Shown piece by piece: positions 1 to 64,000 of a stretch of DNA of 64,000 nucleotides (within the stretch, counting starts at the first letter, position 1; the number at the start of each line of letters is the position of its first letter). Under the pieces are notes generated by a model. It was not told the origin of the DNA. It made no database searches and saw only the letters and a program-made list of their open reading frames with translations. This DNA comes from Chitinophagales bacterium. GTDB lineage: Bacteria > Bacteroidota > Bacteroidia > Chitinophagales > LD1. Position numbers and translations under genes: made by a program. The DNA lies in NCBI GenBank assembly GCA_016787045.1, contig JAEUVA010000008.1:1-64000 (forward strand). Direction: 5' to 3'.

Positions 1-1497
1 ATTCGCCAACTGACTTTCGTGTTGCTTGTACAGTACGCGGCCCTGTACATCGGTAAGCATAAACGTAGCTTCCTTAATATGCTGCTCACCACGCAGTGTA
101 ATTAACACATCTTCTACAAACGGATTAGGGTAAACTTGTATTAAGCCCCCTTCGGGGGTTGGGGGGCTTGGGCCGATGCCCACCGGCTCTAAGCAAAACT
201 TCATCAACCAAAAATCATCTGTATTATAAGTAGTATCCCAATTGGTTGCTGTTTGGTAGCCGTTGGGGGGAACTATTAAATCACCTCCCAAAGCATAGCA
301 ATCATCGCTTGTTCTCGTAGAAAAACCACCTGCATTGGCAAACACGGTTTTGTCCCATATTTTGTTGCCAGCCGAATCTGTTCTAATGAATAGTGTCCCC
401 TTACCAAGCTCTGTTTTATCATCGGTTGTATCCTCTCCCCCCCCCCCCCCAATAATATATCCTCCATCTTCCAGCTCCTCTAAATAGCTAACGTAAGCTG
501 TTATACAAAATTCGTGTACAATATTTCCCGAACTATCTAACTCAACAAACCATGCCCCACCCTTCTGGATTGATTTATTACCGCTAATACCCGGATAAGC
601 TCCTCCTACTGAAAAATAATTCCCATTCTTCTTCTGGAAACATTTTCTGAATGTGTCATCATGGTCACTCGTTCCCAGCGTTCTGTCCCACTGCTTGTTG
701 CCGCTGCTGTCTATCTTTATTATCCAGTAGTCGCTACCGGTGCCCCAGTTGTTTTCGCTCTTATCGCCACTGCTGTTAGATCGGCTAATGCCGCCCAGTA
801 GGTAGCCACCGTCTGCAGTTTGTATCACATCTTCACAAAAATCTTGTATGCTGCCACCAAAGGTTTTGTCCCACTCTTTGTTGCCTATGCTGTCTATCTT
901 CACCACCCAGTAATCTTCAAAGATGCCTCGGTTGGCCTCAGTTTTGTCGCCCCCTATGCCCGATTCGGAAAAGCCGCCTAAAAGCGCTCCGCCATCCTTG
1001 GTCAGCGTCATAGCCCACAGGTAATCGGCACCTGGGCCACCATAGCACTTATCCCATAGTTTGTTGCCATTGCCATCTGTTTTCACTACCCAATAGTCCC
1101 AGTTACCCTTCCCATTTTCACTTTTATCGCCTCCGGCAACAGGGCTGCCACTGTGCCCAGCTATCAGGTAGCCCCCATCTTGTGTTTGGGCTATTTTAGT
1201 GCCTGTTTCGGGGCCGCTGCCGCCAAAACGCCTGTCCCATTGTTTAATGCCATTAGCATCTAATTTTATCATCCAGTAGTCAGATACTCCCCGATTAATT
1301 TCTGTAATGTTCCCTCCCTTAGGAGAGTAGGAGCTACCACCCATAATAAAACCGCCATCGGTGGTTTGTTGAAACCCATAACAGTAGTCATTATCATACC
1401 CTCCGTAGCTGTAGTCCCAGAGTTTGTTGATGCTCATTTGCGCTAGCAACACAAGAGAGCAACACAACATAAGCTGACTTACCAATAGCTTTTTCAT
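1..1497 (-). CDS. T9SS-exported repeat protein (C-terminus cut by window edge)
   Basis: The reading frame starts with ATG at 1497 and stays open to position 1, giving 499 residues with no stop in the window. Residues 1-20 form a signal peptide (MKKLLVSQL..., ending near LLAQ). The body is a series of roughly 60-residue repeats built on YWVVKxDxxGNKxWDK followed by QTxDGGYLxGGxS and GDKSE, as in many Bacteroidota beta-propeller-like secreted proteins. A T9SS type-A sorting domain begins at QVYPNPF (about residue 453) and runs off the edge. Two features are odd. Codons 350-354 lie in a run of 14 C (437-450), read as Gly5. A palindromic GC-rich stretch (143-174) encodes GPSPPTPEGG just before the sorting domain. 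The start lies 3 nt after the stop of the upstream 2153-aa gene, so the two are probably co-transcribed. Export to the cell surface is inferred from the family; the function is unknown. Confidence 0.8.
   Translation of the reverse strand, partial: MKKLLVSQLMLCCSLVLLAQMSINKLWDYSYGGYDNDYCYGFQQTTDGGFIMGGSSYSPKGGNITEINRGVSDYWMIKLDANGIKQWDRRFGGSGPETGTKIAQTQDGGYLIAGHSGSPVAGGDKSENGKGNWDYWVVKTDGNGNKLWDKCYGGPGADYLWAMTLTKDGGALLGGFSESGIGGDKTEANRGIFEDYWVVKIDSIGNKEWDKTFGGSIQDFCEDVIQTADGGYLLGGISRSNSSGDKSENNWGTGSDYWIIKIDSSGNKQWDRTLGTSDHDDTFRKCFQKKNGNYFSVGGAYPGISGNKSIQKGGAWFVELDSSGNIVHEFCITAYVSYLEELEDGGYIIGGGGGEDTTDDKTELGKGTLFIRTDSAGNKIWDKTVFANAGGFSTRTSDDCYALGGDLIVPPNGYQTATNWDTTYNTDDFWLMKFCLEPVGIGPSPPTPEGGLIQVYPNPFVEDVLITLRGEQHIKEATFMLTDVQGRVLYKQHESQLAN
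143..174. repeat. GC-rich palindromic insert within a CDS
   Basis: The stretch contains CCCCC-TTC-GGGGG followed by a G-rich arm. Read on the minus strand it encodes GPSPPTPEGG between the last repeat and the sorting domain. Its composition and coded peptide resemble the palindromic element at 5245-5278 (TPSPSPVGEGG), which suggests a related short dispersed element. No second copy of this exact form was found in the window. Confidence 0.5.
437..450. repeat. Homopolymer tract of 14 C inside a coding sequence
   Basis: Fourteen consecutive C on the + strand are read as five Gly codons (GGG x4, then GGA) in the minus-strand gene. The frame is continuous on both sides with 14 C. Loss of one C would shift into a frame that stops at 276; gain of one would stop at 419-421. 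Both changes would remove the T9SS sorting domain. Confidence 0.85.
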
Positions 1498-1500
1498 AAC

Positions 1501-4500
1501 TTAGTATTTAACTAGTTTACCAGTATGCTGTTTATCATTTGCTACCAATTGGTAATAATAAACGCCTGCATTTACGTTGGCTGCCTGCCATACCCACCTT
1601 CCGTTTTCGCTGCGCTCGTTATATTGCAACCGACCGCTTGCATCGGTAATGTTCAGCGTTCCGCCCTGTACTCTCTCTGCGCTAAAGTTAAAGCTGCCAT
1701 CTGATGGGTTGGGCCATACTTGCAAAACAAAGTCAGTGAGTGTGTCAGCAGTTATCAATTGAATATCTTCCGTCTCATCTGTTTTGAAGGTATTGATGTT
1801 GTTGTGTGTTTCGGGGCCTGACACATTACACTCGGTTACGTAATGTGCATTTACCCAATCTACCTTGTATAATTTGTGGTTGCTCTTTGTATAAAACAAG
1901 CGCCCAAAGCTACCATGCTCTATTGCTATATGTCCGGCTATTTTATGGTCATATGCTAAGGGCGTTTTGTGCCAGTTGGCTTTGCTGACTAGTGTAACTT
2001 TAGATGTACTCAGGTCAGTTACAAAACTGTGTTCTTTGTCATTAAAATAATACCACAGATTACCGTCCAAACCTTTGTAATAAACCATGTTTCTATCTGA
2101 ATTTAATGTTAGATTGCTTTGAGCATTATAGTAATCGCTACAACGAGTCTCGTTGTTGATGTCATTTGAGGTTTCTTTTGTCTTGTCTGCATACGACACC
2201 CTGCTATTTCCTAACTTAAACAAGCCGTAGGGCTTAGGACTGCTGTAATCGTAGCTGTAGTAATACACGGCATGGTCGCTGCCGATAAAAAACACTCGGG
2301 CGTTGGTTTCGTCTAATGCTACCTCATCGGTTACTATATTCTGGTTAACCACCGGCACCATGCTATGCCAGGAACCTGCCCAGTACAGTTGTCGCAGCTT
2401 GTTTTGCGCATCACGGTAAAACACTAAGCAGCCGCAGTTGGCCATTACCAAACCGCCACGAACGCTTCCGTCATACGTTACCTGCTCCAACCAGTTGCTG
2501 CCAGGGTGCCAGCAGAACAAGTTGTGGTCTGTGCCCTTGTACCATATTCGCTGGCCGTTGTCGGTGATAGTGATGTACCCGTCACAATTGCTTATTATGG
2601 CGGGTTGGTTACTAATTGGTTTGTTGTAAAGTGCTTTGGATTTACTCCATGTGCCGTTGTTGTTTTTAAAATAGCTCAGGTGATTGTAATGGTTCTGAAA
2701 ATATACAAGGTTGGCGTTCACCGGTGTCATCCAGTCTTTCACATCTCCGCCAAATAGGTTCACTGGCAAAGGCCGCTCAATCCACTTACCAGCATACCCC
2801 CAACTTCCATCGTCAATAAAAGCCATATATCCCCGCTTATCAGTACCGTATCCCCTGTAAAAAATACGCACATTGCTACCAGTACCTGTTATACCCATTC
2901 GTGTTCCACCAATATCATGCGAATTAGACTTTAGTATCTCAAAATAAACCGCCTTGTTATTAGAACCTGCAGCAAATATACCATTAGAAAACAAGCTCAA
3001 TGCTGGCGTTTCAGGTGTCTTAGGCGCTCCGCTTAACCTATTTTGCATATATATATCGCCCCCAATATTCCCATCATCTGGCGTATAATGCCTGAAATAA
3101 TCCACTTCAAACACTGCTTCATCATACTCACCGCCCCATGTCTGTAAACTAATAATTAAATCGGCTTGCCAATTCGCTATAGCACTCGGGAAAGTAGCTC
3201 CATTGTAAGTAATCTTCTTCCCCCAAACCTCTTTGCCATCTACAAAAAAAGTAATGTCGTTACCCACCGTATATACCATGGTGAAGGTGTGCCAATCCTG
3301 TGTATAGTCGCAGGGGGTTTGCTTGTATATCATGCCCTGACAACCTCTGCTGCCTTGTCCGTTGTAATTGTAATCAATAACATTTATCGGAAATTTCTGA
3401 TGAAACAGAACTGGATCTTCATTGGAGGAAGACCACCCAGCTCTGTCAATTACATCAATCTCTGTAGTGTGGTAGTTTGGACTGCCATTATTTTCAAAAA
3501 ACCAAAAGGTAGGCCACGACCCTTTTTCGGTAGGTAGTTTACACCGTATTTCGTAGATACCACTATGACTAAAGTCAAATTTGTTTCTAGAGTACAGAAG
3601 GCCTGATTTGTAATCGAATCTTTTCAAAGAACAGGGATCCGAAGATGCTCCCACCGTGTAATTTTGACATTGTTCGTCAGATGCAGGACCGTTTGAATCT
3701 ATACAAGTACCGCAACTTAAACTTACAGGATTTGGACTAAGCTTAGTGGCCTTAACATATACCACACCATTGTTAAAAGTTACCTCACCAGCACTACCAT
3801 CCACACCATTTCCAATACCTGGGTAGTCGGTATTCCCCATATTATGAAACTGTGTTTGACAATACTGGGACCAAATATTATGGTTCCCGCAATGTTTCGC
3901 ACTCAAGGGATCAGATCCTCCTGCCCACCCATAATTTAATGCCCATTTATCAGAAAATTTTGCACCAACATCTGACGGCATAATTTTATCATAGTCAAAC
4001 TCATCACTTTTCGCTGCATCATATACCCAGCGGCTTTTATCTATCAAACTAGCGCTTAACATAAAGTACGGTGTTCGTATCGGTATTTTTATCGGCTTAC
4101 TGGCTTTTCGAGTGCTACTATTTTTGCTTCTTAGGTATAACACGGTATCTGCTCCACTGGGTAAGGCAAGTGTAACGTTTACTGGTGAAGTAGAAATAAA
4201 TGTCGTATCAAAGTTAGCATAAAATGACCACTCCACTTCATCGCCATTAACCCCGGCAAAAATGCTATCAATCATTAAAGTCAATTCTCCGATAGTATCT
4301 GCTATAACAACTATTTCATCCGGAGCTACCGGTATTCCAATATCGGTTACTTTAACACTCAAATCCCTTTGTACATATCCACACCCAGTTGCGCCATGTG
4401 CGGTCGCCCGTATTACAAAATCGGTTGTAGCTGAACTGACACAACCACTTAAACTATCTAATTGGGCTGTACCACTCACAATATTGTAGACTATTCTGTC

Positions 4501-7500
4501 GGCATTATTTCCTATAGCGGAATAACAAACTGTGTCTCCGGTAAAAAATAGAGAATCGTATTGTGTAAACTCTACCGTATCAACGAATTGAACAGGAACT
4601 AATGCATAACAAATGTCGAGTGTTACCATATCCCCGCTGCTTGTATCCTGCATAAATACTCTCATGGTTGTAACGCTGTCAATTGCCCCTGTACCCAATA
4701 CCAGTGTTCCGCCATTCCCCCATCCGCTATTCACAATTGTTGTGTCTTCCAACAAGTAGTATTTATTGCCAACAACAGTACCATAAATCGGTACCTCGCC
4801 AGCAAACCCGGCACATACGCCAATCATGGTATCCTTTATCTGTGGTATGTTTTCTACGGTATGAACTAGGGCAATTGTGCTGCTCACCTCGCTCACGCAT
4901 CCGTTGCCAGTATCGCGGCTTTGCAGCCAGAGCATGGCAAACGTGTCGGTAGCTACTGCAAAGCCAAAAGTTGCGGGACTGTTCAAGGTATCAGCACTCG
5001 CAAAATTTTCTTGTAAGCTCCATATCAACTCACCGCCACCAAATCCGGCATATATACTATCGTAATTAAAATAATACCCCGTATCACTCACCACACTCTG
5101 CGGAGCCGGAGGTGTTACCCGCTCCGGCTTGAGGTTCACCCTCCCCGTCACATACACCCTCCCACTCACACAACCCGTAACGCTATTTCTGCTCCGCAGC
5201 CACACCGTATCCGTTTCGCCCACATTCACCGTTAGGTAAATGCCCCCCTCTCCTACAGGAGAGGGGCTGGGGGTGAGGTGGCTGCTGGCAAACGCAGCAT
5301 TGTCTGCCCATTCAATACTATCCCCACCACTACCCACCAGTACACTATCCCACACAAACGTATAAGCCGTATCGCTGCAAGCGCTTTTTGCCGCCAAAGC
5401 GGGCGGAGCAGCGGGCAAAGCCCCCACTGCAAACTCCCCACTCGCAGCGCTCACATAAATCGCATTGCTCGTTTTTATACGTATGCGGTAATGCGAGCCC
5501 GGCAACACCGTATCGGCTATACTCACCCACAAGCTGTCCCAGCCCGGTGCTCCGGTAGCGGTTTTGTGGCCAATCACCTTAGCAGAGGCAAAACTGCCGC
5601 TGCTATCGCTCAACTCTGCGGTAAATACATTCCCTTCATTAAAATACCGCGTATTTTTAAATCGGGCATACAAGCTGCTGCCCGGGCACACTACACTCGG
5701 CATCTTTACACTGTCTATAGCCGCAGCACTGCCATAGGTACCTCTAAAAACAGCCATGTTGTTATTCACCCCGCCCTGTGCGGTGCTAAACACACCACCT
5801 GCCCATATCCGGCCGTTTACCTCATCGGCATACAGCCGCTTGCAGTACCCCGCTATATAATACACATACCCCATACCGTCTCCGGTATAAAAAGTAGCAT
5901 CCGTTTGTCCGTTGGTTTTTATTGAACCGAGGTACATCTTGCTCGTGCTATTCACCTGTGTAAAAGCCCCGGCCACCAAATACATACTATCCACTTTCAA
6001 AAACTCTTGTACATGAAAGTTCGCACCCCCTGCAAAAACGGTGTCCACACTGCCGTTAGTGTTCAACCGCGCCATACGGCTGGCAGCTATTCCGTTAAAG
6101 GAGGTGTAGCAATTCACCAACAGCTTTCCATCCGGTTGCAGTTGCAAGGCCTGTATCGTAGTGCTGCTGGTAGTGGTTCCCGCATCAAAGGTGTTGTCTG
6201 CCGCACCGGTGCTATCTACTCTTCGTAGCAGCGAGCAAGGTGTGCCACCGCATCCGCCAGACACAGTTCCTCCTCCACCAATCACTTTACCATCGGGTTG
6301 CTCTACTATGTCGTGTACTGCCGCGCTAAAAGTGGTGCCGGCATTAAAACCGGCATCTAAACTGCCATTACTATTGAGCCGGCATACCCGGTTTCGGGTA
6401 GTGCCGTTGTAACTCGTAAAACTACCTGCTATATACAACTTGCCGCTGCTTGCCCACTTGGCCTCGTTTATTGCTGCATTGGCTCCGCTGCCGCTTTGGT
6501 AGGTACTGTCTATGCTGCCATCGCTATGTAGTCGGGCAATCCGGTTTTTAGACACGCCATTGTAGGTAGTAAAACTACCCGCTATTACTATCTTATCATC
6601 TGGCTGCACCAGTACCGCATTTATCACCCCATTAGCACCCGTACCACTGCCAAAGCCGCTATCCAGACTCCCATCGCGGTTAAGCCGCATTATCCGGTTC
6701 ACCGTATCACCATTGTATCGTACAAAATCTCCGGCCACTATGGTTTTACCGCTGCTTTGTGTACCAAAAGCCAGTACCGGCCCATCCGCACCGCTGTTTT
6801 TCATAAAGCCCTTGTCTAAACTGCCACTACTGCTCAGCTTAGCTAAGCCCAGCCGCCCAAAACCGTTTACAGTGGTAAACGTACCCCCCACAAACACACT
6901 GCCGTCATAGTTTAGCCAGATAGCATTACTGCTGTAATCTAATCCCGTACCGGCAGTAAACGTAGTATCGCGTGTGCCATTACTGTCTAGCCGCACCACT
7001 CGCCCAAGTGTGGTGCCATCATAACTCGTAAAGTGCCCGATAACCAAAAGTTTTCCATCGCTCTGCCACACCATTTCATTCACTTGCGCACCACCAAAAC
7101 CGCTACCGCTGCTGTAGGTGCCATCTACCGTGCCCGTACTGCTTAACCGCACAATGCGGTTCACCGTGCTGCCATTAAATTGTGTAAAGTACCCTGCAAA
7201 TATCGCTTCCCCTCCCGGTTGAAGCGCTACTTCATTCACCGTATTGTTAGCGCCACTCGTTGCCGTGCTGTAAGCCGTATCTAATACCCCGCTGCTTTTC
7301 AGCCGAGCTATGCGCGTGCAACTTACCCCGCTCACAGTCGTAAAACTACCCCCTATCACCAACCGCCCGCTCGTGTCCCGGGCTATACAAAATATGGTAT
7401 TGTTTACCGATACGCTAAAGCTACTGTACAAACTCCCATTGCTGTTCAGCTTAGCCACCCGCTGCCGGGTGCTGCCATTATATGTAGTAAACGTACCCAC

Positions 7501-7962
7501 CACCACCAACTCTCCACCGGCCAGTAACTCTATATCATACACCGATCCGTTAAATCCCGTGCCTATACTAAAACTCGTATCTCGGCTGCCATCACTCATT
7601 AGCCGCACTATGCGATTGCAACTGCTCCCGTTGTATTGGGTAAAATCGCCTCCCACAATCAGCCGCCCGTTGGGCTGCTCTACCACTACATTCACCTCTC
7701 CGTTAAAGCCGCTGCCGATGTCAAAACTGTAATCATTAGTACCATCCTGTTTCAACTTCGCCAGCCGGTTGATGGCCCGCTCATGCACCCGCTCAAATGC
7801 CCCGCCTATCACAATACCACTATCTTGTGCTACCAAACCCGTGTTCACCTTCACCGGCACCCCCATTGGTTGGTAAATAGTGGTATAAACTTCCCCTAAC
7901 TGTTGCGCCATGGTCAGGCCGCATAGCAACACGGCAAAGCCGGTGAGTAAACATCTTTTCAT
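1501..7962 (-). CDS. Giant T9SS cargo: delta-60 repeats, Ig-like, GH16-like, lectin-like propeller
   Basis: This is a 2153-aa secreted protein. A signal peptide (MKRCLLTGFAVLLCGLTMAQ) is followed by about 13 delta-60-type repeats of about 50 aa (residues about 30-750; pattern QPDGKLLVxGxFTxYNG...RIxRLNxDGSLD). Three or more Ig-like domains follow (about 750-1290), then a GH16-like concanavalin domain (about 1300-1625) with the signature EIDVID at 1501-1506. A region of V/IxYxxxDxxLxxY blades (about 1690-2060) resembles PLL/tectonin-type lectin propellers. The last part is a T9SS type-A sorting domain (about 2078-2153, starting VWPNPSDG). GH16 enzymes cleave beta-1,3/1,4-glucans or galactans using the two acids of ExDxxE; here the last acid is Asp, so activity is uncertain. 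A palindromic repeat (5245-5278) is inserted in frame in the first Ig-like domain. It is the first gene of an operon with the next T9SS protein. A surface polysaccharide-binding or -degrading role is inferred. Confidence 0.85.
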   Translation of the reverse strand: MKRCLLTGFAVLLCGLTMAQQLGEVYTTIYQPMGVPVKVNTGLVAQDSGIVIGGAFERVHERAINRLAKLKQDGTNDYSFDIGSGFNGEVNVVVEQPNGRLIVGGDFTQYNGSSCNRIVRLMSDGSRDTSFSIGTGFNGSVYDIELLAGGELVVVGTFTTYNGSTRQRVAKLNSNGSLYSSFSVSVNNTIFCIARDTSGRLVIGGSFTTVSGVSCTRIARLKSSGVLDTAYSTATSGANNTVNEVALQPGGEAIFAGYFTQFNGSTVNRIVRLSSTGTVDGTYSSGSGFGGAQVNEMVWQSDGKLLVIGHFTSYDGTTLGRVVRLDSNGTRDTTFTAGTGLDYSSNAIWLNYDGSVFVGGTFTTVNGFGRLGLAKLSSSGSLDKGFMKNSGADGPVLAFGTQSSGKTIVAGDFVRYNGDTVNRIMRLNRDGSLDSGFGSGTGANGVINAVLVQPDDKIVIAGSFTTYNGVSKNRIARLHSDGSIDSTYQSGSGANAAINEAKWASSGKLYIAGSFTSYNGTTRNRVCRLNSNGSLDAGFNAGTTFSAAVHDIVEQPDGKVIGGGGTVSGGCGGTPCSLLRRVDSTGAADNTFDAGTTTSSTTIQALQLQPDGKLLVNCYTSFNGIAASRMARLNTNGSVDTVFAGGANFHVQEFLKVDSMYLVAGAFTQVNSTSKMYLGSIKTNGQTDATFYTGDGMGYVYYIAGYCKRLYADEVNGRIWAGGVFSTAQGGVNNNMAVFRGTYGSAAAIDSVKMPSVVCPGSSLYARFKNTRYFNEGNVFTAELSDSSGSFASAKVIGHKTATGAPGWDSLWVSIADTVLPGSHYRIRIKTSNAIYVSAASGEFAVGALPAAPPALAAKSACSDTAYTFVWDSVLVGSGGDSIEWADNAAFASSHLTPSPSPVGEGGIYLTVNVGETDTVWLRSRNSVTGCVSGRVYVTGRVNLKPERVTPPAPQSVVSDTGYYFNYDSIYAGFGGGELIWSLQENFASADTLNSPATFGFAVATDTFAMLWLQSRDTGNGCVSEVSSTIALVHTVENIPQIKDTMIGVCAGFAGEVPIYGTVVGNKYYLLEDTTIVNSGWGNGGTLVLGTGAIDSVTTMRVFMQDTSSGDMVTLDICYALVPVQFVDTVEFTQYDSLFFTGDTVCYSAIGNNADRIVYNIVSGTAQLDSLSGCVSSATTDFVIRATAHGATGCGYVQRDLSVKVTDIGIPVAPDEIVVIADTIGELTLMIDSIFAGVNGDEVEWSFYANFDTTFISTSPVNVTLALPSGADTVLYLRSKNSSTRKASKPIKIPIRTPYFMLSASLIDKSRWVYDAAKSDEFDYDKIMPSDVGAKFSDKWALNYGWAGGSDPLSAKHCGNHNIWSQYCQTQFHNMGNTDYPGIGNGVDGSAGEVTFNNGVVYVKATKLSPNPVSLSCGTCIDSNGPASDEQCQNYTVGASSDPCSLKRFDYKSGLLYSRNKFDFSHSGIYEIRCKLPTEKGSWPTFWFFENNGSPNYHTTEIDVIDRAGWSSSNEDPVLFHQKFPINVIDYNYNGQGSRGCQGMIYKQTPCDYTQDWHTFTMVYTVGNDITFFVDGKEVWGKKITYNGATFPSAIANWQADLIISLQTWGGEYDEAVFEVDYFRHYTPDDGNIGGDIYMQNRLSGAPKTPETPALSLFSNGIFAAGSNNKAVYFEILKSNSHDIGGTRMGITGTGSNVRIFYRGYGTDKRGYMAFIDDGSWGYAGKWIERPLPVNLFGGDVKDWMTPVNANLVYFQNHYNHLSYFKNNNGTWSKSKALYNKPISNQPAIISNCDGYITITDNGQRIWYKGTDHNLFCWHPGSNWLEQVTYDGSVRGGLVMANCGCLVFYRDAQNKLRQLYWAGSWHSMVPVVNQNIVTDEVALDETNARVFFIGSDHAVYYYSYDYSSPKPYGLFKLGNSRVSYADKTKETSNDINNETRCSDYYNAQSNLTLNSDRNMVYYKGLDGNLWYYFNDKEHSFVTDLSTSKVTLVSKANWHKTPLAYDHKIAGHIAIEHGSFGRLFYTKSNHKLYKVDWVNAHYVTECNVSGPETHNNINTFKTDETEDIQLITADTLTDFVLQVWPNPSDGSFNFSAERVQGGTLNITDASGRLQYNERSENGRWVWQAANVNAGVYYYQLVANDKQHTGKLVKY
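5245..5278. repeat. Dispersed palindromic repeat, copy 1 (inside the 2153-aa gene)
   Basis: This 34-bp element has the core CTCTCCT...AGGAGAG and a G-rich tail ending GGGGGTGAGG. It matches 63498-63531 at 31 of 34 positions. On the minus strand it encodes LTPSPSPVGEGG without breaking the frame. Two paralogous Ig-like domains of the same protein have no equivalent peptide at this point. Confidence 0.75.
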
Positions 7963-8027
7963 GTAGGGGTATTTAGTATGTTATCAAAATCAATATACCG
8001 TAAAAGAAAAGAATATAAACCAAATAT

Positions 8028-8056
8028 CAAATTTATTTTTCATTTTTTCTCCCAAA
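8028..8056 (-). promoter_or_regulatory. Bacteroidota-type promoter upstream of the giant T9SS operon
   Basis: On the minus strand a -33-like TTTG (8056-8053) is followed after 17 nt by TAAATTTG (8035-8028), which matches the TAnnTTTG -7 consensus of the Bacteroidota primary sigma factor. Transcription would start near 8022, giving a leader of about 60 nt before the ATG at 7962. Confidence 0.45.
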
Positions 8057-8241
8057 CACCACAAACTCAACACATTAAATTTTCCGCACCTTTGTGGTGT
8101 CAGCTTGTTTCTCACGGTAAAAAAACAGTCGTGGCATCAATCTGCATTCCTATGTGTTCTATGTTCCTACTGTGTCCGCCTCAGGCGGATGTGGTTCTGG
8201 ATTCCTCCATAGAAAGGGGAGTGTGTAAGCCAACGCCCAAG

Positions 8242-8274
8242 CAGGCCTGTCCCGAACTCGCTTCGGGGGGTGTG
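8242..8274. repeat. 33-bp dispersed repeat, copy 1
   Basis: The element begins CAGGCCTGTCCCGAA and contains CCCGAA...TTCGGG inverted arms. It is identical to 8651-8683 except for one base (CTCGC versus CCCGC). In one frame it reads ACPELASGGV. A shorter palindrome of the same type, TCCCGAA-gcga-TTCGGGA, lies at 47376-47393. Confidence 0.75.
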
Positions 8275-8295
8275 TTGCATTCCCCAAATAAAAAA

Positions 8296-8317
8296 GAGCC
8301 GCTCCACCGAGCGGCTC
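8296..8317 (-). terminator. Rho-independent terminator (minus strand)
   Basis: A perfect 8-bp stem GAGCCGCT/AGCGGCTC with a 6-nt loop is followed on the minus strand by TTTTTTATTT. This is the orientation for transcripts coming from the ThDP enzyme gene (stop at 8989). It would give a 3' region of about 670 nt that includes the minisatellite. Confidence 0.65.
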
Positions 8318-8486
8318 CTGCATCTTAATGGCCTTAGTGTACTAAGTGGTCATTTCTTGTATTCCTCTTTTTCTAATAAGCCACAATAGCCACAGTAGTC
8401 AAACAATAAATTTTTTCTATGCGGCTCATCATCACCACCGCCCTTGAAGAAACAGGCGTTATCAAAATCGGGCAACGGAGCGTTAA

Positions 8487-8619
8487 AAACTAAAAGGTGT
8501 TTGAGCTTGCACAGCCACTGCGTTGGCGAGTTCTTTTAGTTTAGCGAAGTGAACAGATTTTTAGCCCTGTTTCTTCACCGGCTAGAACTTTTCGTTCTTT
8601 TGGTTCAAGCCAAAAGAAC
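8487..8619. repeat. Inverted-repeat segment (possible dispersed element)
   Basis: Two perfect inverted repeats sit side by side. AAACTAAAAG (8487-8496) pairs with CTTTTAGTTT (8533-8542). GTTCTTTTGG (8594-8603) pairs with CCAAAAGAAC (8610-8619) across a 6-nt loop. Neither is followed by a T-run, so they do not look like terminators. The layout resembles non-coding repeats seen between genes in other Bacteroidota, but there is no second copy in this window. Confidence 0.45.
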
Positions 8620-8650
8620 AAAAATACAGAAGCAAAAGCCACCGGCCCAA

Positions 8651-8683
8651 CAGGCCTGTCCCGAACCCGCTTCGGGGGGTGTG
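8651..8683. repeat. 33-bp dispersed repeat, copy 2
   Basis: This copy has one mismatch to 8242-8274 and the same orientation, 409 bp further on. It directly precedes the 21-bp minisatellite. Confidence 0.75.
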
Positions 8684-8699
8684 CATGAATGCCCCTTTC

Positions 8700-8930
8700 C
8701 GCCCTGTCAAAATTTCCTTTGGTCGCCTCAAAAATCCCTTTGGTCTTGACAAAATTTCCTTCTGCCGGCTCAAAATCGGCTTAGGTCGTCCCAAAATCCT
8801 CTTTGGCCGAGTCAAAAATAGCTTTGGTCGTCTCAAAATTGGCTTAGGTCATTCCCAAATTGCCTTTGGCTAAGTCGAAAATTACTTTTGCCATTTCAAA
8901 ACTATCTTCGGTAATGTTCAAATCAATAGA
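8700..8930. repeat. Degenerate 21-bp tandem repeat, about 11 units
   Basis: Units of exactly 21 bp follow the pattern GGTCGnCTCAAAATnnnCTTT from 8700 to 8930; for example 8721-8741, 8742-8762, 8826-8846. Because the unit is a multiple of three, open frames exist on both strands as heptapeptide repeats (GRLKNPF on plus, RPKEILS on minus). The units differ at several positions but keep length and phase. I found no start signal or secretion signal that would support translation. Confidence 0.8.
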
Positions 8931-8988
8931 AGCTAAATTCCCAAAATCATCAGCATAACCAAAACTTCTCACCGTTACCAAACAGTGT

Positions 8989-10719
8989 TTACACACTAAT
9001 ACTTCCCTTACGGAAATCTGTTTTACCAATTATGGCATTCACCACGTATGGTGTACCACTGCGTGTAGCGGCAATGGCCTTACTCACCGCTTGCTTAAAT
9101 TCATCAATCGTATTTACGCGAGCACCATCGCCACCAAAGGCCCGGGCTATAATTTGGTAATCGCTATAATCCAATTTCATGGCGCAATCGCTTTTCAAAA
9201 AATCCACTTGGTCGCGGGCTATCTGGCTCCAGCAGGCATCGTTGCCAATTACAGAAATTACCGGAAGATTAAAACGCTTAAAGGTATCGTACTCCATCAA
9301 ACTATATCCGGCACTGCCATCACCATAAATGATAAATACATCCTTTTCGGGGAAAACCAGTTTAGCCCCCAAAGCAAAACCTGCTCCCACACCGAGCGTA
9401 CCAAACACACCGGGGTCTAACCAACTGAGTGGTGAGCGTGGGCGCAATGTATAAGCTGAAGTCGCTACAAAATCGCCACCATCGGCAATGAGTATTGTAT
9501 TATCGTCTAACAATGGCTCTAACTCTCTGAAAAGCAGGATGGGGTTCATTCCTATCTGAACAGGTAGAGCCGCTTGCTCGTCTATGTTTTTTTCGCGGGT
9601 GGCATCGCGTTGCTTGAGCGTATTAATCCACCCTTCAAACTTTCCTTGAAATTGTGCTGAAAGGTCAATCAAGAAATTTTGGGGGTCGGCTAAGATGCCA
9701 AGAGTTGGCGTTTTGTTTTTGTTCAAATCTTCACGGCTGCGATTGATAGAAATAAATGGCCGATGACCTATGTGGTTACCGTAATCTAACCGAAAATCGT
9801 TGGGCACACCGGCAAGTATAACAAGGTCACTTTCTTTAATGGCTTCTTTGCGGTGGTGACGCATTTGCAGCGCACTGTCTTTGCCCAACAGGCCGCGTCC
9901 CATGCCGCTTAGATACACGGGTATGCCTAATTTTTCTACTGCTTTGGCAAGCGTGTTGGCTTCTTTTGCATTCATCATGGCACCGCTTCCTACCAGCATC
10001 AGGGGCTTTTGTGCTTTACGAATCATTGCCACCGCTTTGCTGATTTGCGAACTGCGATGTGCCGGAACTTGCGGTGGTTGGATTGGTGCATTAAAATTTA
10101 CATTCTCTTTTCCGGCAAAAAGATTTTTTGCATGGTAGTTGATATACCACTGCACAACGCGCTCTTGTAAGTTACGTGGCTTTTGGTCTTTACTTTTTGC
10201 GCCATACCAACTGCGAACCAACTCTTCTCCATAAAGCGTATCAATAGGGCACTCTATAAAAACCGGCCCCGGCACACCTTGTTGCGCAATGTGAAAGGCC
10301 TTCTCCAGAGTGGGCACTATCTCTTTTACTTTACTAATGGTAGTGCTGTATTTACACACAGCTTTCATAATAGAAAGTTGGTCTATGTCTTGCAAAGATC
10401 CGCGCCCTTTGAGTATAGTGGCAGCCGCACCACCCAATAAAATGAGCGGTGATTGTGCTAAAGCAGCATTCTTAACTGCTGTGATGGTATTTGTTAAACC
10501 GGGGCCGGCTGTTACTACAGCTACACCCGGCACACCCGTAAGCCGCGATACGGCATCGGCAGCAAAAACTGCATTTACTTCGTGGCGGGTATCAATGACG
10601 CGGATGCCAATGCGCTCAGACTCTACAAAAATGGGCGATACGTGTCCACCGCAAAGTGTAAACAAAAATTTTACTCCATGCTTTTGAAGCACCCGGGCAA
10701 TAATTTCTCCTCCATTCAT
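8989..10719 (-). CDS. ILVBL/HACL2-like thiamine-diphosphate lyase (acetolactate synthase family)
   Basis: The protein has 576 aa with the usual three domains of the acetolactate synthase/oxalyl-CoA decarboxylase family. The catalytic Glu of the Pyr domain is E47 (TRHEVNA). The ThDP motif GDG starts at 466, with ND at 493-494. From memory the sequence tracks animal ILVBL (2-hydroxyacyl-CoA lyase 2) closely: FTLxGGHxSP, VVTAGPGLTNT, GGAAAT, DGGDFVATSA, LDPGVFGTLGVGAGFALGAK and the end IGKTDFRKGSISV. Bacterial IlvB normally has an IlvN partner and sits among branched-chain amino acid genes; neither is seen here. A carbon-carbon lyase acting on 2-hydroxyacyl-CoA is therefore more likely than acetolactate synthesis. 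It is the last gene before the repeat-rich region and ends about 670 nt before a minus-strand terminator. Confidence 0.8.
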   Translation of the reverse strand: MNGGEIIARVLQKHGVKFLFTLCGGHVSPIFVESERIGIRVIDTRHEVNAVFAADAVSRLTGVPGVAVVTAGPGLTNTITAVKNAALAQSPLILLGGAAATILKGRGSLQDIDQLSIMKAVCKYSTTISKVKEIVPTLEKAFHIAQQGVPGPVFIECPIDTLYGEELVRSWYGAKSKDQKPRNLQERVVQWYINYHAKNLFAGKENVNFNAPIQPPQVPAHRSSQISKAVAMIRKAQKPLMLVGSGAMMNAKEANTLAKAVEKLGIPVYLSGMGRGLLGKDSALQMRHHRKEAIKESDLVILAGVPNDFRLDYGNHIGHRPFISINRSREDLNKNKTPTLGILADPQNFLIDLSAQFQGKFEGWINTLKQRDATREKNIDEQAALPVQIGMNPILLFRELEPLLDDNTILIADGGDFVATSAYTLRPRSPLSWLDPGVFGTLGVGAGFALGAKLVFPEKDVFIIYGDGSAGYSLMEYDTFKRFNLPVISVIGNDACWSQIARDQVDFLKSDCAMKLDYSDYQIIARAFGGDGARVNTIDEFKQAVSKAIAATRSGTPYVVNAIIGKTDFRKGSISV

Positions 10720-10782
10720 AATGCTATAGTTGTGGCGGTGAATTTAGATGGTGTGGCGAAAGTTCAAAGCCATGTAAAAAAG

Positions 10783-10811
10783 AAAATGGCAGGTGATAGA
10801 CCTGCCATTTT
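10783..10811 (-). terminator. Hairpin terminator after the DUF2167 gene
   Basis: The 12-bp stem AAAATGGCAGGT/ACCTGCCATTTT with a 5-nt loop lies 25 bp beyond the stop of the DUF2167 gene (10836). The A/T ends allow function on either strand. Confidence 0.6.
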
Positions 10812-10835
10812 GATATTGTAAAAATCTGTTCAGTT

Positions 10836-11726
10836 TTATGACTGCGCACTATCATCTTTTTTACCGGTAAAAAATTTCACTAATCCACCAATGGCTACAG
10901 CAGCTCCTGCAATAATAACTTTAGCAAACTTAGCGAAGATTAGACCGATTTTGGCCAACAAGCCGGTTTTAGCTAAAATACCACCGGCTATCAATCCACC
11001 TATTCCGTAAGCGGCAACCTTATCTACGCTTTCGTCAAAATCTTGGTAGCGGTTGCCTTCTGTATAGTTTACTGCAGCCAATAAATTGTTGATGTTGCTC
11101 TTGATTTCCGGCAGCTGGTCCATACCGCCAATAGCGTTTAGTACCAATACTCCTTTACGGCCTAAAATACGGATGTTATAGTTGAGGGTTTCTGAACTAT
11201 CGCCCTCAAACAAGAGCCGTTTTGCCCAGTGCAATTTTTTCGATTCTTCATCATAATATGGATCTGATGCCCAACCTAACATTTCGTAAGTGGCATAGCC
11301 CAACTTTTTGCGCTCGGGGTTTATTTTTTCAGTTTCTTCTTGTATTTGCTTCAACAAATCATCGTAGTTAATGTCTTTGGCATCGTCATCTTTTACGTGG
11401 CCGTCTTCTTCATAGCTAATTTCAATAGCCCAAGTAGTAGGAATGTATTCATTGGCCTCAGAAGGAAAAATCATGCCCAGTGTTTCGCTGGGTGGATTTC
11501 CCCACAATTCACTCATTACATATTTGCTTTGCTCGGGGTTTAAAAACTTGAAACCGGCAGGAATTTTAAATGTGGCCAAGTTATTGCCTATGGTAATGGT
11601 GCCGGTAGTATCGTAGCGGAGCGATTGAATAGTAACTTCTTCGGTAGAATCGGTAGCCGTTTCAGTATTGGCAAACGCGCTTAAGAGGATAAAAAGCAGG
11701 GGAATGAACAGGAGTTTTCTTTGCAT
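10836..11726 (-). CDS. DUF2167 family membrane-anchored protein
   Basis: The protein has 296 aa. An N-terminal signal peptide (MQRKLLFIPLLFILLSAFA) is followed by a soluble domain typical of DUF2167: NNLATFKIPAGFKFL, the segment ELWGNPPSETLGMIFP, a WAIEISYEEDGHVKDDDA stretch, LGWASDPYYDE and LHWAKRLLFEG. A hydrophobic Gly/Ala-rich C-terminal segment (about 240-285) probably spans the inner membrane and ends in a Lys-rich tail. The soluble part would face the periplasm. The family has no assigned biochemical role. It stands alone between a terminator downstream and the RNA methyltransferase gene about 100 bp upstream on the same strand. Confidence 0.75.
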   Translation of the reverse strand: MQRKLLFIPLLFILLSAFANTETATDSTEEVTIQSLRYDTTGTITIGNNLATFKIPAGFKFLNPEQSKYVMSELWGNPPSETLGMIFPSEANEYIPTTWAIEISYEEDGHVKDDDAKDINYDDLLKQIQEETEKINPERKKLGYATYEMLGWASDPYYDEESKKLHWAKRLLFEGDSSETLNYNIRILGRKGVLVLNAIGGMDQLPEIKSNINNLLAAVNYTEGNRYQDFDESVDKVAAYGIGGLIAGGILAKTGLLAKIGLIFAKFAKVIIAGAAVAIGGLVKFFTGKKDDSAQS

Positions 11727-11824
11727 AGTGTATGTGGTGTTTAGAACGCTAGTATATGAGATAAAACTTAGCTATCAACACCTTTTTTCAGCAAAAATTA
11801 AAAGTTGGAAACTAGCATTTGAAC

Positions 11825-13033
11825 CTATTCTTGCGGTTGTTTTTTTGCCTTTTTGCTTCCGGAGTAAATGCTGTATCTGAAAAACTTACACTCTAATTGT
11901 CCGTTGTAAACGGTCAGTCTTTTAGAGGTAGATAGCCCAAGGTTTTTGAGTGCTTCATGGTTAGAAGAAATAATCCAACATTCGTAACCTTCGTATTTCT
12001 TTTTGAATGTATCGCCAACTGCTTTATACAAAGCCGGGGTATCGTCTTTTTCCATCCGTTCACCATAAGGCGGGTTCATAATAAGTACAGGTTGCGGGCC
12101 AACAGTAGGTGGTGCATCACTCTGCAAAAAATCGGCACAACGAATGCGTATCATGTCCTCAGTTTTGGAGCGCTTTACGTTTTCTTTTGCCTTGCGGGAT
12201 ACGTGCGGAGAAATTTCAATGCCATACAATATCACATCATTAGTAGATATCCGTTCAATAGCAGCTTCGTTTATTTTTTGCCAGAGTTCCTCGTTAAACG
12301 GTAACAACTTACGCCACTTCATAAAACCGAGATTCTCTCTAAAATATCCTGACGGAATGTTAGCCGCCAACATGGCTGCTTCAATCAAAATTGTGCCGGA
12401 GCCGCACATGGCATCTACAAGTGTGCTGCGCCTGTCCCACCCGGTTAGCTGTACTAATCCGGCAGCCAGCACTTCGTTGATGGGCGCAAGGTTTGTTTTT
12501 TCTCTGTATCCACGTTTATGCAGCGAATCACCAGAACTATCTAAGGCAATTACGCATCTGTTTTTTGCTACATGTATATGCAGTCGCAGGGTAGGATTAT
12601 CTAGATCTACCGATGGGCGAACATTGTCAAACTTCTCGCGAAAGCGGTCGCAGATAGCATCTTTTGCTTTTTGCGAAATGTACTGTGAGTGGTTAAAAAT
12701 TTCGGTATTGAGTACCGTGTCTATTGCTAAGGTATCGGTTACATCCATCAAAGTTTCCCAAGCAATTTCACGTACCTTTTTGTAAAAATCATGCTCATCT
12801 TCTACTTCAAACTCGGCATACTGCACTAATACACGCAAAGCAGTACGAAGCAGATAGTTGGCTTTATACATCACACCAATATTGCCTTCAAAACTTACTG
12901 CGCGGTTGTGGGTTTCTATTTTTTCGGCACCCAGCATTTTTAGCTCATTGGCACATAAATCTTCTAATCCAAAAATTGTTTTGGCCACCATCTTAAAATT
13001 ACCTGAATCTGCGGGTATTGGAAAGTAATGCAT
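11825..13033 (-). CDS. THUMP-domain rRNA/tRNA N2-guanine methyltransferase (RlmL/TrmN-like)
   Basis: The protein has 402 aa. The N-terminal half holds a ferredoxin-like and THUMP RNA-binding region (about 15-160; GLEDLCANEL...). The C-terminal half is a class I SAM-dependent methyltransferase with motif I LVDAMCGSGTILIEAAM (about residues 200-216) and catalytic motif IV IMNPPYGERM. The NPPY signature marks methylation of an exocyclic amino group of guanine in RNA. The length fits the stand-alone Bacteroidota and Firmicutes RlmL-like proteins rather than the fused RlmKL of enterobacteria. The ATG at 13033 is used; a start at 12991 (MVAKTIFGLED) is also possible. The C-terminus is Lys-rich (SGSKKAKKQPQE). 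Confidence 0.85.
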   Translation of the reverse strand: MHYFPIPADSGNFKMVAKTIFGLEDLCANELKMLGAEKIETHNRAVSFEGNIGVMYKANYLLRTALRVLVQYAEFEVEDEHDFYKKVREIAWETLMDVTDTLAIDTVLNTEIFNHSQYISQKAKDAICDRFREKFDNVRPSVDLDNPTLRLHIHVAKNRCVIALDSSGDSLHKRGYREKTNLAPINEVLAAGLVQLTGWDRRSTLVDAMCGSGTILIEAAMLAANIPSGYFRENLGFMKWRKLLPFNEELWQKINEAAIERISTNDVILYGIEISPHVSRKAKENVKRSKTEDMIRIRCADFLQSDAPPTVGPQPVLIMNPPYGERMEKDDTPALYKAVGDTFKKKYEGYECWIISSNHEALKNLGLSTSKRLTVYNGQLECKFFRYSIYSGSKKAKKQPQE

Positions 13034-13162
13034 TGGTGCAATAATAAACCCAAAAACAGAATGCCGTTTGAAATGTTAAGGGTTCTTACATTCGCGGCTC
13101 AAACTTTGATATTAGTCACTTAACACCGAAATATGGCGCGGGGTTTGAATACTCTATACATT

Positions 13163-14362
13163 ATGCATATCAAATACGTTTTCAGTTTATTGTTTTTTGC
13201 ACAGTTTTTAGCTTGCTCTGCAGAACAACCCAAAAAAAATCTGCAAGTTGATAAAGGTAAAGAGATAGTTACCGGAGCAGCGCGCACCGAGCAGTACCTG
13301 CCACTGCTTAAAGATAAACGGGTGGCACTATTGGTCAATCAAACATCTATGGTTGGCGATGCACACCTGGTTGATGTTTTGTTTGCTCAAAAGGTAAACA
13401 TTAAAAAAATATTTGCCCCTGAGCACGGCTTTAGGGGCAGTGCCGATGCCGGTGAGCATGTACGCGACAGTGTGGATAGTAAAACCGGCATTCCCATTAT
13501 CTCACTATACGGTGATAAAAAGAAACCCAGTAATGAAGATTTGAAAAATATTGATGTCGTCATTTTTGATGTGCAGGATGTAGGTGTACGTTTTTATACT
13601 TTCATATCCACACTGCAGTATTTGATGGAGGCCTGTGCCGAAAACAAAAAAGAATTGATAGTGCTTGACCGCCCAAACCCTAACGGATGGTATATAGATG
13701 GACCTGTTTTAAAAAAAGAGCAGCAGTCGTTTGTAGGCCTTGCCCAAATACCGGTGGTGCATGGGCTAACTATTGGCGAATATGCGCTAATGACAAATGG
13801 CGAAAAATGGTTGAAAAATGGAGCTACGTGCCAGCTAACTGTAATAACTTGCGAGAATTATACACATACCAGCCGTTACTCCTTACCAGTAAAACCATCA
13901 CCCAATTTACCTAATGATGTAGCCATTTATCTGTATCCATCACTGTGCTTTTTTGAGGGTACCGATGTGTCCGTAGCTCGCGGAACAGATTATCCCTTTC
14001 AGGCATTTGGCTCGCCCAAAATTTCAATCCGCAATTTTTCGTTTACACCACGCAGTGTGGCCGGTGCTAAAAATCCACCGCACGAAAACCGCGTATGTTT
14101 TGGTTTTGATTTGCGAAGAATGACAACCAATGCACCGGGCATCAGTTTAAGTTACTTGCTAACCGCTTACAAAAACCATACTGATACGAGCAGCTTCTTT
14201 TTGAAGAATAATTTTTTTGAAAAACTGGCCGGCAATACAGATTTGCGAAAGCAAGTAATAGAAGGTAAATCGGAGCAAGAAATTCGTGCCACCTGGCAGG
14301 CAGATATACTGGACTACAAGAAGCGCAGGAAGCAATATTTGCTCTACAAAGATTTTGAATGA
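13163..14362 (+). CDS. namZ: DUF1343 lipoprotein, NamZ-like exo-N-acetylmuramidase (GH171)
   Basis: From the chosen ATG at 13163 the protein has 399 residues. The lipoprotein signal MHIKYVFSLLFFAQFLAC has its lipid-anchored Cys at 18; an in-frame ATG at 13133 would add ten residues before a normal signal. The DUF1343 fold is shown by RVALLVNQTSMV, FAPEHGFRG, GIPIISLYG, DVVIFDVQDVGVRFYTF, LDRPNPNGWYIDGPVL and YPSLCFFEGTDVSVARGTDYPFQ. Members of this family (GH171) remove MurNAc from the non-reducing ends of peptidoglycan fragments during cell-wall recycling. The lipid anchor suggests action in the periplasm. The stop overlaps the fmt start (ATGA), so the genes are translationally coupled. Confidence 0.8.
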   Translation: MHIKYVFSLLFFAQFLACSAEQPKKNLQVDKGKEIVTGAARTEQYLPLLKDKRVALLVNQTSMVGDAHLVDVLFAQKVNIKKIFAPEHGFRGSADAGEHVRDSVDSKTGIPIISLYGDKKKPSNEDLKNIDVVIFDVQDVGVRFYTFISTLQYLMEACAENKKELIVLDRPNPNGWYIDGPVLKKEQQSFVGLAQIPVVHGLTIGEYALMTNGEKWLKNGATCQLTVITCENYTHTSRYSLPVKPSPNLPNDVAIYLYPSLCFFEGTDVSVARGTDYPFQAFGSPKISIRNFSFTPRSVAGAKNPPHENRVCFGFDLRRMTTNAPGISLSYLLTAYKNHTDTSSFFLKNNFFEKLAGNTDLRKQVIEGKSEQEIRATWQADILDYKKRRKQYLLYKDFE

Positions 14363-15294
14363 AAAAATTACGAATAGTATTTATGGGTACACCGGAGTTT
14401 GCCGTACCCATGCTGCAAGCACTTAACGAATCTGCACATGATGTGGTGGCAGTAATAACCGCACCCGATAAACCGGCAGGCCGGGGCATGCAACTGCAAG
14501 AGAGTGAGGTAAAGCTAAAGGCAAAAGAATTGGGGCTGTATGTTATGCAACCGGAAAAACTCAAAAACGAAAACTTTTTAGCGGAGCTCAAAACACTGAA
14601 TGCTGACCTGTTTGTGGTGGTGGCTTTTAGGATGTTACCGGAAGCAGTATGGAACTTGCCTCACTTGGGTACTATAAATTTGCATGCTTCTCTCCTGCCC
14701 CAATACCGGGGTGCAGCGCCAATACAACGGGCTATTATGAATGGTGAAACCGAAACTGGTGTAACCACTTTTTTTCTGCAACACGAGATTGATACCGGCA
14801 AAATTATTTTTCAGGAAAAGATACCTATACGCGAAAACGAAACCGGTGGTGAGTTGTATCATGCCCTGATGCAGTTAGGAGCCAGTGTTTTATTGAAAAC
14901 AGTAAATGCTATAGCCGCTGGTAACTATCCGCAAATACCACAAGACCATATTACGGAAATACACCACGCCCCTAAAATTTTTAAAGAGGATTGTAAAATT
15001 GATTGGAGTAAACCTGCTAAGCAAGGGTATGATTTGATACGTGCGCTCAATCCATATCCGGGGGCATTTACCCACCTCAACGGCAAACTCTTTAAAATTT
15101 ATGAGGCCAAGTGGAGCGATAAAAACACAGGTACTGCCGGAAGTATAGATACAGACAACAAAACCTATTTGAAAATTAACTGTGGCGAGGGGAGTTTGGA
15201 AATTACACAGTGCCAGCCCGAAGGCAAACGCAAAATGAATATTGAAGAGTTTTTGCGGGGCACAGTGGTGGATACTACTACCCCTTTATCATAA
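14359..15294 (+). CDS. fmt: Methionyl-tRNA formyltransferase
   Basis: The protein has 311 aa, the normal length. It transfers a formyl group from 10-formyl-THF to Met-tRNAfMet for translation initiation. The N-terminal hydrolase domain starts KLRIVFMGTPEFAVP and has the signature NLHASLLPQYRGAAPIQRAI, with the catalytic Asn-His-Asp set (Asp in HEIDTGKI). The C-terminal OB-like tRNA-binding domain begins near RALNPYPGAFT. It overlaps the upstream NamZ-like gene by 4 nt and is followed after 16 nt by a TPR lipoprotein gene, consistent with one transcript. Confidence 0.95.
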   Translation: MKKLRIVFMGTPEFAVPMLQALNESAHDVVAVITAPDKPAGRGMQLQESEVKLKAKELGLYVMQPEKLKNENFLAELKTLNADLFVVVAFRMLPEAVWNLPHLGTINLHASLLPQYRGAAPIQRAIMNGETETGVTTFFLQHEIDTGKIIFQEKIPIRENETGGELYHALMQLGASVLLKTVNAIAAGNYPQIPQDHITEIHHAPKIFKEDCKIDWSKPAKQGYDLIRALNPYPGAFTHLNGKLFKIYEAKWSDKNTGTAGSIDTDNKTYLKINCGEGSLEITQCQPEGKRKMNIEEFLRGTVVDTTTPLS

Positions 15295-15310
15295 ATGATA
15301 TTTTTACTCT

Positions 15311-16393
15311 ATGAAACGAATAGCACTAATCTTTTTTGCAGTTGTATTGGCAGTAGCTCAACAAAGTTGCAAGCAATGTAACAACCAGCCCGATGTACCG
15401 GCAGTTGTAGAAGATTCCACACAAATTCCCGGGCTAAAAGCCATTAATAACGACATAGCAAAAGATTCTACCAACCCCTACCTGTATTACAAACGCGCAC
15501 AACTTTACCAAGCCAACGATCAGCTAAAGAGTGCGCTTACCGATATGTTTATAGCGCTTTCGCTAGATTCTGTACGGCCGGAGTTTTATGTGTATGCCGC
15601 AGAACTGTTTAAACAAACCGGAGAACCACAACGCGGTATTGTATTGATGGATAAAGCCATAGTTACCGATTCGTTCAATACCGCTTACTACGTTAAAGCA
15701 GCCGAGCTTTCATATATTGATACTACTATGAAAGGCAATTACATCATAGCAATGAATTACCTTAACACCGCCATTTCTAAAGACCCACAAAATGCCGACA
15801 TCTACTTTTTTAAAGGCAATGTGTTTAAAGAAATGAAAGACACCGCAAAAGCCATATCCAGTTTTCAAACGGCTACAGAATTAAATCCACAATATTATGA
15901 TGCGTATGTTCAAATTGGTTTATTACTAAAGCAACGCAACGATAAAAATGCCGAGAAGTATTTTGATAATGCCATCAAGGTTAAAGAAAATGCAGAGGAT
16001 GCGCTTTATGCTAAAGCCAATCTACAAAAAGAAGAAGGACTAAAGCTGTATGATGCAGGTAAAATACCACAATCCACAATTCGTTTGCAAACGGCCATTG
16101 AGACTTTTAAACAAGCAATAACTGCCAATCACCGCAATATTGAGGCATACATGGGGGTTGCATTTTGTTATTATCAAATAGACTCGGTACCACAGGCTTA
16201 CGAGTATTACGATAAAGCCATTAAAATTTCACCACTATATGCCGGTGCGTATTTCAGCAAAGGGCTATGTGCCGAAGATTTGGGCAAAATAAATGAGGCC
16301 ATTATGCTCTATGAAAACTGCTTGAATATAGACCCCAACTTTACGCGCGCTAAAGAGCATTTGCAAGCCATAAAAAGTAGTAAACAAAACTAA
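15311..16393 (+). CDS. TPR-repeat lipoprotein
   Basis: The protein has 360 aa. The signal peptide MKRIALIFFAVVLAVAQQSC has a loose lipobox with Cys20. About eight tetratricopeptide repeats follow (residues about 45-355), recognisable by the pattern AxxxxxKAIxxxPxxxxAYxxxGxxxxxxG; the clearest are at ADIYFFKGNVFKEMKDTAKA and near the C-terminus (AGAYFSKGLCAEDLGKINEA). A periplasm-facing protein-protein interaction scaffold is the family-level expectation; no specific partner can be assigned. It is the third gene of the namZ-fmt cluster and ends in a 4-nt convergent overlap with the DUF4412 gene on the other strand. Confidence 0.85.
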   Translation: MKRIALIFFAVVLAVAQQSCKQCNNQPDVPAVVEDSTQIPGLKAINNDIAKDSTNPYLYYKRAQLYQANDQLKSALTDMFIALSLDSVRPEFYVYAAELFKQTGEPQRGIVLMDKAIVTDSFNTAYYVKAAELSYIDTTMKGNYIIAMNYLNTAISKDPQNADIYFFKGNVFKEMKDTAKAISSFQTATELNPQYYDAYVQIGLLLKQRNDKNAEKYFDNAIKVKENAEDALYAKANLQKEEGLKLYDAGKIPQSTIRLQTAIETFKQAITANHRNIEAYMGVAFCYYQIDSVPQAYEYYDKAIKISPLYAGAYFSKGLCAEDLGKINEAIMLYENCLNIDPNFTRAKEHLQAIKSSKQN

Positions 16394-17157
16394 TTTTTAG
16401 GGGTGTACATATTTTTCATCTGCTCTTCAAATGCTTTACGCTGCTCAGGAGTCATGTTCTGAATCTGCTGCATCATTTCTTGTACGTTGCCGGGTTTGCT
16501 AAAATCAAACGAAGCACCTTTGGTGTATCCATCTAAACTAAACAACGCTGCCGGATTGTTACGCTTTTCGGCCTTCACTAAATCTAACTGTACGCCATTA
16601 CCGCCTTCTACTGTTTTTACTCGCACGGCCATACCGGCAGCTCCTTTATCTTCTAAGGCCTTGTACATGCTGGGCTGGCTGAATTTTGATTTGAGCGAAG
16701 CATAGTCGGCAAAGCCGGCAATATCCTTGGTGGTCCACATTTCCATTTCATTTTTTTGGCCTTTCACTTTTACTTTAACGTGTGTGGTGCTGTAGCCATT
16801 TACTGTTTCTTTGCCTACAATAGTTACTTCATAATCTTTATCCGAGTAATCTTTGTACTCATCGCTGTTAGCCGTAGCTATTTCGGTGTAGGTTTTTGAC
16901 GATGTATTTAATGTGTAAATTGTATTTGGCGATTTAGCCAATATCAACGATACCATATCCATGCCGCCACCTGGCATACCCGGCATTTGCATGTTCATTT
17001 CGGTGCGCGAGTTGCCGCTTTGATGGTAGGTTTTAAAATTACCGCTAAAGCCCTGTTTGCTACTGAGAGAAGTCATTATAAACTCCATATAGTACCCCTG
17101 AGCAGAGGTATGTAACATTGAGGATAGAGCTATTAGTACAAAGAGTAAGTTTTTCAT
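16390..17157 (-). CDS. DUF4412 domain secreted protein
   Basis: The protein has 255 aa from the ATG at 17157, which begins a good signal peptide (MKNLLFVLIALSSMLHTSAQG); an upstream in-frame ATG at 17178 adds seven residues. The body matches DUF4412, a LolA/LolB-like fold common in Bacteroidota: SGNSRTEMNM, the Met/Gly-rich PGMPGGGMDM, YTLNTSSKTYTEI, a VTIVGKETVNGY motif, and a DIAGF segment typical of a beta-sheet hydrophobic cradle. The C-terminal 40 residues are Met/Gln-rich and helical. It is probably periplasmic or secreted, with unknown function. It is transcribed alone, divergent from ahcY. Confidence 0.75.
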   Translation of the reverse strand: MKNLLFVLIALSSMLHTSAQGYYMEFIMTSLSSKQGFSGNFKTYHQSGNSRTEMNMQMPGMPGGGMDMVSLILAKSPNTIYTLNTSSKTYTEIATANSDEYKDYSDKDYEVTIVGKETVNGYSTTHVKVKVKGQKNEMEMWTTKDIAGFADYASLKSKFSQPSMYKALEDKGAAGMAVRVKTVEGGNGVQLDLVKAEKRNNPAALFSLDGYTKGASFDFSKPGNVQEMMQQIQNMTPEQRKAFEEQMKNMYTPKN

Positions 17158-17246
17158 TTTAAATGGTGTTTTACACAAAAGTAGAAAATAACCGAAAGAG
17201 AGAACTTTACAGAGCTATGAATGTTTAAATCTGAAGCTAAAATCAC

Positions 17247-17254
17247 TATATTTG
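17247..17254 (+). promoter_or_regulatory. Bacteroidota -7 promoter element for ahcY
   Basis: TATATTTG matches TAnnTTTG 19 nt upstream of the ahcY ATG. A near match to the -33 TTTG (TTTA) lies 19 nt further upstream. The predicted leader is too short to hold a SAM or SAH riboswitch. Confidence 0.45.
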
Positions 17255-17273
17255 CCACCGAAAAAATTTAAAA

Positions 17274-18584
17274 ATGCTTACAGAAACAAAAGTAAAGTAC
17301 AAAGTAAAAGACCTCTCGCTGGCCGAGTGGGGACGTAAAGAAATTAAACTGGCCGAGGCCGAAATGCCCGGATTAATGGCGCTTCGCGAAAAATACGGCA
17401 AAGAGCAACCCCTTAAAGGTGCCCGCATTGCCGGTTGCTTGCACATGACCATTCAAACTGCCGTGCTAATAGAAACACTTACCGCATTAGGTGCAGAAGT
17501 AACCTGGAGTTCATGTAATATTTTTTCTACCCAAGACCATGCTGCAGCAGCTATTGCCGCTGCCGGAATTCCGGTATTTGCTTGGAAAGAAATGACCAAT
17601 GAAGAGTTTGACTGGTGTATTGAGCAAACATTGTTTGCATTTAGCGATGACCAGCCATTAAACATGATTTTGGATGATGGTGGCGACCTTACCAATATGG
17701 TGTTTGACAAATATCCCGAGTTAGTAAAAGGTATTAAAGGGCTATCTGAAGAAACTACCACCGGTGTTTTGCGCCTGTATGACCGTATGAAAAACGGTAC
17801 TTTATTAATGCCGGCTATCAACGTTAACGACTCTGTAACCAAATCAAAATTTGATAACAAATACGGTTGCCGCGAAAGTTTGGTTGACGCCATCCGCAGA
17901 GCTACTGACCTTATGTTAGCCGGTAAAGTAGCTGTAGTGTGTGGCTTTGGTGATGTGGGCAAGGGCTCAGCTGATTCTCTGCGCCATGCGGGTGTTCGTG
18001 TTATAGTTACCGAAATTGACCCTATCTGCGCCCTACAAGCTGCTATGGAAGGTTACGAAGTAAAGAAACTTAGCACTGCCATTAAAGAAGCCGACATTAT
18101 AGTAACTGCCACAGGTAACTGCGATATTGTAACCGGTGAGCACTTCAAAGCCATGAAGCACAACGCAGTAGTTTGCAACATTGGGCATTTTGATAACGAA
18201 ATTGATGTTGCTTGGTTAAACGATAACTACGGCAGTTCAAAAGATACCATCAAACCACAGGTAGATAAATACACGGTAGATGGTAAAGACATCATTTTAT
18301 TGGCCGAAGGCCGCTTAGTTAACTTAGGTTGCGCTATGGGCCACCCCTCTTTTGTAATGAGTAACTCATTTACTAACCAAACATTGGCTCAGTTAGAACT
18401 GTGGCACAACCACGATAAGTACGAAAACAAAGTATATACCTTGCCTAAACACTTAGACGAAATGGTAGCTCGCCTGCACTTAGATAAAATTGGTGTAGAG
18501 CTAGAAGTGCTTAATCCTAAGCAAGCCGGCTACATTGGTGTAGATGTACAAGGCCCTTACAAAAACGATCAATACAGATATTAA
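17274..18584 (+). CDS. ahcY: Adenosylhomocysteinase
   Basis: The protein has 436 aa. It hydrolyses S-adenosylhomocysteine to adenosine and homocysteine, removing the product inhibitor of all methyltransferases. Visible hallmarks are the N-terminal [38 protein letters not shown], the NAD-binding [17 protein letters not shown] (about residue 222), [32 protein letters not shown] and the C-terminal KNDQYRY, whose Lys/Tyr complete the NAD site. It is a single gene with its own promoter-like element and ends at a strong bidirectional terminator. Confidence 0.97.
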
Positions 18585-18604
18585 TATCTATATCCCCATT
18601 AAAC

Positions 18605-18633
18605 AAAAAGCCCCGATAAAATCGGGGCTTTTT
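18605..18633. terminator. Bidirectional terminator between ahcY and the cytochrome gene
   Basis: The stem AAAAAGCCCCGAT/ATCGGGGCTTTTT (13 bp, 3-nt loop) is flanked by A and T runs. It lies between the converging stops of ahcY (18584) and the minus-strand cytochrome gene (18657). Confidence 0.85.
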
Positions 18634-18656
18634 ATTTAAGTAGTATGAATGTGCTA

Positions 18657-19274
18657 TTACTTTAGCGCTCTCACGTATTCAATTACTCCGTTTACTTGTT
18701 CATCGCTCAATACTTCTTTAAAGCCGGGCATTGAGTTCTTGCCATTATTGATAAGCTCAACCATTTGCTGATCTGTAAGTTGGGTAGCGGTTAAATCTTT
18801 AGCGCCACTTCCACCCAATTTACCATCGCTACCGTGGCATACCTGACACTTTTCCATATACACCAACTTACCTGCTTCTATAGATGAAGCGGCTTGTTCA
18901 GTTTCTATTTTTCCACCTGCTTTTTGTTTTTTGTTTACCTCGGCAATACCATAAGCACCGGCTATCAGCAATACCGAAACCAATGCAAGGGCTTTATTAC
19001 TTTTCTTAAATCCAATAACCGCTAAAGGAATGCTGGCAAATACCATCACCAACTTTACCACAAACAAATTGCCCAGTATTGTGGCATTGAGTGCCAGCAC
19101 TACACCGGTTACTAAAAATCCAACACTTATTACCATTTCGGCAATCTTGGTTTTTTTAGAATAAGCGGCTAGTTTTTCGGTGCTGTTGGTCAGTAGCAGT
19201 ACTAGCTTAACCACATAATGAATAAAAAATAACGTTACTAAAAGGGTGTGGGTGTGTAAAAGTCCGGTTTGCAT
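18657..19274 (-). CDS. Membrane protein fused to a C-terminal cytochrome c domain
   Basis: The protein has 205 aa. Residues 1-112 hold four predicted transmembrane helices (HTHTLLVTLFFIHYVVKLVLLL, then about 46-66, 70-88, 95-112) resembling the SirB2-like small membrane domain, with a His pair near the first helix. After a short Lys/Glu linker, residues about 130-205 form a class I cytochrome c: haem site CQVCH (143-147) and probable axial Met182 in SMPGF. The cytochrome domain would face the periplasm and could shuttle electrons to a terminal oxidase or accept them from a quinol enzyme. It is a single gene, convergent with ahcY. The fusion is clear from sequence; the electron partner is not. 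Confidence 0.8.
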   Translation of the reverse strand: MQTGLLHTHTLLVTLFFIHYVVKLVLLLTNSTEKLAAYSKKTKIAEMVISVGFLVTGVVLALNATILGNLFVVKLVMVFASIPLAVIGFKKSNKALALVSVLLIAGAYGIAEVNKKQKAGGKIETEQAASSIEAGKLVYMEKCQVCHGSDGKLGGSGAKDLTATQLTDQQMVELINNGKNSMPGFKEVLSDEQVNGVIEYVRALK

Positions 19275-19381
19275 AGCGAGTTTGTTTAGCGGTGAAAATA
19301 ATGATGTAAAACAATGGCACTGATTTATTTAGCACAGTTTTTCTATTGGCTAAAAAACAACGTTAGTATTATACAAGGCAA

Positions 19382-21157
19382 CTATTCTCCATCATACAAC
19401 TTTGCTACCTGAGTAGCATATCTTTCGTAAATGGCTTTGCGTTTTAGTTTCATTGTAGGGGTCAGTTCACCGGCTTCTACCGTCCATTCTTGGTCTAAAA
19501 GCGCTACCTTTTTTACTTGCTCCCATTTGCCAAAGTGGTGGTTAAGCGCATCTATTTCTGCATTGATAAGCTCTTTAATTTTTTCGTTGCCCACAATTTG
19601 CGCGTTAGACTCTACTTGTACACCATTCTGTGAAGCCCAATCGCGCAGGTTTACAAATGAAGGCACAATTAAAGCACTGATAAATTTTTTATCGTCACCT
19701 CCAACTACCATAATCTGCTCAATGTAGCGGCTCTCTTTTAGTTTCTCTTCTATCACCTGTGGAGCAACGTATTTACCGCCTGCTGTTTTAAATAGTTCTT
19801 TTTTTCTATCCGTAATTTTCAAAAACTGATGTCCATTTTTTTCTACCCAGGTGCCTATATCACCGGTATGAAACCAACCATCTTTGATTACCTCGGCTGT
19901 TAAATCCGGACGGTTGTAGTAGCCCTTCATAATGTTGGGGCCTTTGGCCAAAATTTCTCCGTCATCGGCTAATTTTATCTCTACGCCTGGTATTGGCAGC
20001 CCTACAGCGCCAATGCAACGCTCTTTTTCATCTATGCGATTGGCGCATAATACTGGCGATGTTTCGGTAAGTCCGTAGCCCTCCAACACATTGATGCCCG
20101 CTGCCGAAAACAATTTGATTAACCGCGGCTGCATAGCTGCAGCACCGGTTACAATAAACTGTACTTTGCCACCAAGTGCCTCTAACCATTTACTGAAAAC
20201 CAGTTTGCGGGCTATGGCTAACTGTAAATTGTACAACAAACTATTGCCACCACCCAATTCATATTTAGCGCCCAGGTCTATACTCCAAAAAAAGAGTTTA
20301 CGTTTAAACCCCGTAAGGTCATTGCCTTTGGCCATTATTTTTTCGTACACTTTTTCTAACAAGCGCGGTACAGTTGTAAAACAGTAGGGCTGCACCTCTT
20401 TCAGGTTTTCGCCAATGGTTTCTAAGTTTTCTGCGTAGTGAATGTGAATGCCAAAAGCCAAATAGCTGTAAAACACAATACGTTCAAAGCCATGACAAAG
20501 CGGCAAGAAGCTTAGGGCTTTTTCGTTTTCAGAAAACGGGGTTACTGCCTGCACACTTTGTATATTGCTGGTCATATTTTTATGTGTAAGCATCACACCT
20601 TTCGGATTTCCGGTGGTGCCCGATGTATAAATGATAGTTGCCAAATCATTCTCACTCACTGCATTTTTGCGTGCTTCTATTTCGCTAAGATTAATGGCAG
20701 TGGCCGAAGGCAGCGCATCCCAAAAACTGTTGGCACCGGTTATCTTATCAAATGTATAAATACCTTTTAGCGCCTCTACGCGACCCATCAATGGGCGTAC
20801 TTTATGCAAAATAGATTCATCGCCCACAAAGGCATACTTGATCCCTGCATCATTAAAAATATATTCATAATCTTTCTCTGCTATGGTGGGATACATAGGC
20901 ACCCCTATAATGCCTATTTGCATACTGCCGATATCTGCAAAATTCCACTCGGGGCGGTTAGTGGAAATGATGGCAATTTTATCGTCTTTTTGCAAGCCAA
21001 GTGAAATGAGCAATTGACTCACACGGTTGCTGATATCTTGTGTTTCTGCAAAGGTGTAGGGCTTCCACTGTTTATTCACTTTAGAAGAAATAAATGCTTG
21101 GCTACCTTGCTTTTGCACGCGCATGGTTAAGAAGTCGAAGAGGCGTTTAATTTCCAT
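19382..21157 (-). CDS. Long-chain acyl-CoA synthetase (FadD-type, AMP-forming)
   Basis: The protein has 591 aa of the ANL adenylating superfamily. The ATP/AMP loop is IIYTSGTTGNPKGVMLTHKN (about residues 170-190). Other motifs are GYGLTETSPV, GWFHTGDIG and the hinge ITDRKKELFKTAGGKYVAP, followed by the C-terminal small domain with the late Lys in TPTMKLKRK. It activates fatty acids to acyl-CoA for beta-oxidation or lipid synthesis. The length and the central FxxxDLGAKYELGGG region are typical of Bacteroidota long-chain enzymes. The gene follows the isochorismatase-like gene by 30 nt on the same strand, so the two are probably co-transcribed. Confidence 0.9.
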   Translation of the reverse strand: MEIKRLFDFLTMRVQKQGSQAFISSKVNKQWKPYTFAETQDISNRVSQLLISLGLQKDDKIAIISTNRPEWNFADIGSMQIGIIGVPMYPTIAEKDYEYIFNDAGIKYAFVGDESILHKVRPLMGRVEALKGIYTFDKITGANSFWDALPSATAINLSEIEARKNAVSENDLATIIYTSGTTGNPKGVMLTHKNMTSNIQSVQAVTPFSENEKALSFLPLCHGFERIVFYSYLAFGIHIHYAENLETIGENLKEVQPYCFTTVPRLLEKVYEKIMAKGNDLTGFKRKLFFWSIDLGAKYELGGGNSLLYNLQLAIARKLVFSKWLEALGGKVQFIVTGAAAMQPRLIKLFSAAGINVLEGYGLTETSPVLCANRIDEKERCIGAVGLPIPGVEIKLADDGEILAKGPNIMKGYYNRPDLTAEVIKDGWFHTGDIGTWVEKNGHQFLKITDRKKELFKTAGGKYVAPQVIEEKLKESRYIEQIMVVGGDDKKFISALIVPSFVNLRDWASQNGVQVESNAQIVGNEKIKELINAEIDALNHHFGKWEQVKKVALLDQEWTVEAGELTPTMKLKRKAIYERYATQVAKLYDGE

Positions 21158-21187
21158 GTGAAATGTTTTGGGGTTATGAAGACAGGT

Positions 21188-21739
21188 TTACTTAATCAAT
21201 TTACTAATGGCTTTAAACTCATCAGTACCGGCCTGGTTCAGGAGCATAAACAAAGCCATTTCGGTACTTACAATAAATGCCCCGCTTTGTTTCATTCGCT
21301 CTAATGCCAGCTGGTGATTTTGAGCAGTACGAGACCCCACTGCATCGGCCACTATATGCACTTCATAACCGGCTTGTAGAGCATCTAAACAAGTCTTCAA
21401 TACACAAATATGCGCCTCGGCACCACAAATGAGCAGCGACTTGCGGTTGGTCAATTTTAGCTGCTCGTTCACCGTATCGCTTTGCAGGCAACTGAAGCAA
21501 ATTTTTTCAATCACAGCAGCTTTAGCCGGCAGTTCTATTTCCTTGCAAGTGTTTCCCAAACCTTTTGGGTACTGCTCGGTAACAATAGTTTCTACCCCTA
21601 GCATTTCTGCCCCTTTAATAAGTTTTGAGGCATTAGCAAAAACTTCCTCTTTGTTGTGAATGACGGGCATTAGTCGCTCCTGTATATCAATAACCAAAAG
21701 CGCAGTGCTGTCTTTATCTAACAAACCTAATTGCTGCAT
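21188..21739 (-). CDS. Isochorismatase-like cysteine hydrolase
   Basis: The protein has 183 aa with the alpha/beta fold of the isochorismatase/nicotinamidase (YcaC-like) family. The catalytic triad can be read directly: D18 (LLVIDIQERL), K79 (AVIEKICFS) and C112 (GAEAHICVLKT), with the cis-peptide region just before the Cys. The substrate cannot be told from the sequence. The absence of the metal-binding Asp/His set of true nicotinamidases points to the YcaC/hydrolase subgroup. It is the probable first gene of an operon with the downstream acyl-CoA synthetase and is divergent from the TauE permease. Confidence 0.85.
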   Translation of the reverse strand: MQQLGLLDKDSTALLVIDIQERLMPVIHNKEEVFANASKLIKGAEMLGVETIVTEQYPKGLGNTCKEIELPAKAAVIEKICFSCLQSDTVNEQLKLTNRKSLLICGAEAHICVLKTCLDALQAGYEVHIVADAVGSRTAQNHQLALERMKQSGAFIVSTEMALFMLLNQAGTDEFKAISKLIK

Positions 21740-21873
21740 GTGTGATATTGTATTTCCCCAAAAATAACAAAGCAGTGTAATGATGGAATAATATTAGCCA
21801 AACATGTAGCTTGAACTAAATATGGATATGATTGAATTGAATCCGCTCATTTTTTGCGATAATAGCAGCACTT

Positions 21874-22671
21874 ATGGAATGGAACATTATACTCGGATAT
21901 GCTGGGGCAATGCTTACCGGAGTGGTGTTAGGTTTACTGGGTGGCGGTGGAGCACTTTTTTCAATCCCTGTGTTGGTTTATCTCTTCCACATTCCACCTG
22001 CGGTAGCTACGGGGTACTCCTTTTTTCTGATAGGTGTTACTGCCACGTTTGGTGTAGCTCAGAATGTACGAAAGCAACTGATTAACTATTCCGTTGCATT
22101 GTACTACGGGGTGCCCTCTGTACTGACTGTTTTTGTGGTGCGCAAATTTGTTATTCACCAACTTCCGGAGATAGTCCTGCAAGGCGGTGGTATTTCCATC
22201 AGCAAAGATTTTTTTATACTTACTCTTCTCAGTTTAATGATGCTCTTAGCCGGTTACCGCATGGCTATAGATAGCAATAGAACCCAAGATAAACCCCTTC
22301 AGAATAACTACCCACTATTAGTACTCATAGCCATTGGTGTTGGTTTCTTTTTGGGTTTGGTAGGTGCTGGTGGTGGTTTTTTGATGACTCCGGCACTCAT
22401 CTACTTTGCAGGATTAGATATGCGGAAAGCGTTGGCCACCTCACTGCTGTTAGTTATGGTCAATTCTTTTATTGGATTTTTAGGAGATGTAGGTACAAGC
22501 CCACATTTGGATGCTTGGTTTCTGTTTAAATTCAGTTGCTTTTCGCTTTTGGGAATGGCGTTGGGCATGTACCTTTTACATTATATAGATGCCATAAAAC
22601 TCAAAAAATATTTTGGTTGGTTGATGCTCTGCATGGGACTAGCAATACTTGCAATAGAGATATTTAAATAA
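21874..22671 (+). CDS. TauE/SafE family anion permease
   Basis: The protein is a 265-aa integral membrane protein with about eight helices arranged as two related halves. Each half opens with the Gly-rich family motif: GLLGGGGALFSIPVLVYL (about 18-35) and GLVGAGGGFLMTPALIYFAG (about 160-180), each followed by an AT(G/S)xxFLIG or ATSLLLVMVNS helix. Members export or import sulfite, sulfoacetate or other sulfur-containing and organic anions. The arsC gene begins 10 nt downstream, so a joint role with that gene is possible. The start at 21874 gives a compact N-terminus directly before the first helix. Confidence 0.85.
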   Translation: MEWNIILGYAGAMLTGVVLGLLGGGGALFSIPVLVYLFHIPPAVATGYSFFLIGVTATFGVAQNVRKQLINYSVALYYGVPSVLTVFVVRKFVIHQLPEIVLQGGGISISKDFFILTLLSLMMLLAGYRMAIDSNRTQDKPLQNNYPLLVLIAIGVGFFLGLVGAGGGFLMTPALIYFAGLDMRKALATSLLLVMVNSFIGFLGDVGTSPHLDAWFLFKFSCFSLLGMALGMYLLHYIDAIKLKKYFGWLMLCMGLAILAIEIFK

Positions 22672-22681
22672 TACGTAAAGC

Positions 22682-23098
22682 ATGAAAACTATACTAGTGC
22701 TCTGTACCGGCAACAGTTGCCGGAGTCAAATGGCTGAAGGTTATTTGCGTTTTTTTGCCGGTAACTTGGCAGAAGTGTACAGCGCAGGGGTTGAAACACA
22801 TGGTGTAAATCCTCGCGCTGTTGCAAGTATGCGAGAGGACGGCATAGACATTAGCCAACATACTTCCAATAATATTGACGAATACCGCCATATTGATTTT
22901 GATTATGTAATAACAGTGTGTGATAATGCAAAAGAGCGTTGTCCGTATTTTCCTTCTAAGGCCAAAAAACTTCACTACAGCTTTCCGGATCCGGCCAAAG
23001 CCATAGGCACTGAAGAAGAAATAATGGCGCAATTCAGAACTACGAGAGAAATGATAAAAGTGTATTGCCAAAAATTTGTGGATGAAAATCTGAAATAA
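22682..23098 (+). CDS. arsC: Thioredoxin-coupled arsenate reductase (LMW-phosphatase fold)
   Basis: The protein has 138 aa. The P-loop CTGNSCR (C8-R14) begins the protein, and C80 and C87 (VCDNAKERC) complete the three-cysteine relay of the Staphylococcus pI258-type ArsC, which uses C10, C82 and C89. Arsenate is reduced to arsenite and the disulfide is reset by thioredoxin. The Cys relay separates it from plain low-molecular-weight protein tyrosine phosphatases. It is co-transcribed with the TauE/SafE permease 10 nt upstream. No ArsR, ArsB or Acr3 is visible in the window. Confidence 0.88.
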   Translation: MKTILVLCTGNSCRSQMAEGYLRFFAGNLAEVYSAGVETHGVNPRAVASMREDGIDISQHTSNNIDEYRHIDFDYVITVCDNAKERCPYFPSKAKKLHYSFPDPAKAIGTEEEIMAQFRTTREMIKVYCQKFVDENLK

Positions 23099-23099
23099 A

Positions 23100-23630
23100 T
23101 TAAGCGCTGACCGCACTTAACCCCATCTCATTCAGTATCTGCTTTACCCATGCTTGTGTGCGCTCTTCAGTCAGGTTATCTTGATTGTCTACGTCTAAAC
23201 ATAGACCCACAAACTTGTCGCCACGTTGTGCTTTAGAGTAGTCGTGTTCAAAGCCGGCTACCGGCCAAAAGCCCACTAATGTGCCTTTGTTGTCCTCTAC
23301 AATCTGTGCAAATACGCCCAGTGCATCGCAAAAATAAGAGGCATAACCGTATTGATCGCCCAATCCAAAAAAAGCAACCTTTTTACCGCTGAAATCAATT
23401 TGCTTCATTTCATCTATGTAGGCCTCCCAATCTCCTTGTAACTCGCCATCGTACCAAGTGGGCATACCCAGTACAAGCAAATCGTACTTAGCCATATCGT
23501 CTTTGGTCTTTTTGTAAATCTCTTGCATCTCTACAGTATTACCGGCCTGTTCCAATAATTCTTTAATGCGTTTAGCAGTTCTCTCTGTGTTACCGGTATC
23601 GGTTCCGTAAAATAATCCTATGGTTGCCAT
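23100..23630 (-). CDS. fldA: Long-chain flavodoxin
   Basis: The protein has 176 aa. The FMN phosphate loop GTDTGNTERTAKRI is at residues 9-22, the isoalloxazine-flanking segments at MPTWYDGELQGDWE (about 56-69) and GLGDQYGYASYFCDALG (about 90-106). The insertion after residue about 115 marks the long-chain type. It is a low-potential one-electron carrier that replaces ferredoxin under iron limitation. The start lies 1 nt beyond the stop of the S41 protease gene on the same strand, so the two are co-transcribed. It converges with arsC. Confidence 0.93.
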   Translation of the reverse strand: MATIGLFYGTDTGNTERTAKRIKELLEQAGNTVEMQEIYKKTKDDMAKYDLLVLGMPTWYDGELQGDWEAYIDEMKQIDFSGKKVAFFGLGDQYGYASYFCDALGVFAQIVEDNKGTLVGFWPVAGFEHDYSKAQRGDKFVGLCLDVDNQDNLTEERTQAWVKQILNEMGLSAVSA

Positions 23631-23631
23631 G

Positions 23632-25377
23632 CTATTTTGTTTCGGTAGTTATCTTAACTTTTTTCTTGCCCTTGTTGGGCGCGCTAGAATTTGACTTTGT
23701 GGGTTCTTCTTTTGGTTTTAACTGGTCAAAGTTTATTGGATTTGTAATTACAGCCAGTGCCTTAGCAAAAACATTATTAGCAGTAGAGTTGATAACGCGG
23801 TACCACATGCCGGTATCAAACAAGTTGCGGCCAATGGTGGCTTTCAGGCGGGCTTTAATCAGTTTTTCGCTGCGTGCTATGTCTCGCTCAAAATTGATGA
23901 TGCTATCATTTTGTACAGCGCCAAAATATTGCCAGAATGTTTTGGGCGCCATATCCGGTTTTAATTTTAGGGTGCTATCTGCAATAGCAGACTGTAAGTA
24001 TGCGGCCAGCAAATTGGTATCTATTTCAAACTGGTTAAAGTAGGCATCTGCGTTAGGGAACTTAGCGCTAAGATTTGTGCGATTTTTATCTACAAAGTCT
24101 AAGCAAAAACGGTTTTCAGTTCCGCTGCGTACCAGCAGGTTAAACAACGGAGAATTCATAGAAGTATCTATCCCTACAAAATAATCAGGCATTACTCCTC
24201 CCCCACCATAAACCTTGCGGCCATTTTTGGTGTATTTCAGCAGCGAGTCGGCAAAGTGAAAAGTATCTGCACCAAACAATTCACCACTTTGCAAACGCTC
24301 TTGATAATCGGAGCGATACTCTTTGTTGCCCTGGCCATACGGTTTTTGAATGCAGCGCCCGCTAGGTATGTAGTAATGAGCAGTTGTTAGTTTTAACTGT
24401 GAGCCATCGGTAAGAGTAAATGGCTTTTGTACCAAACCTTTACCAAATGTTCTGCGGCCAACCACCAAGCCGCGGTCATTATCTTGCAAACAGCCCGATA
24501 AAATTTCGGCAGCCGATGCGGAACCTTCATCAGCCATAATCACTACTTTACCCCCTTTAAGCACTCCTTTACCATCGCTGAAATACGGATAATATGGGGC
24601 GTGTACTCCTTGCGTATAAACAATCAACTCTTTTTCGTTTAAAAACTGATTGCACAAATCAACTGCGGTGTAGAGGTATCCGCCAACGTTTCCCTGCAAA
24701 TCTAGAATCAAATCTTTCATGCCTTGCTCTTGCAGTTTGGTCAGAGCGGTAAAAAATTCGGTCATTGTAGTTGCTGAAAAACGCTCTAAACGGATGTAGC
24801 CCACCTGTGGAGCAGCCATGTAGGAAGCCGTAATGCTATAGATAGGAATTTTACCTCTTGTAATTGTAAATTCCAATGGCGTACGTTCTGATTTGCGAAG
24901 TACTAAAATCCGCACTTTTGTATCTTTAGGGCCGCGTAGTTTTTTTATTACTCCTTCATTTTCAATTTTAACCCCTGATATAAGTGTATCGTTGGCTTTA
25001 ATGATTTTATCACCGGCTTGCAAACCCACTTTTTCTGATGGCCCACCGGGTATCACTTCAAGCACCATCACCGTATCTTTCAAAATCTGAAATGTAATTC
25101 CTATTCCCTCAAAATTGCCCACCAAACTCTCTTCGCTGCGTTTCACGTCTTTAGCGGGTACGTATGAGGAGTGCGGGTCCAAATCTTCCAATACTTTTTT
25201 GATGGCATCTTCCACCAACTTCTCATCATTCACCGTATCGGTGTAGTAGGAGTTAATGAGCGTGAGCACTTCTACAAACTTATCGGCCTGATTAAACTTG
25301 CGCTTGCCGTTATCTCCATTTTGAGCCACGGCAGTCAAAGTTGTAACCATCAAAAGAGCCAAAATCAAATTCCGCAT
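23632..25377 (-). CDS. C-terminal processing protease, S41 family (PDZ domain)
   Basis: From the ATG at 25377, which starts a signal peptide (MRNLILALLMVTTLTAVAQ), the protein has 581 aa; a longer in-frame start at 25449 has no secretion signal. A helical N-terminal segment (HSSYVPAKD) precedes a PDZ domain (about 75-160; NFEGIGITFQI, VGLQAGDKIIKAND). The tail-specific protease core has the catalytic Ser in GSASAAEILSG and the Lys in RRTFGKGLVQ, 25 residues later. The C-terminal 200 residues are a Bacteroidota-type extension ending in a Lys-rich tail. It degrades or trims periplasmic proteins, recognising C-termini through the PDZ domain. The flavodoxin gene follows directly. Confidence 0.9.
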   Translation of the reverse strand: MRNLILALLMVTTLTAVAQNGDNGKRKFNQADKFVEVLTLINSYYTDTVNDEKLVEDAIKKVLEDLDPHSSYVPAKDVKRSEESLVGNFEGIGITFQILKDTVMVLEVIPGGPSEKVGLQAGDKIIKANDTLISGVKIENEGVIKKLRGPKDTKVRILVLRKSERTPLEFTITRGKIPIYSITASYMAAPQVGYIRLERFSATTMTEFFTALTKLQEQGMKDLILDLQGNVGGYLYTAVDLCNQFLNEKELIVYTQGVHAPYYPYFSDGKGVLKGGKVVIMADEGSASAAEILSGCLQDNDRGLVVGRRTFGKGLVQKPFTLTDGSQLKLTTAHYYIPSGRCIQKPYGQGNKEYRSDYQERLQSGELFGADTFHFADSLLKYTKNGRKVYGGGGVMPDYFVGIDTSMNSPLFNLLVRSGTENRFCLDFVDKNRTNLSAKFPNADAYFNQFEIDTNLLAAYLQSAIADSTLKLKPDMAPKTFWQYFGAVQNDSIINFERDIARSEKLIKARLKATIGRNLFDTGMWYRVINSTANNVFAKALAVITNPINFDQLKPKEEPTKSNSSAPNKGKKKVKITTETK

Positions 25378-25523
25378 ATAAATTATTGGGGCACGAAAAT
25401 ATAAATCCAACCGTATATAGCTAAAAGGTAGCCACAAAGCTAACCACACAGAGTTACCACATTAGTTTAAAATGTTTAAAATCGCACGCTTTAAATTTCA
25501 AAATTCACACAAAAAGTATTCAC

Positions 25524-26411
25524 ATGAGTGTTTTAGTTAATAAAAATTCAAAGATTGTAGTACAAGGTTTTACGGGTAAAGAAGGTACCTTCCACGCTTC
25601 GCAGATGATAGAATACGGTACCAATGTAATTGGTGGAGTTACGCCCGGCAAAGGTGGCGAAACACATTTAGATAAACCGGTGTTTAACACCGTAGCCGAT
25701 GCGCGTAAGGCCACCGGATGCAATGTGAGCATCATTTTTGTACCACCTGCATTTGCAGCCGATGCCATTATGGAGGCAGCCGATGCGGGTGTAGAAGTAG
25801 TAGTGTGTATCACAGAAGGTATTCCGGTGCAGGATATGGTTAAGGTGAAGAGTTACCTGAGCGATAAAAATACCCGGCTCATAGGCCCCAACTGCCCCGG
25901 AGTTATTACTCCCGAAGAAGCAAAGGTAGGCATCATGCCTGGCTTTGTGTTTAAAAAAGGTAGAGTAGGCATTGTATCTAAATCAGGTACGCTTACTTAC
26001 GAAGCTGCCGACCAAGTGGTAAAAGCCGGACTGGGAATATCTACTGCCATAGGCATTGGCGGTGACCCAATCATTGGCACAACTACCAAAGAAGCGGTTG
26101 AACTTTTTATGAACGACCCCGATACCGATGCAGTAATTATGATTGGTGAAATTGGCGGCAGTTTAGAGGCCGATGCAGCACGCTGGATAAAAGCCAGTGG
26201 CAACAAAAAACCGGTAGTTGGTTTTATAGCCGGGCAAACTGCCCCTCCCGGCCGCAGAATGGGACATGCCGGAGCTATTATTGGTGGTAAAGACGATACC
26301 GCTGCGGCCAAAATGGCCATCATGCGCGAGTGCGGCATACACGTAGTAGATTCTCCGGCTGCTATTGGCGAAACTATGGCCAAGGTACTTAGTGGCGCTG
26401 CTGCAAAGTAG
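25524..26411 (+). CDS. sucD: Succinyl-CoA ligase (ADP-forming), alpha subunit
   Basis: The protein has 295 aa. The N-terminal CoA-binding Rossmann domain ([17 protein letters not shown]) is followed by the ligase domain with [31 protein letters not shown] and the phosphorylated His248 ([12 protein letters not shown]). It catalyses the substrate-level phosphorylation step of the TCA cycle together with the beta subunit SucC. sucC is not adjacent, as is common in Bacteroidota. It appears monocistronic; the next gene starts 135 bp downstream with its own promoter-like boxes. Confidence 0.97.
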
Positions 26412-26468
26412 CATTGCTATTAGTAAATTATCGCTGTTTTTATACTTACTACTACCCTAATCTCATCT

Positions 26469-26531
26469 TACTTTTGTCTTTTGCATCCCTAACTTTAGGG
26501 ATTTCTGCGTCCTGCCAGAAGCATACTTTTG
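26469..26531 (+). promoter_or_regulatory. Two TAnnTTTG boxes and a small palindrome before the delta-60 gene
   Basis: TACTTTTG occurs twice, at 26469-26476 and 26524-26531. Both match the TAnnTTTG -7 consensus and lie 70 and 15 nt before the ATG at 26547. Between them is a perfect inverted repeat ATCCCTAA-ct-TTAGGGAT (26485-26502). I cannot tell which box is used. Confidence 0.4.
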
Positions 26532-26546
26532 ATACAAAAATTGATT

Positions 26547-28085
26547 ATGCACAAACTGTACGCTATATTGCTTGCGCTCTTGTACTTTCACTACACTACA
26601 GCACAAGATTTTCCGGTGATAGATAACAACTTTGGAGTTAATGGACGCAGTGCCATACCCATGTTTGTTAGCCAGGCAGGAAGTTTTTTTGGCAGCAGAC
26701 AATTGCTTACCTACCCCAACGGAGATATATTTTTGGCCAGCACTACATTGTGGGATGTACCCAACGATGACCGTGATTTGTTTACCGCTCGCCTAAGCGC
26801 AAATGGTAACTTAGTAGGCACGTATGGCGATACCGGAACACTCCGCATACATACCGGTGCCCGCATAGAATACATTAACGGTAGCCACATGGGAGCCGAT
26901 GAAAAGGTGGTTTTGGCTGGTGTGCATCGTGATTTGTTTCAATCGATTGACCGAGCATTACTGGTTAGAATAAACCCTAACGGCACTTTAGATACCTCGT
27001 TTGGAGGTGCCGGATATGTAATATCTGACCTGTCGCCCATATCATCAATAAGCGAAGGCAAAGATGTAAAAGTGCTTCCCGATGGTAAAATCTTATTGGC
27101 GGCAAGAGTGCGTATTGCCTCCGGAAATCCGGCATTTGAACATGCCATAGTTAGATACAAGCAAAACGGAACTATAGACTCTACCTTTGGCAGCAACGGA
27201 GTTTTGTTTATTACCAACCCAACCACGCCCGAGATTGCCGAAAATTTACTGGTACAGGCAGATGGTAAAATTGTGTTGTTGGGCACTACCACCGTAAGTG
27301 GCATGGTCAAACTCCATCTGGCAAGAGCTACATCTGAGGGCATTCCAGACTCTACTTTTGGCACCAATGGCACTACAGTAATTACCCTCAGCCCATCTGC
27401 AAATTTTAGTGTGCAGGATTTTTACCTGCAGCCCGACCAGAAAATGATAGTTGCCGGTGCTGTAAGTGGTGCAGCTACGCTTATCCGTATAAATACCAAC
27501 GGTACTATAGATAATAACTTTGGCAGCAGTGGTGTATGCACCATCCCCGCCTCGCGAATGAGTAATGCATTTAAAATATTGCCCGCACCTAACAATAAGT
27601 TGTATGCAATAGGCAAAGAGTTTGACTCTGTAAAAGTAGCGCGACTATCCGATGCTGGTATTTTAGATCAAACCTTTGGCGAAGGCGGTGTAGCGGGGGT
27701 AACCAATGCCAACCCATTTGGTGTTGACTTAAACGGAGCAGTGTTATCTAATGGCTCGTTGCTAATATGCGGCAAATGGACAAATAACAATGTTGATTAC
27801 ATAAGTACCATTAAGGTAAACATAACCACCAACACCACCGCTATTGACCCATTGGTTCAAAATAATACACGCATATACCCAAATCCGGCAAGCCGCAGTA
27901 TAGAGATGCTGAGCCAATGGCCAATTAGCAGTTTAGAGGTATATGACTTTTCCGGTAAACTGGCAGGCCATACAAGGGGAATAAACCTGTTAGACATTAG
28001 CCATTTGCCCAACGGACTATACCTTGTCCGCTGGGTAGCGGTAACCGGAGCCACGGGGCACACTAAGCTACTGGTAGCTCATTGA
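26547..28085 (+). CDS. Delta-60 repeat protein with T9SS sorting domain
   Basis: From the ATG at 26547 (MHKLYAILLALLYFHYTTAQ, a signal peptide) the protein has 512 aa. Residues about 25-420 contain about seven delta-60 repeats (NGTLDTSFGGAGYV, PDGKILLAARV, NGTIDSTFGSNGVL, ADGKIVLLGTT, DQKMIVAGAV), a YD-like beta-propeller family. A T9SS type-A sorting domain starts at RIYPNPASR (about 430) and continues to the end. It is predicted to be exported through the outer membrane and attached to the cell surface. It is smaller than, but related in its repeats to, the 2153-aa cargo at 1501-7962. It has no obvious enzymatic domain. Confidence 0.85.
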   Translation: MHKLYAILLALLYFHYTTAQDFPVIDNNFGVNGRSAIPMFVSQAGSFFGSRQLLTYPNGDIFLASTTLWDVPNDDRDLFTARLSANGNLVGTYGDTGTLRIHTGARIEYINGSHMGADEKVVLAGVHRDLFQSIDRALLVRINPNGTLDTSFGGAGYVISDLSPISSISEGKDVKVLPDGKILLAARVRIASGNPAFEHAIVRYKQNGTIDSTFGSNGVLFITNPTTPEIAENLLVQADGKIVLLGTTTVSGMVKLHLARATSEGIPDSTFGTNGTTVITLSPSANFSVQDFYLQPDQKMIVAGAVSGAATLIRINTNGTIDNNFGSSGVCTIPASRMSNAFKILPAPNNKLYAIGKEFDSVKVARLSDAGILDQTFGEGGVAGVTNANPFGVDLNGAVLSNGSLLICGKWTNNNVDYISTIKVNITTNTTAIDPLVQNNTRIYPNPASRSIEMLSQWPISSLEVYDFSGKLAGHTRGINLLDISHLPNGLYLVRWVAVTGATGHTKLLVAH

Positions 28086-28192
28086 GTAATAACCACCACT
28101 CCTTAGCCATAAGTCGGCTACCCCAATAACAGTTTACTCTGCTATATTCGCGCCCGCAAATTTTAGCATTCACTACTCTCCTTTTTAACCTT

Positions 28193-30118
28193 ATGATAGC
28201 TGTTTCCAACATAGAACTTCACTTTAGCGGTAGAGTGATGTTTGATAAGATTTCGTTTCTAATTAATGATAACGACAAAATAGGCCTTACAGGGCGCAAC
28301 GGTGCCGGCAAAAGTACTTTGCTCAAAGTACTCAAAGGCATTCAGCAAATAGATGGGGGCGATATTATGTACCCCAAAGGAACCATCATTGGTTACTTGC
28401 CACAAGAGTTACACTCGCAAAGTGCGCTTACGGTGATGCAGGAAACCCGCAAGGCATTTGAACTGGTTACCGAGTTTATGGCCGAGAAAGAAAAGCTGAT
28501 GCACGAAATGGAAACCCGCACAGACTATGAGAGCGATAGCTACATGCAACTCATAGAGCGATTGGGAGAAGTAGAGCACCAAATAGAAATACACGATGGC
28601 TATACCATTGATGAACAAACTGAGCGAGTACTCAAGGGGCTTGGATTCGAGCCGGCAGATTTTGATAAGGAGATGAAAAGTTTGAGCGGTGGATGGCAAA
28701 TGCGGGTAGAGTTGGCTAAAATACTTCTGCAAAAACCTGACTTGGTTTTGTTAGATGAGCCCACCAACCACCTAGACATAGAATCAGTAATTTGGTTAGA
28801 AAAATTTTTGAAAGACTATCCGGGCGCCATCATCATGGTTAGCCACGACCGTACTTTTTTAGATAACATTACAAACCGCACTGTAGAAGTAGTAAACGGT
28901 GATATGGAAGATTATCCTGCCCCCTACACCCGCTACACTATACTTCGTCAAGAAAGACGCGAGCAGGTACTGAATGCACAAAAAAATCAGCAGCGCGAAA
29001 TAGCACAGATAGAACGAAATATAGAGCGCTTTAGAGCCAAAGCCAGCAAAGCCACTTTTGCCCAGTCGCTAATCAAAAAGTTAGACAAAATGGACAAAAT
29101 AGAAGTGGACGAAGAAAATGCAGCAGCCATGAACCTGCGTTTTCCTGCTTCACAAGCTAGCGGAAAAATAGTGCAGCAAGCCAATCACATTACCAAAAAA
29201 TATGGAGATAAAGTAGTTATCAATAACCAGAGTTTGCAGATTGACCGCGGAGAAAAAGTGGCTTTTGTAGGCAAAAACGGAATGGGCAAAACCACCTTCT
29301 CTCGTATAATGGTGGGCGATTTAAGTTACGATAAAGGGGAGATAGTAAATGGCCACAACGTAACCATTGGCTACTATGCACAGCACGCTGCTGACAATAT
29401 GGACGGCAACGATACCGTGCTGGATGTAGTAGATAGAGTGGCCGTGGGTGATATACGTACTAAGTTGCGCGACCTCTTGGGCTGCTTCCTTTTTAAAGGC
29501 GATGATGTGTACAAAAAGGTGAAAGTATTGAGCGGTGGCGAAAAAGGCCGTCTGGCCTTGTGCAAAATGATTTTGGAGCCACGCAACTTTTTGGTGTTGG
29601 ATGAACCCACTAACCACTTAGATATGCTCTCTAAAGAAATTTTGAAGAATGCGCTAAATGCATTTGAGGGAACCATTATTGTAGTAAGCCACGACCGCGA
29701 TTTCTTGCAAGGGCTTACCAACAAAACCTTTGAGTTTACTCGCGAAGGTATTAAAGAGCATCTTGGCAGCATTAACGATTTCTTACAGAAAAAAGAGATG
29801 GAAGACATGCGCGCCTTAGAACTCAAAAAGGAAGAATCCATAGTAGCTGCAAAAAAGACCCCGGTTGCCGATAAGCAAAAATCGGTGGAGCAAAACAATG
29901 AGAAGGAGCAGCGAAAACTCAAAGCGGATTTAGAAAAATGTGAGCAAAAAATAAGTGAGTTGGAATCGACCATCAAAGCCACCGAAGCCGATTTAGCTGA
30001 TGCAGACAAGTTTCAAGAACTGAGCAAACAGCCGGAGTTTTTCAGCAAGTACGAGCTTCTGAAAAAACAGTTAGAAACCGAAATGCAGCGCTGGGAGGAG
30101 TTATCTGCAAGAGTGTAA
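28193..30118 (+). CDS. ABC-F family ATPase (ribosome-associated type)
   Basis: The protein has 641 aa with two ABC domains and no membrane segments. Domain 1 has Walker A GRNGAGKST (about 35-43) and LSGGWQMRVELAKILLQKP with LLDEPTNHLD. Domain 2 has GKNGMGKTT (about 362-370) and LSGGEKGRLALCKMILEP with LVLDEPTNHLD. Between them is the charged helical linker (about 240-310, rich in Arg/Gln/Lys) that contacts the ribosome in EttA-type proteins. A C-terminal coiled coil (about 560-640; Uup-like CTD) follows. Factors of this family bind the ribosomal E site and regulate or rescue translation, or bind DNA (Uup). Which subgroup this is cannot be fixed without a tree. It is a single gene. Confidence 0.9.
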   Translation: MIAVSNIELHFSGRVMFDKISFLINDNDKIGLTGRNGAGKSTLLKVLKGIQQIDGGDIMYPKGTIIGYLPQELHSQSALTVMQETRKAFELVTEFMAEKEKLMHEMETRTDYESDSYMQLIERLGEVEHQIEIHDGYTIDEQTERVLKGLGFEPADFDKEMKSLSGGWQMRVELAKILLQKPDLVLLDEPTNHLDIESVIWLEKFLKDYPGAIIMVSHDRTFLDNITNRTVEVVNGDMEDYPAPYTRYTILRQERREQVLNAQKNQQREIAQIERNIERFRAKASKATFAQSLIKKLDKMDKIEVDEENAAAMNLRFPASQASGKIVQQANHITKKYGDKVVINNQSLQIDRGEKVAFVGKNGMGKTTFSRIMVGDLSYDKGEIVNGHNVTIGYYAQHAADNMDGNDTVLDVVDRVAVGDIRTKLRDLLGCFLFKGDDVYKKVKVLSGGEKGRLALCKMILEPRNFLVLDEPTNHLDMLSKEILKNALNAFEGTIIVVSHDRDFLQGLTNKTFEFTREGIKEHLGSINDFLQKKEMEDMRALELKKEESIVAAKKTPVADKQKSVEQNNEKEQRKLKADLEKCEQKISELESTIKATEADLADADKFQELSKQPEFFSKYELLKKQLETEMQRWEELSARV

Positions 30119-30270
30119 CATATTGCGCTACATCTATACAAACGAAGTAAGTTCTTGTATATTATCAATTGTTACGCAACCCTATTGCCAGGAAGTATTA
30201 GCTAGTCAATTCCCTATTAGCATTTTGAGCTATGTAGTTAAGATTTACTACAGGTTTCTATATTTAAACC

Positions 30271-31959
30271 GTGATATTGAATAACACATTCCGAAACCTC
30301 AACCGCACCCGCGAAATACTGAGCATACTCGTCAAGTACGGTTTCGAAGACTTTATAGCCAACAGCACGCTGCGCAACCTCGTATCCGAAAAAATGCGGC
30401 TCAGTTGGCTCCGCGATGAAAAGCCCGCCTTAGAATACACCCGCTACGAGCGTGTACGTATGGCTGCCGAAGAGCTGGGCCCTACTTTCGTAAAACTGGC
30501 ACAAATACTAAGCAACCGCCCTGATATTATACCCGATGAGTTAGTTAAAGAACTAGAGAAACTGCAAGACCGCGTAGCCCCTTTCGAGTTTACTCAAGCA
30601 AAGCCAATTATAGAACTCAGCTTAGGCAAAAGAATAGAAGATGTGTTTGATGAGTTTAATGAAGTGCCAATGGCTTCTGCAAGCATTGGTCAGGTACACA
30701 AAGCAAAGCTCAAAACTGGCGAAGAGGTAGTTGTAAAAATTCAGCGCCCCGATGTAAAAGAGCAGATAGACCAAGACCTCAGCATTATTAAAAGCGGAGT
30801 ACGCAGCATGGATAGATACCTTAAAAAACAAGGGGTATTAAATGCAGAGGAGGTAGTGCGGGTTTTTGAACGAGCCATTTCAAAAGAATTAGACTACCGC
30901 AACGAAGCGCGAAACATAGAAAGGTTTCGTAATGTATATCGCCACCGTTCAGATTTCTACGTCCCCAAAGCTTATCGCGAAATATCGGGCGATAAAGTAT
31001 TGGTGATGGAATATGTAAAGGGCTGCAAGATTACTGACATACAACAACTTCGCGAGTGGAACATCAGTCCCGCACGTATAGTAGAGCGCGGCATGGATAT
31101 ATACCTCTCTCAAATATTTGAGTACGGATACTTCCATGGCGACCCACACCCCGGAAACATATTAGTAGATCAAGATGGCCGAATTATATTGTTAGATTTT
31201 GGTATGGTAGGTCAACTTATGAAAAAAGACAAGTATGCATTTGCCGGCATTTTTATTGCCATGTCTAAGCACGATGCCCGCGAAATGGCACAGCAAATGC
31301 GCAAACTTGCCGTAGAAGACAACATTACAGACATGCGACAGTTTGTGTATGACCTTAACGATTTGATTGAAGACTATGCAGACTTAGATGTTGGCGAAAG
31401 TTCCATACAAGACGTTATCACCCGCCTGCAAAAAATAATGTACGACTACCATATCACCGTACCCGGTGGTGTGTTTATCATATTCAGGGCGTTTGCCATA
31501 TTAGAAGGTATTGGCAAAAAAATGCACCCCAACTTTAAAACTTACGAGTTCATACGCCCTTACGGCCAAAAACTAATTACCGAGCAGCTAAAACCTGAGA
31601 ACCTTGCTAACGAAGCTGCTCAAAGATTTTCTAACCTTACTTCGTTTCTCAACAGTTTTCCGGTAGAAGTTCGCAACATCCTTCAACTTGTATCTAAAGG
31701 CAAACTACACACCGAAATAGAACTGCAGGGCTACGGCTATGCGCTCAAAAAATGGGATAGCATTAGTACTCGTATGGGTTTGGTGTATATTATCTGTGCA
31801 CTAATGATTAGCAGTAGCATAGCCCTACTGGGCAACTATCCTGATGATATGAAGTTTTATTACGGTATGAATAAGTGGAGTTTCATGGGCTACACTATAG
31901 CCAGCGTGCTGTTTTTAGCTTGGCTGTATGCTATTGTCCGCAGAAAAATCTATAAATAG
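30271..31959 (+). CDS. AarF/UbiB/COQ8-type kinase-like protein
   Basis: The protein has 562 aa and begins with GTG at 30271; no in-frame ATG nearby gives the full N-terminus. The COQ8/UbiB core is clear: the N-terminal extension LGPTFVKLAQILSNRPD (equivalent of the KxGQ motif, here KLAQ), the Ala-rich loop MASASIGQVHKAKL, the ion-pair Lys in VVKIQRP, the catalytic loop HGDPHPGN, and LDFGMVGQL. Two C-terminal transmembrane helices (about 505-525 and 538-555) anchor it. The family is an atypical ATPase supporting quinone biosynthesis; Bacteroidota make menaquinone, so that is the likely context. It converges with a methyltransferase gene, leaving only 5 nt. Confidence 0.88.
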   Translation: MILNNTFRNLNRTREILSILVKYGFEDFIANSTLRNLVSEKMRLSWLRDEKPALEYTRYERVRMAAEELGPTFVKLAQILSNRPDIIPDELVKELEKLQDRVAPFEFTQAKPIIELSLGKRIEDVFDEFNEVPMASASIGQVHKAKLKTGEEVVVKIQRPDVKEQIDQDLSIIKSGVRSMDRYLKKQGVLNAEEVVRVFERAISKELDYRNEARNIERFRNVYRHRSDFYVPKAYREISGDKVLVMEYVKGCKITDIQQLREWNISPARIVERGMDIYLSQIFEYGYFHGDPHPGNILVDQDGRIILLDFGMVGQLMKKDKYAFAGIFIAMSKHDAREMAQQMRKLAVEDNITDMRQFVYDLNDLIEDYADLDVGESSIQDVITRLQKIMYDYHITVPGGVFIIFRAFAILEGIGKKMHPNFKTYEFIRPYGQKLITEQLKPENLANEAAQRFSNLTSFLNSFPVEVRNILQLVSKGKLHTEIELQGYGYALKKWDSISTRMGLVYIICALMISSSIALLGNYPDDMKFYYGMNKWSFMGYTIASVLFLAWLYAIVRRKIYK

Positions 31960-31964
31960 GAAAA

Positions 31965-32765
31965 CTACTTCCGCTTGCGAATAACAATAACATGATGCAA
32001 GCCAAATACGGTCGCTAAAGGGCTTAGTAACCATTCTTTAAACTTGAGTAAAGGCGACATAAATGTAGGCATCAACTGCCTAAAGTTTAACCCGCCACAC
32101 ATCAAATAGCGCATATAGTTAGTCAATGGCTTTTGCAACACTATCTCCAAATCTGGATGTGCTGCTCTCAATTTATCTGCATCTCTCGTAAATACTATGT
32201 AGGATAGGGCCTGGTTAGCATCCATCATCACTCCTAACCCATCGTTTGTCCATTCTTTTTGCTCCTTATTAAAATCTTCGGTATCAAACACATTTTTATA
32301 GAATACCGATGCCACCGGTCCATGGTATGGGTCTATTAAAACACAACCACCACCCGGCTCCAGAACCCGCTCCAATTCATTAAAAAACTTATCAGGATTA
32401 GGGAAATGGTGAAAACAATTTATCCCATATATAGCGCGTATAGAATTATTTTCAAATGGCATGTTTAGCGCATCTACTACCATATCTAAATGTGGAGTAG
32501 GTTTTATATCTGTAGATACAATCTCCGGATATACTTTCTTAAAAAAACTGACTCCTGCGCCAATCTCTACCCTCTTGCCTGTTCCGGTAAAGTACCTCTT
32601 ATCTAAGTTGATACAAGCATCATAAAACTCTGTAAACACCTCGCGCATCATGGGCTTTTCTTGCAACACCGTACGGTGCACATCCAAAAACTCTACGCTA
32701 TCCGGATTTTTGCCCAGCAATCTTGGCTCTTGCAGCCATGTACGTATCTTCTTTAAAAACGACAT
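31965..32765 (-). CDS. Class I SAM-dependent methyltransferase (Methyltransf_11 type)
   Basis: The protein has 266 aa. The SAM-binding motif I VEIGAGVSFFKKVYP is at about residues 66-80. Acidic motif II is STDIKPTPHLD, then DALNMPFENNSIRAIYGINCFHHF and ELERVLEPGGGCVLIDPYHG, the standard small-molecule methyltransferase core. The C-terminal 100 residues are aromatic-rich and may form a membrane-associated cap (LLSPLATVFGLHHVIVIRKRK). The substrate is not identifiable; relatives act on lipids, quinones or glycans. It is transcribed alone. Confidence 0.75.
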   Translation of the reverse strand: MSFLKKIRTWLQEPRLLGKNPDSVEFLDVHRTVLQEKPMMREVFTEFYDACINLDKRYFTGTGKRVEIGAGVSFFKKVYPEIVSTDIKPTPHLDMVVDALNMPFENNSIRAIYGINCFHHFPNPDKFFNELERVLEPGGGCVLIDPYHGPVASVFYKNVFDTEDFNKEQKEWTNDGLGVMMDANQALSYIVFTRDADKLRAAHPDLEIVLQKPLTNYMRYLMCGGLNFRQLMPTFMSPLLKFKEWLLSPLATVFGLHHVIVIRKRK

Positions 32766-32804
32766 AAAATTTAGTATAACAGTAGCAAAACTAAGAGAAA
32801 TAAA

Positions 32805-32832
32805 AAACGGGAACCATGTACGGCTCCCGTTT
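32805..32832 (-). terminator. Terminator after the Omp28/T9SS gene
   Basis: On the minus strand the stem AAACGGGAGCC/GGTTCCCGTTT (11 bp with one G-U pair) is followed by TTTTA. It lies 20 bp past the stop at 32852. Confidence 0.7.
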
Positions 32833-32851
32833 ACTGAATAAGACTATTGTA

Positions 32852-34828
32852 TTACTTATTGATGATTACTTTGTAAGTGTTTACTGTTTTGGCTTCGTTT
32901 TTAACTGACACAAAATACACACCATTTTCTAATGAAGAAATGTTCATTGGAGTACGAAACGAACCAGCACCTAACTCTACTGCAGAAGTAGCATACACAG
33001 ATTGGCCTATCATGTTGGTAATGTCAAAACTCAATGTGGCCGGCTCTGCAATAGTGTATTCTACATACAATACATCTTTAGCGGGATTAGGATACACTAA
33101 AACATTATTTAACGGGTTGCCAGTTTCGGTAATTGCAGTGTAAACTGCGGGGGTAGAGGTTTGACTTACAGTTTCATTGAAAGGTATCTCAATTGCATTG
33201 TAAATTTCGTTTTTGTTTGACTTATAGTTGCTGCTATACTCATGTACGAAAGCCACAACATGGCAACGGTTGGCATTCCATCCGGCAGGCAAAGTGTAGG
33301 TGTATGTTTTAGTATAGTCGGTGCCGGTTACAGTTGTTGCCGGTATAACTCCAGTAGAACCCCAAGTACCACCTAAAGCAGTGCGCTCTACATGGCGGTG
33401 CTGGTAACCAATTATTGGGTTGCCTTTACCGTAGTACGGGTGCCCGGATTGAGTATTGTAGTAATTCACCTGGTTGTAACCGCTACCGGTTCCGCTAACA
33501 CTATCTTCAACTATATAGCAGTTAATTCTAAAGTCTCCGGTGGCTTCGGTAAAGAAAGTTGCATTAACGGTAACACTCAATGCACGTGTGCCAGCATCGT
33601 ATGTAGAACTACCAGAAAGTTTAGCTGGAGTTACTTGTGTGTGCCTTTCTATAGTTTTGGTTTCCCAAATATTACGACTAATGCCAACTTTCTCTTGCCC
33701 CTTGTAGTAAACGCGGTCAATGTTTGCAGTTGGCGCTCCGTTGGCAAATGCAGAAGCCAAAGCCGATGCCTCTGTAGTAGTCATAGCATCTGTACCAAAT
33801 CCGGCATGAATTCCAACCGGTATAGCAAAACTGTTGCTGCTAACAATATCTTCAATAACAACCGCTCCATCTGTACAAAACTGGCAAGGTGCTGTGGTAA
33901 ATTCTTCTATCAATACATTTTTCTGTGGTATGGCACTTAGTGCAGCTACAGAACCATTCTTTGAGTCATTGGCTGGGTTAGCATCGCTAGTATTGTTAGG
34001 GTTGCTGGAAGTAACCACTATGTCATATACCTGAGCTGTTGACATAGCCACTTTTTGGCTAAACTGAAAATTGTATGTACTAAAGGGCTGAATATTTAAC
34101 CCGCTAAAAGACTGAGTAACCTGAGCACCGCCATTAACCGTGTAAGACAAATCTACTGAACCAATGGCGTTGTAACCGTTGTTGGTTAATGTACCTTTTA
34201 CCGGTTGATCGCTCAGCGATACATACTTGGTTAAATCCAATACAGAAACAGCAACGTCTGTAGCTAATGGCTCAAACAACTTAATGTCATCTATTGCCCA
34301 CCAGCCGTCCCATGAGCCGGTAAAATTAAAGCGAAGATAAACGGTAGTTTGGTTTGCAGCATACGGGGTTAAATCTACAGTTACCAACTCGGGGTTATCG
34401 GTTCCTTTGTTGATAGAGTAAACCTCGTTCCAAGTAGTACCATCGTTACTCACTAAAAGTTTACCGGTGCTATTGGTATTAGGCGAAAAGTAGGTGTAAT
34501 AATTTTGCTCAAACTGTATAGCCACATGAGAGTTAGGTAAACAGTTGATTGCACTAGTGGTTAAACTGCCATCTTCGGGCTTGTTGTCATTAGATTGAGC
34601 ATCAGAGATAAATACGTAGAAACCGTTAGAGGCAGTAGATGAAGCAAACCCGTTGAAGGTAGTTCTGCGTTGCCAAATTCCTGCAGTAGGGTTACTGCCT
34701 GTGTTGTCCACATTAGTCCATCCGGCAGGTAGGCCGGCAGTTGAAAAATTTTGAGTGTAGATGGTACTTTGTGCAACAACCATTGCCACGGATACCATTA
34801 ATAAGAAACCTGAGGAAACTTTTTTCAT
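32852..34828 (-). CDS. Omp28-family secreted protein with choice-of-anchor J and T9SS sorting domains
   Basis: From the ATG at 34828 (MKKVSSGFLLMVSVAMVVAQ) the protein has 658 aa. Residues about 20-190 are a choice-of-anchor J (MAM/jelly-roll) domain (NFSTAGLPAGWTNVDNT, GSWDGWWAIDDIKL). A CARDB-like Ig domain (about 195-290) follows. The Omp28 domain (about 300-560) has a thioredoxin-like start KNVLIEEFTTAPCQFCTDG with a CxxC. The T9SS type-A sorting domain begins at VLVYPNPAKD (about 580) and ends IINK. It is predicted to be exported to the surface. The CxxC suggests a redox or metal role, but this is inference. A hairpin terminator follows. Confidence 0.88.
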   Translation of the reverse strand: MKKVSSGFLLMVSVAMVVAQSTIYTQNFSTAGLPAGWTNVDNTGSNPTAGIWQRRTTFNGFASSTASNGFYVFISDAQSNDNKPEDGSLTTSAINCLPNSHVAIQFEQNYYTYFSPNTNSTGKLLVSNDGTTWNEVYSINKGTDNPELVTVDLTPYAANQTTVYLRFNFTGSWDGWWAIDDIKLFEPLATDVAVSVLDLTKYVSLSDQPVKGTLTNNGYNAIGSVDLSYTVNGGAQVTQSFSGLNIQPFSTYNFQFSQKVAMSTAQVYDIVVTSSNPNNTSDANPANDSKNGSVAALSAIPQKNVLIEEFTTAPCQFCTDGAVVIEDIVSSNSFAIPVGIHAGFGTDAMTTTEASALASAFANGAPTANIDRVYYKGQEKVGISRNIWETKTIERHTQVTPAKLSGSSTYDAGTRALSVTVNATFFTEATGDFRINCYIVEDSVSGTGSGYNQVNYYNTQSGHPYYGKGNPIIGYQHRHVERTALGGTWGSTGVIPATTVTGTDYTKTYTYTLPAGWNANRCHVVAFVHEYSSNYKSNKNEIYNAIEIPFNETVSQTSTPAVYTAITETGNPLNNVLVYPNPAKDVLYVEYTIAEPATLSFDITNMIGQSVYATSAVELGAGSFRTPMNISSLENGVYFVSVKNEAKTVNTYKVIINK

Positions 34829-34926
34829 AGTTGATTGAATTGGATACAAAAAAAATTGTTTGATGTTGCTGTAAAGATAATATTTTCTGAAATTGCAAAT
34901 CCCTAATTTTAGTTACTCCGATTTTT

Positions 34927-34934
34927 TATTTTTG
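34927..34934 (+). promoter_or_regulatory. Bacteroidota -7 promoter element for the small T9SS gene
   Basis: TATTTTTG matches TAnnTTTG 24 nt before the ATG at 34959. No clear -33 TTTG lies at the expected distance. Confidence 0.35.
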
Positions 34935-34958
34935 AATCAGACTAAAACAACTCATAAC

Positions 34959-35660
34959 ATGAAATTTTTTACACTTTCCTCTTTGCTGTTTCTTGCCACT
35001 TACACAAGTTTTGCGCAGGCAATTATTACTGCACCAAACGATTCTTCGTATGTATCTTCAACCATTACAGATGCCTTTGAAAATACTGATATACACATTG
35101 GGTTGATTAACAATGGTAAAGGAGCTGTTGAGTTTACTTGGCTATTGAAAGATTACATAGCACCGCAAGCATGGGAGGTAAAATGTTGTGACAACAACAA
35201 CTGCTATGACCTGCTTATTAACCCCGGCCCTTACGCTTCATTATCTGTACCTGCCGGTGATACCATGGACATGAAGTTTCAGTTTACATCTCACTGTGTA
35301 GATGGCATGGGCAATGCTAATCTGATAGTTTATTTAGATGGTGATAGTGCGAATACAGCAGTTACTATTAACTACAAAACAGACGTTACCGCTAATTGCG
35401 CCAGCAGTATTGGCAATGTAAAATCTTTAGAGATAGGTTTGTTTCCAAATCCTGTAGTAACCCAATTGCAAGTAACGGGTCTGAATAGCGGCAGTTACAA
35501 TTATCAAATCATTAATAGCATAGGAAGTGTGTTGAAACAAGGCGTAACTACAAACGCTCAGCCACTGGATGTACAAGCACTTAACAATGGAGTGTATCAA
35601 TTAGTTGTTTTTGAAGGGAATACATTAATTGGCAGCCAGCGTTTCAGTAAAATAGATTAG
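34959..35660 (+). CDS. Small T9SS-exported protein of unknown function
   Basis: From the ATG at 34959, which starts the signal peptide MKFFTLSSLLFLATYTSFAQ, the protein has 233 aa; the in-frame ATG at 34893 adds 22 residues with no secretion character. Residues about 22-150 form one Ig/cupredoxin-like beta-sandwich (IHIGLINNGKGAVEFTWLL, VPAGDTMDMKFQF) with a Cys pair KCCDNNNCYD and a further pair of Cys (HCVDG, NCASS). The T9SS type-A sorting domain runs from GLFPNPVVT (about 160) to the end. The resemblance of the core to blue-copper or Ig domains is only at the level of strand pattern. It is divergent from the Omp28/T9SS gene. Confidence 0.75.
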   Translation: MKFFTLSSLLFLATYTSFAQAIITAPNDSSYVSSTITDAFENTDIHIGLINNGKGAVEFTWLLKDYIAPQAWEVKCCDNNNCYDLLINPGPYASLSVPAGDTMDMKFQFTSHCVDGMGNANLIVYLDGDSANTAVTINYKTDVTANCASSIGNVKSLEIGLFPNPVVTQLQVTGLNSGSYNYQIINSIGSVLKQGVTTNAQPLDVQALNNGVYQLVVFEGNTLIGSQRFSKID

Positions 35661-36490
35661 TCAACTGAGCTAATTGCTAATTTGTTACTTACCCACTCCC
35701 AGTTAAGTAGGGGAAGTGCCAGTACTAAAAGTTCCGCGCTCATTATTCCCATTACTGCATAGTTGCTTATCACAAAAACTATAAAGGCAGCAAGCAGAAA
35801 TTTATCATATTTCTTAGTTGCAAAGCCAATGGCAAAACTTAGTTGCAAAATTGTATTAAGCAGCAACACTATGTGCGCTACCGTGCCATGTGTAATAAAG
35901 TATTGAGTTATTGCTGCACGAAAACTATCCGGCAGTTCAAGTTGCAATTGTAGTTGCTGCATTTGTAAAATAGCAGGTAACTGCTCTGCATGAAAAGCGC
36001 TGCCCTGCAATATTTTCCACAAAGCTGCAGATGCAAAAATATAGAGCAGGTAATAACGGACAGCATCCCATAACAATAGAAAGGGTTTTTCATTTTTTGT
36101 CCAAAAAGGGATGGTCATCAAAATGGCACCCACCAAACCATGGTAGTGATGACCCGTTACCATGTTGAATGTAAAGTAGTAAGTGAGCAATAACCCTGTA
36201 AACAAAATGGCGAAAATTTGTAGCCGGGTGAGCAAAAAAAGTAGTGGAGTTGCAAGCAGTAGCAAATCAAACAAAGCTGCGCTCCAATAGTGTGCGGTAA
36301 TGTATTGCAGAAAACCGCTTTTGAGTACGGCAGCATATACCCATTCTGTTTGCGGGAACAAAAAAAGTGGAGAGTTCATCTGGCTCAGCAACGCACTACT
36401 GATGAGCCGGTAAAACACCAAAATCAACAACATGCCAAACACAAAACTGCCTCGTAAGTGTATATAGTTTTTACTCTCCTGAGCCGTCAT
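35657..36490 (-). CDS. Multi-pass membrane protein (HTTM/DoxX-like), function unknown
   Basis: The protein has about 277 aa with seven or eight predicted helices (for example LLILVFYRLISSALL, LFDLLLLATPLLFLL, IFAILFTGLLLTYYFTF, AHIVLLLNTILQLSFAIGFA, LLVLALPLLNW). A His-containing loop, MVTGHHYHGLVGAILM, lies mid-protein, as in HTTM (vitamin-K carboxylase-like) and DoxX-like proteins that bind haem or quinone. This assignment is tentative. It overlaps the upstream 155-aa gene by 20 nt (an alternative ATG at 36517 would overlap by 47), so it is translationally coupled in the LuxE-like operon. Confidence 0.65.
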   Translation of the reverse strand: MTAQESKNYIHLRGSFVFGMLLILVFYRLISSALLSQMNSPLFLFPQTEWVYAAVLKSGFLQYITAHYWSAALFDLLLLATPLLFLLTRLQIFAILFTGLLLTYYFTFNMVTGHHYHGLVGAILMTIPFWTKNEKPFLLLWDAVRYYLLYIFASAALWKILQGSAFHAEQLPAILQMQQLQLQLELPDSFRAAITQYFITHGTVAHIVLLLNTILQLSFAIGFATKKYDKFLLAAFIVFVISNYAVMGIMSAELLVLALPLLNWEWVSNKLAISSVD

Positions 36491-36938
36491 AATAGTACAC
36501 TTGTTTTTCGCTGTCAATTACCGGTTTGCCGTTGGAGTAATGGCAAATTAGTTCATATATTGTCATTACATTTTCATCTATCACACGCATATCTGCAGAG
36601 TAGGTAAACAACCATTTCAAGAATTTTTTCCACTCAGTTTCACTTATCAGGTTACTCTTTTTTAAGTCTATAGCATGACCAAGAGTGGTTTGTATAAGTT
36701 CATGCTGCGCATCAGGCAAACTACTCAAAACAATAGGTTGGCCGGAAATCTCAATACGGTAAGTGGTATAGCTGGATTGCGGATACTCTTTTAGCGAGTA
36801 CATGCCATATAGCAAAATTGGGAACTGTTCTTGAGTGCGATATGCTGCTATGATTGTGCCTACCAACGCCAACAAAAAAACAGCAAATAAAAATTTGCTA
36901 TGAATAAAAACCTGATACAGATATAGTTTGCGCCACAT
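36471..36938 (-). CDS. Orphan single-pass membrane protein in LuxE-like operon
   Basis: The protein has 155 aa and I do not recognise its family. Residues about 15-32 (FLFAVFLLALVGTIIAAY) form one transmembrane helix near the N-terminus, leaving about 120 residues outside. The soluble part has alternating strands and helices (TTYRIEISGQPIVLSS, WKKFLKWLFTYSADMRV) and ends YYYDGSGE. It lies 3 nt after the LuxE-like gene and overlaps the next membrane protein gene, so the three are one operon. It may be a subunit of the polytopic partner; this is inference from the coupling only. Confidence 0.6.
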   Translation of the reverse strand: MWRKLYLYQVFIHSKFLFAVFLLALVGTIIAAYRTQEQFPILLYGMYSLKEYPQSSYTTYRIEISGQPIVLSSLPDAQHELIQTTLGHAIDLKKSNLISETEWKKFLKWLFTYSADMRVIDENVMTIYELICHYSNGKPVIDSEKQVYYYDGSGE

Positions 36939-36941
36939 CGG

Positions 36942-37919
36942 TTACTCTACCATTAGGTTACAGCCACGCTGCTCAGCAGTTTGTGCGCGGCCAAACACTT
37001 CAAATGCACCATCAGGACGCAGGGAGCCAATATCATCAGTAGCAATAAATGAGCAACTATTCACGTTAGCTAAATCAATAATGTTTATAGCCCCTTGTCT
37101 GCCACTCAAATGCACCTGCGTGGGCTCTGAGGTATCACGCAGTAAAATTTTCATCCATGGTGGTGTTTGAAAAATACCATTGGCTCTTGAGTAGGCCTGA
37201 CTAAAAAGCTCAGTCATTCCATACTCACTATGTGCCTGACTTACGCCAAAGCCGGTGCGCAAAATTTGATGAACCGCATGTCTTGAAAGTTCCTCTCTCC
37301 TGCCTTTCATGCCACCAGTTTCTATAACTATCAAATCCGGAAAGTCTATTTTCTTCTCTTTTACAAAATCTAGCAAGGCATATGTTACACCAAACAGCAC
37401 CGCTTTCCGTTTCCCGGTTTTCAAAACATCAAGCATATCAAATAGACCGGCAAAATCATCTAAGAAAAAGCCGTTGGCGTTTTTACCGCTAAGTTTCATA
37501 AAATGATTAACCATATAAATGAGCGAAGAGTTTTGCCGCTCTATGTATGATGGCAACAAACCCAAAAACACATAATCAGACGGGGAACCATAAAACAACT
37601 CAAAGCCGCGCGTAAAACTTTCTTCATACCAACTTATATCTGTTACATAGTTTTTTGAAAAAACACTATCTGTAGTGCCGCTGCTTTCAAATATTAGCTG
37701 CTCTGCTTGGTTAGTTTGTATTATCCGGTGGCTTTTAAAGAACTGAATAGGTAAAAACGGAATTTGAGTGATTGTTTCTACGCTTTGTGGTGTTTTGCTC
37801 ATCATATCACTAAACTGCCTGTACACCTCAATATTTGCATACTGATGGGCAAACACCCGCAAAGCCAATTGCTCAAAATCGTTGGCTGAAACTTTAAAAA
37901 TCTGCTCCTTACTAAACAT
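36942..37919 (-). CDS. LuxE/PaaK-like acyl-protein synthetase family
   Basis: The protein has 325 aa. The shortened adenylate-forming fold of LuxE is visible: FLPIQFFKSHRI, the nucleotide loop FESSGTTDSVFSKN (about 86-99), FFLDDFAGL, VIETGGMKGRREE and the acid-containing SEYGMTELFSQAY (about 228-240), followed by TDDIGSLRPDGAFEVFGR. LuxE activates a fatty acid with ATP and transfers it to a protein Cys; here no Lux partners are present, so the acyl substrate is unknown. It is the first gene of a three-gene operon with two membrane proteins and divergent from a lipoprotein gene 67 bp away. Confidence 0.8.
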   Translation of the reverse strand: MFSKEQIFKVSANDFEQLALRVFAHQYANIEVYRQFSDMMSKTPQSVETITQIPFLPIQFFKSHRIIQTNQAEQLIFESSGTTDSVFSKNYVTDISWYEESFTRGFELFYGSPSDYVFLGLLPSYIERQNSSLIYMVNHFMKLSGKNANGFFLDDFAGLFDMLDVLKTGKRKAVLFGVTYALLDFVKEKKIDFPDLIVIETGGMKGRREELSRHAVHQILRTGFGVSQAHSEYGMTELFSQAYSRANGIFQTPPWMKILLRDTSEPTQVHLSGRQGAINIIDLANVNSCSFIATDDIGSLRPDGAFEVFGRAQTAEQRGCNLMVE

Positions 37920-37986
37920 GAGCCAAAGGTGTAAACTATTTTTACTCTATGGCAATATTTTGCAGCGAATTGAGTTTATTCGTTCT

Positions 37987-38502
37987 ATGAAAGCATGTTT
38001 TGTTATCCCACTTTTTGCCATAATTACCATAGCTGGGTGTATAAAGCCACCCTCCTACCCCAACGAGCCCCAAATTGCTTTCAAAAGCATAAGCGCTAAT
38101 TACATAAAGAGCGGTAGTGTAGATACCATCACCTTTACGTTTACCGATGGCGATGGCGACATTAGTGTTAGCCCCGGTGCCGGTGATACTTGCGATATTT
38201 GTGGATATAAAAATGGTGACTCGGCCTGCTTTTACATGCCCGGTTTCAATGTATTTTTGATTGATAGCCGCGATACCTGTGTTAGCTTTTACGCTTCTGC
38301 CAATATAGAGCCAAAAGGAAAGTTTGATGATATAAGCGGTGAGATACAGGTGATACGCAACATTAATTCGCAAAAATGTTTTGCTCCGCCACAGCCGGGG
38401 TGCCCGTTAGACGAAGTGGTTTATACTATACTGCTGCGAGATAGAGCCGGCAATTTCAGTAATGCCATCAAAACACCGCCTATAACAATTGACGGTGAGT
38501 AG
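37987..38502 (+). CDS. Cys-containing lipoprotein of unknown function
   Basis: The ATG at 37987 starts the lipoprotein signal MKACFVIPLFAIITIAGC (Cys18); an upstream in-frame ATG at 37882 lies inside the divergent LuxE-like gene and is not used. The mature part has about 154 residues with one beta-sandwich-like domain typical of Bacteroidota lipoproteins (IAFKSISANYIKSGSVDTIT, FTFTDGDGDISVSPG). It has seven further Cys (TCDICGYKNGDSACF, DTCVSF, KCFAPPQPGCP), which may bind metal or form disulfides. It ends 6 nt before the convergent thioredoxin-like gene. Confidence 0.7.
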   Translation: MKACFVIPLFAIITIAGCIKPPSYPNEPQIAFKSISANYIKSGSVDTITFTFTDGDGDISVSPGAGDTCDICGYKNGDSACFYMPGFNVFLIDSRDTCVSFYASANIEPKGKFDDISGEIQVIRNINSQKCFAPPQPGCPLDEVVYTILLRDRAGNFSNAIKTPPITIDGE

Positions 38503-38508
38503 CCGCGC

Positions 38509-39036
38509 TTAGTTTTTCTTCAACTTCTGGATTTCTTCTTCAATTACATACTCATCACCTTCGGTGTAGCCATTGTGCATGTACACCACTTTGCCGTTAG
38601 CATCGGTAAGTATGGTAAAGGGCACATTCGGAATGTTGAAACTGCGTTTTAAATCTTGGTTCACATCTAAGAGCACTTGGTAATCCCAACGCTGGCCTTC
38701 TATGTATGGCTTTACTTTGGTTACGTTGCGAGAGTCATCTATAGAAACGGCAACAAATTGCATGTTATACTTCTTTTCCCACTCTTCTTTTAGTTCTGAT
38801 AGGTTAGATAACTCTTTTTTGCAAGGGCCACACCATGTAGCCCAAAAACTAAACAGCGTAATTTTGCCTTTACTTCCCAAATCGGCCACATTTACCTTTT
38901 TACCATACATATCATTCAGTTCTATAGAGGGCAACGACTTTTCGCCCATTACTTTCTCTATGCCTTTTTTTTCTTCTTGCTGAGCAAAAAGAGCTAGTGA
39001 AGCGAATAGCGCGAAAATGGTGAGTACTTTGTTCAT
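38509..39036 (-). CDS. TlpA-like periplasmic thiol-disulfide oxidoreductase
   Basis: The protein has 175 aa. A signal peptide (MNKVLTIFALFASLALFAQ) is followed by an AhpC/TSA/TlpA-type thioredoxin fold with the active site FWATWCGPCKKE (about residue 70) and the cis-Pro region NVPFTIL. It should reduce disulfides in periplasmic proteins or apocytochromes. It sits between a Cys-rich lipoprotein gene (convergent) and the DUF6029-like/Omp28 operon (divergent), all of them extracytoplasmic and most with CxxC motifs, so these are plausible substrates. Confidence 0.88.
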   Translation of the reverse strand: MNKVLTIFALFASLALFAQQEEKKGIEKVMGEKSLPSIELNDMYGKKVNVADLGSKGKITLFSFWATWCGPCKKELSNLSELKEEWEKKYNMQFVAVSIDDSRNVTKVKPYIEGQRWDYQVLLDVNQDLKRSFNIPNVPFTILTDANGKVVYMHNGYTEGDEYVIEEEIQKLKKN

Positions 39037-39148
39037 GTTTTTAAGTTTGCAGGTGTAATTTCAATTGGCGTGCCAATATTTTACCGAATCTAAAATGTTT
39101 TTAAACATCAACGCAGAAAAATATTTTTACCACATACTTTTACTCTTG

Positions 39149-40777
39149 ATGAAGAAATTTACCCTACTCCTGTTATTCACCATTATTTCATTTCACACTT
39201 TTTCGCAATGGGGATACTTTGGCGGCTCTTTTCAGAGCAATACCAATTTTTTTATTCGTGATGAAAAGATTGGGGCAGCTAACCTACCACATTACGATAA
39301 CCTAAAAGTAGGTGCCGATGCTTGGTTAAATCTTAACTATACCAACGAAAAATTTCAATTAGAAACCGGTGTGCGTTTAGATCTGTTTTACAATTCTATT
39401 TTAAGAGTGCCCACCACCCCTTACAATGGCGTAGGCATTGGCAATTTTTTTATCAAGAAAAAGATAAAAGACCTCACTATTACCGGGGGCTACATTTACG
39501 ATCAAATTGGAACCGGTATCATTTTTAGAACATATGAAGAAAGAATGCTCGGTATTGATAACGCGCTTTTGGGCGCACGGGCAGAGTATGACATTAAACA
39601 ATTGATTAAAGTAAAGGCATTTGCAGGTGTGCAAAAATTAAAATTCAGTGTGCTGAAACCCGTGATTGTGGGAGCAAATGTTGAGGGAAATTTTTCCATT
39701 AAAGATAAAGTGCAGCTTATACCCGGGTTTGGGGTAATTAACCGTAGTATGGATCAAGAAACCATGAATCAAGTAGTAAGTACTATAGAGAGCTATGATA
39801 CTGCAGGCCGGTTTGTGCCTAAGTACAATACGTATGCTGCCTCGGTGTACAACACACTTTCTGTTGGCCCTGTTACCTGGTATATAGAAGGCGCTTACAA
39901 GACCCACGAAGCCATCAAAAAAGACCAAATACGCGATGCAGTAGATTCGCTCATCAATTTTTCGGGCAGTTGCATATACAGCACTTTAAATTATTCAACT
40001 AAAGGATTTGGCATTACGTTTCAGTTTAAGCGGACAGACAATTTTTTCTTGCACAATTCGCCCAACTCCACAGAAGCGTTGTTTGATGGCATCATCTCTT
40101 TCTTGCCGCCTGTATCGCGCCAAAACAGCTTGCGCTTACCGGCACGTTATTTTGCGCAATCTTTAGAGAACCGCGAATTGGCTTTTGGCTTAGAGGCCAC
40201 TTATACGCCAATCAAAAAAGTAACCCTCACTTTTCAGGGGGCCTACATCCGCGACTTTATTGCTAAAAAATACAACCCTACTGATACTACTTTCTTTGGC
40301 GAAGCATTTGTATCGGCCAGAATTTTCCCGACTAAAAAGTTAGAGCTGGATTTTGGCATGCACTACGCCCGTTACAACGCATTTTTGTATCGCAAAGAAG
40401 GCCACTTTGATGTAGATGCTTATTCTCCGTTTTTTGAAATGGTTTACAAAATCAATAAAAAACACTCTATACGCGCAGAGTTTCAATACCAACATGTAGT
40501 TAAAGATTGGGGGCAATGGTTGTTTGGTTTAGTAGAGTATTCGTTTGCTCCGCATTTTACTATAGCCGTAAGCGATATGTGGAACTTTGACCCCAACCCC
40601 GAGTTTAACCCAAATGCTAACCACTACTACTCTGTTTTTGCAGGATATACACATGGCCCGCATAAGTTCAACATCAGTTATGTAAAACAGGTAGAGGGTA
40701 TTGTTTGTACGGGTGGGGTTTGCCGTTTAGAGCCGGCTTTTAGTGGTGTTAAGGTGGGTATTAATTCAACCTTTTAA
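39149..40777 (+). CDS. DUF6029-like outer-membrane beta-barrel protein
   Basis: From the ATG at 39149, which begins the signal MKKFTLLLLFTIISFHTFSQ, the protein has 542 aa; an in-frame start at 39065 would bury this signal. The remainder is amphipathic beta-strands with aromatic girdles (WGYFGGSFQSNTNFFI, WLNLNYTNEKFQLETG, VTWYIEGAYKTHEAI, FGITFQFKRTDNFF) and ends in Phe (VKVGINSTF), as expected for a porin-like barrel. The pattern resembles DUF6029 proteins of Bacteroidota, often found next to Omp28 genes. The Omp28 lipoprotein gene follows after 14 nt, so the two probably act together at the outer membrane. Confidence 0.72.
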   Translation: MKKFTLLLLFTIISFHTFSQWGYFGGSFQSNTNFFIRDEKIGAANLPHYDNLKVGADAWLNLNYTNEKFQLETGVRLDLFYNSILRVPTTPYNGVGIGNFFIKKKIKDLTITGGYIYDQIGTGIIFRTYEERMLGIDNALLGARAEYDIKQLIKVKAFAGVQKLKFSVLKPVIVGANVEGNFSIKDKVQLIPGFGVINRSMDQETMNQVVSTIESYDTAGRFVPKYNTYAASVYNTLSVGPVTWYIEGAYKTHEAIKKDQIRDAVDSLINFSGSCIYSTLNYSTKGFGITFQFKRTDNFFLHNSPNSTEALFDGIISFLPPVSRQNSLRLPARYFAQSLENRELAFGLEATYTPIKKVTLTFQGAYIRDFIAKKYNPTDTTFFGEAFVSARIFPTKKLELDFGMHYARYNAFLYRKEGHFDVDAYSPFFEMVYKINKKHSIRAEFQYQHVVKDWGQWLFGLVEYSFAPHFTIAVSDMWNFDPNPEFNPNANHYYSVFAGYTHGPHKFNISYVKQVEGIVCTGGVCRLEPAFSGVKVGINSTF

Positions 40778-40791
40778 TTCAAAGTTACGTC

Positions 40792-41661
40792 ATGATAAAG
40801 ATGAAAAAGTATATCGCTATGTTATCGCTTGCAGCATTATTTGTATTGCCGGCTTGCGAAGAAATAGGCCCCGCCATCAACCTCGGTAAAAATGCCAATG
40901 CCGTAAGCGACACCACGTATGTAGAAACTCCGGTAGCAACTGCAGAAACCAAAAACGTTTTGATAGAAGAGTTTACCGGTGTGCGTTGCCCAAACTGCCC
41001 GCAGGGTCACGACAAGATAAATGCCATCAAATCCAACAATCCCGGCAGAGTAGTTTCGGTGAGTTTGCACCCTATCAATTCGCTAGGTTACCCATATTCA
41101 TTTAGTGCACAAGATTTTACGAGCCAAAAAGCGCAAACGCTCTTTGATTATTTAGGTCAAATTGGTTTGGAGCCGGCAGCCGGTATAGACCGTACGTTGT
41201 TTAGTGGAGAGACAAAGGTACTCCTAGACCGCAGCAAATGGGAAAACCGGGTGAATCAGCAGTTACCGCTAACTACTCCCGTAAATATTGTTATAGATAA
41301 GCAGTACGATTCTACCAACCGCGAGTTAACTATCATTACTGAGCTACATTACACCCAACAAGTAACTGAAGATAACAAACTGACAGTAATGCTTACCGAA
41401 AGTAAGATTGTATCTGCCCAATTGGATGGCACAGATATAGATACGTTTTATGTTCACAATGATGTGATGCGCGATGTAATTACTGAAACACAAGGCGATT
41501 TACTGAGCGCTACTTTAGAGCCAGGGCGCGTATTCCGAAAAGTGTACAAAAAAATATTAGATGCCGCCTGGAAACCTGAGAACATGCACATTGTGGCTTA
41601 TGTACACGAGTCGGGCAATGTAAAAAAAGTATATCAGGTAAGAGAAGTAAGTGTAAAATAA
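40792..41661 (+). CDS. Omp28-family outer-membrane lipoprotein
   Basis: The protein has 289 aa. The lipoprotein signal MKKYIAMLSLAALFVLPAC starts at the second in-frame ATG (40801); the first (40792) adds MIK. The Omp28 domain begins KNVLIEEFTGVRCPNCPQGHDKINAI, a thioredoxin-like strand with a CPNCP motif, and continues with a beta-sandwich to the end (VHESGNVKKVYQVREV). The same KNVLIEEFT...CxxC opening is found in the T9SS-exported Omp28 protein at 32852-34828. It is encoded in an operon with the DUF6029-like barrel and is predicted to sit on the outer membrane. A thiol-based or metal-binding role is inferred. Confidence 0.82.
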   Translation: MIKMKKYIAMLSLAALFVLPACEEIGPAINLGKNANAVSDTTYVETPVATAETKNVLIEEFTGVRCPNCPQGHDKINAIKSNNPGRVVSVSLHPINSLGYPYSFSAQDFTSQKAQTLFDYLGQIGLEPAAGIDRTLFSGETKVLLDRSKWENRVNQQLPLTTPVNIVIDKQYDSTNRELTIITELHYTQQVTEDNKLTVMLTESKIVSAQLDGTDIDTFYVHNDVMRDVITETQGDLLSATLEPGRVFRKVYKKILDAAWKPENMHIVAYVHESGNVKKVYQVREVSVK

Positions 41662-41665
41662 CCGG

Positions 41666-41983
41666 TTAACGGGGCAAGCAAAAGTATTCTTGCTTTTGAT
41701 AAAAGGCCACTGCTTCATCTATGCCATTCTTATTGTCGCATACGGTACGGTAGTCGTCTAGCAGGTTACAAATGTATCCGCTATCCTTTAGCGCAGTTAG
41801 TGTAGAGTCCACTGCCGCATAACCGGTAGATTTGGTGGCACAAACTTTTATAGCCACAGCGCTGTTGAGCTCTTTTACACAATAAGCACAGTGCTGCTTG
41901 CAGTTGTAACAGCGGGCGCATCCGGCTATTGCCACCAATGCAGATAAAAAAACTACTGTCACTACTCTTTGCATAAACATCAA
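41666..41983 (-). CDS. Small cysteine-rich lipoprotein
   Basis: The protein has 105 aa and no recognised family. The signal MQRVVTVVFLSALVAIAGC (from the third ATG; earlier ATG at 41983) gives a lipidated Cys. The mature part has a dense cluster CARCYNCKQHCAYC, then single Cys in KVCATK, YICNLL, TVCDNK and YFCLPR, nine Cys in all including the lipidated one. The CxxC spacing could bind metal or form disulfides in the periplasm. It is the last gene of the lpdA operon, 16 nt after the lipocalin-like lipoprotein gene, and converges with the Omp28 lipoprotein gene. Confidence 0.65.
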   Translation of the reverse strand: MMFMQRVVTVVFLSALVAIAGCARCYNCKQHCAYCVKELNSAVAIKVCATKSTGYAAVDSTLTALKDSGYICNLLDDYRTVCDNKNGIDEAVAFYQKQEYFCLPR

Positions 41984-41999
41984 ACGATTTTTTGTAGGA

Positions 42000-42386
42000 T
42001 TATTTTACAGGAACTAAAGTCAGTTTCATATTCGTGCCGTTCTCATCATTCACATCTAATTGTATTTTTTCGGCACTTATGGTTTGAATGGTGGTTTTAG
42101 CTCCGCTGTGTTCGTTTCGGGTAACTATTGATTTTGTTTTTTTATCGTACTGCCAAGTGCCTACCTCTGTGCTTTCGGGCAACTTTACCACATACTTACC
42201 TTCTTTAGTAAATGTTACCCGCATTTTTTCTTTGAGCTGATTCACTACTTCTGGCTTTTTTGAGGGGTCGGCAACCAAGTTTTCGTTAAAGTCAATATCG
42301 GCCACCTGCCAGGTACCTAACAAAATTTTTTGAGGCGAGGTGCAACTCATCATTAACCATAAGCAACCAACAAACAACAAACGCAT
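42000..42386 (-). CDS. Lipocalin-like lipoprotein
   Basis: The protein has 128 aa. The lipoprotein signal MRLLFVGCLWLMMSC is followed by a small beta-barrel pattern seen in lipocalin-like Bacteroidota lipoproteins: ILLGTWQVADIDFNEN near the start, MRVTFTKEGKYVVKLP, GTWQYDKKTKSIVTRN, TTIQTISAEKIQLDVND and MKLTLVPVK at the end. It is a possible small-ligand or lipid carrier at the membrane; no specific ligand can be deduced. It lies 10 nt after lpdA and 16 nt before the Cys-rich lipoprotein gene. Confidence 0.68.
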   Translation of the reverse strand: MRLLFVGCLWLMMSCTSPQKILLGTWQVADIDFNENLVADPSKKPEVVNQLKEKMRVTFTKEGKYVVKLPESTEVGTWQYDKKTKSIVTRNEHSGAKTTIQTISAEKIQLDVNDENGTNMKLTLVPVK

Positions 42387-42396
42387 AAATAAATTA

Positions 42397-43788
42397 TTAC
42401 AAATGTATCACCTCCCCATAGGCAGCAGCGGCAGCTTCCATAATAGCTTCGCTCATGGTTGGGTGCGGGTGAACGGTTTTAATGATTTCGTGGCCGGTGG
42501 TTTCTAGTTTGCGTGCAGCTACCGCCTCGGCAATCATTTCGGTAACGTTGGCTCCTACCATGTGGCAACCCAGCCATTCGCCATATTTGGCATCAAATAT
42601 CACCTTTACAAAACCCTCGGTATGGCCGCTTGCTTTTGCCTTACCCGAAGCGGAGAATGGAAATTTACCCACTTTAATTTCGTATCCTTTTTCTTTGGCT
42701 TGCTCTTCGGTTAACCCAACACTAGCCACCTCGGGCGAAGTGTAGGTGCATGATGGAATGTTGTTGTAATCTACCGGCTCGGGATGATGTCCGGCAATTT
42801 TCTCTACACAGGTTATGCCTTCTGCACTGGCCACGTGTGCTAAGGCAGGGCCTTTTACAATATCGCCTATGGCATACACACCGGGTACGTTTGTTTGATA
42901 ATAATCATCTACGACTACCAATCCTTTTTCTGTTTTCACCCCCACATCTTCTAAGCCAATGCCTTCTATGTTGGTGGCAATACCTACAGCTGATAGCATT
43001 ACATCACATTCTATTTTATCTGCACTGCCGTCTTTCTTCTTAATGTTTACTACGGCTTTCTTGCCTTTGGTATCCACACTTTCTACCGAGGTAGAGGTAA
43101 GCACCGTAATTCCCTTTTTGCGAAACACGCGCTCCATTTCTTTAGATACATCTTTGTCTTCGCGAGGTAGCAGATTTTCTAAAAATTCAACTACGGTAAC
43201 TTTTGTACCAAGTGCGGCATAGAAATACGCAAACTCCATACCTATGGCTCCACTGCCCATTACCACTAAACTTTCAGGTTGCTTATCTAATGTCATGGCC
43301 TCACGGTAGCCAATAATTTTTTTACCATCTTGTTTTATATGTGGCAATTCGCGGCTGCGTGCACCGGTTGCTAGTATAATGTGTTTAGCTGCGTGCTCTG
43401 TAATTTTACCCGCTGCATCTTTCACTTCTACTTTGCCGCCTTTTTTGAGCTTTCCTGCTCCCTCTATCACATCAATTTTGTTCTTCTTCATTAAAAACTG
43501 TACACCTTTGCTGTTGCTATCGGCCACACTACGGCTGCGCTTAACTACTGCGCCAAAATCAGCTTTGTTGCCTGCGGTGGTGATGCCATAATCAGCCGCA
43601 TGGTTAATGTATTCAAACACCTGCGCGCTCTTAAGAAGGGCTTTGGTAGGAATACAGCCCCAGTTTAAACATACCCCGCCAAGGTTTTCTTTTTCTACAA
43701 TTGCGGTTTTTAGCCCTAACTGTGCTGCACGTATAGCTGCTACATATCCTCCCGGGCCGCTGCCAATAACTATTAAATCGTAACTCAT
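42397..43788 (-). CDS. lpdA: Dihydrolipoyl dehydrogenase
   Basis: From the ATG at 43788 (MSYDLIVIGSGPGGYVAA) the protein has 463 aa; an upstream ATG at 43842 adds an 18-residue extension without a known role. The FAD-binding GSGPGG is at 9-14. The redox disulfide is GGVCLNWGCIPTKA (C40/C45). The NAD site is VVMGSGAIGMEFAYF. The C-terminal active-site His/Glu pair lies in HPHPTMSEAI. As E3 it reoxidises lipoamide in the pyruvate, 2-oxoglutarate and branched-chain dehydrogenase complexes. It is the first gene of an operon with two small lipoproteins, an unusual partner set. Confidence 0.96.
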   Translation of the reverse strand: MSYDLIVIGSGPGGYVAAIRAAQLGLKTAIVEKENLGGVCLNWGCIPTKALLKSAQVFEYINHAADYGITTAGNKADFGAVVKRSRSVADSNSKGVQFLMKKNKIDVIEGAGKLKKGGKVEVKDAAGKITEHAAKHIILATGARSRELPHIKQDGKKIIGYREAMTLDKQPESLVVMGSGAIGMEFAYFYAALGTKVTVVEFLENLLPREDKDVSKEMERVFRKKGITVLTSTSVESVDTKGKKAVVNIKKKDGSADKIECDVMLSAVGIATNIEGIGLEDVGVKTEKGLVVVDDYYQTNVPGVYAIGDIVKGPALAHVASAEGITCVEKIAGHHPEPVDYNNIPSCTYTSPEVASVGLTEEQAKEKGYEIKVGKFPFSASGKAKASGHTEGFVKVIFDAKYGEWLGCHMVGANVTEMIAEAVAARKLETTGHEIIKTVHPHPTMSEAIMEAAAAAYGEVIHL

Positions 43789-43946
43789 ATCTTGCTTTGT
43801 TGGTTTACTAATTTGCGGGGCAAATAAAGGCAATTGGGTCAACTTTTAAATAGATAAGTTTTTGTGTCAAACAGACTCCATTGCCATCTATTTTGTAAGA
43901 AATATTTATTTAGCCGCCATTATTACATCACTCTAAACAATTCACC

Positions 43947-44243
43947 ATGGCCTTCGAAAAAATTCTGGAAGTATTAACCAACGGTGCCGGCAAGGCAGAA
44001 ACCTTCGGCAAAACATTAAAGTTTGATTTTGGCGATAAGAAAATATTTATTGACGGTACAGGTGCCAGCAATCTGGTTAGTACAGATGATAAGCCGGCAG
44101 ACACCACCATTAGTGTATCGGTTGACGACCTCATGGGCATTGTAAGCGGTAGCGTGAACCCCATGATGGCATTTATGAGCGGCAAGATAAAAGTACAAGG
44201 CGACATGGGTTTAGCGATGAAACTACAGCAGTTGTTGAAGTAG
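43947..44243 (+). CDS. SCP2 sterol-transfer-fold protein
   Basis: The protein has 98 aa and is a complete small SCP2 domain: FEKILEVLTN, KFDFGDKKIFIDGTG, the strands TTISVSVDDLMGIVSG and the C-terminal GKIKVQGDMGLAMKLQQLLK, which is the most conserved part of the family. The fold binds hydrophobic molecules such as acyl-CoA or lipids; bacterial single-domain members have no proven role. It is cytoplasmic (no signal). It is transcribed alone and ends at a hairpin terminator shared with polA. Confidence 0.85.
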   Translation: MAFEKILEVLTNGAGKAETFGKTLKFDFGDKKIFIDGTGASNLVSTDDKPADTTISVSVDDLMGIVSGSVNPMMAFMSGKIKVQGDMGLAMKLQQLLK

Positions 44244-44261
44244 TTTGTTTTACCCTTTATT

Positions 44262-44295
44262 AAAAAAGCTACAACATTTTTGTTGTGGCTTTTTT
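44262..44295. terminator. Bidirectional terminator between the SCP2 gene and polA
   Basis: The inverted repeat AAAAAAGCTACAACA-tttt-TGTTGTGGCTTTTTT has one internal G-U-compatible mismatch and is flanked by A and T runs. It lies between the converging stops at 44243 and 44335. Confidence 0.75.
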
Positions 44296-44334
44296 AATGC
44301 TAAAAAAAGGGTGAGTAACTACAACAAAAACGCA

Positions 44335-47154
44335 TTAATGGGCCTGTAACCAGTTATTGCCCATGCCCATTTCGGCCTCAATAGGCACGCGTGTTTTTAT
44401 GGCCTTAGTCATCTTGTCGTAAATAATTGGTTTAATAATTTCCACTTCCTCTTTATGCGCATCAAACACCAATTCATCGTGCACTTGTAGGGTCATTTTT
44501 GATTTAAAATTGTGCTTTTTGAATTCCCGGTGTATATCAATCATAGCTAATTTGATTAGGTCTGCCGCGCTACCTTGTACCGGGCTATTGATGGCGTTAC
44601 GCTCAGCAAAACCACGTACCGTAAAGTTTTTTGAATTAATATCTTTCAGGTACCGTCTGCGACCCATAATAGTTTGCACATAGCCATGCTCTTTGGCAAA
44701 CTGTATGTTGTAATTCATGTACTCTTTAATTTTTGGAAACTGCTTAAAGTAATTATCAATAATTCCTTTGGCCTCTGTACGACTTACGCCAATGTTATCT
44801 GCCAAACCAAAAGCACCCTGACCGTAAATGATGCCAAAATTTACGCTCTTGGCTTTATAGCGCATGTCTTTGGTTACATTGCTGATAGCTACATCATATA
44901 CCTTAGCAGCGGTGGCAGTGTGTATGTCTAATTTGTTTTGAAACGCCTCTATCAGATTTTCATCGCCACTCAGTTCAGCTACAATGCGCAGTTCTATTTG
45001 CGAATAATCGGCAGATAGAATCACAAAGTCCTCGCTTCGTGGAATAAATGCTTCACGTACTTTTCTTCCGCGCTCGGTACGTATGGGTATGTTTTGCAAA
45101 TTCGGGTTATCGCTCGCCAATCGCCCCGTAGCAGCAATGTGCTGGCGGAATGTGGTGTGTATTCTACCCGTTTTTTTGTTAATCATTTCGGGCAATGCAT
45201 CTACATAGGTAGATTTGAGTTTTGCCAGCTCGCGGTAGTCCAATATCTTCTCTGCAATAGGATGATGCTTGATTAATAACTGAAGTGCATCTTCGTTGGT
45301 AGACAGTTGGCCGGTAGAAGTTTTCTTTCCCTCAAACGGTAGTTTCAAATGACCATACAGCACATCGCCCAATTGTTTTGGAGAATCTACATTAAAGTCA
45401 ACTCCTGCAAGTGCATACACTTCATCGCGCACTTTAAGCAAATCTGTTTCCAGTTCTTTGGAGTAGCTGCGCAGAAACTGCTCATCAATATTCACTCCTT
45501 CGTACTCCATATCAGCTAGCACAGGTATGAGGGGATACTCAATATTACTTAGCACCGCTTCTGCTTCTTGCAGCTTAACCAATGGAGCTAACTTGAGTTT
45601 TAACTGCAATGTAATATCAGCATCCTCAGCGGCATACTCCGCAATTTTTTCTAAAGGCACATCGCGCATGTTGCCTTGATTCTTGCCTTTCTTGCCAATC
45701 AACTCTTCAATAGAAACCGGTGAGTAGCCCAAATAAGTTTCACTCAAGTAATCCATGCCGTGTTTCAATTCCGGCTCTATAACATAGTGTGCCAACATAG
45801 TGTCGTACACAGGCAACGATACATAGATGCCATACTTGCGCAGTACCAGCATATCAAACTTCACATTCTGCCCGATTTTAGCTTTAGTTGTGTTTTCTAA
45901 AACACTTTTGAAGTAATGTGTAATGGTTTTTGCTTTTTCTTCATCCGGTGGCAGAGGAACGTAATAGGCCTCTGAAGGAGTTACTGAAAAACTCATGCCT
46001 ACAATTTCTAAACTGAAATAATCTAAACCGGTGGTTTCGGTATCAAAACAAAATTCATCTGCTTTTTCCAGAACACTTACCAGTTCTCTCAATTCTGCAT
46101 CTGTTTGTGCCAACTTGTATTGGTGCGCAGTGTTGTGAATATTTTTTCCTGCCACTACTTCTTCGGCTGCTGCTTTTGCATCGCCAAACAAATTTCCTTG
46201 CTCTGAATTTGGTTGCTCTACAGCAGATTTTGCAACTTCTGCTATCGGTTGGTTAGCAGTGTAAGATGCACCCAAAATTCTCTTGCCCAATGTACGAAAC
46301 TCCAGTTCAGCGAAAATGGCACTCAGCTTTTCACGGTCCGGCTCATCTACCTTCAAATCGTTATCGCTAACATGAATAGGTACGTTTAGATTAATCGTTG
46401 CTAATTTTTTAGAGAGCAATCCTTGCTCAGCAAAGTTCTTTACATTTTCCCCTACCTTGCCTTTTATCTTATCGGCATTGGCAATGGTGTTTTCCATGCT
46501 GCCAAACTCCTTAATAAATTTCTTGGCTGTTTTTTCGCCCACGCTTGGTATGCCCGGAATATTGTCCACGGCATCGCCCCACATTCCTAAAATATCAATT
46601 ACTTGTTTTGGATCTTCCACCTCCCAGTCGCGCTTTACTTCTTCTACCCCCAGTATTTCTACATCACCACCGCTTCTTGCCGGTTTATAGATAAATATTT
46701 TTTCATCTACCAACTGTGCATAATCTTTATCAGGAGTTACCATGAACACAGTGTGCCCTTCGGCAGCTTTGCGTTTAGCTATAGTGCCAATAATATCGTC
46801 TGCTTCGTACCCTTCAAATTCTAAAATGGGAATGTGCCACGCACGAATAATTTCTTTGATGTAAGGAACAGCAAACAGTATATCTTCCGGTGTTTCCTGG
46901 CGGTTGGCTTTGTACTCTGCATAATCTGCCTCTCGCTCTACGCTGCCACCTAAATCAAACACTACAGCTAAGTGCGTAGGTTTTTCTTTTTGTATTAATT
47001 CAAAGAGCGTAGTTGTAAATCCACTTATGGCAGATACGTTTTGACCTTTTGAGTTGATTAACGGATTTCGTCCGAATGCAAAGTATGCCCGAAAAATGAG
47101 CGCGAAAGCATCTATCAAAAAAAGTTTTTCGGTATGTTCAGATGTATTTGACAT
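44335..47154 (-). CDS. polA: DNA polymerase I
   Basis: The protein has 939 aa with all three activities. The 5'-nuclease domain (1-300) starts LFLIDAFALIFRAYFAF and includes DKDYAQLVD and GDAVDNIPGIPSVGEKTA. The 3'-5' exonuclease (about 350-530) keeps Exo I CFDTETTGLD, Exo II GQNVKFDML and Exo III YAAEDADIT, so it should be proofreading-competent. The polymerase domain has motif A SADYSQIELRIVAELS, motif B RYKAKSVNFGIIYGQGAFGL and motif C LQVHDELVFDAH. The role is Okazaki-fragment processing and repair. It is transcribed alone. About 350 bp of gene-free DNA separates it from recG. Confidence 0.97.
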   Translation of the reverse strand: MSNTSEHTEKLFLIDAFALIFRAYFAFGRNPLINSKGQNVSAISGFTTTLFELIQKEKPTHLAVVFDLGGSVEREADYAEYKANRQETPEDILFAVPYIKEIIRAWHIPILEFEGYEADDIIGTIAKRKAAEGHTVFMVTPDKDYAQLVDEKIFIYKPARSGGDVEILGVEEVKRDWEVEDPKQVIDILGMWGDAVDNIPGIPSVGEKTAKKFIKEFGSMENTIANADKIKGKVGENVKNFAEQGLLSKKLATINLNVPIHVSDNDLKVDEPDREKLSAIFAELEFRTLGKRILGASYTANQPIAEVAKSAVEQPNSEQGNLFGDAKAAAEEVVAGKNIHNTAHQYKLAQTDAELRELVSVLEKADEFCFDTETTGLDYFSLEIVGMSFSVTPSEAYYVPLPPDEEKAKTITHYFKSVLENTTKAKIGQNVKFDMLVLRKYGIYVSLPVYDTMLAHYVIEPELKHGMDYLSETYLGYSPVSIEELIGKKGKNQGNMRDVPLEKIAEYAAEDADITLQLKLKLAPLVKLQEAEAVLSNIEYPLIPVLADMEYEGVNIDEQFLRSYSKELETDLLKVRDEVYALAGVDFNVDSPKQLGDVLYGHLKLPFEGKKTSTGQLSTNEDALQLLIKHHPIAEKILDYRELAKLKSTYVDALPEMINKKTGRIHTTFRQHIAATGRLASDNPNLQNIPIRTERGRKVREAFIPRSEDFVILSADYSQIELRIVAELSGDENLIEAFQNKLDIHTATAAKVYDVAISNVTKDMRYKAKSVNFGIIYGQGAFGLADNIGVSRTEAKGIIDNYFKQFPKIKEYMNYNIQFAKEHGYVQTIMGRRRYLKDINSKNFTVRGFAERNAINSPVQGSAADLIKLAMIDIHREFKKHNFKSKMTLQVHDELVFDAHKEEVEIIKPIIYDKMTKAIKTRVPIEAEMGMGNNWLQAH

Positions 47155-47501
47155 GCTAATATTTTACGTTGCTAATACACAAATTTTTTTGTGGAAATAT
47201 TTTTAAAAAGTTAACCAACAAACTTTTTGTTTTTGGCGACTGTTGCTACATTCACCACATGTTCTTTGCAAAAGGTGCCTACCGGCATGTAAACATACCC
47301 CACACAGTGTGATGCGTTAGTTGGATAATTTTTACAGAACCGGGCTTAAAATTGTAACGTTAATGGCGGGCTGCATCCCGAAGCGATTCGGGACTTCGTC
47401 CAAAAAACAAGTTAACAGCAGATTACAGCGATGTTGCTAAGCCCAAATCCTGACTTAAGTGCAACTTAACGTCAGCCCCTGTGTGGGTTTTTTATTTACA
47501 G
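47155..47501. other. Gene-free interval between polA and recG
   Basis: No open frame with coding character and no tRNA-like fold is seen. The interval contains the palindrome TCCCGAA-gcga-TTCGGGA (47376-47393), similar in sequence to the arms of the 33-bp repeats at 8242 and 8651. It also has a short GC stem followed by TTTTTTATTT near 47475-47495 on the plus strand. It must hold the polA promoter, but no clear TAnnTTTG box was found. Confidence 0.5.
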
Positions 47502-49604
47502 TTAAGATATTTTACTCCAACTATTTTGTTTACTGCTTTTGCTTAGGTAACTGAGCAAAGGTTGATGCTCTGGCTTATGCAACGCTGCATCTTCTTCCAA
47601 AATTTTTTGCGCTGACTTACGTGCCGCCTCCAGTATGGCAGCATCATGTACCAAATCGGCAATGCGAAGATTTACCGAACCGCTTTGCTGAGTGCCCTGC
47701 AAATCACCGGGTCCGCGCAGTTTTAAATCTTCCTCAGCAATTTTAAATCCATCGTTTGTGCTGCACATCACACTAATCCGATGCTTGCTCTCCTGACTCA
47801 GTTTATTGCCAGTCATTAGAATGCAATAGGATTGCTCTGCACCGCGCCCTACACGTCCTCTGAGCTGGTGCAATTGAGCTAATCCAAATCGTTCGGCATT
47901 TTCTATCACCATAATACTTGCGTTGGGTACATTTACCCCTACTTCTATTACAGTAGTAGCGACCATAATTTGTGTTTCGTTTCGTACGAAACGCTGCATT
48001 TCAAAATCTTTATCGGCCGGTTTCATTCGGCCATGTACTATACTGAGTTGGTATTGTGGTTTGGGGAATGCCCGGCTGATGCTATCATAGCCATCCATCA
48101 GGTGTTTTAAATCTAACGCCTCGCTTTCTTCAATCAATGGATAAACGACATACACCTGACGGCCTTTTTCAATCTCATTTTTCATAAACCCAAAAAGTTG
48201 CGCGCGGTGTGCATCAGTTTTATGTAATGTGCTGATGGGTTTTCTTCCGGGTGGCAGTTCATCAATAACCGATACGTCTAAGTCGCCATATACGGTCATG
48301 GCTAAAGTACGAGGGATGGGCGTAGCGGTCATAACCAAAATGTGTGGTGGGGTAGTATTCTTGTTCCATAATTTTGCACGCTGAGCTACTCCAAAGCGGT
48401 GTTGCTCATCAATTACCACCATGCCAAGGTTTTGAAAAACTACTTGCTCCTCTATTAAGGCATGAGTGCCTACTACTATATGTATTTTCCCTTCCGCTAA
48501 ATTTTGAAGTATGTTTTGTCGGGCTTTACCTTTTACATTTCCGGTGAGCAAGGCCACTTGTACATTCATGCCAGCAAGCATTTGCGATAAACTCTCAAAA
48601 TGCTGATTGGCTAAAATTTCGGTGGGTGCCATTAGGCAAGACTGAAAACCATTGTCGGCAGCCATAAGCATAGTTAGCAGGGCTACCACCGTTTTACCAC
48701 TGCCCACATCTCCTTGCAATAATCGGTTCATTTGCTTGCCGCTTAGTGTATCTCGTCTTATCTCTTTGAGTACTCGTTTTTGTGCACCGGTAAGTTCAAA
48801 CTTTAAATGCTTGTTGTAAAACTCATCAAATAAATGATCTATGTTTTTAAGCACAACCCCTTTACTCACCTGCTGCCGATTGCTTTTGAGTTTTATTAAT
48901 TGCAACTGTAACAGAAACAATTCTTCAAACTTTAATCTGCGTTGTGCTTCATGCGCTGCTTTCTCATTTTTTGGAAAATGTATGCTACTAAGCGAACTAT
49001 ACCTGTTTATCAAGCGAAAACTATCGCGCAGATAAGTGGGCAAAAACTCAGGCACATCATACTCACTAATGTGCTCCATTAATGTTTTGGTAATCTTTGC
49101 AATTCCTCTGGTATCTAAGCCCTTTTTGCGGCACAAATCAGTAGTAGAATAGACAGGTTGCAAACCTTTTCCGCCATCTTCATTAATCTCTTTTACATCA
49201 TCAACCTCTGGGTGCACAATGTTGAATTCTCCATTAAACAAATTCGGTTTACCAAAAATGATGTACTCCGTGTTCGTTTTTACGGTTTTCAAAATCCAGT
49301 CTGACCGCTGAAACCATACCAAATCTATCTCTCCTGTTTTATCCATAAAGGAAGCGACTAATCGCTTGCTTCTCTTATCTCCTATAGTTCTAAATCCGGT
49401 GATTTTTCCTTTGAGTTGAATGTATTGGCTTAGTGGGTTGATTTCTGCAATGGTATGAATAATACTTCTATCCACATATCTAAACGGATAATAATATAAT
49501 AAGTCGCCAAATGTCTTGATGTCTAGTTGTTTGCGCAACAGTTCACCACGTTGGGGACCAACACCTTTTAAGTATTCAATTGGAGAATCTAAAATAGATG
49601 CCAT
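47502..49604 (-). CDS. recG: ATP-dependent DNA helicase RecG
   Basis: From the ATG at 49604 (MASILDSPIEYLKGVGPQRG) the protein has 700 aa; the ATG at 49625 adds seven residues. The N-terminal wedge/OB domain (about 55-160) precedes the helicase core: Walker A LLQGDVGSGKTVVALL, APTEILANQH, motif II VVIDEQHRFGVAQR, TATPIPRTLAMT, and the C-terminal TRG region GRMKPADKDFEMQRF, QLRGRVGRG and LRGPGDLQGTQQSG. It remodels stalled forks and Holliday junctions. It is the last gene of the ileS-unknown-lspA-recG operon, 45 nt after lspA. Confidence 0.97.
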   Translation of the reverse strand: MASILDSPIEYLKGVGPQRGELLRKQLDIKTFGDLLYYYPFRYVDRSIIHTIAEINPLSQYIQLKGKITGFRTIGDKRSKRLVASFMDKTGEIDLVWFQRSDWILKTVKTNTEYIIFGKPNLFNGEFNIVHPEVDDVKEINEDGGKGLQPVYSTTDLCRKKGLDTRGIAKITKTLMEHISEYDVPEFLPTYLRDSFRLINRYSSLSSIHFPKNEKAAHEAQRRLKFEELFLLQLQLIKLKSNRQQVSKGVVLKNIDHLFDEFYNKHLKFELTGAQKRVLKEIRRDTLSGKQMNRLLQGDVGSGKTVVALLTMLMAADNGFQSCLMAPTEILANQHFESLSQMLAGMNVQVALLTGNVKGKARQNILQNLAEGKIHIVVGTHALIEEQVVFQNLGMVVIDEQHRFGVAQRAKLWNKNTTPPHILVMTATPIPRTLAMTVYGDLDVSVIDELPPGRKPISTLHKTDAHRAQLFGFMKNEIEKGRQVYVVYPLIEESEALDLKHLMDGYDSISRAFPKPQYQLSIVHGRMKPADKDFEMQRFVRNETQIMVATTVIEVGVNVPNASIMVIENAERFGLAQLHQLRGRVGRGAEQSYCILMTGNKLSQESKHRISVMCSTNDGFKIAEEDLKLRGPGDLQGTQQSGSVNLRIADLVHDAAILEAARKSAQKILEEDAALHKPEHQPLLSYLSKSSKQNSWSKIS

Positions 49605-49649
49605 GTCGCTATTATCAATAGGCAAGTGGCTAAACTAAAAAATGAATCT

Positions 49650-50330
49650 TTAGTTTTTGGCAAGTGGAATAGTGCTATTATCTGATGATACCGCAGATGG
49701 TGAAGATTCCTCTCTTTCTACAAAAAACCATTTTTGAAAAATGAGAATAATAAATACTCCTGTAGTAATGGCTGCATCAGCAATATTGAAGATAAACCGA
49801 AAAAACTCAAAATGCTGCCCGCCCCAAAAGGGCACCCAATCCGGAAAATATCCTTGAAACAAAGGAAACCACAGCATATCTACTACGAGCCCTTGCATCC
49901 AGCCCGCATAGCCCCCACTCTGTGGAAACACTTCTGCAACTTTGAAATTGCTATCTGAAAAAATGACTCCGTAAAATGTGCCATCTATCATATTGCCAAT
50001 GGCACCGGCCAAAATCAAACTTACTGCAGTAACAAAACCCCAATGGGCATTTTCTTTAATGATTTTACGTAGGTACCAAATACCGCCAGTTACCGCTACA
50101 AGTCGGAAAACGCTTAAAAATAACTTCCCAAAAACACCGGGCAGTACCATGCCAAAGGCCATTCCGGGATTTTCGGTAAAGTGAATCCTAAACCAGTCTA
50201 AACCCAGAACTTTAAACTCTCCTTGTGGGCAACCGTAACATATCATCATATTGGTTTTGACCCAAATTTTAAGTGCTTGATCTAACAAGATGACAACAAT
50301 AATGATTAATGCTGCTTTGTATGGTTTCAT
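49650..50330 (-). CDS. lspA: Lipoprotein signal peptidase (signal peptidase II)
   Basis: The protein has 226 aa and four transmembrane helices. The two catalytic Asp lie in GAIGNMIDGTFYG and RFIFNIADAAITTG (the family's NxxD and FNxAD motifs), and the Asn-rich motif HFTENPGMAFGM is intact. It is longer than the usual 160 aa through an insertion before the second Asp (about 130-165) and a Ser-rich tail, as in other Bacteroidota LspA. It cleaves prolipoproteins at the lipidated Cys; at least five lipoproteins in this window are substrates. ileS upstream is the classic neighbour of lspA, here separated by one unknown gene. Confidence 0.95.
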   Translation of the reverse strand: MKPYKAALIIIVVILLDQALKIWVKTNMMICYGCPQGEFKVLGLDWFRIHFTENPGMAFGMVLPGVFGKLFLSVFRLVAVTGGIWYLRKIIKENAHWGFVTAVSLILAGAIGNMIDGTFYGVIFSDSNFKVAEVFPQSGGYAGWMQGLVVDMLWFPLFQGYFPDWVPFWGGQHFEFFRFIFNIADAAITTGVFIILIFQKWFFVEREESSPSAVSSDNSTIPLAKN

Positions 50331-50354
50331 GTGTATTATCCAATCTTTAAAGCG

Positions 50355-51389
50355 TTAAAAACCCCAATAGTAATCCTCCTCATCTTCTTCTTTCTTTTTG
50401 GGAGTATCGTAAGAGTAAACAGAAGAGATGATCTTCTCTACTTCTTCTAAAAAATTAAGGCCGCAGCCGTCTATATCACTACAGGTGGTTTTAACCCGTA
50501 CTGCAAAATAATTATCCTGTGCCTTGAATACATATTCAGTGAAGCGATACTCTACGTTTTCTATTTTTTTGCTATGCGTGAGTACCTTTGATGGATTGGC
50601 CAAAGTATCTACAGAGTACTCTTTCCAATCATATCCACCGGTGGTTTGACTTTTAATGTATGAAAATCTTTTTGCCGCTACAGCTTTCAAATCAAGAGAG
50701 GTAGTATCTAATTTGTATAAATCAATTTCTGATTTATACTCCGGTGTACATGATTTAAATGCCAGCCCCTTGTTGTTGGCATGGCGATTTACATAAAACA
50801 GTCCTTTGGGGTAGGTGTAAGAAATATTGAGCACATTTTCTTTTACATTAATGTTGTACCATTTAAAATAATTGTGTGTTATCAAACTGCGTCTGTACTC
50901 CGTCAAATAACAGTTATAGCTGGGTACTAAAAACATAAAGTGCGCCACTCCTTTACATCCACGATAGAAATAATCTTCTCTGCCAACTGTAGTTGCATCA
51001 TTCTTAAATCGGTAAACTGATTTTATGATAACCACCTCAAAAACCCCTTTTCTTACTTTCACCTCGGTGTTTAACACTTCGTAGCTATCGCCCACTTTAT
51101 ACTCTTTTATCATCTCTTTAGTTTGGCGGATTAACTCTTCTCTACTCCAATTTTCAGCATGAGGGTAGATATTTACTTCTCCAGCACCTATGTTTTTACC
51201 ACTATTATCCAAGTGTTCATAGGTGTAAGTAATGAGTGAATCGGTATTTCGGGTTTCCTTAGCTGTAAGCGGATAGCTCATTCGCAAGCCCGCTTTGGGA
51301 AAGTAAAATTCCTTGACGTACCCATCTTGTGCGGAGAGTAAAATGGTGCTTAGACAAAAGAATACATGAAAAACGTATCGTGCTATCAT
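50355..51389 (-). CDS. Secreted protein of unknown function in the ileS-lspA operon
   Basis: The protein has 344 aa and I do not recognise its family. The signal peptide is MIARYVFHVFFCLSTILLSAQ. The mature part is rich in aromatic beta-strand-like segments (EFYFPKAGLRMSYPL, YFKWYNINVKENVLNISYTYP, YRFTEYVFKAQDNYFAVRVK) and contains two Cys near CSDIDGCG. It ends in an acidic, aromatic tail KKKEEDEEDYYWGF. The likely location is periplasm or outer membrane; there is no T9SS signature. The stop of ileS lies 6 nt upstream of its start and lspA follows 24 nt downstream, so it is co-transcribed with both. Confidence 0.65.
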   Translation of the reverse strand: MIARYVFHVFFCLSTILLSAQDGYVKEFYFPKAGLRMSYPLTAKETRNTDSLITYTYEHLDNSGKNIGAGEVNIYPHAENWSREELIRQTKEMIKEYKVGDSYEVLNTEVKVRKGVFEVVIIKSVYRFKNDATTVGREDYFYRGCKGVAHFMFLVPSYNCYLTEYRRSLITHNYFKWYNINVKENVLNISYTYPKGLFYVNRHANNKGLAFKSCTPEYKSEIDLYKLDTTSLDLKAVAAKRFSYIKSQTTGGYDWKEYSVDTLANPSKVLTHSKKIENVEYRFTEYVFKAQDNYFAVRVKTTCSDIDGCGLNFLEEVEKIISSVYSYDTPKKKEEDEEDYYWGF

Positions 51390-51395
51390 GTGCCG

Positions 51396-54300
51396 TTAGT
51401 ATAATTTTATGCTTACATTCAAAATCTCTTCATTCATTTCTACTTCATCAAACTCTTTCAGCGAATCCACTAATAAAATTTCATTGGCAAGCACCTCATT
51501 GGCAATGTAATCTTTAAAAGTCGCCAGCGTTTTTTCAAGTATTTCGTTTTTCACAACAGTAACCTTGATGCGATCCAGCACCTGAAAATCTTTGTCTTTA
51601 CGCAGGTTTTGCACTTTGTTTACAAATTCGCGGGCGTTGCCTTCAAGGCGAAGTTCTTCGGTAATAGTAACATCCAACGCCACAGTTAATCCGCTTTCGC
51701 TGGCTACTAACCAACCGGGAATATCTTCGGTAAGAATTTCTACATCGCCAATCAATAATTCAAAGTTTTCTTCTTCTATATTCAAGTTGTATTTCTGTTC
51801 GCGCTCAATGGTAGTAATATCATCTGCTGTAAATGCCATTACAGCATTTTGAATGGCTTTCATTTTCGATCCGGCACGTTTACCCAGTTCCTTAAAGTTT
51901 GGCTTAATTTTCTTCTTCACAATACCCGAGGCATCATCTACATACTCAATCTGCTTCACATTCACCTCACTCAACATGTAGCTTTCCACTTTGCTGAACT
52001 GCGTTTTCATTTTGTTGCTCAATACGGGAATAAGAATTTTTGAAAGTGGTTGGCGGACTTTTATTTTTTCTTTTTTGCGCAACGAAAGGATCAATGAGCA
52101 AGCACGCTGCGCCAGTTCCATCCGCTCTTCCAAATCTGTATCAATAATCTTTGTATCAGGTTGCGTAAGTAAAGTTAAGTGTACACTTTCCCATTGGAGT
52201 GGGGTGTTGTTAGCCACAGCCGCAACACGAATGTTTGTGGTTAGGTTTTGATACAACCAATCGCTAAAAAATGGCGATACCGGACTCATTAACTGTGCCA
52301 CCACATTCAAACACTCATATAAAGTTTCGTAAGCGGCTTTTTTGTCTTCGCTCATTTCGCCTTTCCAAAAACGCCTGCGGTTGAGCCGTACATACCAGTT
52401 GCTCAAATCTTCGTCCACGAATTTCTCAATGGCGCGTGCAGCTTTAGTGGGTTCGTAATCGTTGTAAAAGCCGGTTACTTCCTTAATCAACGATTGAAGT
52501 TTTGAAATTATCCAACGGTCTAGCTCCGGACGATTTTCTACCGGAACAATATTCTGCTCGTCAATTCTCCAGCCGTCAATGTTGGCGTAGAGCGCAAAAA
52601 AACCATAGGTGTTGTACAGGGTGCCAAAGTGTGAGCGAGTAACATCTTGCAAACCGTTGATGTCAAACTTCATATTCTCCCACGGGTCGCTGTTGCGCAT
52701 CATGTACCAGCGCGTAGCATCGGCACTGTATTTTTCAATGGTTTCAAACGGGTCAACAATATTGCCGAGCCGTTTGCTCATTTTATTGCCGGCTTTATCC
52801 AACAACAAGCCGTTGCTCACCACATTTTTGTACGCTACAGAATCAAACAACATTACACCTAATACATGCAGCGTAAAGAACCATCCGCGTGTTTGGTCAA
52901 CACCTTCGGCTATGAAATCGGCAGGGAAATTTTGCTTGAAAACATTATCATTTTTGAAAGGGTAATGCCACTGCGCATAAGGCATGGCACCGCTGTCAAA
53001 CCAAACGTCAATCAAATCGCTAACGCGCTTCATTGGTTTACCCGAATCGGAAACCAAAGTAATTTCATCCACAACTGGTTTGTGTAAGTCTGTTACCTCA
53101 ATCGGTTTTGAAACACCGGCTTTTACTGCCTTTGCTATTTCTGACTCCAATTCAGCAATAGAGCCAATACATTTTGTCTCGCTTCCGTCTTCGGTTGTCC
53201 AGATAGGCAGCGGAGTTCCCCAATAGCGGGAGCGCGATAAATTCCAATCTACCAAATTTTCTAACCACTGCCCAAAACGGCCTTCACCGGTATGTGCGGG
53301 TTTCCAGTTGATGGTTTTGTTGAGTTCAATCAAACGCTCTTTTACTGCGGTGGTTCTAATAAACCAACTATCTAGCGGATAATAAATAATGGGTTTATCG
53401 GTACGCCAGCAGTGCGGATAGTTGTGCTCGTATTTTTCGGTTTTGAAAAGTTTGTTTTCCAATTTCAACTTCAGTACAATCAAATCATCCACGCTCATGT
53501 AGCTCTTGAGGTCGGCAATGATGTTATTGACATGAAGAATTTCATGTTGCAGTTTAAACTCCTGTTCTTTCTCCGCATCGGTGAGGTATGCTTCTTTTAC
53601 ATAGCGGCCTTGCAGCGGAAATACAGGGTCGTTTACCTCATTGGTAAACTTTCCGCTTCTGTCTACTAGAGTAAGTGAGCCGATTCCATTTTGCTTGGCT
53701 ACTTTGAAGTCATCGCTACCGAATGATGGTGCAATGTGTACAATGCCTGTACCATCGGTAGTCGTTACAAAATCACCCAACACGACTCGGAAAGCATCGC
53801 CATCGGTGGGTTGAGTGTAAGGAAGAAGTTGTTCGTATTCGTAACCTTCAAAATCTTGCCCCTTGTAACTTGCCAAAACCTTAAATGGAATTTTCTTATC
53901 TCCCTTTTTGTAATCTTCAAAACTGAGTTCTGCATTTTCAGCAGAAAAATATTTCCCAACTAAATCTTTTGCAAGTATTACATGAATTGGTTGATGGGTA
54001 AATGGATTGAATGTTTTCACCAATGAGTATTCAATTTGCTTCCCCACCGCCAATGCAGTGTTACTTGGCAAAGTCCAAGGAGTAGTTGTCCAAGCTAAAA
54101 AGAAAACATCTCCATCAACATTAAACTTAGAACCTAAAACTTTAAACTGTGCTATTGCTGAAACATCCTTCACATTTCTGTAGCACCCCGGCTGGTTCAA
54201 TTCATGAGAACTTAGACCGGTTCCGGCAGCTGGTGAGTAAGGTTGTATGGTATATCCCTCGTAAAGCAGATTTTTGTCGTACAGTTTTTTCAGCAACGCC

Positions 54301-54806
54301 CACAAACTTTCAATGTAGTTGTTCTCGTAGGTAATGTATGGGTTATCCATATCTACCCAATAACCCATTTTGCGCGTAAGGTCGTTCCAGATGTCGGTAA
54401 ACTTCATCACATCCTCACGGCAAAGTTTGTTGTACTCGGCAACTGTGATTTTAGTACCAATGTCGGCTTTTGTGATACCGAGTTGTTTTTCCACCCCCAA
54501 TTCTACCGGCAAGCCGTGGGTGTCCCATCCGGCTTTGCGCTCCACGCGGTAACCTTGCAAAGTTTTAAATCGGCAAAACAAATCTTTGATGGTGCGGCTC
54601 ATTACGTGGTGAATGCCCGGCTTACCGTTGGCACTTGGTGGGCCTTCGTAAAACACAAAGCGTTTATCCTCGGGGCGGGTATCCACGCTTTGTTCAAAAA
54701 TTTTATTCTCTTCCCACCATTTCAAAATTTCCTTTTCGATGGTTGGCAAGTGGAGTTGGTCGTATTCGGGGTAATGGTTCGGCTGTTCAGGATTCTTCCG
54801 TTTCAT
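51396..54806 (-). CDS. ileS: Isoleucyl-tRNA synthetase (type 2, GXHH signature)
   Basis: From the ATG at 54806 (MKRKNPEQPNHYPEY) the protein has 1136 aa; an in-frame ATG at 54854 adds a hydrophobic non-conserved 16-mer. The class I signature region reads EGPPSANGKPGIHHVMSRT, so HIGH is replaced by GIHH. Other motifs are the editing domain (AWTTTPWTLPSNTALAV), DSWFIRTT, WFDSGAMPYAQWHYP and KMSKRLGN. The long C-terminus (DUF5915-like) lacks the zinc finger of type-1 enzymes, consistent with the eukaryote-like type 2 IleRS. It charges tRNA-Ile and edits valine. It heads the ileS-unknown-lspA-recG operon and is divergent from porZ, 150 bp away. Confidence 0.96.
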   Translation of the reverse strand: MKRKNPEQPNHYPEYDQLHLPTIEKEILKWWEENKIFEQSVDTRPEDKRFVFYEGPPSANGKPGIHHVMSRTIKDLFCRFKTLQGYRVERKAGWDTHGLPVELGVEKQLGITKADIGTKITVAEYNKLCREDVMKFTDIWNDLTRKMGYWVDMDNPYITYENNYIESLWALLKKLYDKNLLYEGYTIQPYSPAAGTGLSSHELNQPGCYRNVKDVSAIAQFKVLGSKFNVDGDVFFLAWTTTPWTLPSNTALAVGKQIEYSLVKTFNPFTHQPIHVILAKDLVGKYFSAENAELSFEDYKKGDKKIPFKVLASYKGQDFEGYEYEQLLPYTQPTDGDAFRVVLGDFVTTTDGTGIVHIAPSFGSDDFKVAKQNGIGSLTLVDRSGKFTNEVNDPVFPLQGRYVKEAYLTDAEKEQEFKLQHEILHVNNIIADLKSYMSVDDLIVLKLKLENKLFKTEKYEHNYPHCWRTDKPIIYYPLDSWFIRTTAVKERLIELNKTINWKPAHTGEGRFGQWLENLVDWNLSRSRYWGTPLPIWTTEDGSETKCIGSIAELESEIAKAVKAGVSKPIEVTDLHKPVVDEITLVSDSGKPMKRVSDLIDVWFDSGAMPYAQWHYPFKNDNVFKQNFPADFIAEGVDQTRGWFFTLHVLGVMLFDSVAYKNVVSNGLLLDKAGNKMSKRLGNIVDPFETIEKYSADATRWYMMRNSDPWENMKFDINGLQDVTRSHFGTLYNTYGFFALYANIDGWRIDEQNIVPVENRPELDRWIISKLQSLIKEVTGFYNDYEPTKAARAIEKFVDEDLSNWYVRLNRRRFWKGEMSEDKKAAYETLYECLNVVAQLMSPVSPFFSDWLYQNLTTNIRVAAVANNTPLQWESVHLTLLTQPDTKIIDTDLEERMELAQRACSLILSLRKKEKIKVRQPLSKILIPVLSNKMKTQFSKVESYMLSEVNVKQIEYVDDASGIVKKKIKPNFKELGKRAGSKMKAIQNAVMAFTADDITTIEREQKYNLNIEEENFELLIGDVEILTEDIPGWLVASESGLTVALDVTITEELRLEGNAREFVNKVQNLRKDKDFQVLDRIKVTVVKNEILEKTLATFKDYIANEVLANEILLVDSLKEFDEVEMNEEILNVSIKLY

Positions 54807-54956
54807 AAGGGTGGCGAAGATAAAAAAGGAAGCCACACTGCATTTATTTGCCATCCGTTGCCCGATTGAGGCAAACGCCTATTTTCATGCCCAATTTCCG
54901 TAACATAATAACAATGTGTTTGTTGCGTTAAATGCCACTAAAATCAATGCGCATAG

Positions 54957-57266
54957 ATGAAAATTAGCTATAGTTTATTGGTCTATTTCTTAACGGTATC
55001 CGTTGCTTTTGCACAACAACGTACCCTTGGCACCTGGAAAATGTTTATGCCTTATGGCAACGGTGTAGCTATGGTTAACGCTGGAGATAAGGTGTATCAT
55101 GCTTGTATCAAAAGCATATTCAGCTATGATAAAAATACCGGAGAAATACGCACCTATGATAAAGCCACCGGCCTCAGCGATTTGGAGATTCGCACCATAG
55201 CTTATGATAATGCATCTAAGACTTTAGCTGTAGCTTACGTTAACGGCAATATTGATTTGATAGTAAATGAAACCGAGGTGTACAACATTAATGACATTAA
55301 GTTTGAAAACACCACCACATCTATTGGCATAAATGCCATTAGTTTTGCTCAAGGCAAATGTTACGTAGCACATGACCAGGGTATTTCGCTTATAGACCTC
55401 AACAAAAAAGAAATCATAAACACCTACGTAATTGGGGCTAACGGTGCACCGGTACGCGTGTATGATGTAGCTTTGGATAACACCACAATCTATGCCGCCA
55501 CTCAAGAAGGGGTAAAATACGCGCCACTTAGCTCTCCTAACTTGCAAAACTACAATACTTGGAGTTTGGTTATAGGCAACGGATTGCCGGCATTAAAGGC
55601 CAAATTTATTGATGTATTTGCCGGTAAAATTTACGCTGTACTACAAAGTGCAGCAACTGATACCCTCTTCCGGTATGATGGTAATACTTGGACACCTTTC
55701 TATTTTGACTCTGCACACACCATCACGGCAGCAGGTATAGAAAATGGAACTTATTATTTCAGTTTAATCAGCAAGCTAATTACACAAGGCAAGAATGGAA
55801 AAATTAGTAACAGCGGTTCACTAACTGTAAACGTAACACAAGGGCACGTGCGCCCCATTGGGTGGTTTGATGAAAACGGAATTGCTTATGATGCCGATGA
55901 ATGGAATGGATTGTTTAAGATTCAAGGCGGCAATGTAGAGAACATTAAACCCAACAGCCCCGCATCGGCAAACATCCATCAATTAGATTTTACAGATGGT
56001 ACATTATTTGTAGGCCCCGGCAGCGTAAGCGACTCGTGGGTTGGGTTGTACAACCGCGATGGTTTTTTTGTGTACAAAAACTATGAGTGGAGTAGCCGCA
56101 ATCAATACACCGATAATTCACTCAACAATTACCCCGATATTATTTCTATTGCTCCTAATGCGTTTACCGGCAAAACGTATTTCGGCTCATTTTTGGGTGG
56201 AGTTATTGAGTACAATAACACCACTAATGCTATTACCACATACGATACTTCAAATAGCATACTGGAATATGATTTAGGAGCACCGGGAGCTATCAAAATC
56301 AGTTGCATGGCTACTGATCAAAAAGCTAATGTATGGATGTGCAACTCCGGAGCGCAGTATGGAATAAAAATGATTAGACCCAATGGGGATTGGTACAAGT
56401 TTAACGTGCCGGTATCTTACGAAACCATGAAACAAATGATAGTAGATAGGAACGATCAGGTTTGGGCCACCATGCGTGGTGCTGCCGGTGGTGTAATGGT
56501 ATGGAGTTACAACGGAACGCTGAGCAATACTTCTGATGACAAAGTAAAATTACTGAGCACCGGTGAGGGCAGTGGCAACCTACCAGATAACATCACCTAT
56601 TGCATAACCGAAGATTTAGACGGACAAATATGGGTAGGCACTAACAAAGGTATTGGAACCTTTTACTGCCCGGGTAGTGTGTTGGGCAATAATGGCTGCG
56701 ATGCTGACCGCATAAGGGTGGAGCGCGATGGATACATCGGATATTTGTTTGGCAACGAAAGTGTTCGTGCAATTGCTGTAGATGCTGCCAACCGTAAGTG
56801 GGTGGGCACTACCAATGGATTGTGGCTTATCAGCAGTGATGGTAAAAAAGAGCTACTCAAATTTACCACAGATAATAGTCCGCTGCCCTCCAATCAAATT
56901 TCAGACATTGCTATAGATAACACTACCGGAGAGGTTTTTATTGGTACAGTAGCCGGTTTGGTCAGCTATCAGGGCGATGCTCAAGGAGAGTGTGACGATT
57001 GCAAGGAAGCATTGGTATATCCAAACCCTGTAAGGTCGGACTACACGGGGCCAATAGCCATAAAAGGACTTACAGAGCAAGCATACGTTAAGATTACAGA
57101 TGCCAGTGGCAACCTGATGTACCAAGGCATGGCCAATGGCTCGCAAATGATTTGGGATGGAAAAAATTACAAAGGAGAGAAAGCAGCAAGCGGAGTTTAC
57201 TTAGTGTTTAGCTCTACCGATTTAGGGAAAGAGCGCAGAGTAGCCAAGATTCTGCTGATGAATTGA
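54957..57266 (+). CDS. porZ: PorZ-like T9SS component with beta-propellers and sorting domain
   Basis: The protein has 769 aa. After a signal peptide (MKISYSLLVYFLTVSVAFAQ) it begins GTWKMFMPYGNGVAMV, then has two beta-propeller blocks with VWMCNS/VWATMR/IWVGTNKGI/KWVGTTNGLW blades (two-component-regulator propeller type) over about 30-680. It ends in a T9SS-type C-terminal domain from ALVYPNPVRSD (about 690) to ILLMN. The order matches Porphyromonas PorZ, a surface subunit of the T9SS attachment complex that presents A-LPS to the sortase PorU. Proximity to recO further supports the assignment. It overlaps the next gene (ATGA), so expression is coupled. Confidence 0.85.
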   Translation: MKISYSLLVYFLTVSVAFAQQRTLGTWKMFMPYGNGVAMVNAGDKVYHACIKSIFSYDKNTGEIRTYDKATGLSDLEIRTIAYDNASKTLAVAYVNGNIDLIVNETEVYNINDIKFENTTTSIGINAISFAQGKCYVAHDQGISLIDLNKKEIINTYVIGANGAPVRVYDVALDNTTIYAATQEGVKYAPLSSPNLQNYNTWSLVIGNGLPALKAKFIDVFAGKIYAVLQSAATDTLFRYDGNTWTPFYFDSAHTITAAGIENGTYYFSLISKLITQGKNGKISNSGSLTVNVTQGHVRPIGWFDENGIAYDADEWNGLFKIQGGNVENIKPNSPASANIHQLDFTDGTLFVGPGSVSDSWVGLYNRDGFFVYKNYEWSSRNQYTDNSLNNYPDIISIAPNAFTGKTYFGSFLGGVIEYNNTTNAITTYDTSNSILEYDLGAPGAIKISCMATDQKANVWMCNSGAQYGIKMIRPNGDWYKFNVPVSYETMKQMIVDRNDQVWATMRGAAGGVMVWSYNGTLSNTSDDKVKLLSTGEGSGNLPDNITYCITEDLDGQIWVGTNKGIGTFYCPGSVLGNNGCDADRIRVERDGYIGYLFGNESVRAIAVDAANRKWVGTTNGLWLISSDGKKELLKFTTDNSPLPSNQISDIAIDNTTGEVFIGTVAGLVSYQGDAQGECDDCKEALVYPNPVRSDYTGPIAIKGLTEQAYVKITDASGNLMYQGMANGSQMIWDGKNYKGEKAASGVYLVFSSTDLGKERRVAKILLMN

Positions 57267-58921
57267 TGAAAAATAAAATCCGTTTATTTTTTCAGAAACA
57301 CCGCAACAACACTCTGTTGTTTCTATCGTATTTCGTACTAACGTGTATTTTATACAACAAGACCGTTCACGCCCATTTTCTGTTTGACTGGAATACCGGG
57401 TTAATGCAATACTTACAGCAAGGTATAAAGGGGCTTACACATTGCTTTAATGATAAGTCCATGCACTGGGTAAGTCACTCATTAAACATTTTAGTGTTTG
57501 AAATTTTTGGCACCAACGCATACGGTTGGCACTTTACTTTGTTGGCTTGGCACTCTTTAAATGCTCTTTTACTAACAAGCTTGATCTATCATTTAGCCGA
57601 GTGGCACCAACTAAAAAAAGCGCGTTCTGTAGCTGTAGTGGCAACTTTACTTTGGCTGGTATCTCCCTATCACACCGATGCTGTAGTATGGGGTGGTGCT
57701 ATGCTGCATCTTGCGGTGAGCAGTTTCATGCTTGCCGGCATGCTTTGTTTTATCCAATACATAGAAACCAGACGCTCAACATACACTTTTCAAACTTATC
57801 TATGGTATTTATTAGCCATGTTTACGTTAGAAAATTTCCTCATTTTTCCGGTACTACTATTGGTTATTTATATCCTGCACTTGCAAGTACAAAAACGTTC
57901 TGCCAATCTACCAGTTGTTAAGCATTATCTGCTGCCGTTTGTTTGTTTGAATGTGATTTATCTGATAGCTAACAAATTTTACATGGACGAATGGGTGGGG
58001 CACTATGGCGAAGACGCTCATCTCAATACAGATGTATTGTTGCTCGTACCAAACCTTACCAAGTATCTAAGTAAGATGCTCTACTTTCCTTTGTTCTTTA
58101 GCTATGAAGTACGCGACCACTTGTATGCTTTGCTGCACAAACCAAAAACGGTCTATGTTGCACTAGTATTTTATACAGTATTGTTTAGCACTTTAATTTA
58201 CTTCTTTTTTAAAACAAAAAAAACAACACTACAGTTAGCTATCGGGCTTTTTGCTTTTTGTTGTGTGGCTATGCTGCCTGTTATCAGTACTTATTTTGCC
58301 TACAGCAAAGAAATTGAAGGTGATCGTTACTTCTATTTTCTGTCCTTATTTTTTTATGCGGCATTGGCGGTGGTTTTAAGTTGGCTTGGCAAAAAAACAC
58401 AGCTATTCATAACTTTAAGTTTAATAATTATATCAATATTTTTCTTATACAGAAACAACAGTTACTGGTACGAAAGCGGCAACTACGCAAACTCATTAAT
58501 GCACGATTTTAAGTGGCCAACTGCCAAGCGAGTGTATGTGTTACTTAGCCCCGATAGCTACCGTGGCGCGTACTGCCTGCGCAACAAGCCGGAAGGCACA
58601 TTAACAGAAATGCTATATGTACAACGTGGCCTTGATATGAATGGAAAAATGATTGAAGCATATCAATGGAACGCTATGTCGCCAGATGATTCGGCCAGTT
58701 GCACAATAATAGATAGCAATACTCTTGAAATTAAGCTGCATAGCAATGGCGGTTGGTTGTGGTACAAATCATTTGGTGCTACCAATACAGAAAATGATTT
58801 TTTTAAAACAACACTTAACGAGTGGTATCCACAGTACACCATACAGTTTAAGCAAAAGCAAAATGGCGATGTGTTTATTTTTGCCAACAACAAAAAATGG
58901 CAACAGATAAATAATTTTTGA
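57263..58921 (+). CDS. Multi-pass GT-C-like membrane protein
   Basis: The protein has 552 aa. About ten hydrophobic helices fill residues 15-415 (TLLFLSYFVLTCILYN, FTLLAWHSLNALLLTSLIYHL, LLAMFTLENFLIFPVLLLVIYIL, YFYFLSLFFYAALAVVLSWLG). A short first loop with an acidic residue (HFLFDWNTGLMQYL) and an aromatic C-terminal soluble domain of about 130 residues are present. This is the layout of lipid-linked-sugar (GT-C) glycosyltransferases or TMTC/YfhO-like proteins; the catalytic assignment is inference. It overlaps porZ by 4 nt and recO starts 1 nt after its stop, so all three are one operon. A role in surface-glycan assembly used by the T9SS sortase is possible. Confidence 0.7.
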   Translation: MMKNKIRLFFQKHRNNTLLFLSYFVLTCILYNKTVHAHFLFDWNTGLMQYLQQGIKGLTHCFNDKSMHWVSHSLNILVFEIFGTNAYGWHFTLLAWHSLNALLLTSLIYHLAEWHQLKKARSVAVVATLLWLVSPYHTDAVVWGGAMLHLAVSSFMLAGMLCFIQYIETRRSTYTFQTYLWYLLAMFTLENFLIFPVLLLVIYILHLQVQKRSANLPVVKHYLLPFVCLNVIYLIANKFYMDEWVGHYGEDAHLNTDVLLLVPNLTKYLSKMLYFPLFFSYEVRDHLYALLHKPKTVYVALVFYTVLFSTLIYFFFKTKKTTLQLAIGLFAFCCVAMLPVISTYFAYSKEIEGDRYFYFLSLFFYAALAVVLSWLGKKTQLFITLSLIIISIFFLYRNNSYWYESGNYANSLMHDFKWPTAKRVYVLLSPDSYRGAYCLRNKPEGTLTEMLYVQRGLDMNGKMIEAYQWNAMSPDDSASCTIIDSNTLEIKLHSNGGWLWYKSFGATNTENDFFKTTLNEWYPQYTIQFKQKQNGDVFIFANNKKWQQINNF

Positions 58922-58922
58922 A

Positions 58923-59642
58923 ATGCACCAGAATAGCCGCGCCATTGTTTTGCATACAGTTAAATACTCCGAAACCAGTATTATTACCAAGTTGTACACC
59001 GAGAATAATGGACTTGTTTCTTTTATTGTAAAAGGTGTGCGTACAGTTAAAGGCAAGAGCAAGGCAGCTCTATTTCAGCCATTAAGTATTCTGGATATTT
59101 CTTACGCGCATCGGCAAAACAAAAACCTGCAATTCATCAAAGAATATCGTTTAGCACACACATACCATAGTATCCCTTTTGATTCAGCAAAAAGTGCGGT
59201 TGGTATGTTTTTGCTGGAAGTCATCAACAAAGCATTAAAGGAGTACGAGCCGGACACAGAAATGTTTGAGTTTATACAGCATGCTTTAGAATGGTTAGAT
59301 ACCGAGCCGCTAAATCCCGATTTTCATTTACTCTTTCTCATTCACTTTTCGCGATTTTTGGGTTTTGTACCCAACAACAATTACACTGCCGATTGCAATT
59401 GTTTCAACCTAACCGAAGGTATTTTTACAAAAAAGTACGATACACAATTTACCGTATTAACAGAAACAGAGAGCCGATATATCTATGAGTTATTAGAGAG
59501 TAACCTGTTTCAAAAAAAAAATGTACACACACATTTAGCAGACCGTAAACGCACATTGAAAAATTTGATTCAATACTACAGTTTTCACTTAGAGAATTTT
59601 CAGCTCAAATCGCCAGAAGTATTAGAAGTAGTTATGAGCTAA
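58923..59642 (+). CDS. recO: DNA repair protein RecO
   Basis: The protein has 239 aa. The N-terminal OB fold starts SRAIVLHTVKYSETSIITKLYTEN and continues GLVSFIVKGVR. A helical C-terminal domain with Cys in DCNCFN stands where the zinc-binding Cys cluster is found in longer relatives; here it is incomplete. RecO loads RecA onto SSB-coated ssDNA with RecR. It is the third gene of the porZ operon and overlaps by 4 nt with the convergent kinase gene on the other strand. Confidence 0.9.
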   Translation: MHQNSRAIVLHTVKYSETSIITKLYTENNGLVSFIVKGVRTVKGKSKAALFQPLSILDISYAHRQNKNLQFIKEYRLAHTYHSIPFDSAKSAVGMFLLEVINKALKEYEPDTEMFEFIQHALEWLDTEPLNPDFHLLFLIHFSRFLGFVPNNNYTADCNCFNLTEGIFTKKYDTQFTVLTETESRYIYELLESNLFQKKNVHTHLADRKRTLKNLIQYYSFHLENFQLKSPEVLEVVMS

Positions 59643-60898
59643 GTATGCGTATTTATTCTACTTAATCTTTTCTCAATAAGTGCAATTAGTTCTTGTACAG
59701 AGCACCGACATTCATTTTCGCTTAACTGATACGCGTTGGCCATCCATTTGTAGTCAAATTCACCAAACTTTTCCGCTAAGCGCTCCTTCCAAACATTCAT
59801 TCCCCAAGCAAATATTTTTGCTCCATCTCCTTCAGCGCTGGCTTCACCGCTCAAGAACGGAAGCGAAATCAAACTCAAAACACATAGGCATGCGTGGTTG
59901 TAATCAATTTCAAATTTTTCTATAGGGTATTCTACTCCACTTTCACAAAGCAACGAATGATAAATGGATTTAGCATCTTGCTCTGTATTTTTTCGATGCT
60001 TCGCCTCTAAACTGAGAACAAGAAAGTAAGCCAAGTCATATACTGCTTTACCTTGGCGAACCGCCTGCCAATCAATAAAAACAAACCTTCCTTCTTTGTC
60101 TGATTTCGGAAACATCATATTGCCAATACGCGCATCGCCATGCAACACAGTTTCTTTCTCATTCATCAATATCCAACTGTGCTCAACTACTTTTCGTGTA
60201 CGTTGTGATACCCCACTCCACCACAAAATATTATCAAATAACAATACAGTACTCGGTTCAATTGGCATCACCTTCAGCTTATCTACTGATGAAATCTCCC
60301 AAAACTTGGCGTGTAAAGTAGCCAAACCCTTGAGGACTAACAGTAAATGCTGTTGCTCAAAACCGGTGTAAATAGAATCCAAAAATTCTACATTGTTTTG
60401 CATGTACTCAGTAACCAAACATAAATTACCGGTAAGCGGAGAGTTAAGTGCTACGTGTACTTTGGGAGCAGGGATAGATGCATCTGTTTTGACAAAATCT
60501 TGGTTGAAGTCTATTTCTTTAATGTGATTAAGTTGAAGATTGAAAATGGTGCGGTTCCAAACTGTGCCTTTTGTGGGAGCAAACTTTACAAAGTACTTCT
60601 CTTCAATTTGCCTATCATTTAGAACATACACCAACTGTGCAACACAAGCATCAGATCGAAATATCATTTCACTTTTAAGCGGTATTACATTGCAGGTAAG
60701 GTATGTGGCTGAGTTTGATATTGCGTTTGTTTTTTGCAATGCCTCATAAAGCCAAACAGGATTACAGCTTAGCTCATCAACATTTCGCGGAAACGGCAGT
60801 TTGAAATGAATTTTTCTATCTAACCAAACTACAATGTATGTACCAAAAACTATGGGCAAATACAATACCCAGATGACTGCAATTTGAATTCCCCGCAT
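59639..60898 (-). CDS. Aminoglycoside/EcKL-type small-molecule kinase
   Basis: The protein has 419 aa. An N-terminal hydrophobic stretch (IAVIWVLYLPIVFGTYIVVWL) suggests a membrane anchor. The kinase core is clear: the catalytic loop LHGDARIGNMMFP and the metal-binding FIDWQAVRQGKAVYDLAYFL, as in ecdysteroid-kinase-like (EcKL/DUF1679) and aminoglycoside/choline phosphotransferases. The substrate is unknown; family members phosphorylate alcohols such as steroids, choline or amino sugars. It follows the glutamine-synthetase-like gene by 3 nt and is co-transcribed with it. Confidence 0.8.
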   Translation of the reverse strand: MRGIQIAVIWVLYLPIVFGTYIVVWLDRKIHFKLPFPRNVDELSCNPVWLYEALQKTNAISNSATYLTCNVIPLKSEMIFRSDACVAQLVYVLNDRQIEEKYFVKFAPTKGTVWNRTIFNLQLNHIKEIDFNQDFVKTDASIPAPKVHVALNSPLTGNLCLVTEYMQNNVEFLDSIYTGFEQQHLLLVLKGLATLHAKFWEISSVDKLKVMPIEPSTVLLFDNILWWSGVSQRTRKVVEHSWILMNEKETVLHGDARIGNMMFPKSDKEGRFVFIDWQAVRQGKAVYDLAYFLVLSLEAKHRKNTEQDAKSIYHSLLCESGVEYPIEKFEIDYNHACLCVLSLISLPFLSGEASAEGDGAKIFAWGMNVWKERLAEKFGEFDYKWMANAYQLSENECRCSVQELIALIEKRLSRINTHT

Positions 60899-60901
60899 TT
60901 A

Positions 60902-62260
60902 TTATATTATTTCAAAATACCGTTTGGTTTCCCAGTCGGTAACTACCCGACTAAACTGTCTCCACTCCCACTCGCGGGTTTGAGTAAAGTGTTGTACAAA
61001 TTTTTCACCCAGCAATTCGTTGGCAATTTTTGAATCGCGCATAACAGCCGATGCATCATGCAGGTTTCTAGGAAACCTTCCATTACTCTCATCGCGGTAG
61101 CCGTTGCCAAGTGTAGCGGGCTGTTTCAATTTTAATTTATTCTTAATACCATAAAGTCCGGCTGCCAAACAAGCAGCCATGGCCAAATATGGGTTAGTAT
61201 CGCTACCTACTACTCTGGTTTCTAAGCGAGATGATTTGCTTCCGCCCGGTAGCGCCCTAAAAGCTACCGTGCGATTATCTATACTCCAGGTAACTGTAGT
61301 AGGTGCCCAAGCACCCTCTACCAACCTTTTGTATGAATTGATTGTAGGCGCTACCATAGGTAAAATGTGTGGTAAACAATGTAACTGCCCAGCCAAATAA
61401 CTTTTGAAAAGATCACTCATTTTGAGTTTGTCTTTTTCGTCATGAAAAAGATTTTTTTCCTTCTTTTTATCCCATAAACTTTGGTGCACATGCCCACTGC
61501 AACCCGGTAAATTTTCTGAAAACTTGGCCATGAATGTGGCCATAATGCCGTGCTTGTAAGCAATTTCACGCACGGCAGATTTAAACAAAACTGCCCTATC
61601 GGCTGACTCTAAAATATCACCATACATAATGGCCGCTTCATACACACCGGGGCCGGTTTCAGTATGCAGGCCTTCAACAGGTACATTAAATTGGCGCAGT
61701 AACTCAAACAGGTCGGTAAAAAATTCATTCTTTAGTGTGCTGCGTAACAAAGAATAGCCAAACATGCCGGGTGTAAGCGGCTGTAAGTTTTTGTATCCTT
61801 TATCGTGTAAAGTATCCGGTGTTTCTTGAAAGTTGAACCACTCAAACTCTTGCGAAAATACGGGAGCATATCCTGCTTTATCGGCCTGTGCTATTACTTT
61901 TTTTAATAGCTGCCGCGGACAAACGTGCAGTGAGTTATTTTTATCATCAATAAACTCGCCAAGAAAAAACGGCACATCGCTCTCCCACGGAATTTTACGA
62001 AATGTACTCAGGTCTATTCTAGCTTTGGCATCGGGGTAACCGGTATGCCAGCCGGTGTAAGCTACATTGTCGTAGGCCACGTCACCACTATCCCAACCAA
62101 ACACTACATCACAGAAGCCGAAATTAGTTTCAGCAACACTCAAAAATTTTTCCACTGAAATATATTTCCCTCTTAAAATGCCATCAATATCTGTAATAGC
62201 TAGCTTTACCTTCTTGAGCGGATGATTTTTTACGTAGTCAATGATTTGTTTTTTGTCCAT
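60902..62260 (-). CDS. Glutamine synthetase-like gamma-glutamyl ligase
   Basis: The protein has 452 aa of the GS fold. The N-terminal beta-grasp domain (VKLAITDIDGILRGKYI, FGFCDVVFGWDSGD) is followed by the catalytic domain with FSQEFEWFNF, ETGPGVYEAAIMYGD, KFSENLPGCSGHVHQSLWD and EGAWAPTTVTWSIDNRTVAFRALPGG, then the C-terminal RLETRVVGSDTNPYLAMAA. The acidic and His ligands for the metals are present. The opening DIDG, the order of motifs and the absence of the adenylylation Tyr loop point to the GlnA-like gamma-glutamyl-polyamine or FluG/lengsin-type group rather than housekeeping GS. The substrate is unknown. It forms an operon with a small-molecule kinase (3-nt spacing). Confidence 0.8.
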   Translation of the reverse strand: MDKKQIIDYVKNHPLKKVKLAITDIDGILRGKYISVEKFLSVAETNFGFCDVVFGWDSGDVAYDNVAYTGWHTGYPDAKARIDLSTFRKIPWESDVPFFLGEFIDDKNNSLHVCPRQLLKKVIAQADKAGYAPVFSQEFEWFNFQETPDTLHDKGYKNLQPLTPGMFGYSLLRSTLKNEFFTDLFELLRQFNVPVEGLHTETGPGVYEAAIMYGDILESADRAVLFKSAVREIAYKHGIMATFMAKFSENLPGCSGHVHQSLWDKKKEKNLFHDEKDKLKMSDLFKSYLAGQLHCLPHILPMVAPTINSYKRLVEGAWAPTTVTWSIDNRTVAFRALPGGSKSSRLETRVVGSDTNPYLAMAACLAAGLYGIKNKLKLKQPATLGNGYRDESNGRFPRNLHDASAVMRDSKIANELLGEKFVQHFTQTREWEWRQFSRVVTDWETKRYFEII

Positions 62261-62380
62261 GCCGTAAATGTGAAGATTTACTGTGAATTTTCAAGAAGTT
62301 AGTAGCTATTTGATAGAAAATCTTTACAAAATCTTTATACTAAAGCACTCCTTTTTTACACCGTACTTGCAATAGCCCGC

Positions 62381-62388
62381 TACATTTG
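62381..62388 (+). promoter_or_regulatory. Bacteroidota -7 promoter element for the KdpD-like kinase
   Basis: TACATTTG matches TAnnTTTG 19 nt before the GTG start at 62408. The spacing to any -33 TTTG/TTG is not ideal. Confidence 0.4.
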
Positions 62389-62407
62389 CACTCGAAATTT
62401 AAACACA

Positions 62408-63490
62408 GTGAGCAACTTTACTTTCAATGGCATTTCAAAATCTAAGCAATACCTGCTTAGTATGAGTTGCACCATTACTGTAGCGGCCGTCTGCTACTCG
62501 CTTACGCCCGTTATCGGATACAAAGTAGTGGCACTTTTACTGCTGGTTACGGTGTCGCTGCTGGCCATGTTTTTAGATATTTTGCCGGTGTTGTTAGCGG
62601 CCGCTTTAAGCGCCTTGTTATGGGATTTCTTTTTCATTCCCCCACATTTTACACTAACCATTGGCGATACCGAAGACCGCATTATGCTGCTGCTTTACTT
62701 TTTGATTGCGGCATTGAACGGAGTATTGACCTATAAGATAAGGCAGATAGAAAAAGATGCCCGCGATAAAGAAGAGAAAGCAAATGCCGTAAAATTTTAC
62801 AATACCCTGCTCAACTCGCTTTCGCACGAATTGCGCACACCCATTACCACCATTGTGGGTGCTACCGATAATCTGCAATCTAACTCCGCTAATTTATCAG
62901 ACGACAACAAGCGTACTCTTATCAATGAAATTGCCATAGCAGGCATGCGCCTGAACCAGCAGGTAGAAAACTTGCTAAACATGAGCCGTATTGAGGCGGG
63001 CTTTATTCAACCTAAATTAGATTGGTGTGATGTGAGCGAACTGATTTATGCCGCTATTCACCGAGCCGAAAAAAACCTGAAAAACCATACGGTAAATGTG
63101 TATGTGCAAGATGGATTGCCGCTGTTTGAATTAGATTTTGTATGGATGGAGCAAGTGTTGTTTAACCTCATCAATAATGCCGCAATTTACACTCCGGAGA
63201 AAACAGTTATCAGTATAAAAGCTGAATGTGTAAACGAAAAATTATTGCTCACTGTAACCGATAACGGCAAGGGGTTTCCTGAGGATGAAATAGGGAAAGT
63301 ATTTGACAAATTTTACCGCTTGCAAAACTCCAAAGCGGGTGGTACCGGCCTTGGTTTAAGTATAGTAAAAGGATTTGTAGAAGCGCATCACGGAACTGTA
63401 CGCGTGGAGAATGCGCAATTGGGTGGAGCAAGATTTGTAATAGAAATACCTGCAAAAACTTCTTACCTAAACAATTTAAAAAACGAATAA
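62408..63490 (+). CDS. KdpD-like sensor histidine kinase lacking the N-terminal KdpD domain
   Basis: The protein has 360 aa and begins with GTG at 62408. Residues about 14-105 form the four-helix DUF4118 membrane domain found in KdpD (YSLTPVIGYKVVALLLLVTV, ALSALLWDFFFIPP, MLLLYFLIAALNGVLTY). A short coiled coil leads to HisKA with H140 (SHELRTPITTI) and HATPase_c with NLINNAAIYTP, DNGKGF, FYRL and GGTGLGLSIVK. The roughly 370-aa cytoplasmic KdpD sensor plus USP domain normally at the N-terminus is absent. It probably responds to potassium or turgor, with the sensor part encoded separately or missing. The cognate regulator follows 52 nt downstream. Confidence 0.85.
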   Translation: MSNFTFNGISKSKQYLLSMSCTITVAAVCYSLTPVIGYKVVALLLLVTVSLLAMFLDILPVLLAAALSALLWDFFFIPPHFTLTIGDTEDRIMLLLYFLIAALNGVLTYKIRQIEKDARDKEEKANAVKFYNTLLNSLSHELRTPITTIVGATDNLQSNSANLSDDNKRTLINEIAIAGMRLNQQVENLLNMSRIEAGFIQPKLDWCDVSELIYAAIHRAEKNLKNHTVNVYVQDGLPLFELDFVWMEQVLFNLINNAAIYTPEKTVISIKAECVNEKLLLTVTDNGKGFPEDEIGKVFDKFYRLQNSKAGGTGLGLSIVKGFVEAHHGTVRVENAQLGGARFVIEIPAKTSYLNNLKNE

Positions 63491-63497
63491 TCCATCT

Positions 63498-63531
63498 CCC
63501 CTCTCCTTTAGGAGAGGGGCAGGGGGTGAGG
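63498..63531. repeat. Dispersed palindromic repeat, copy 2 (between kinase and regulator)
   Basis: The element contains CTCTCCT-tt-AGGAGAG followed by GGGGCAGGGGGTGAGG and matches 5245-5278 at 31 of 34 positions in the same strand orientation. It occupies most of the 52-nt gap between the histidine kinase stop (63490) and the regulator start (63543), where a transcript hairpin could alter the ratio of the two proteins. Confidence 0.75.
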
Positions 63532-63542
63532 AAACTTGAAAA

Positions 63543-64000
63543 ATGAGTAACGAAGCCGAAATATTGGTAATAGATGACGAAGCGCAAATTCGGAAGTTGT
63601 TAGACATAACACTACGCACCAACGGCTACCGAGTAAACGAAGCACAAACCGCGCGCGAAGGAATAACGAAAGCCGCTAGCCATCCTCCCGATTTAATTTT
63701 GCTGGACATTGGCTTGCCCGATGGAAGTGGACATGATGTGTTGCTGAAGCTGCGAGAGTGGTTTACCAACCCTATAATTGTGCTGTCTGTGTTAAACAGC
63801 GAAACCGACATTGTAAAAGCTTTAGACAATGGAGCTAACGATTATCTGGTAAAGCCATTTCGCACCGGTGAATTGCTGGCGCGTATTCGCTCGGTGTTGC
63901 GTAAAAACCAAACTGATGAAAACAACCCGGTGTTGCAGTTGGGTAAACTTACCATTGACTTTGTGGCGCGCACTATCAAAAAGAATAACGCGCTGCTCAA
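63543..64000 (+). CDS. kdpE: KdpE-like response regulator (C-terminus cut by window edge)
   Basis: In the window 152 codons are present. The receiver domain is complete: acidic pair D11/D12 (ILVIDDEAQ), phospho-acceptor D55 (LILLDIGLPDG), S82 (IVLSVLN) and K104 (DYLVKPF). A linker follows, and the start of an OmpR-type winged helix (LQLGKLTIDF) runs off the edge. GLPDGSG and the strong match of the receiver to KdpE, together with the KdpD-like kinase 52 nt upstream, support control of kdp potassium-uptake genes. The kdpFABC genes themselves are not in the window. Confidence 0.85.
   Translation, partial: MSNEAEILVIDDEAQIRKLLDITLRTNGYRVNEAQTAREGITKAASHPPDLILLDIGLPDGSGHDVLLKLREWFTNPIIVLSVLNSETDIVKALDNGANDYLVKPFRTGELLARIRSVLRKNQTDENNPVLQLGKLTIDFVARTIKKNNALL

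Follow-up and report, generated by a model that had tools for sequence, protein, structure and literature searches.

A three-tract, triplex-type palindrome lying in frame in a secreted Chitinophagales protein belongs to a dispersed repeat family linked to DUF559 genes

The stretch analysed here (the window, 64,000 nucleotides of a Chitinophagales bacterium contig) raises the question of how a short palindrome came to lie in frame inside a secreted protein, and which enzyme might spread it. A preliminary description had reported that the 34-mer at 5245-5278 has a second copy at 63498-63531, and direct reading confirms this, with 31 of the 34 positions identical. The first copy, taken as a unit of about 36 bp at 5243-5278, encodes LTPSPSPVGEGG on the minus strand within the gene for a secreted 2153-aa protein (1501-7962, minus strand; DUF5122 beta-propeller, Ig-like domains, GH16 and Por_Secre_tail), whose ORF is open across the element and places the peptide at about residues 896-907. 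The second copy (63496-63531, minus strand) is intergenic, with a sensor-kinase ORF on one side and, on the other, a response-regulator ORF that starts near 63544. That a GC-rich, low-complexity Ig-like loop came to resemble an intergenic repeat by chance might seem compatible with the net loop gain of only about 5 residues relative to orthologues, but such a coincidence has to contend with the 31/34 identity, with the zero matches to the element pattern expected in the window (100 dinucleotide-preserving shuffles), with sharp edges common to 125 aligned copies from many genomes and several phyla, and with multiple independent in-frame copies; the shuffles and the copy census exclude it, and we give it practically no credence. 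Elsewhere in the window, positions 432-450 hold about 15 consecutive C (G on the minus strand), possibly a slippage-prone homopolymer.

On the plus strand the in-frame copy reads CCCCTCTCC-TACA-GGAGAGGGG-CT-GGGGGTGAGG, that is, a pyrimidine arm (5245-5253), a loop (5254-5257), a purine arm (5258-5266), a spacer (5267-5268) and a third purine-rich tract (5269-5278) that mirrors the purine arm, giving a Y-R-R' layout in which a hairpin is followed by a potential third strand. Across the aligned copies the unit runs from CCTCACCCCC to CCCCTCTCCTnnAGGAGAGGGGAG. The preliminary description had missed both this third tract and the DUF559 neighbour discussed below. BoxC/PIT repeats, known from E. coli since the 1990s, and the TM_ECO elements share with the present family the three-tract layout and a dispersed occurrence in many bacteria. 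TM_ECO elements are 34-37 nt long, with a pyrimidine arm, loop, purine arm, spacer and mirror purine strand of the class II purine motif (Holder et al. 2015, PMC4666352; Hoyne and Maher cited there), in which the third strand forms G.GC, A.AT or T.AT. Their triplex formation in vitro was demonstrated by CD and NMR on a sequence different from that of the window element, and in vivo footprinting did not support a stable triplex in cells (PMC4666352). Judged by its architecture, the window element is a class-II intrastrand-triplex-type repeat of the BoxC/PIT/TM_ECO kind. It departs from the TM_ECO consensus CCCTCNCCCN3-6GGGNGAGGGN3GGGNGAGGG, its arms being CCCCTCTCC/GGAGAGGGG and its spacer 2 nt long; the architecture is related and the family is different. 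Predicted DNA folding of the single window copy gives a z of -1.2, which is not significant alone, and the triplex-type case rests on the repeat family and not on one fold.

The element had been likened in concept to the Rickettsia palindromic elements, as a dispersed palindrome that keeps the reading frame, and the further copies that we found bear this out. The 3.62-Mb genome contains about seven copies, two more of which are in frame: one in cas1 (C4:479894-479914, L008; Pfam Cas_Cas1), where the peptide SPPTPLLKKERGE sits between two conserved regions and is missing in solved Cas1 proteins, and one in hsdM (C15:47275). Relatives rarely carry the element (4 of 30 family genomes), and its occurrence is patchy among close relatives. 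An exact pattern scan nevertheless returned at least 119 stretches in Bacteroidota, Chloroflexota, Nitrospirota, Spirochaetota, Patescibacteria and others, with up to 67 copies (34 + 33) counted in one genome. Of the 110 exact copies listed with enough context, 48 (44%) are in frame within ORFs of 200 aa or more that continue for 30 or more codons on either side, compared with 73% of random positions in the same loci; genes are therefore avoided by the element, but far from excluded. Almost all coding copies fall in four of the six frames, and one frame always has TGA. The hosts of in-frame copies include a YsxC-type GTPase, Mfd, MetH and a class I aminoacyl-tRNA synthetase, as well as a class I/II aminotransferase and a carbon-nitrogen hydrolase. 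As with Rickettsia palindromic elements, these are short palindromes in frame in genes and absent from homologues (the window protein, cas1, hsdM and 48/110 others), adding extra peptides to unrelated proteins; they differ in sequence and architecture, and in the linked nuclease identified here. The intragenic RPE-4 and RPE-6 of R. conorii correspond to CGTC REPs (PMC3733652). Beside the element, L071 (about 2840) and L066 hold other repeat families, namely a CGTC-type REP (CGTCATTGCGGGCTTGACCCGCAATC) and a triplex-type repeat, CCCCTTTAGGGGATTTAGGGG.

How the element sits in the host protein is less simple than had been proposed. The peptide is indeed absent from two paralogous Ig-like domains of the same protein, and also from same-genus homologues (L344, L346 and L348; 41-48% identity), but the alignments do not clearly show an insertion: the loop exceeds its homologues by only 5-6 residues, a net gain of about +5 aa and not +12, and part of it seems to have been replaced rather than simply lengthened. 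A clean empty site was sought among orthologues of the window protein and among Paludibacter orthologues, where we found replacement or partial deletion and no precise 36-bp insertion, and in the E. coli intervals sapF-fabI, adk-hemH and frlR-yhfS, where again only replacements or partial deletions were found. A literature search with the encoded peptides gave no match.

If the element were a classical REP mobilised in trans by a RAYT (Y1 transposase), it should lie near RAYT genes. The preliminary description had called the element REP-like; its size and hairpin do resemble those of REPs, and 27 of 28 carrier genomes encode Y1_Tnp proteins. However, when 31 and then 51 RAYT loci of carrier genomes were searched within 400 bp, allowing up to 6 mismatches, none of the 51 had the element and only one had any repeat of the three-tract architecture, so RAYT was rejected as the mobility enzyme and the REP/RAYT assignment is not supported. 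The two large REP superfamilies are marked by a GTAG or a CGTC tag (PMC3733652), and the element lacks both, the 125 aligned copies starting with CCTCACC and finishing with GGGGAG. The window was rightly said to lack a RAYT-type gene, as the genome's one Y1_Tnp gene lies outside it. Mobilisation by a RAYT is thus very improbable.

The neighbours of DUF559 genes gave a very different picture. With up to 3 mismatches allowed, 19 of 67 DUF559 loci of carrier genomes have the element within 400 bp, 10 of them with copies on both sides, against 0 of 51 RAYT loci and about 0.36 of the 67 expected at genomic density. The window's own genome has just one DUF559 gene (C4:269141-269482), preceded by an element variant and followed by four tandem units that also contain variants; these units, at L252:1700-2480 (C4 about 268.8-269.6 kb), are roughly 70-110 bp long and each combines the element with a second palindrome, GCTCCGCGCAGCGGAGC. 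We then asked for the architecture irrespective of sequence. This test was developed with the carrier genomes, made stricter (third-strand match 0.85, four or more G) and then left as it was for the Bacteroidota and Chloroflexota sets. Among 148 Bacteroidota genomes picked regardless of repeat, a triplex-type palindrome lies within 400 bp of 46 of 70 DUF559 loci, compared with 1 of 51 for the RAYT control (Fisher 2.5e-14), and repeat density is 1.62/kb within 400 bp of DUF559 versus 0.07/kb beyond 800 bp. The same script gave 19 of 29 DUF559 loci in Chloroflexota (2.43 versus 0.05/kb) and, in a plasmid-collection sample (Alpha- and Gammaproteobacteria, Deinococcota, Cyanobacteriota), 7 of 12. 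Individual linked loci come from Azospirillum, Sphingomonas, Deinococcus, Klebsiella, Photobacterium and Pseudanabaena; in an Fe-S assembly operon of a Sphingomonas parapaucimobilis plasmid (L416), the DUF559 gene separates sufB from sufC and is itself bracketed by triplex-type repeats. Such repeats are missing from the 400 bp around roughly one DUF559 locus in three, and 3 of 29 carrier genomes have no DUF559, including a Hymenobacter with 63 copies. The linkage thus exceeds the genomic background in both phyla and extends to the window's own genome, and the association of BoxC/PIT-class repeats with DUF559 genes is new in this analysis.

The repeats at these loci are organised. The nearest flanking pairs are inverted in 44 cases and direct in 12 (p = 2e-5). 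A perfect mirrored third strand accompanies 61 of 102 distinct purine arms (60%), versus 4.7% with shuffled flanks, and the third strand is a mirror copy in 55 of 93 cases and a direct copy in 6 of 93; because simple duplication cannot yield mirror symmetry, the pattern speaks for selection on a triplex-like structure of three strands. The more alike two elements are, the more alike their DUF559 neighbours tend to be (Mantel r 0.37, 0/1999 permutations, n=59, one locus per genome), a correlation that shared descent of gene and repeat, as predicted for a linked pair, would also produce.

DUF559 (PF04480) has the consensus E..lW...kFrRQh...DF...L.iE.DG..H across 165 proteins, with the acidic and Q/H residues kept, and its sequence relatives with a solved structure are 3hrl (endonuclease-like) and 3r3p (mobile intron protein), the latter of which we take to be I-Bth0305I, an EDxHD/Vsr-fold homing endonuclease. 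To our knowledge the Pfam entry gives its function as unknown. With this active-site motif and nuclease homology, DUF559 is a predicted nuclease of the Vsr-like PD-(D/E)XK type. YcjD has been placed in PD-(D/E)XK near Vsr, and its profile detects Vsr (PMC1189080). A mismatch-repair role has been proposed for the Caulobacter DUF559 protein VsrA (PMC12907096). DUF559 also occurs in frame inside conserved proteins, namely LeuS (at more than one position), MetH, HsdR, RecG, and type ISP and N6/N4 methylases, and is fused to TrpA. In a LeuS alignment from several Chitinophagaceae contigs, a 110-aa DUF559 domain is in frame with oppositely oriented elements on either side. One Bacteroidota and one Chloroflexota genome (L288 and L407) have a MetH with an in-frame DUF559 near the B12-binding domains. 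Two contigs (L055 and L059) are titled Streptomyces griseus MAG; since the L055 LeuS shares ~91% DNA identity with Chitinophagaceae contig L117, the record name of L055 is probably wrong. DUF559 domains resemble intein and intron homing nucleases in lying in frame within conserved genes, and are related in sequence to 3r3p. They differ from the EDxHD/Vsr homing endonucleases in that Pfam scans found no intron or intein splicing domain, in the inverted triplex-type repeats that flank DUF559, and in that DUF559 is also a stand-alone gene with dispersed solo repeats. With REP/RAYT (REPtron, PMC3733652) the system shares short palindromes in inverted pairs around a small gene for a nuclease or transposase, numerous non-autonomous copies scattered elsewhere and occasional in-frame copies; here, however, the enzyme is the PD-(D/E)XK-like DUF559 and not HUH/Y1, and the repeat has three-tract triplex symmetry, no GTAG/CGTC tag and no RAYT link.

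E. coli offers a parallel case. Its DUF559 gene is ycjD (PF04480 match 1.4e-49), located between sapF and fabI; in K-12 a degenerate BoxC lies at the gene end, and a canonical BoxC about 215 bp downstream is TM_ECO no. 9 (PMC4666352). A PF04480 profile search of the E. coli control genome gave no match, though the MG1655 record has ycjD. Across 60 E. coli genomes spread over the ranking, those with ycjD (n=37) have 13-30 BoxC places and those lacking it (n=23) have 1-16, a comparison in which ycjD is confounded with phylogroup; the ycjD-negative O157 still has 15 copies. The gene is found in phylogroups A, B1 and C and also in ST69 and ST182, while the eef operon takes its place elsewhere (PMC12817139). 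TM_ECO elements were described as always intergenic and without a linked mobility gene (PMC4666352), whereas the present family is 44% in-frame intragenic among the exact copies listed.

We consider it likely that the window element is a dispersed palindrome of the BoxC/PIT kind with DUF559 as its dedicated partner in a nuclease-driven, homing-like system, in which DUF559 probably serves to spread or maintain the repeats. Mobility of the repeats is itself inferred. In such a system the DUF559 nuclease would recognise the repeat in its folded or triplex form, or else its target, and nick or cut the DNA, and repair would copy the repeat, or a whole repeat-DUF559-repeat unit, into the break in a homing-like manner. 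Since polymorphic sites give the impression of replacement and not of clean filling, the incoming repeat may take the place of a short piece of recipient DNA. Copies in tolerant loops could then survive as short peptides, because the unit is 36 bp long and open in four or five of the six frames, while purifying selection would remove others.

Alternatively, the repeats may be landing sites or recombination substrates and DUF559 a selfish homing gene that settles at or close to pre-existing triplex repeats, in which case the linkage reflects target choice. The kinship with the mobile intron protein 3r3p, the large excess of repeats over DUF559 genes in many genomes and the presence of BoxC in E. 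coli lineages without ycjD agree with this, but a homing gene would not by itself explain why whole inverted repeats stand on both sides (44 versus 12) in place of split repeats, why repeat type tracks DUF559 type across genomes, or why repeats are more numerous where ycjD is present; we regard it as unlikely. It is less likely still that the repeats are selected structures (replication or transcription triplexes, or terminators) that spread by ordinary recombination, with DUF559 as a structure-specific repair nuclease. The co-variation of third strand and hairpin, the association of such motifs with local genome instability (Holder et al., PMC4666352) and the repair role proposed for Caulobacter VsrA (PMC12907096) fit a functional structure, which nonetheless leaves unexplained the in-frame copies in cas1, hsdM, mfd, leuS and the secreted protein, the patchy occurrence among close relatives and the fact that gene and repeat are physically linked in two phyla.

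Extended beyond this genome, the DUF559-partner reading has an even chance, in our estimate, of describing a class of mobile system that has so far gone unrecognised. In it, a Vsr-fold nuclease would recognise a triplex or triplex-capable strand and propagate solo repeats and repeat-DUF559-repeat units across phyla, often in frame in essential genes, with ycjD and BoxC of K-12 as an example. The repeat accounts for odd proline/glycine-rich peptides in conserved proteins of Bacteroidota and Chloroflexota (LTPNPSPxGEG, PLSxRRGxGGE, SPPxPLLKERG, PSPxGEGxGVR), and a nuclease domain is found repeatedly lodged in frame in LeuS and MetH. That the third strand co-varies with the hairpin provides evidence from evolution for selection on triplex symmetry itself. 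Finally, the link between DUF559 and BoxC gives both a testable role, and through ycjD it makes the spread of the repeats and the cellular role of the DNA triplex testable in K-12.
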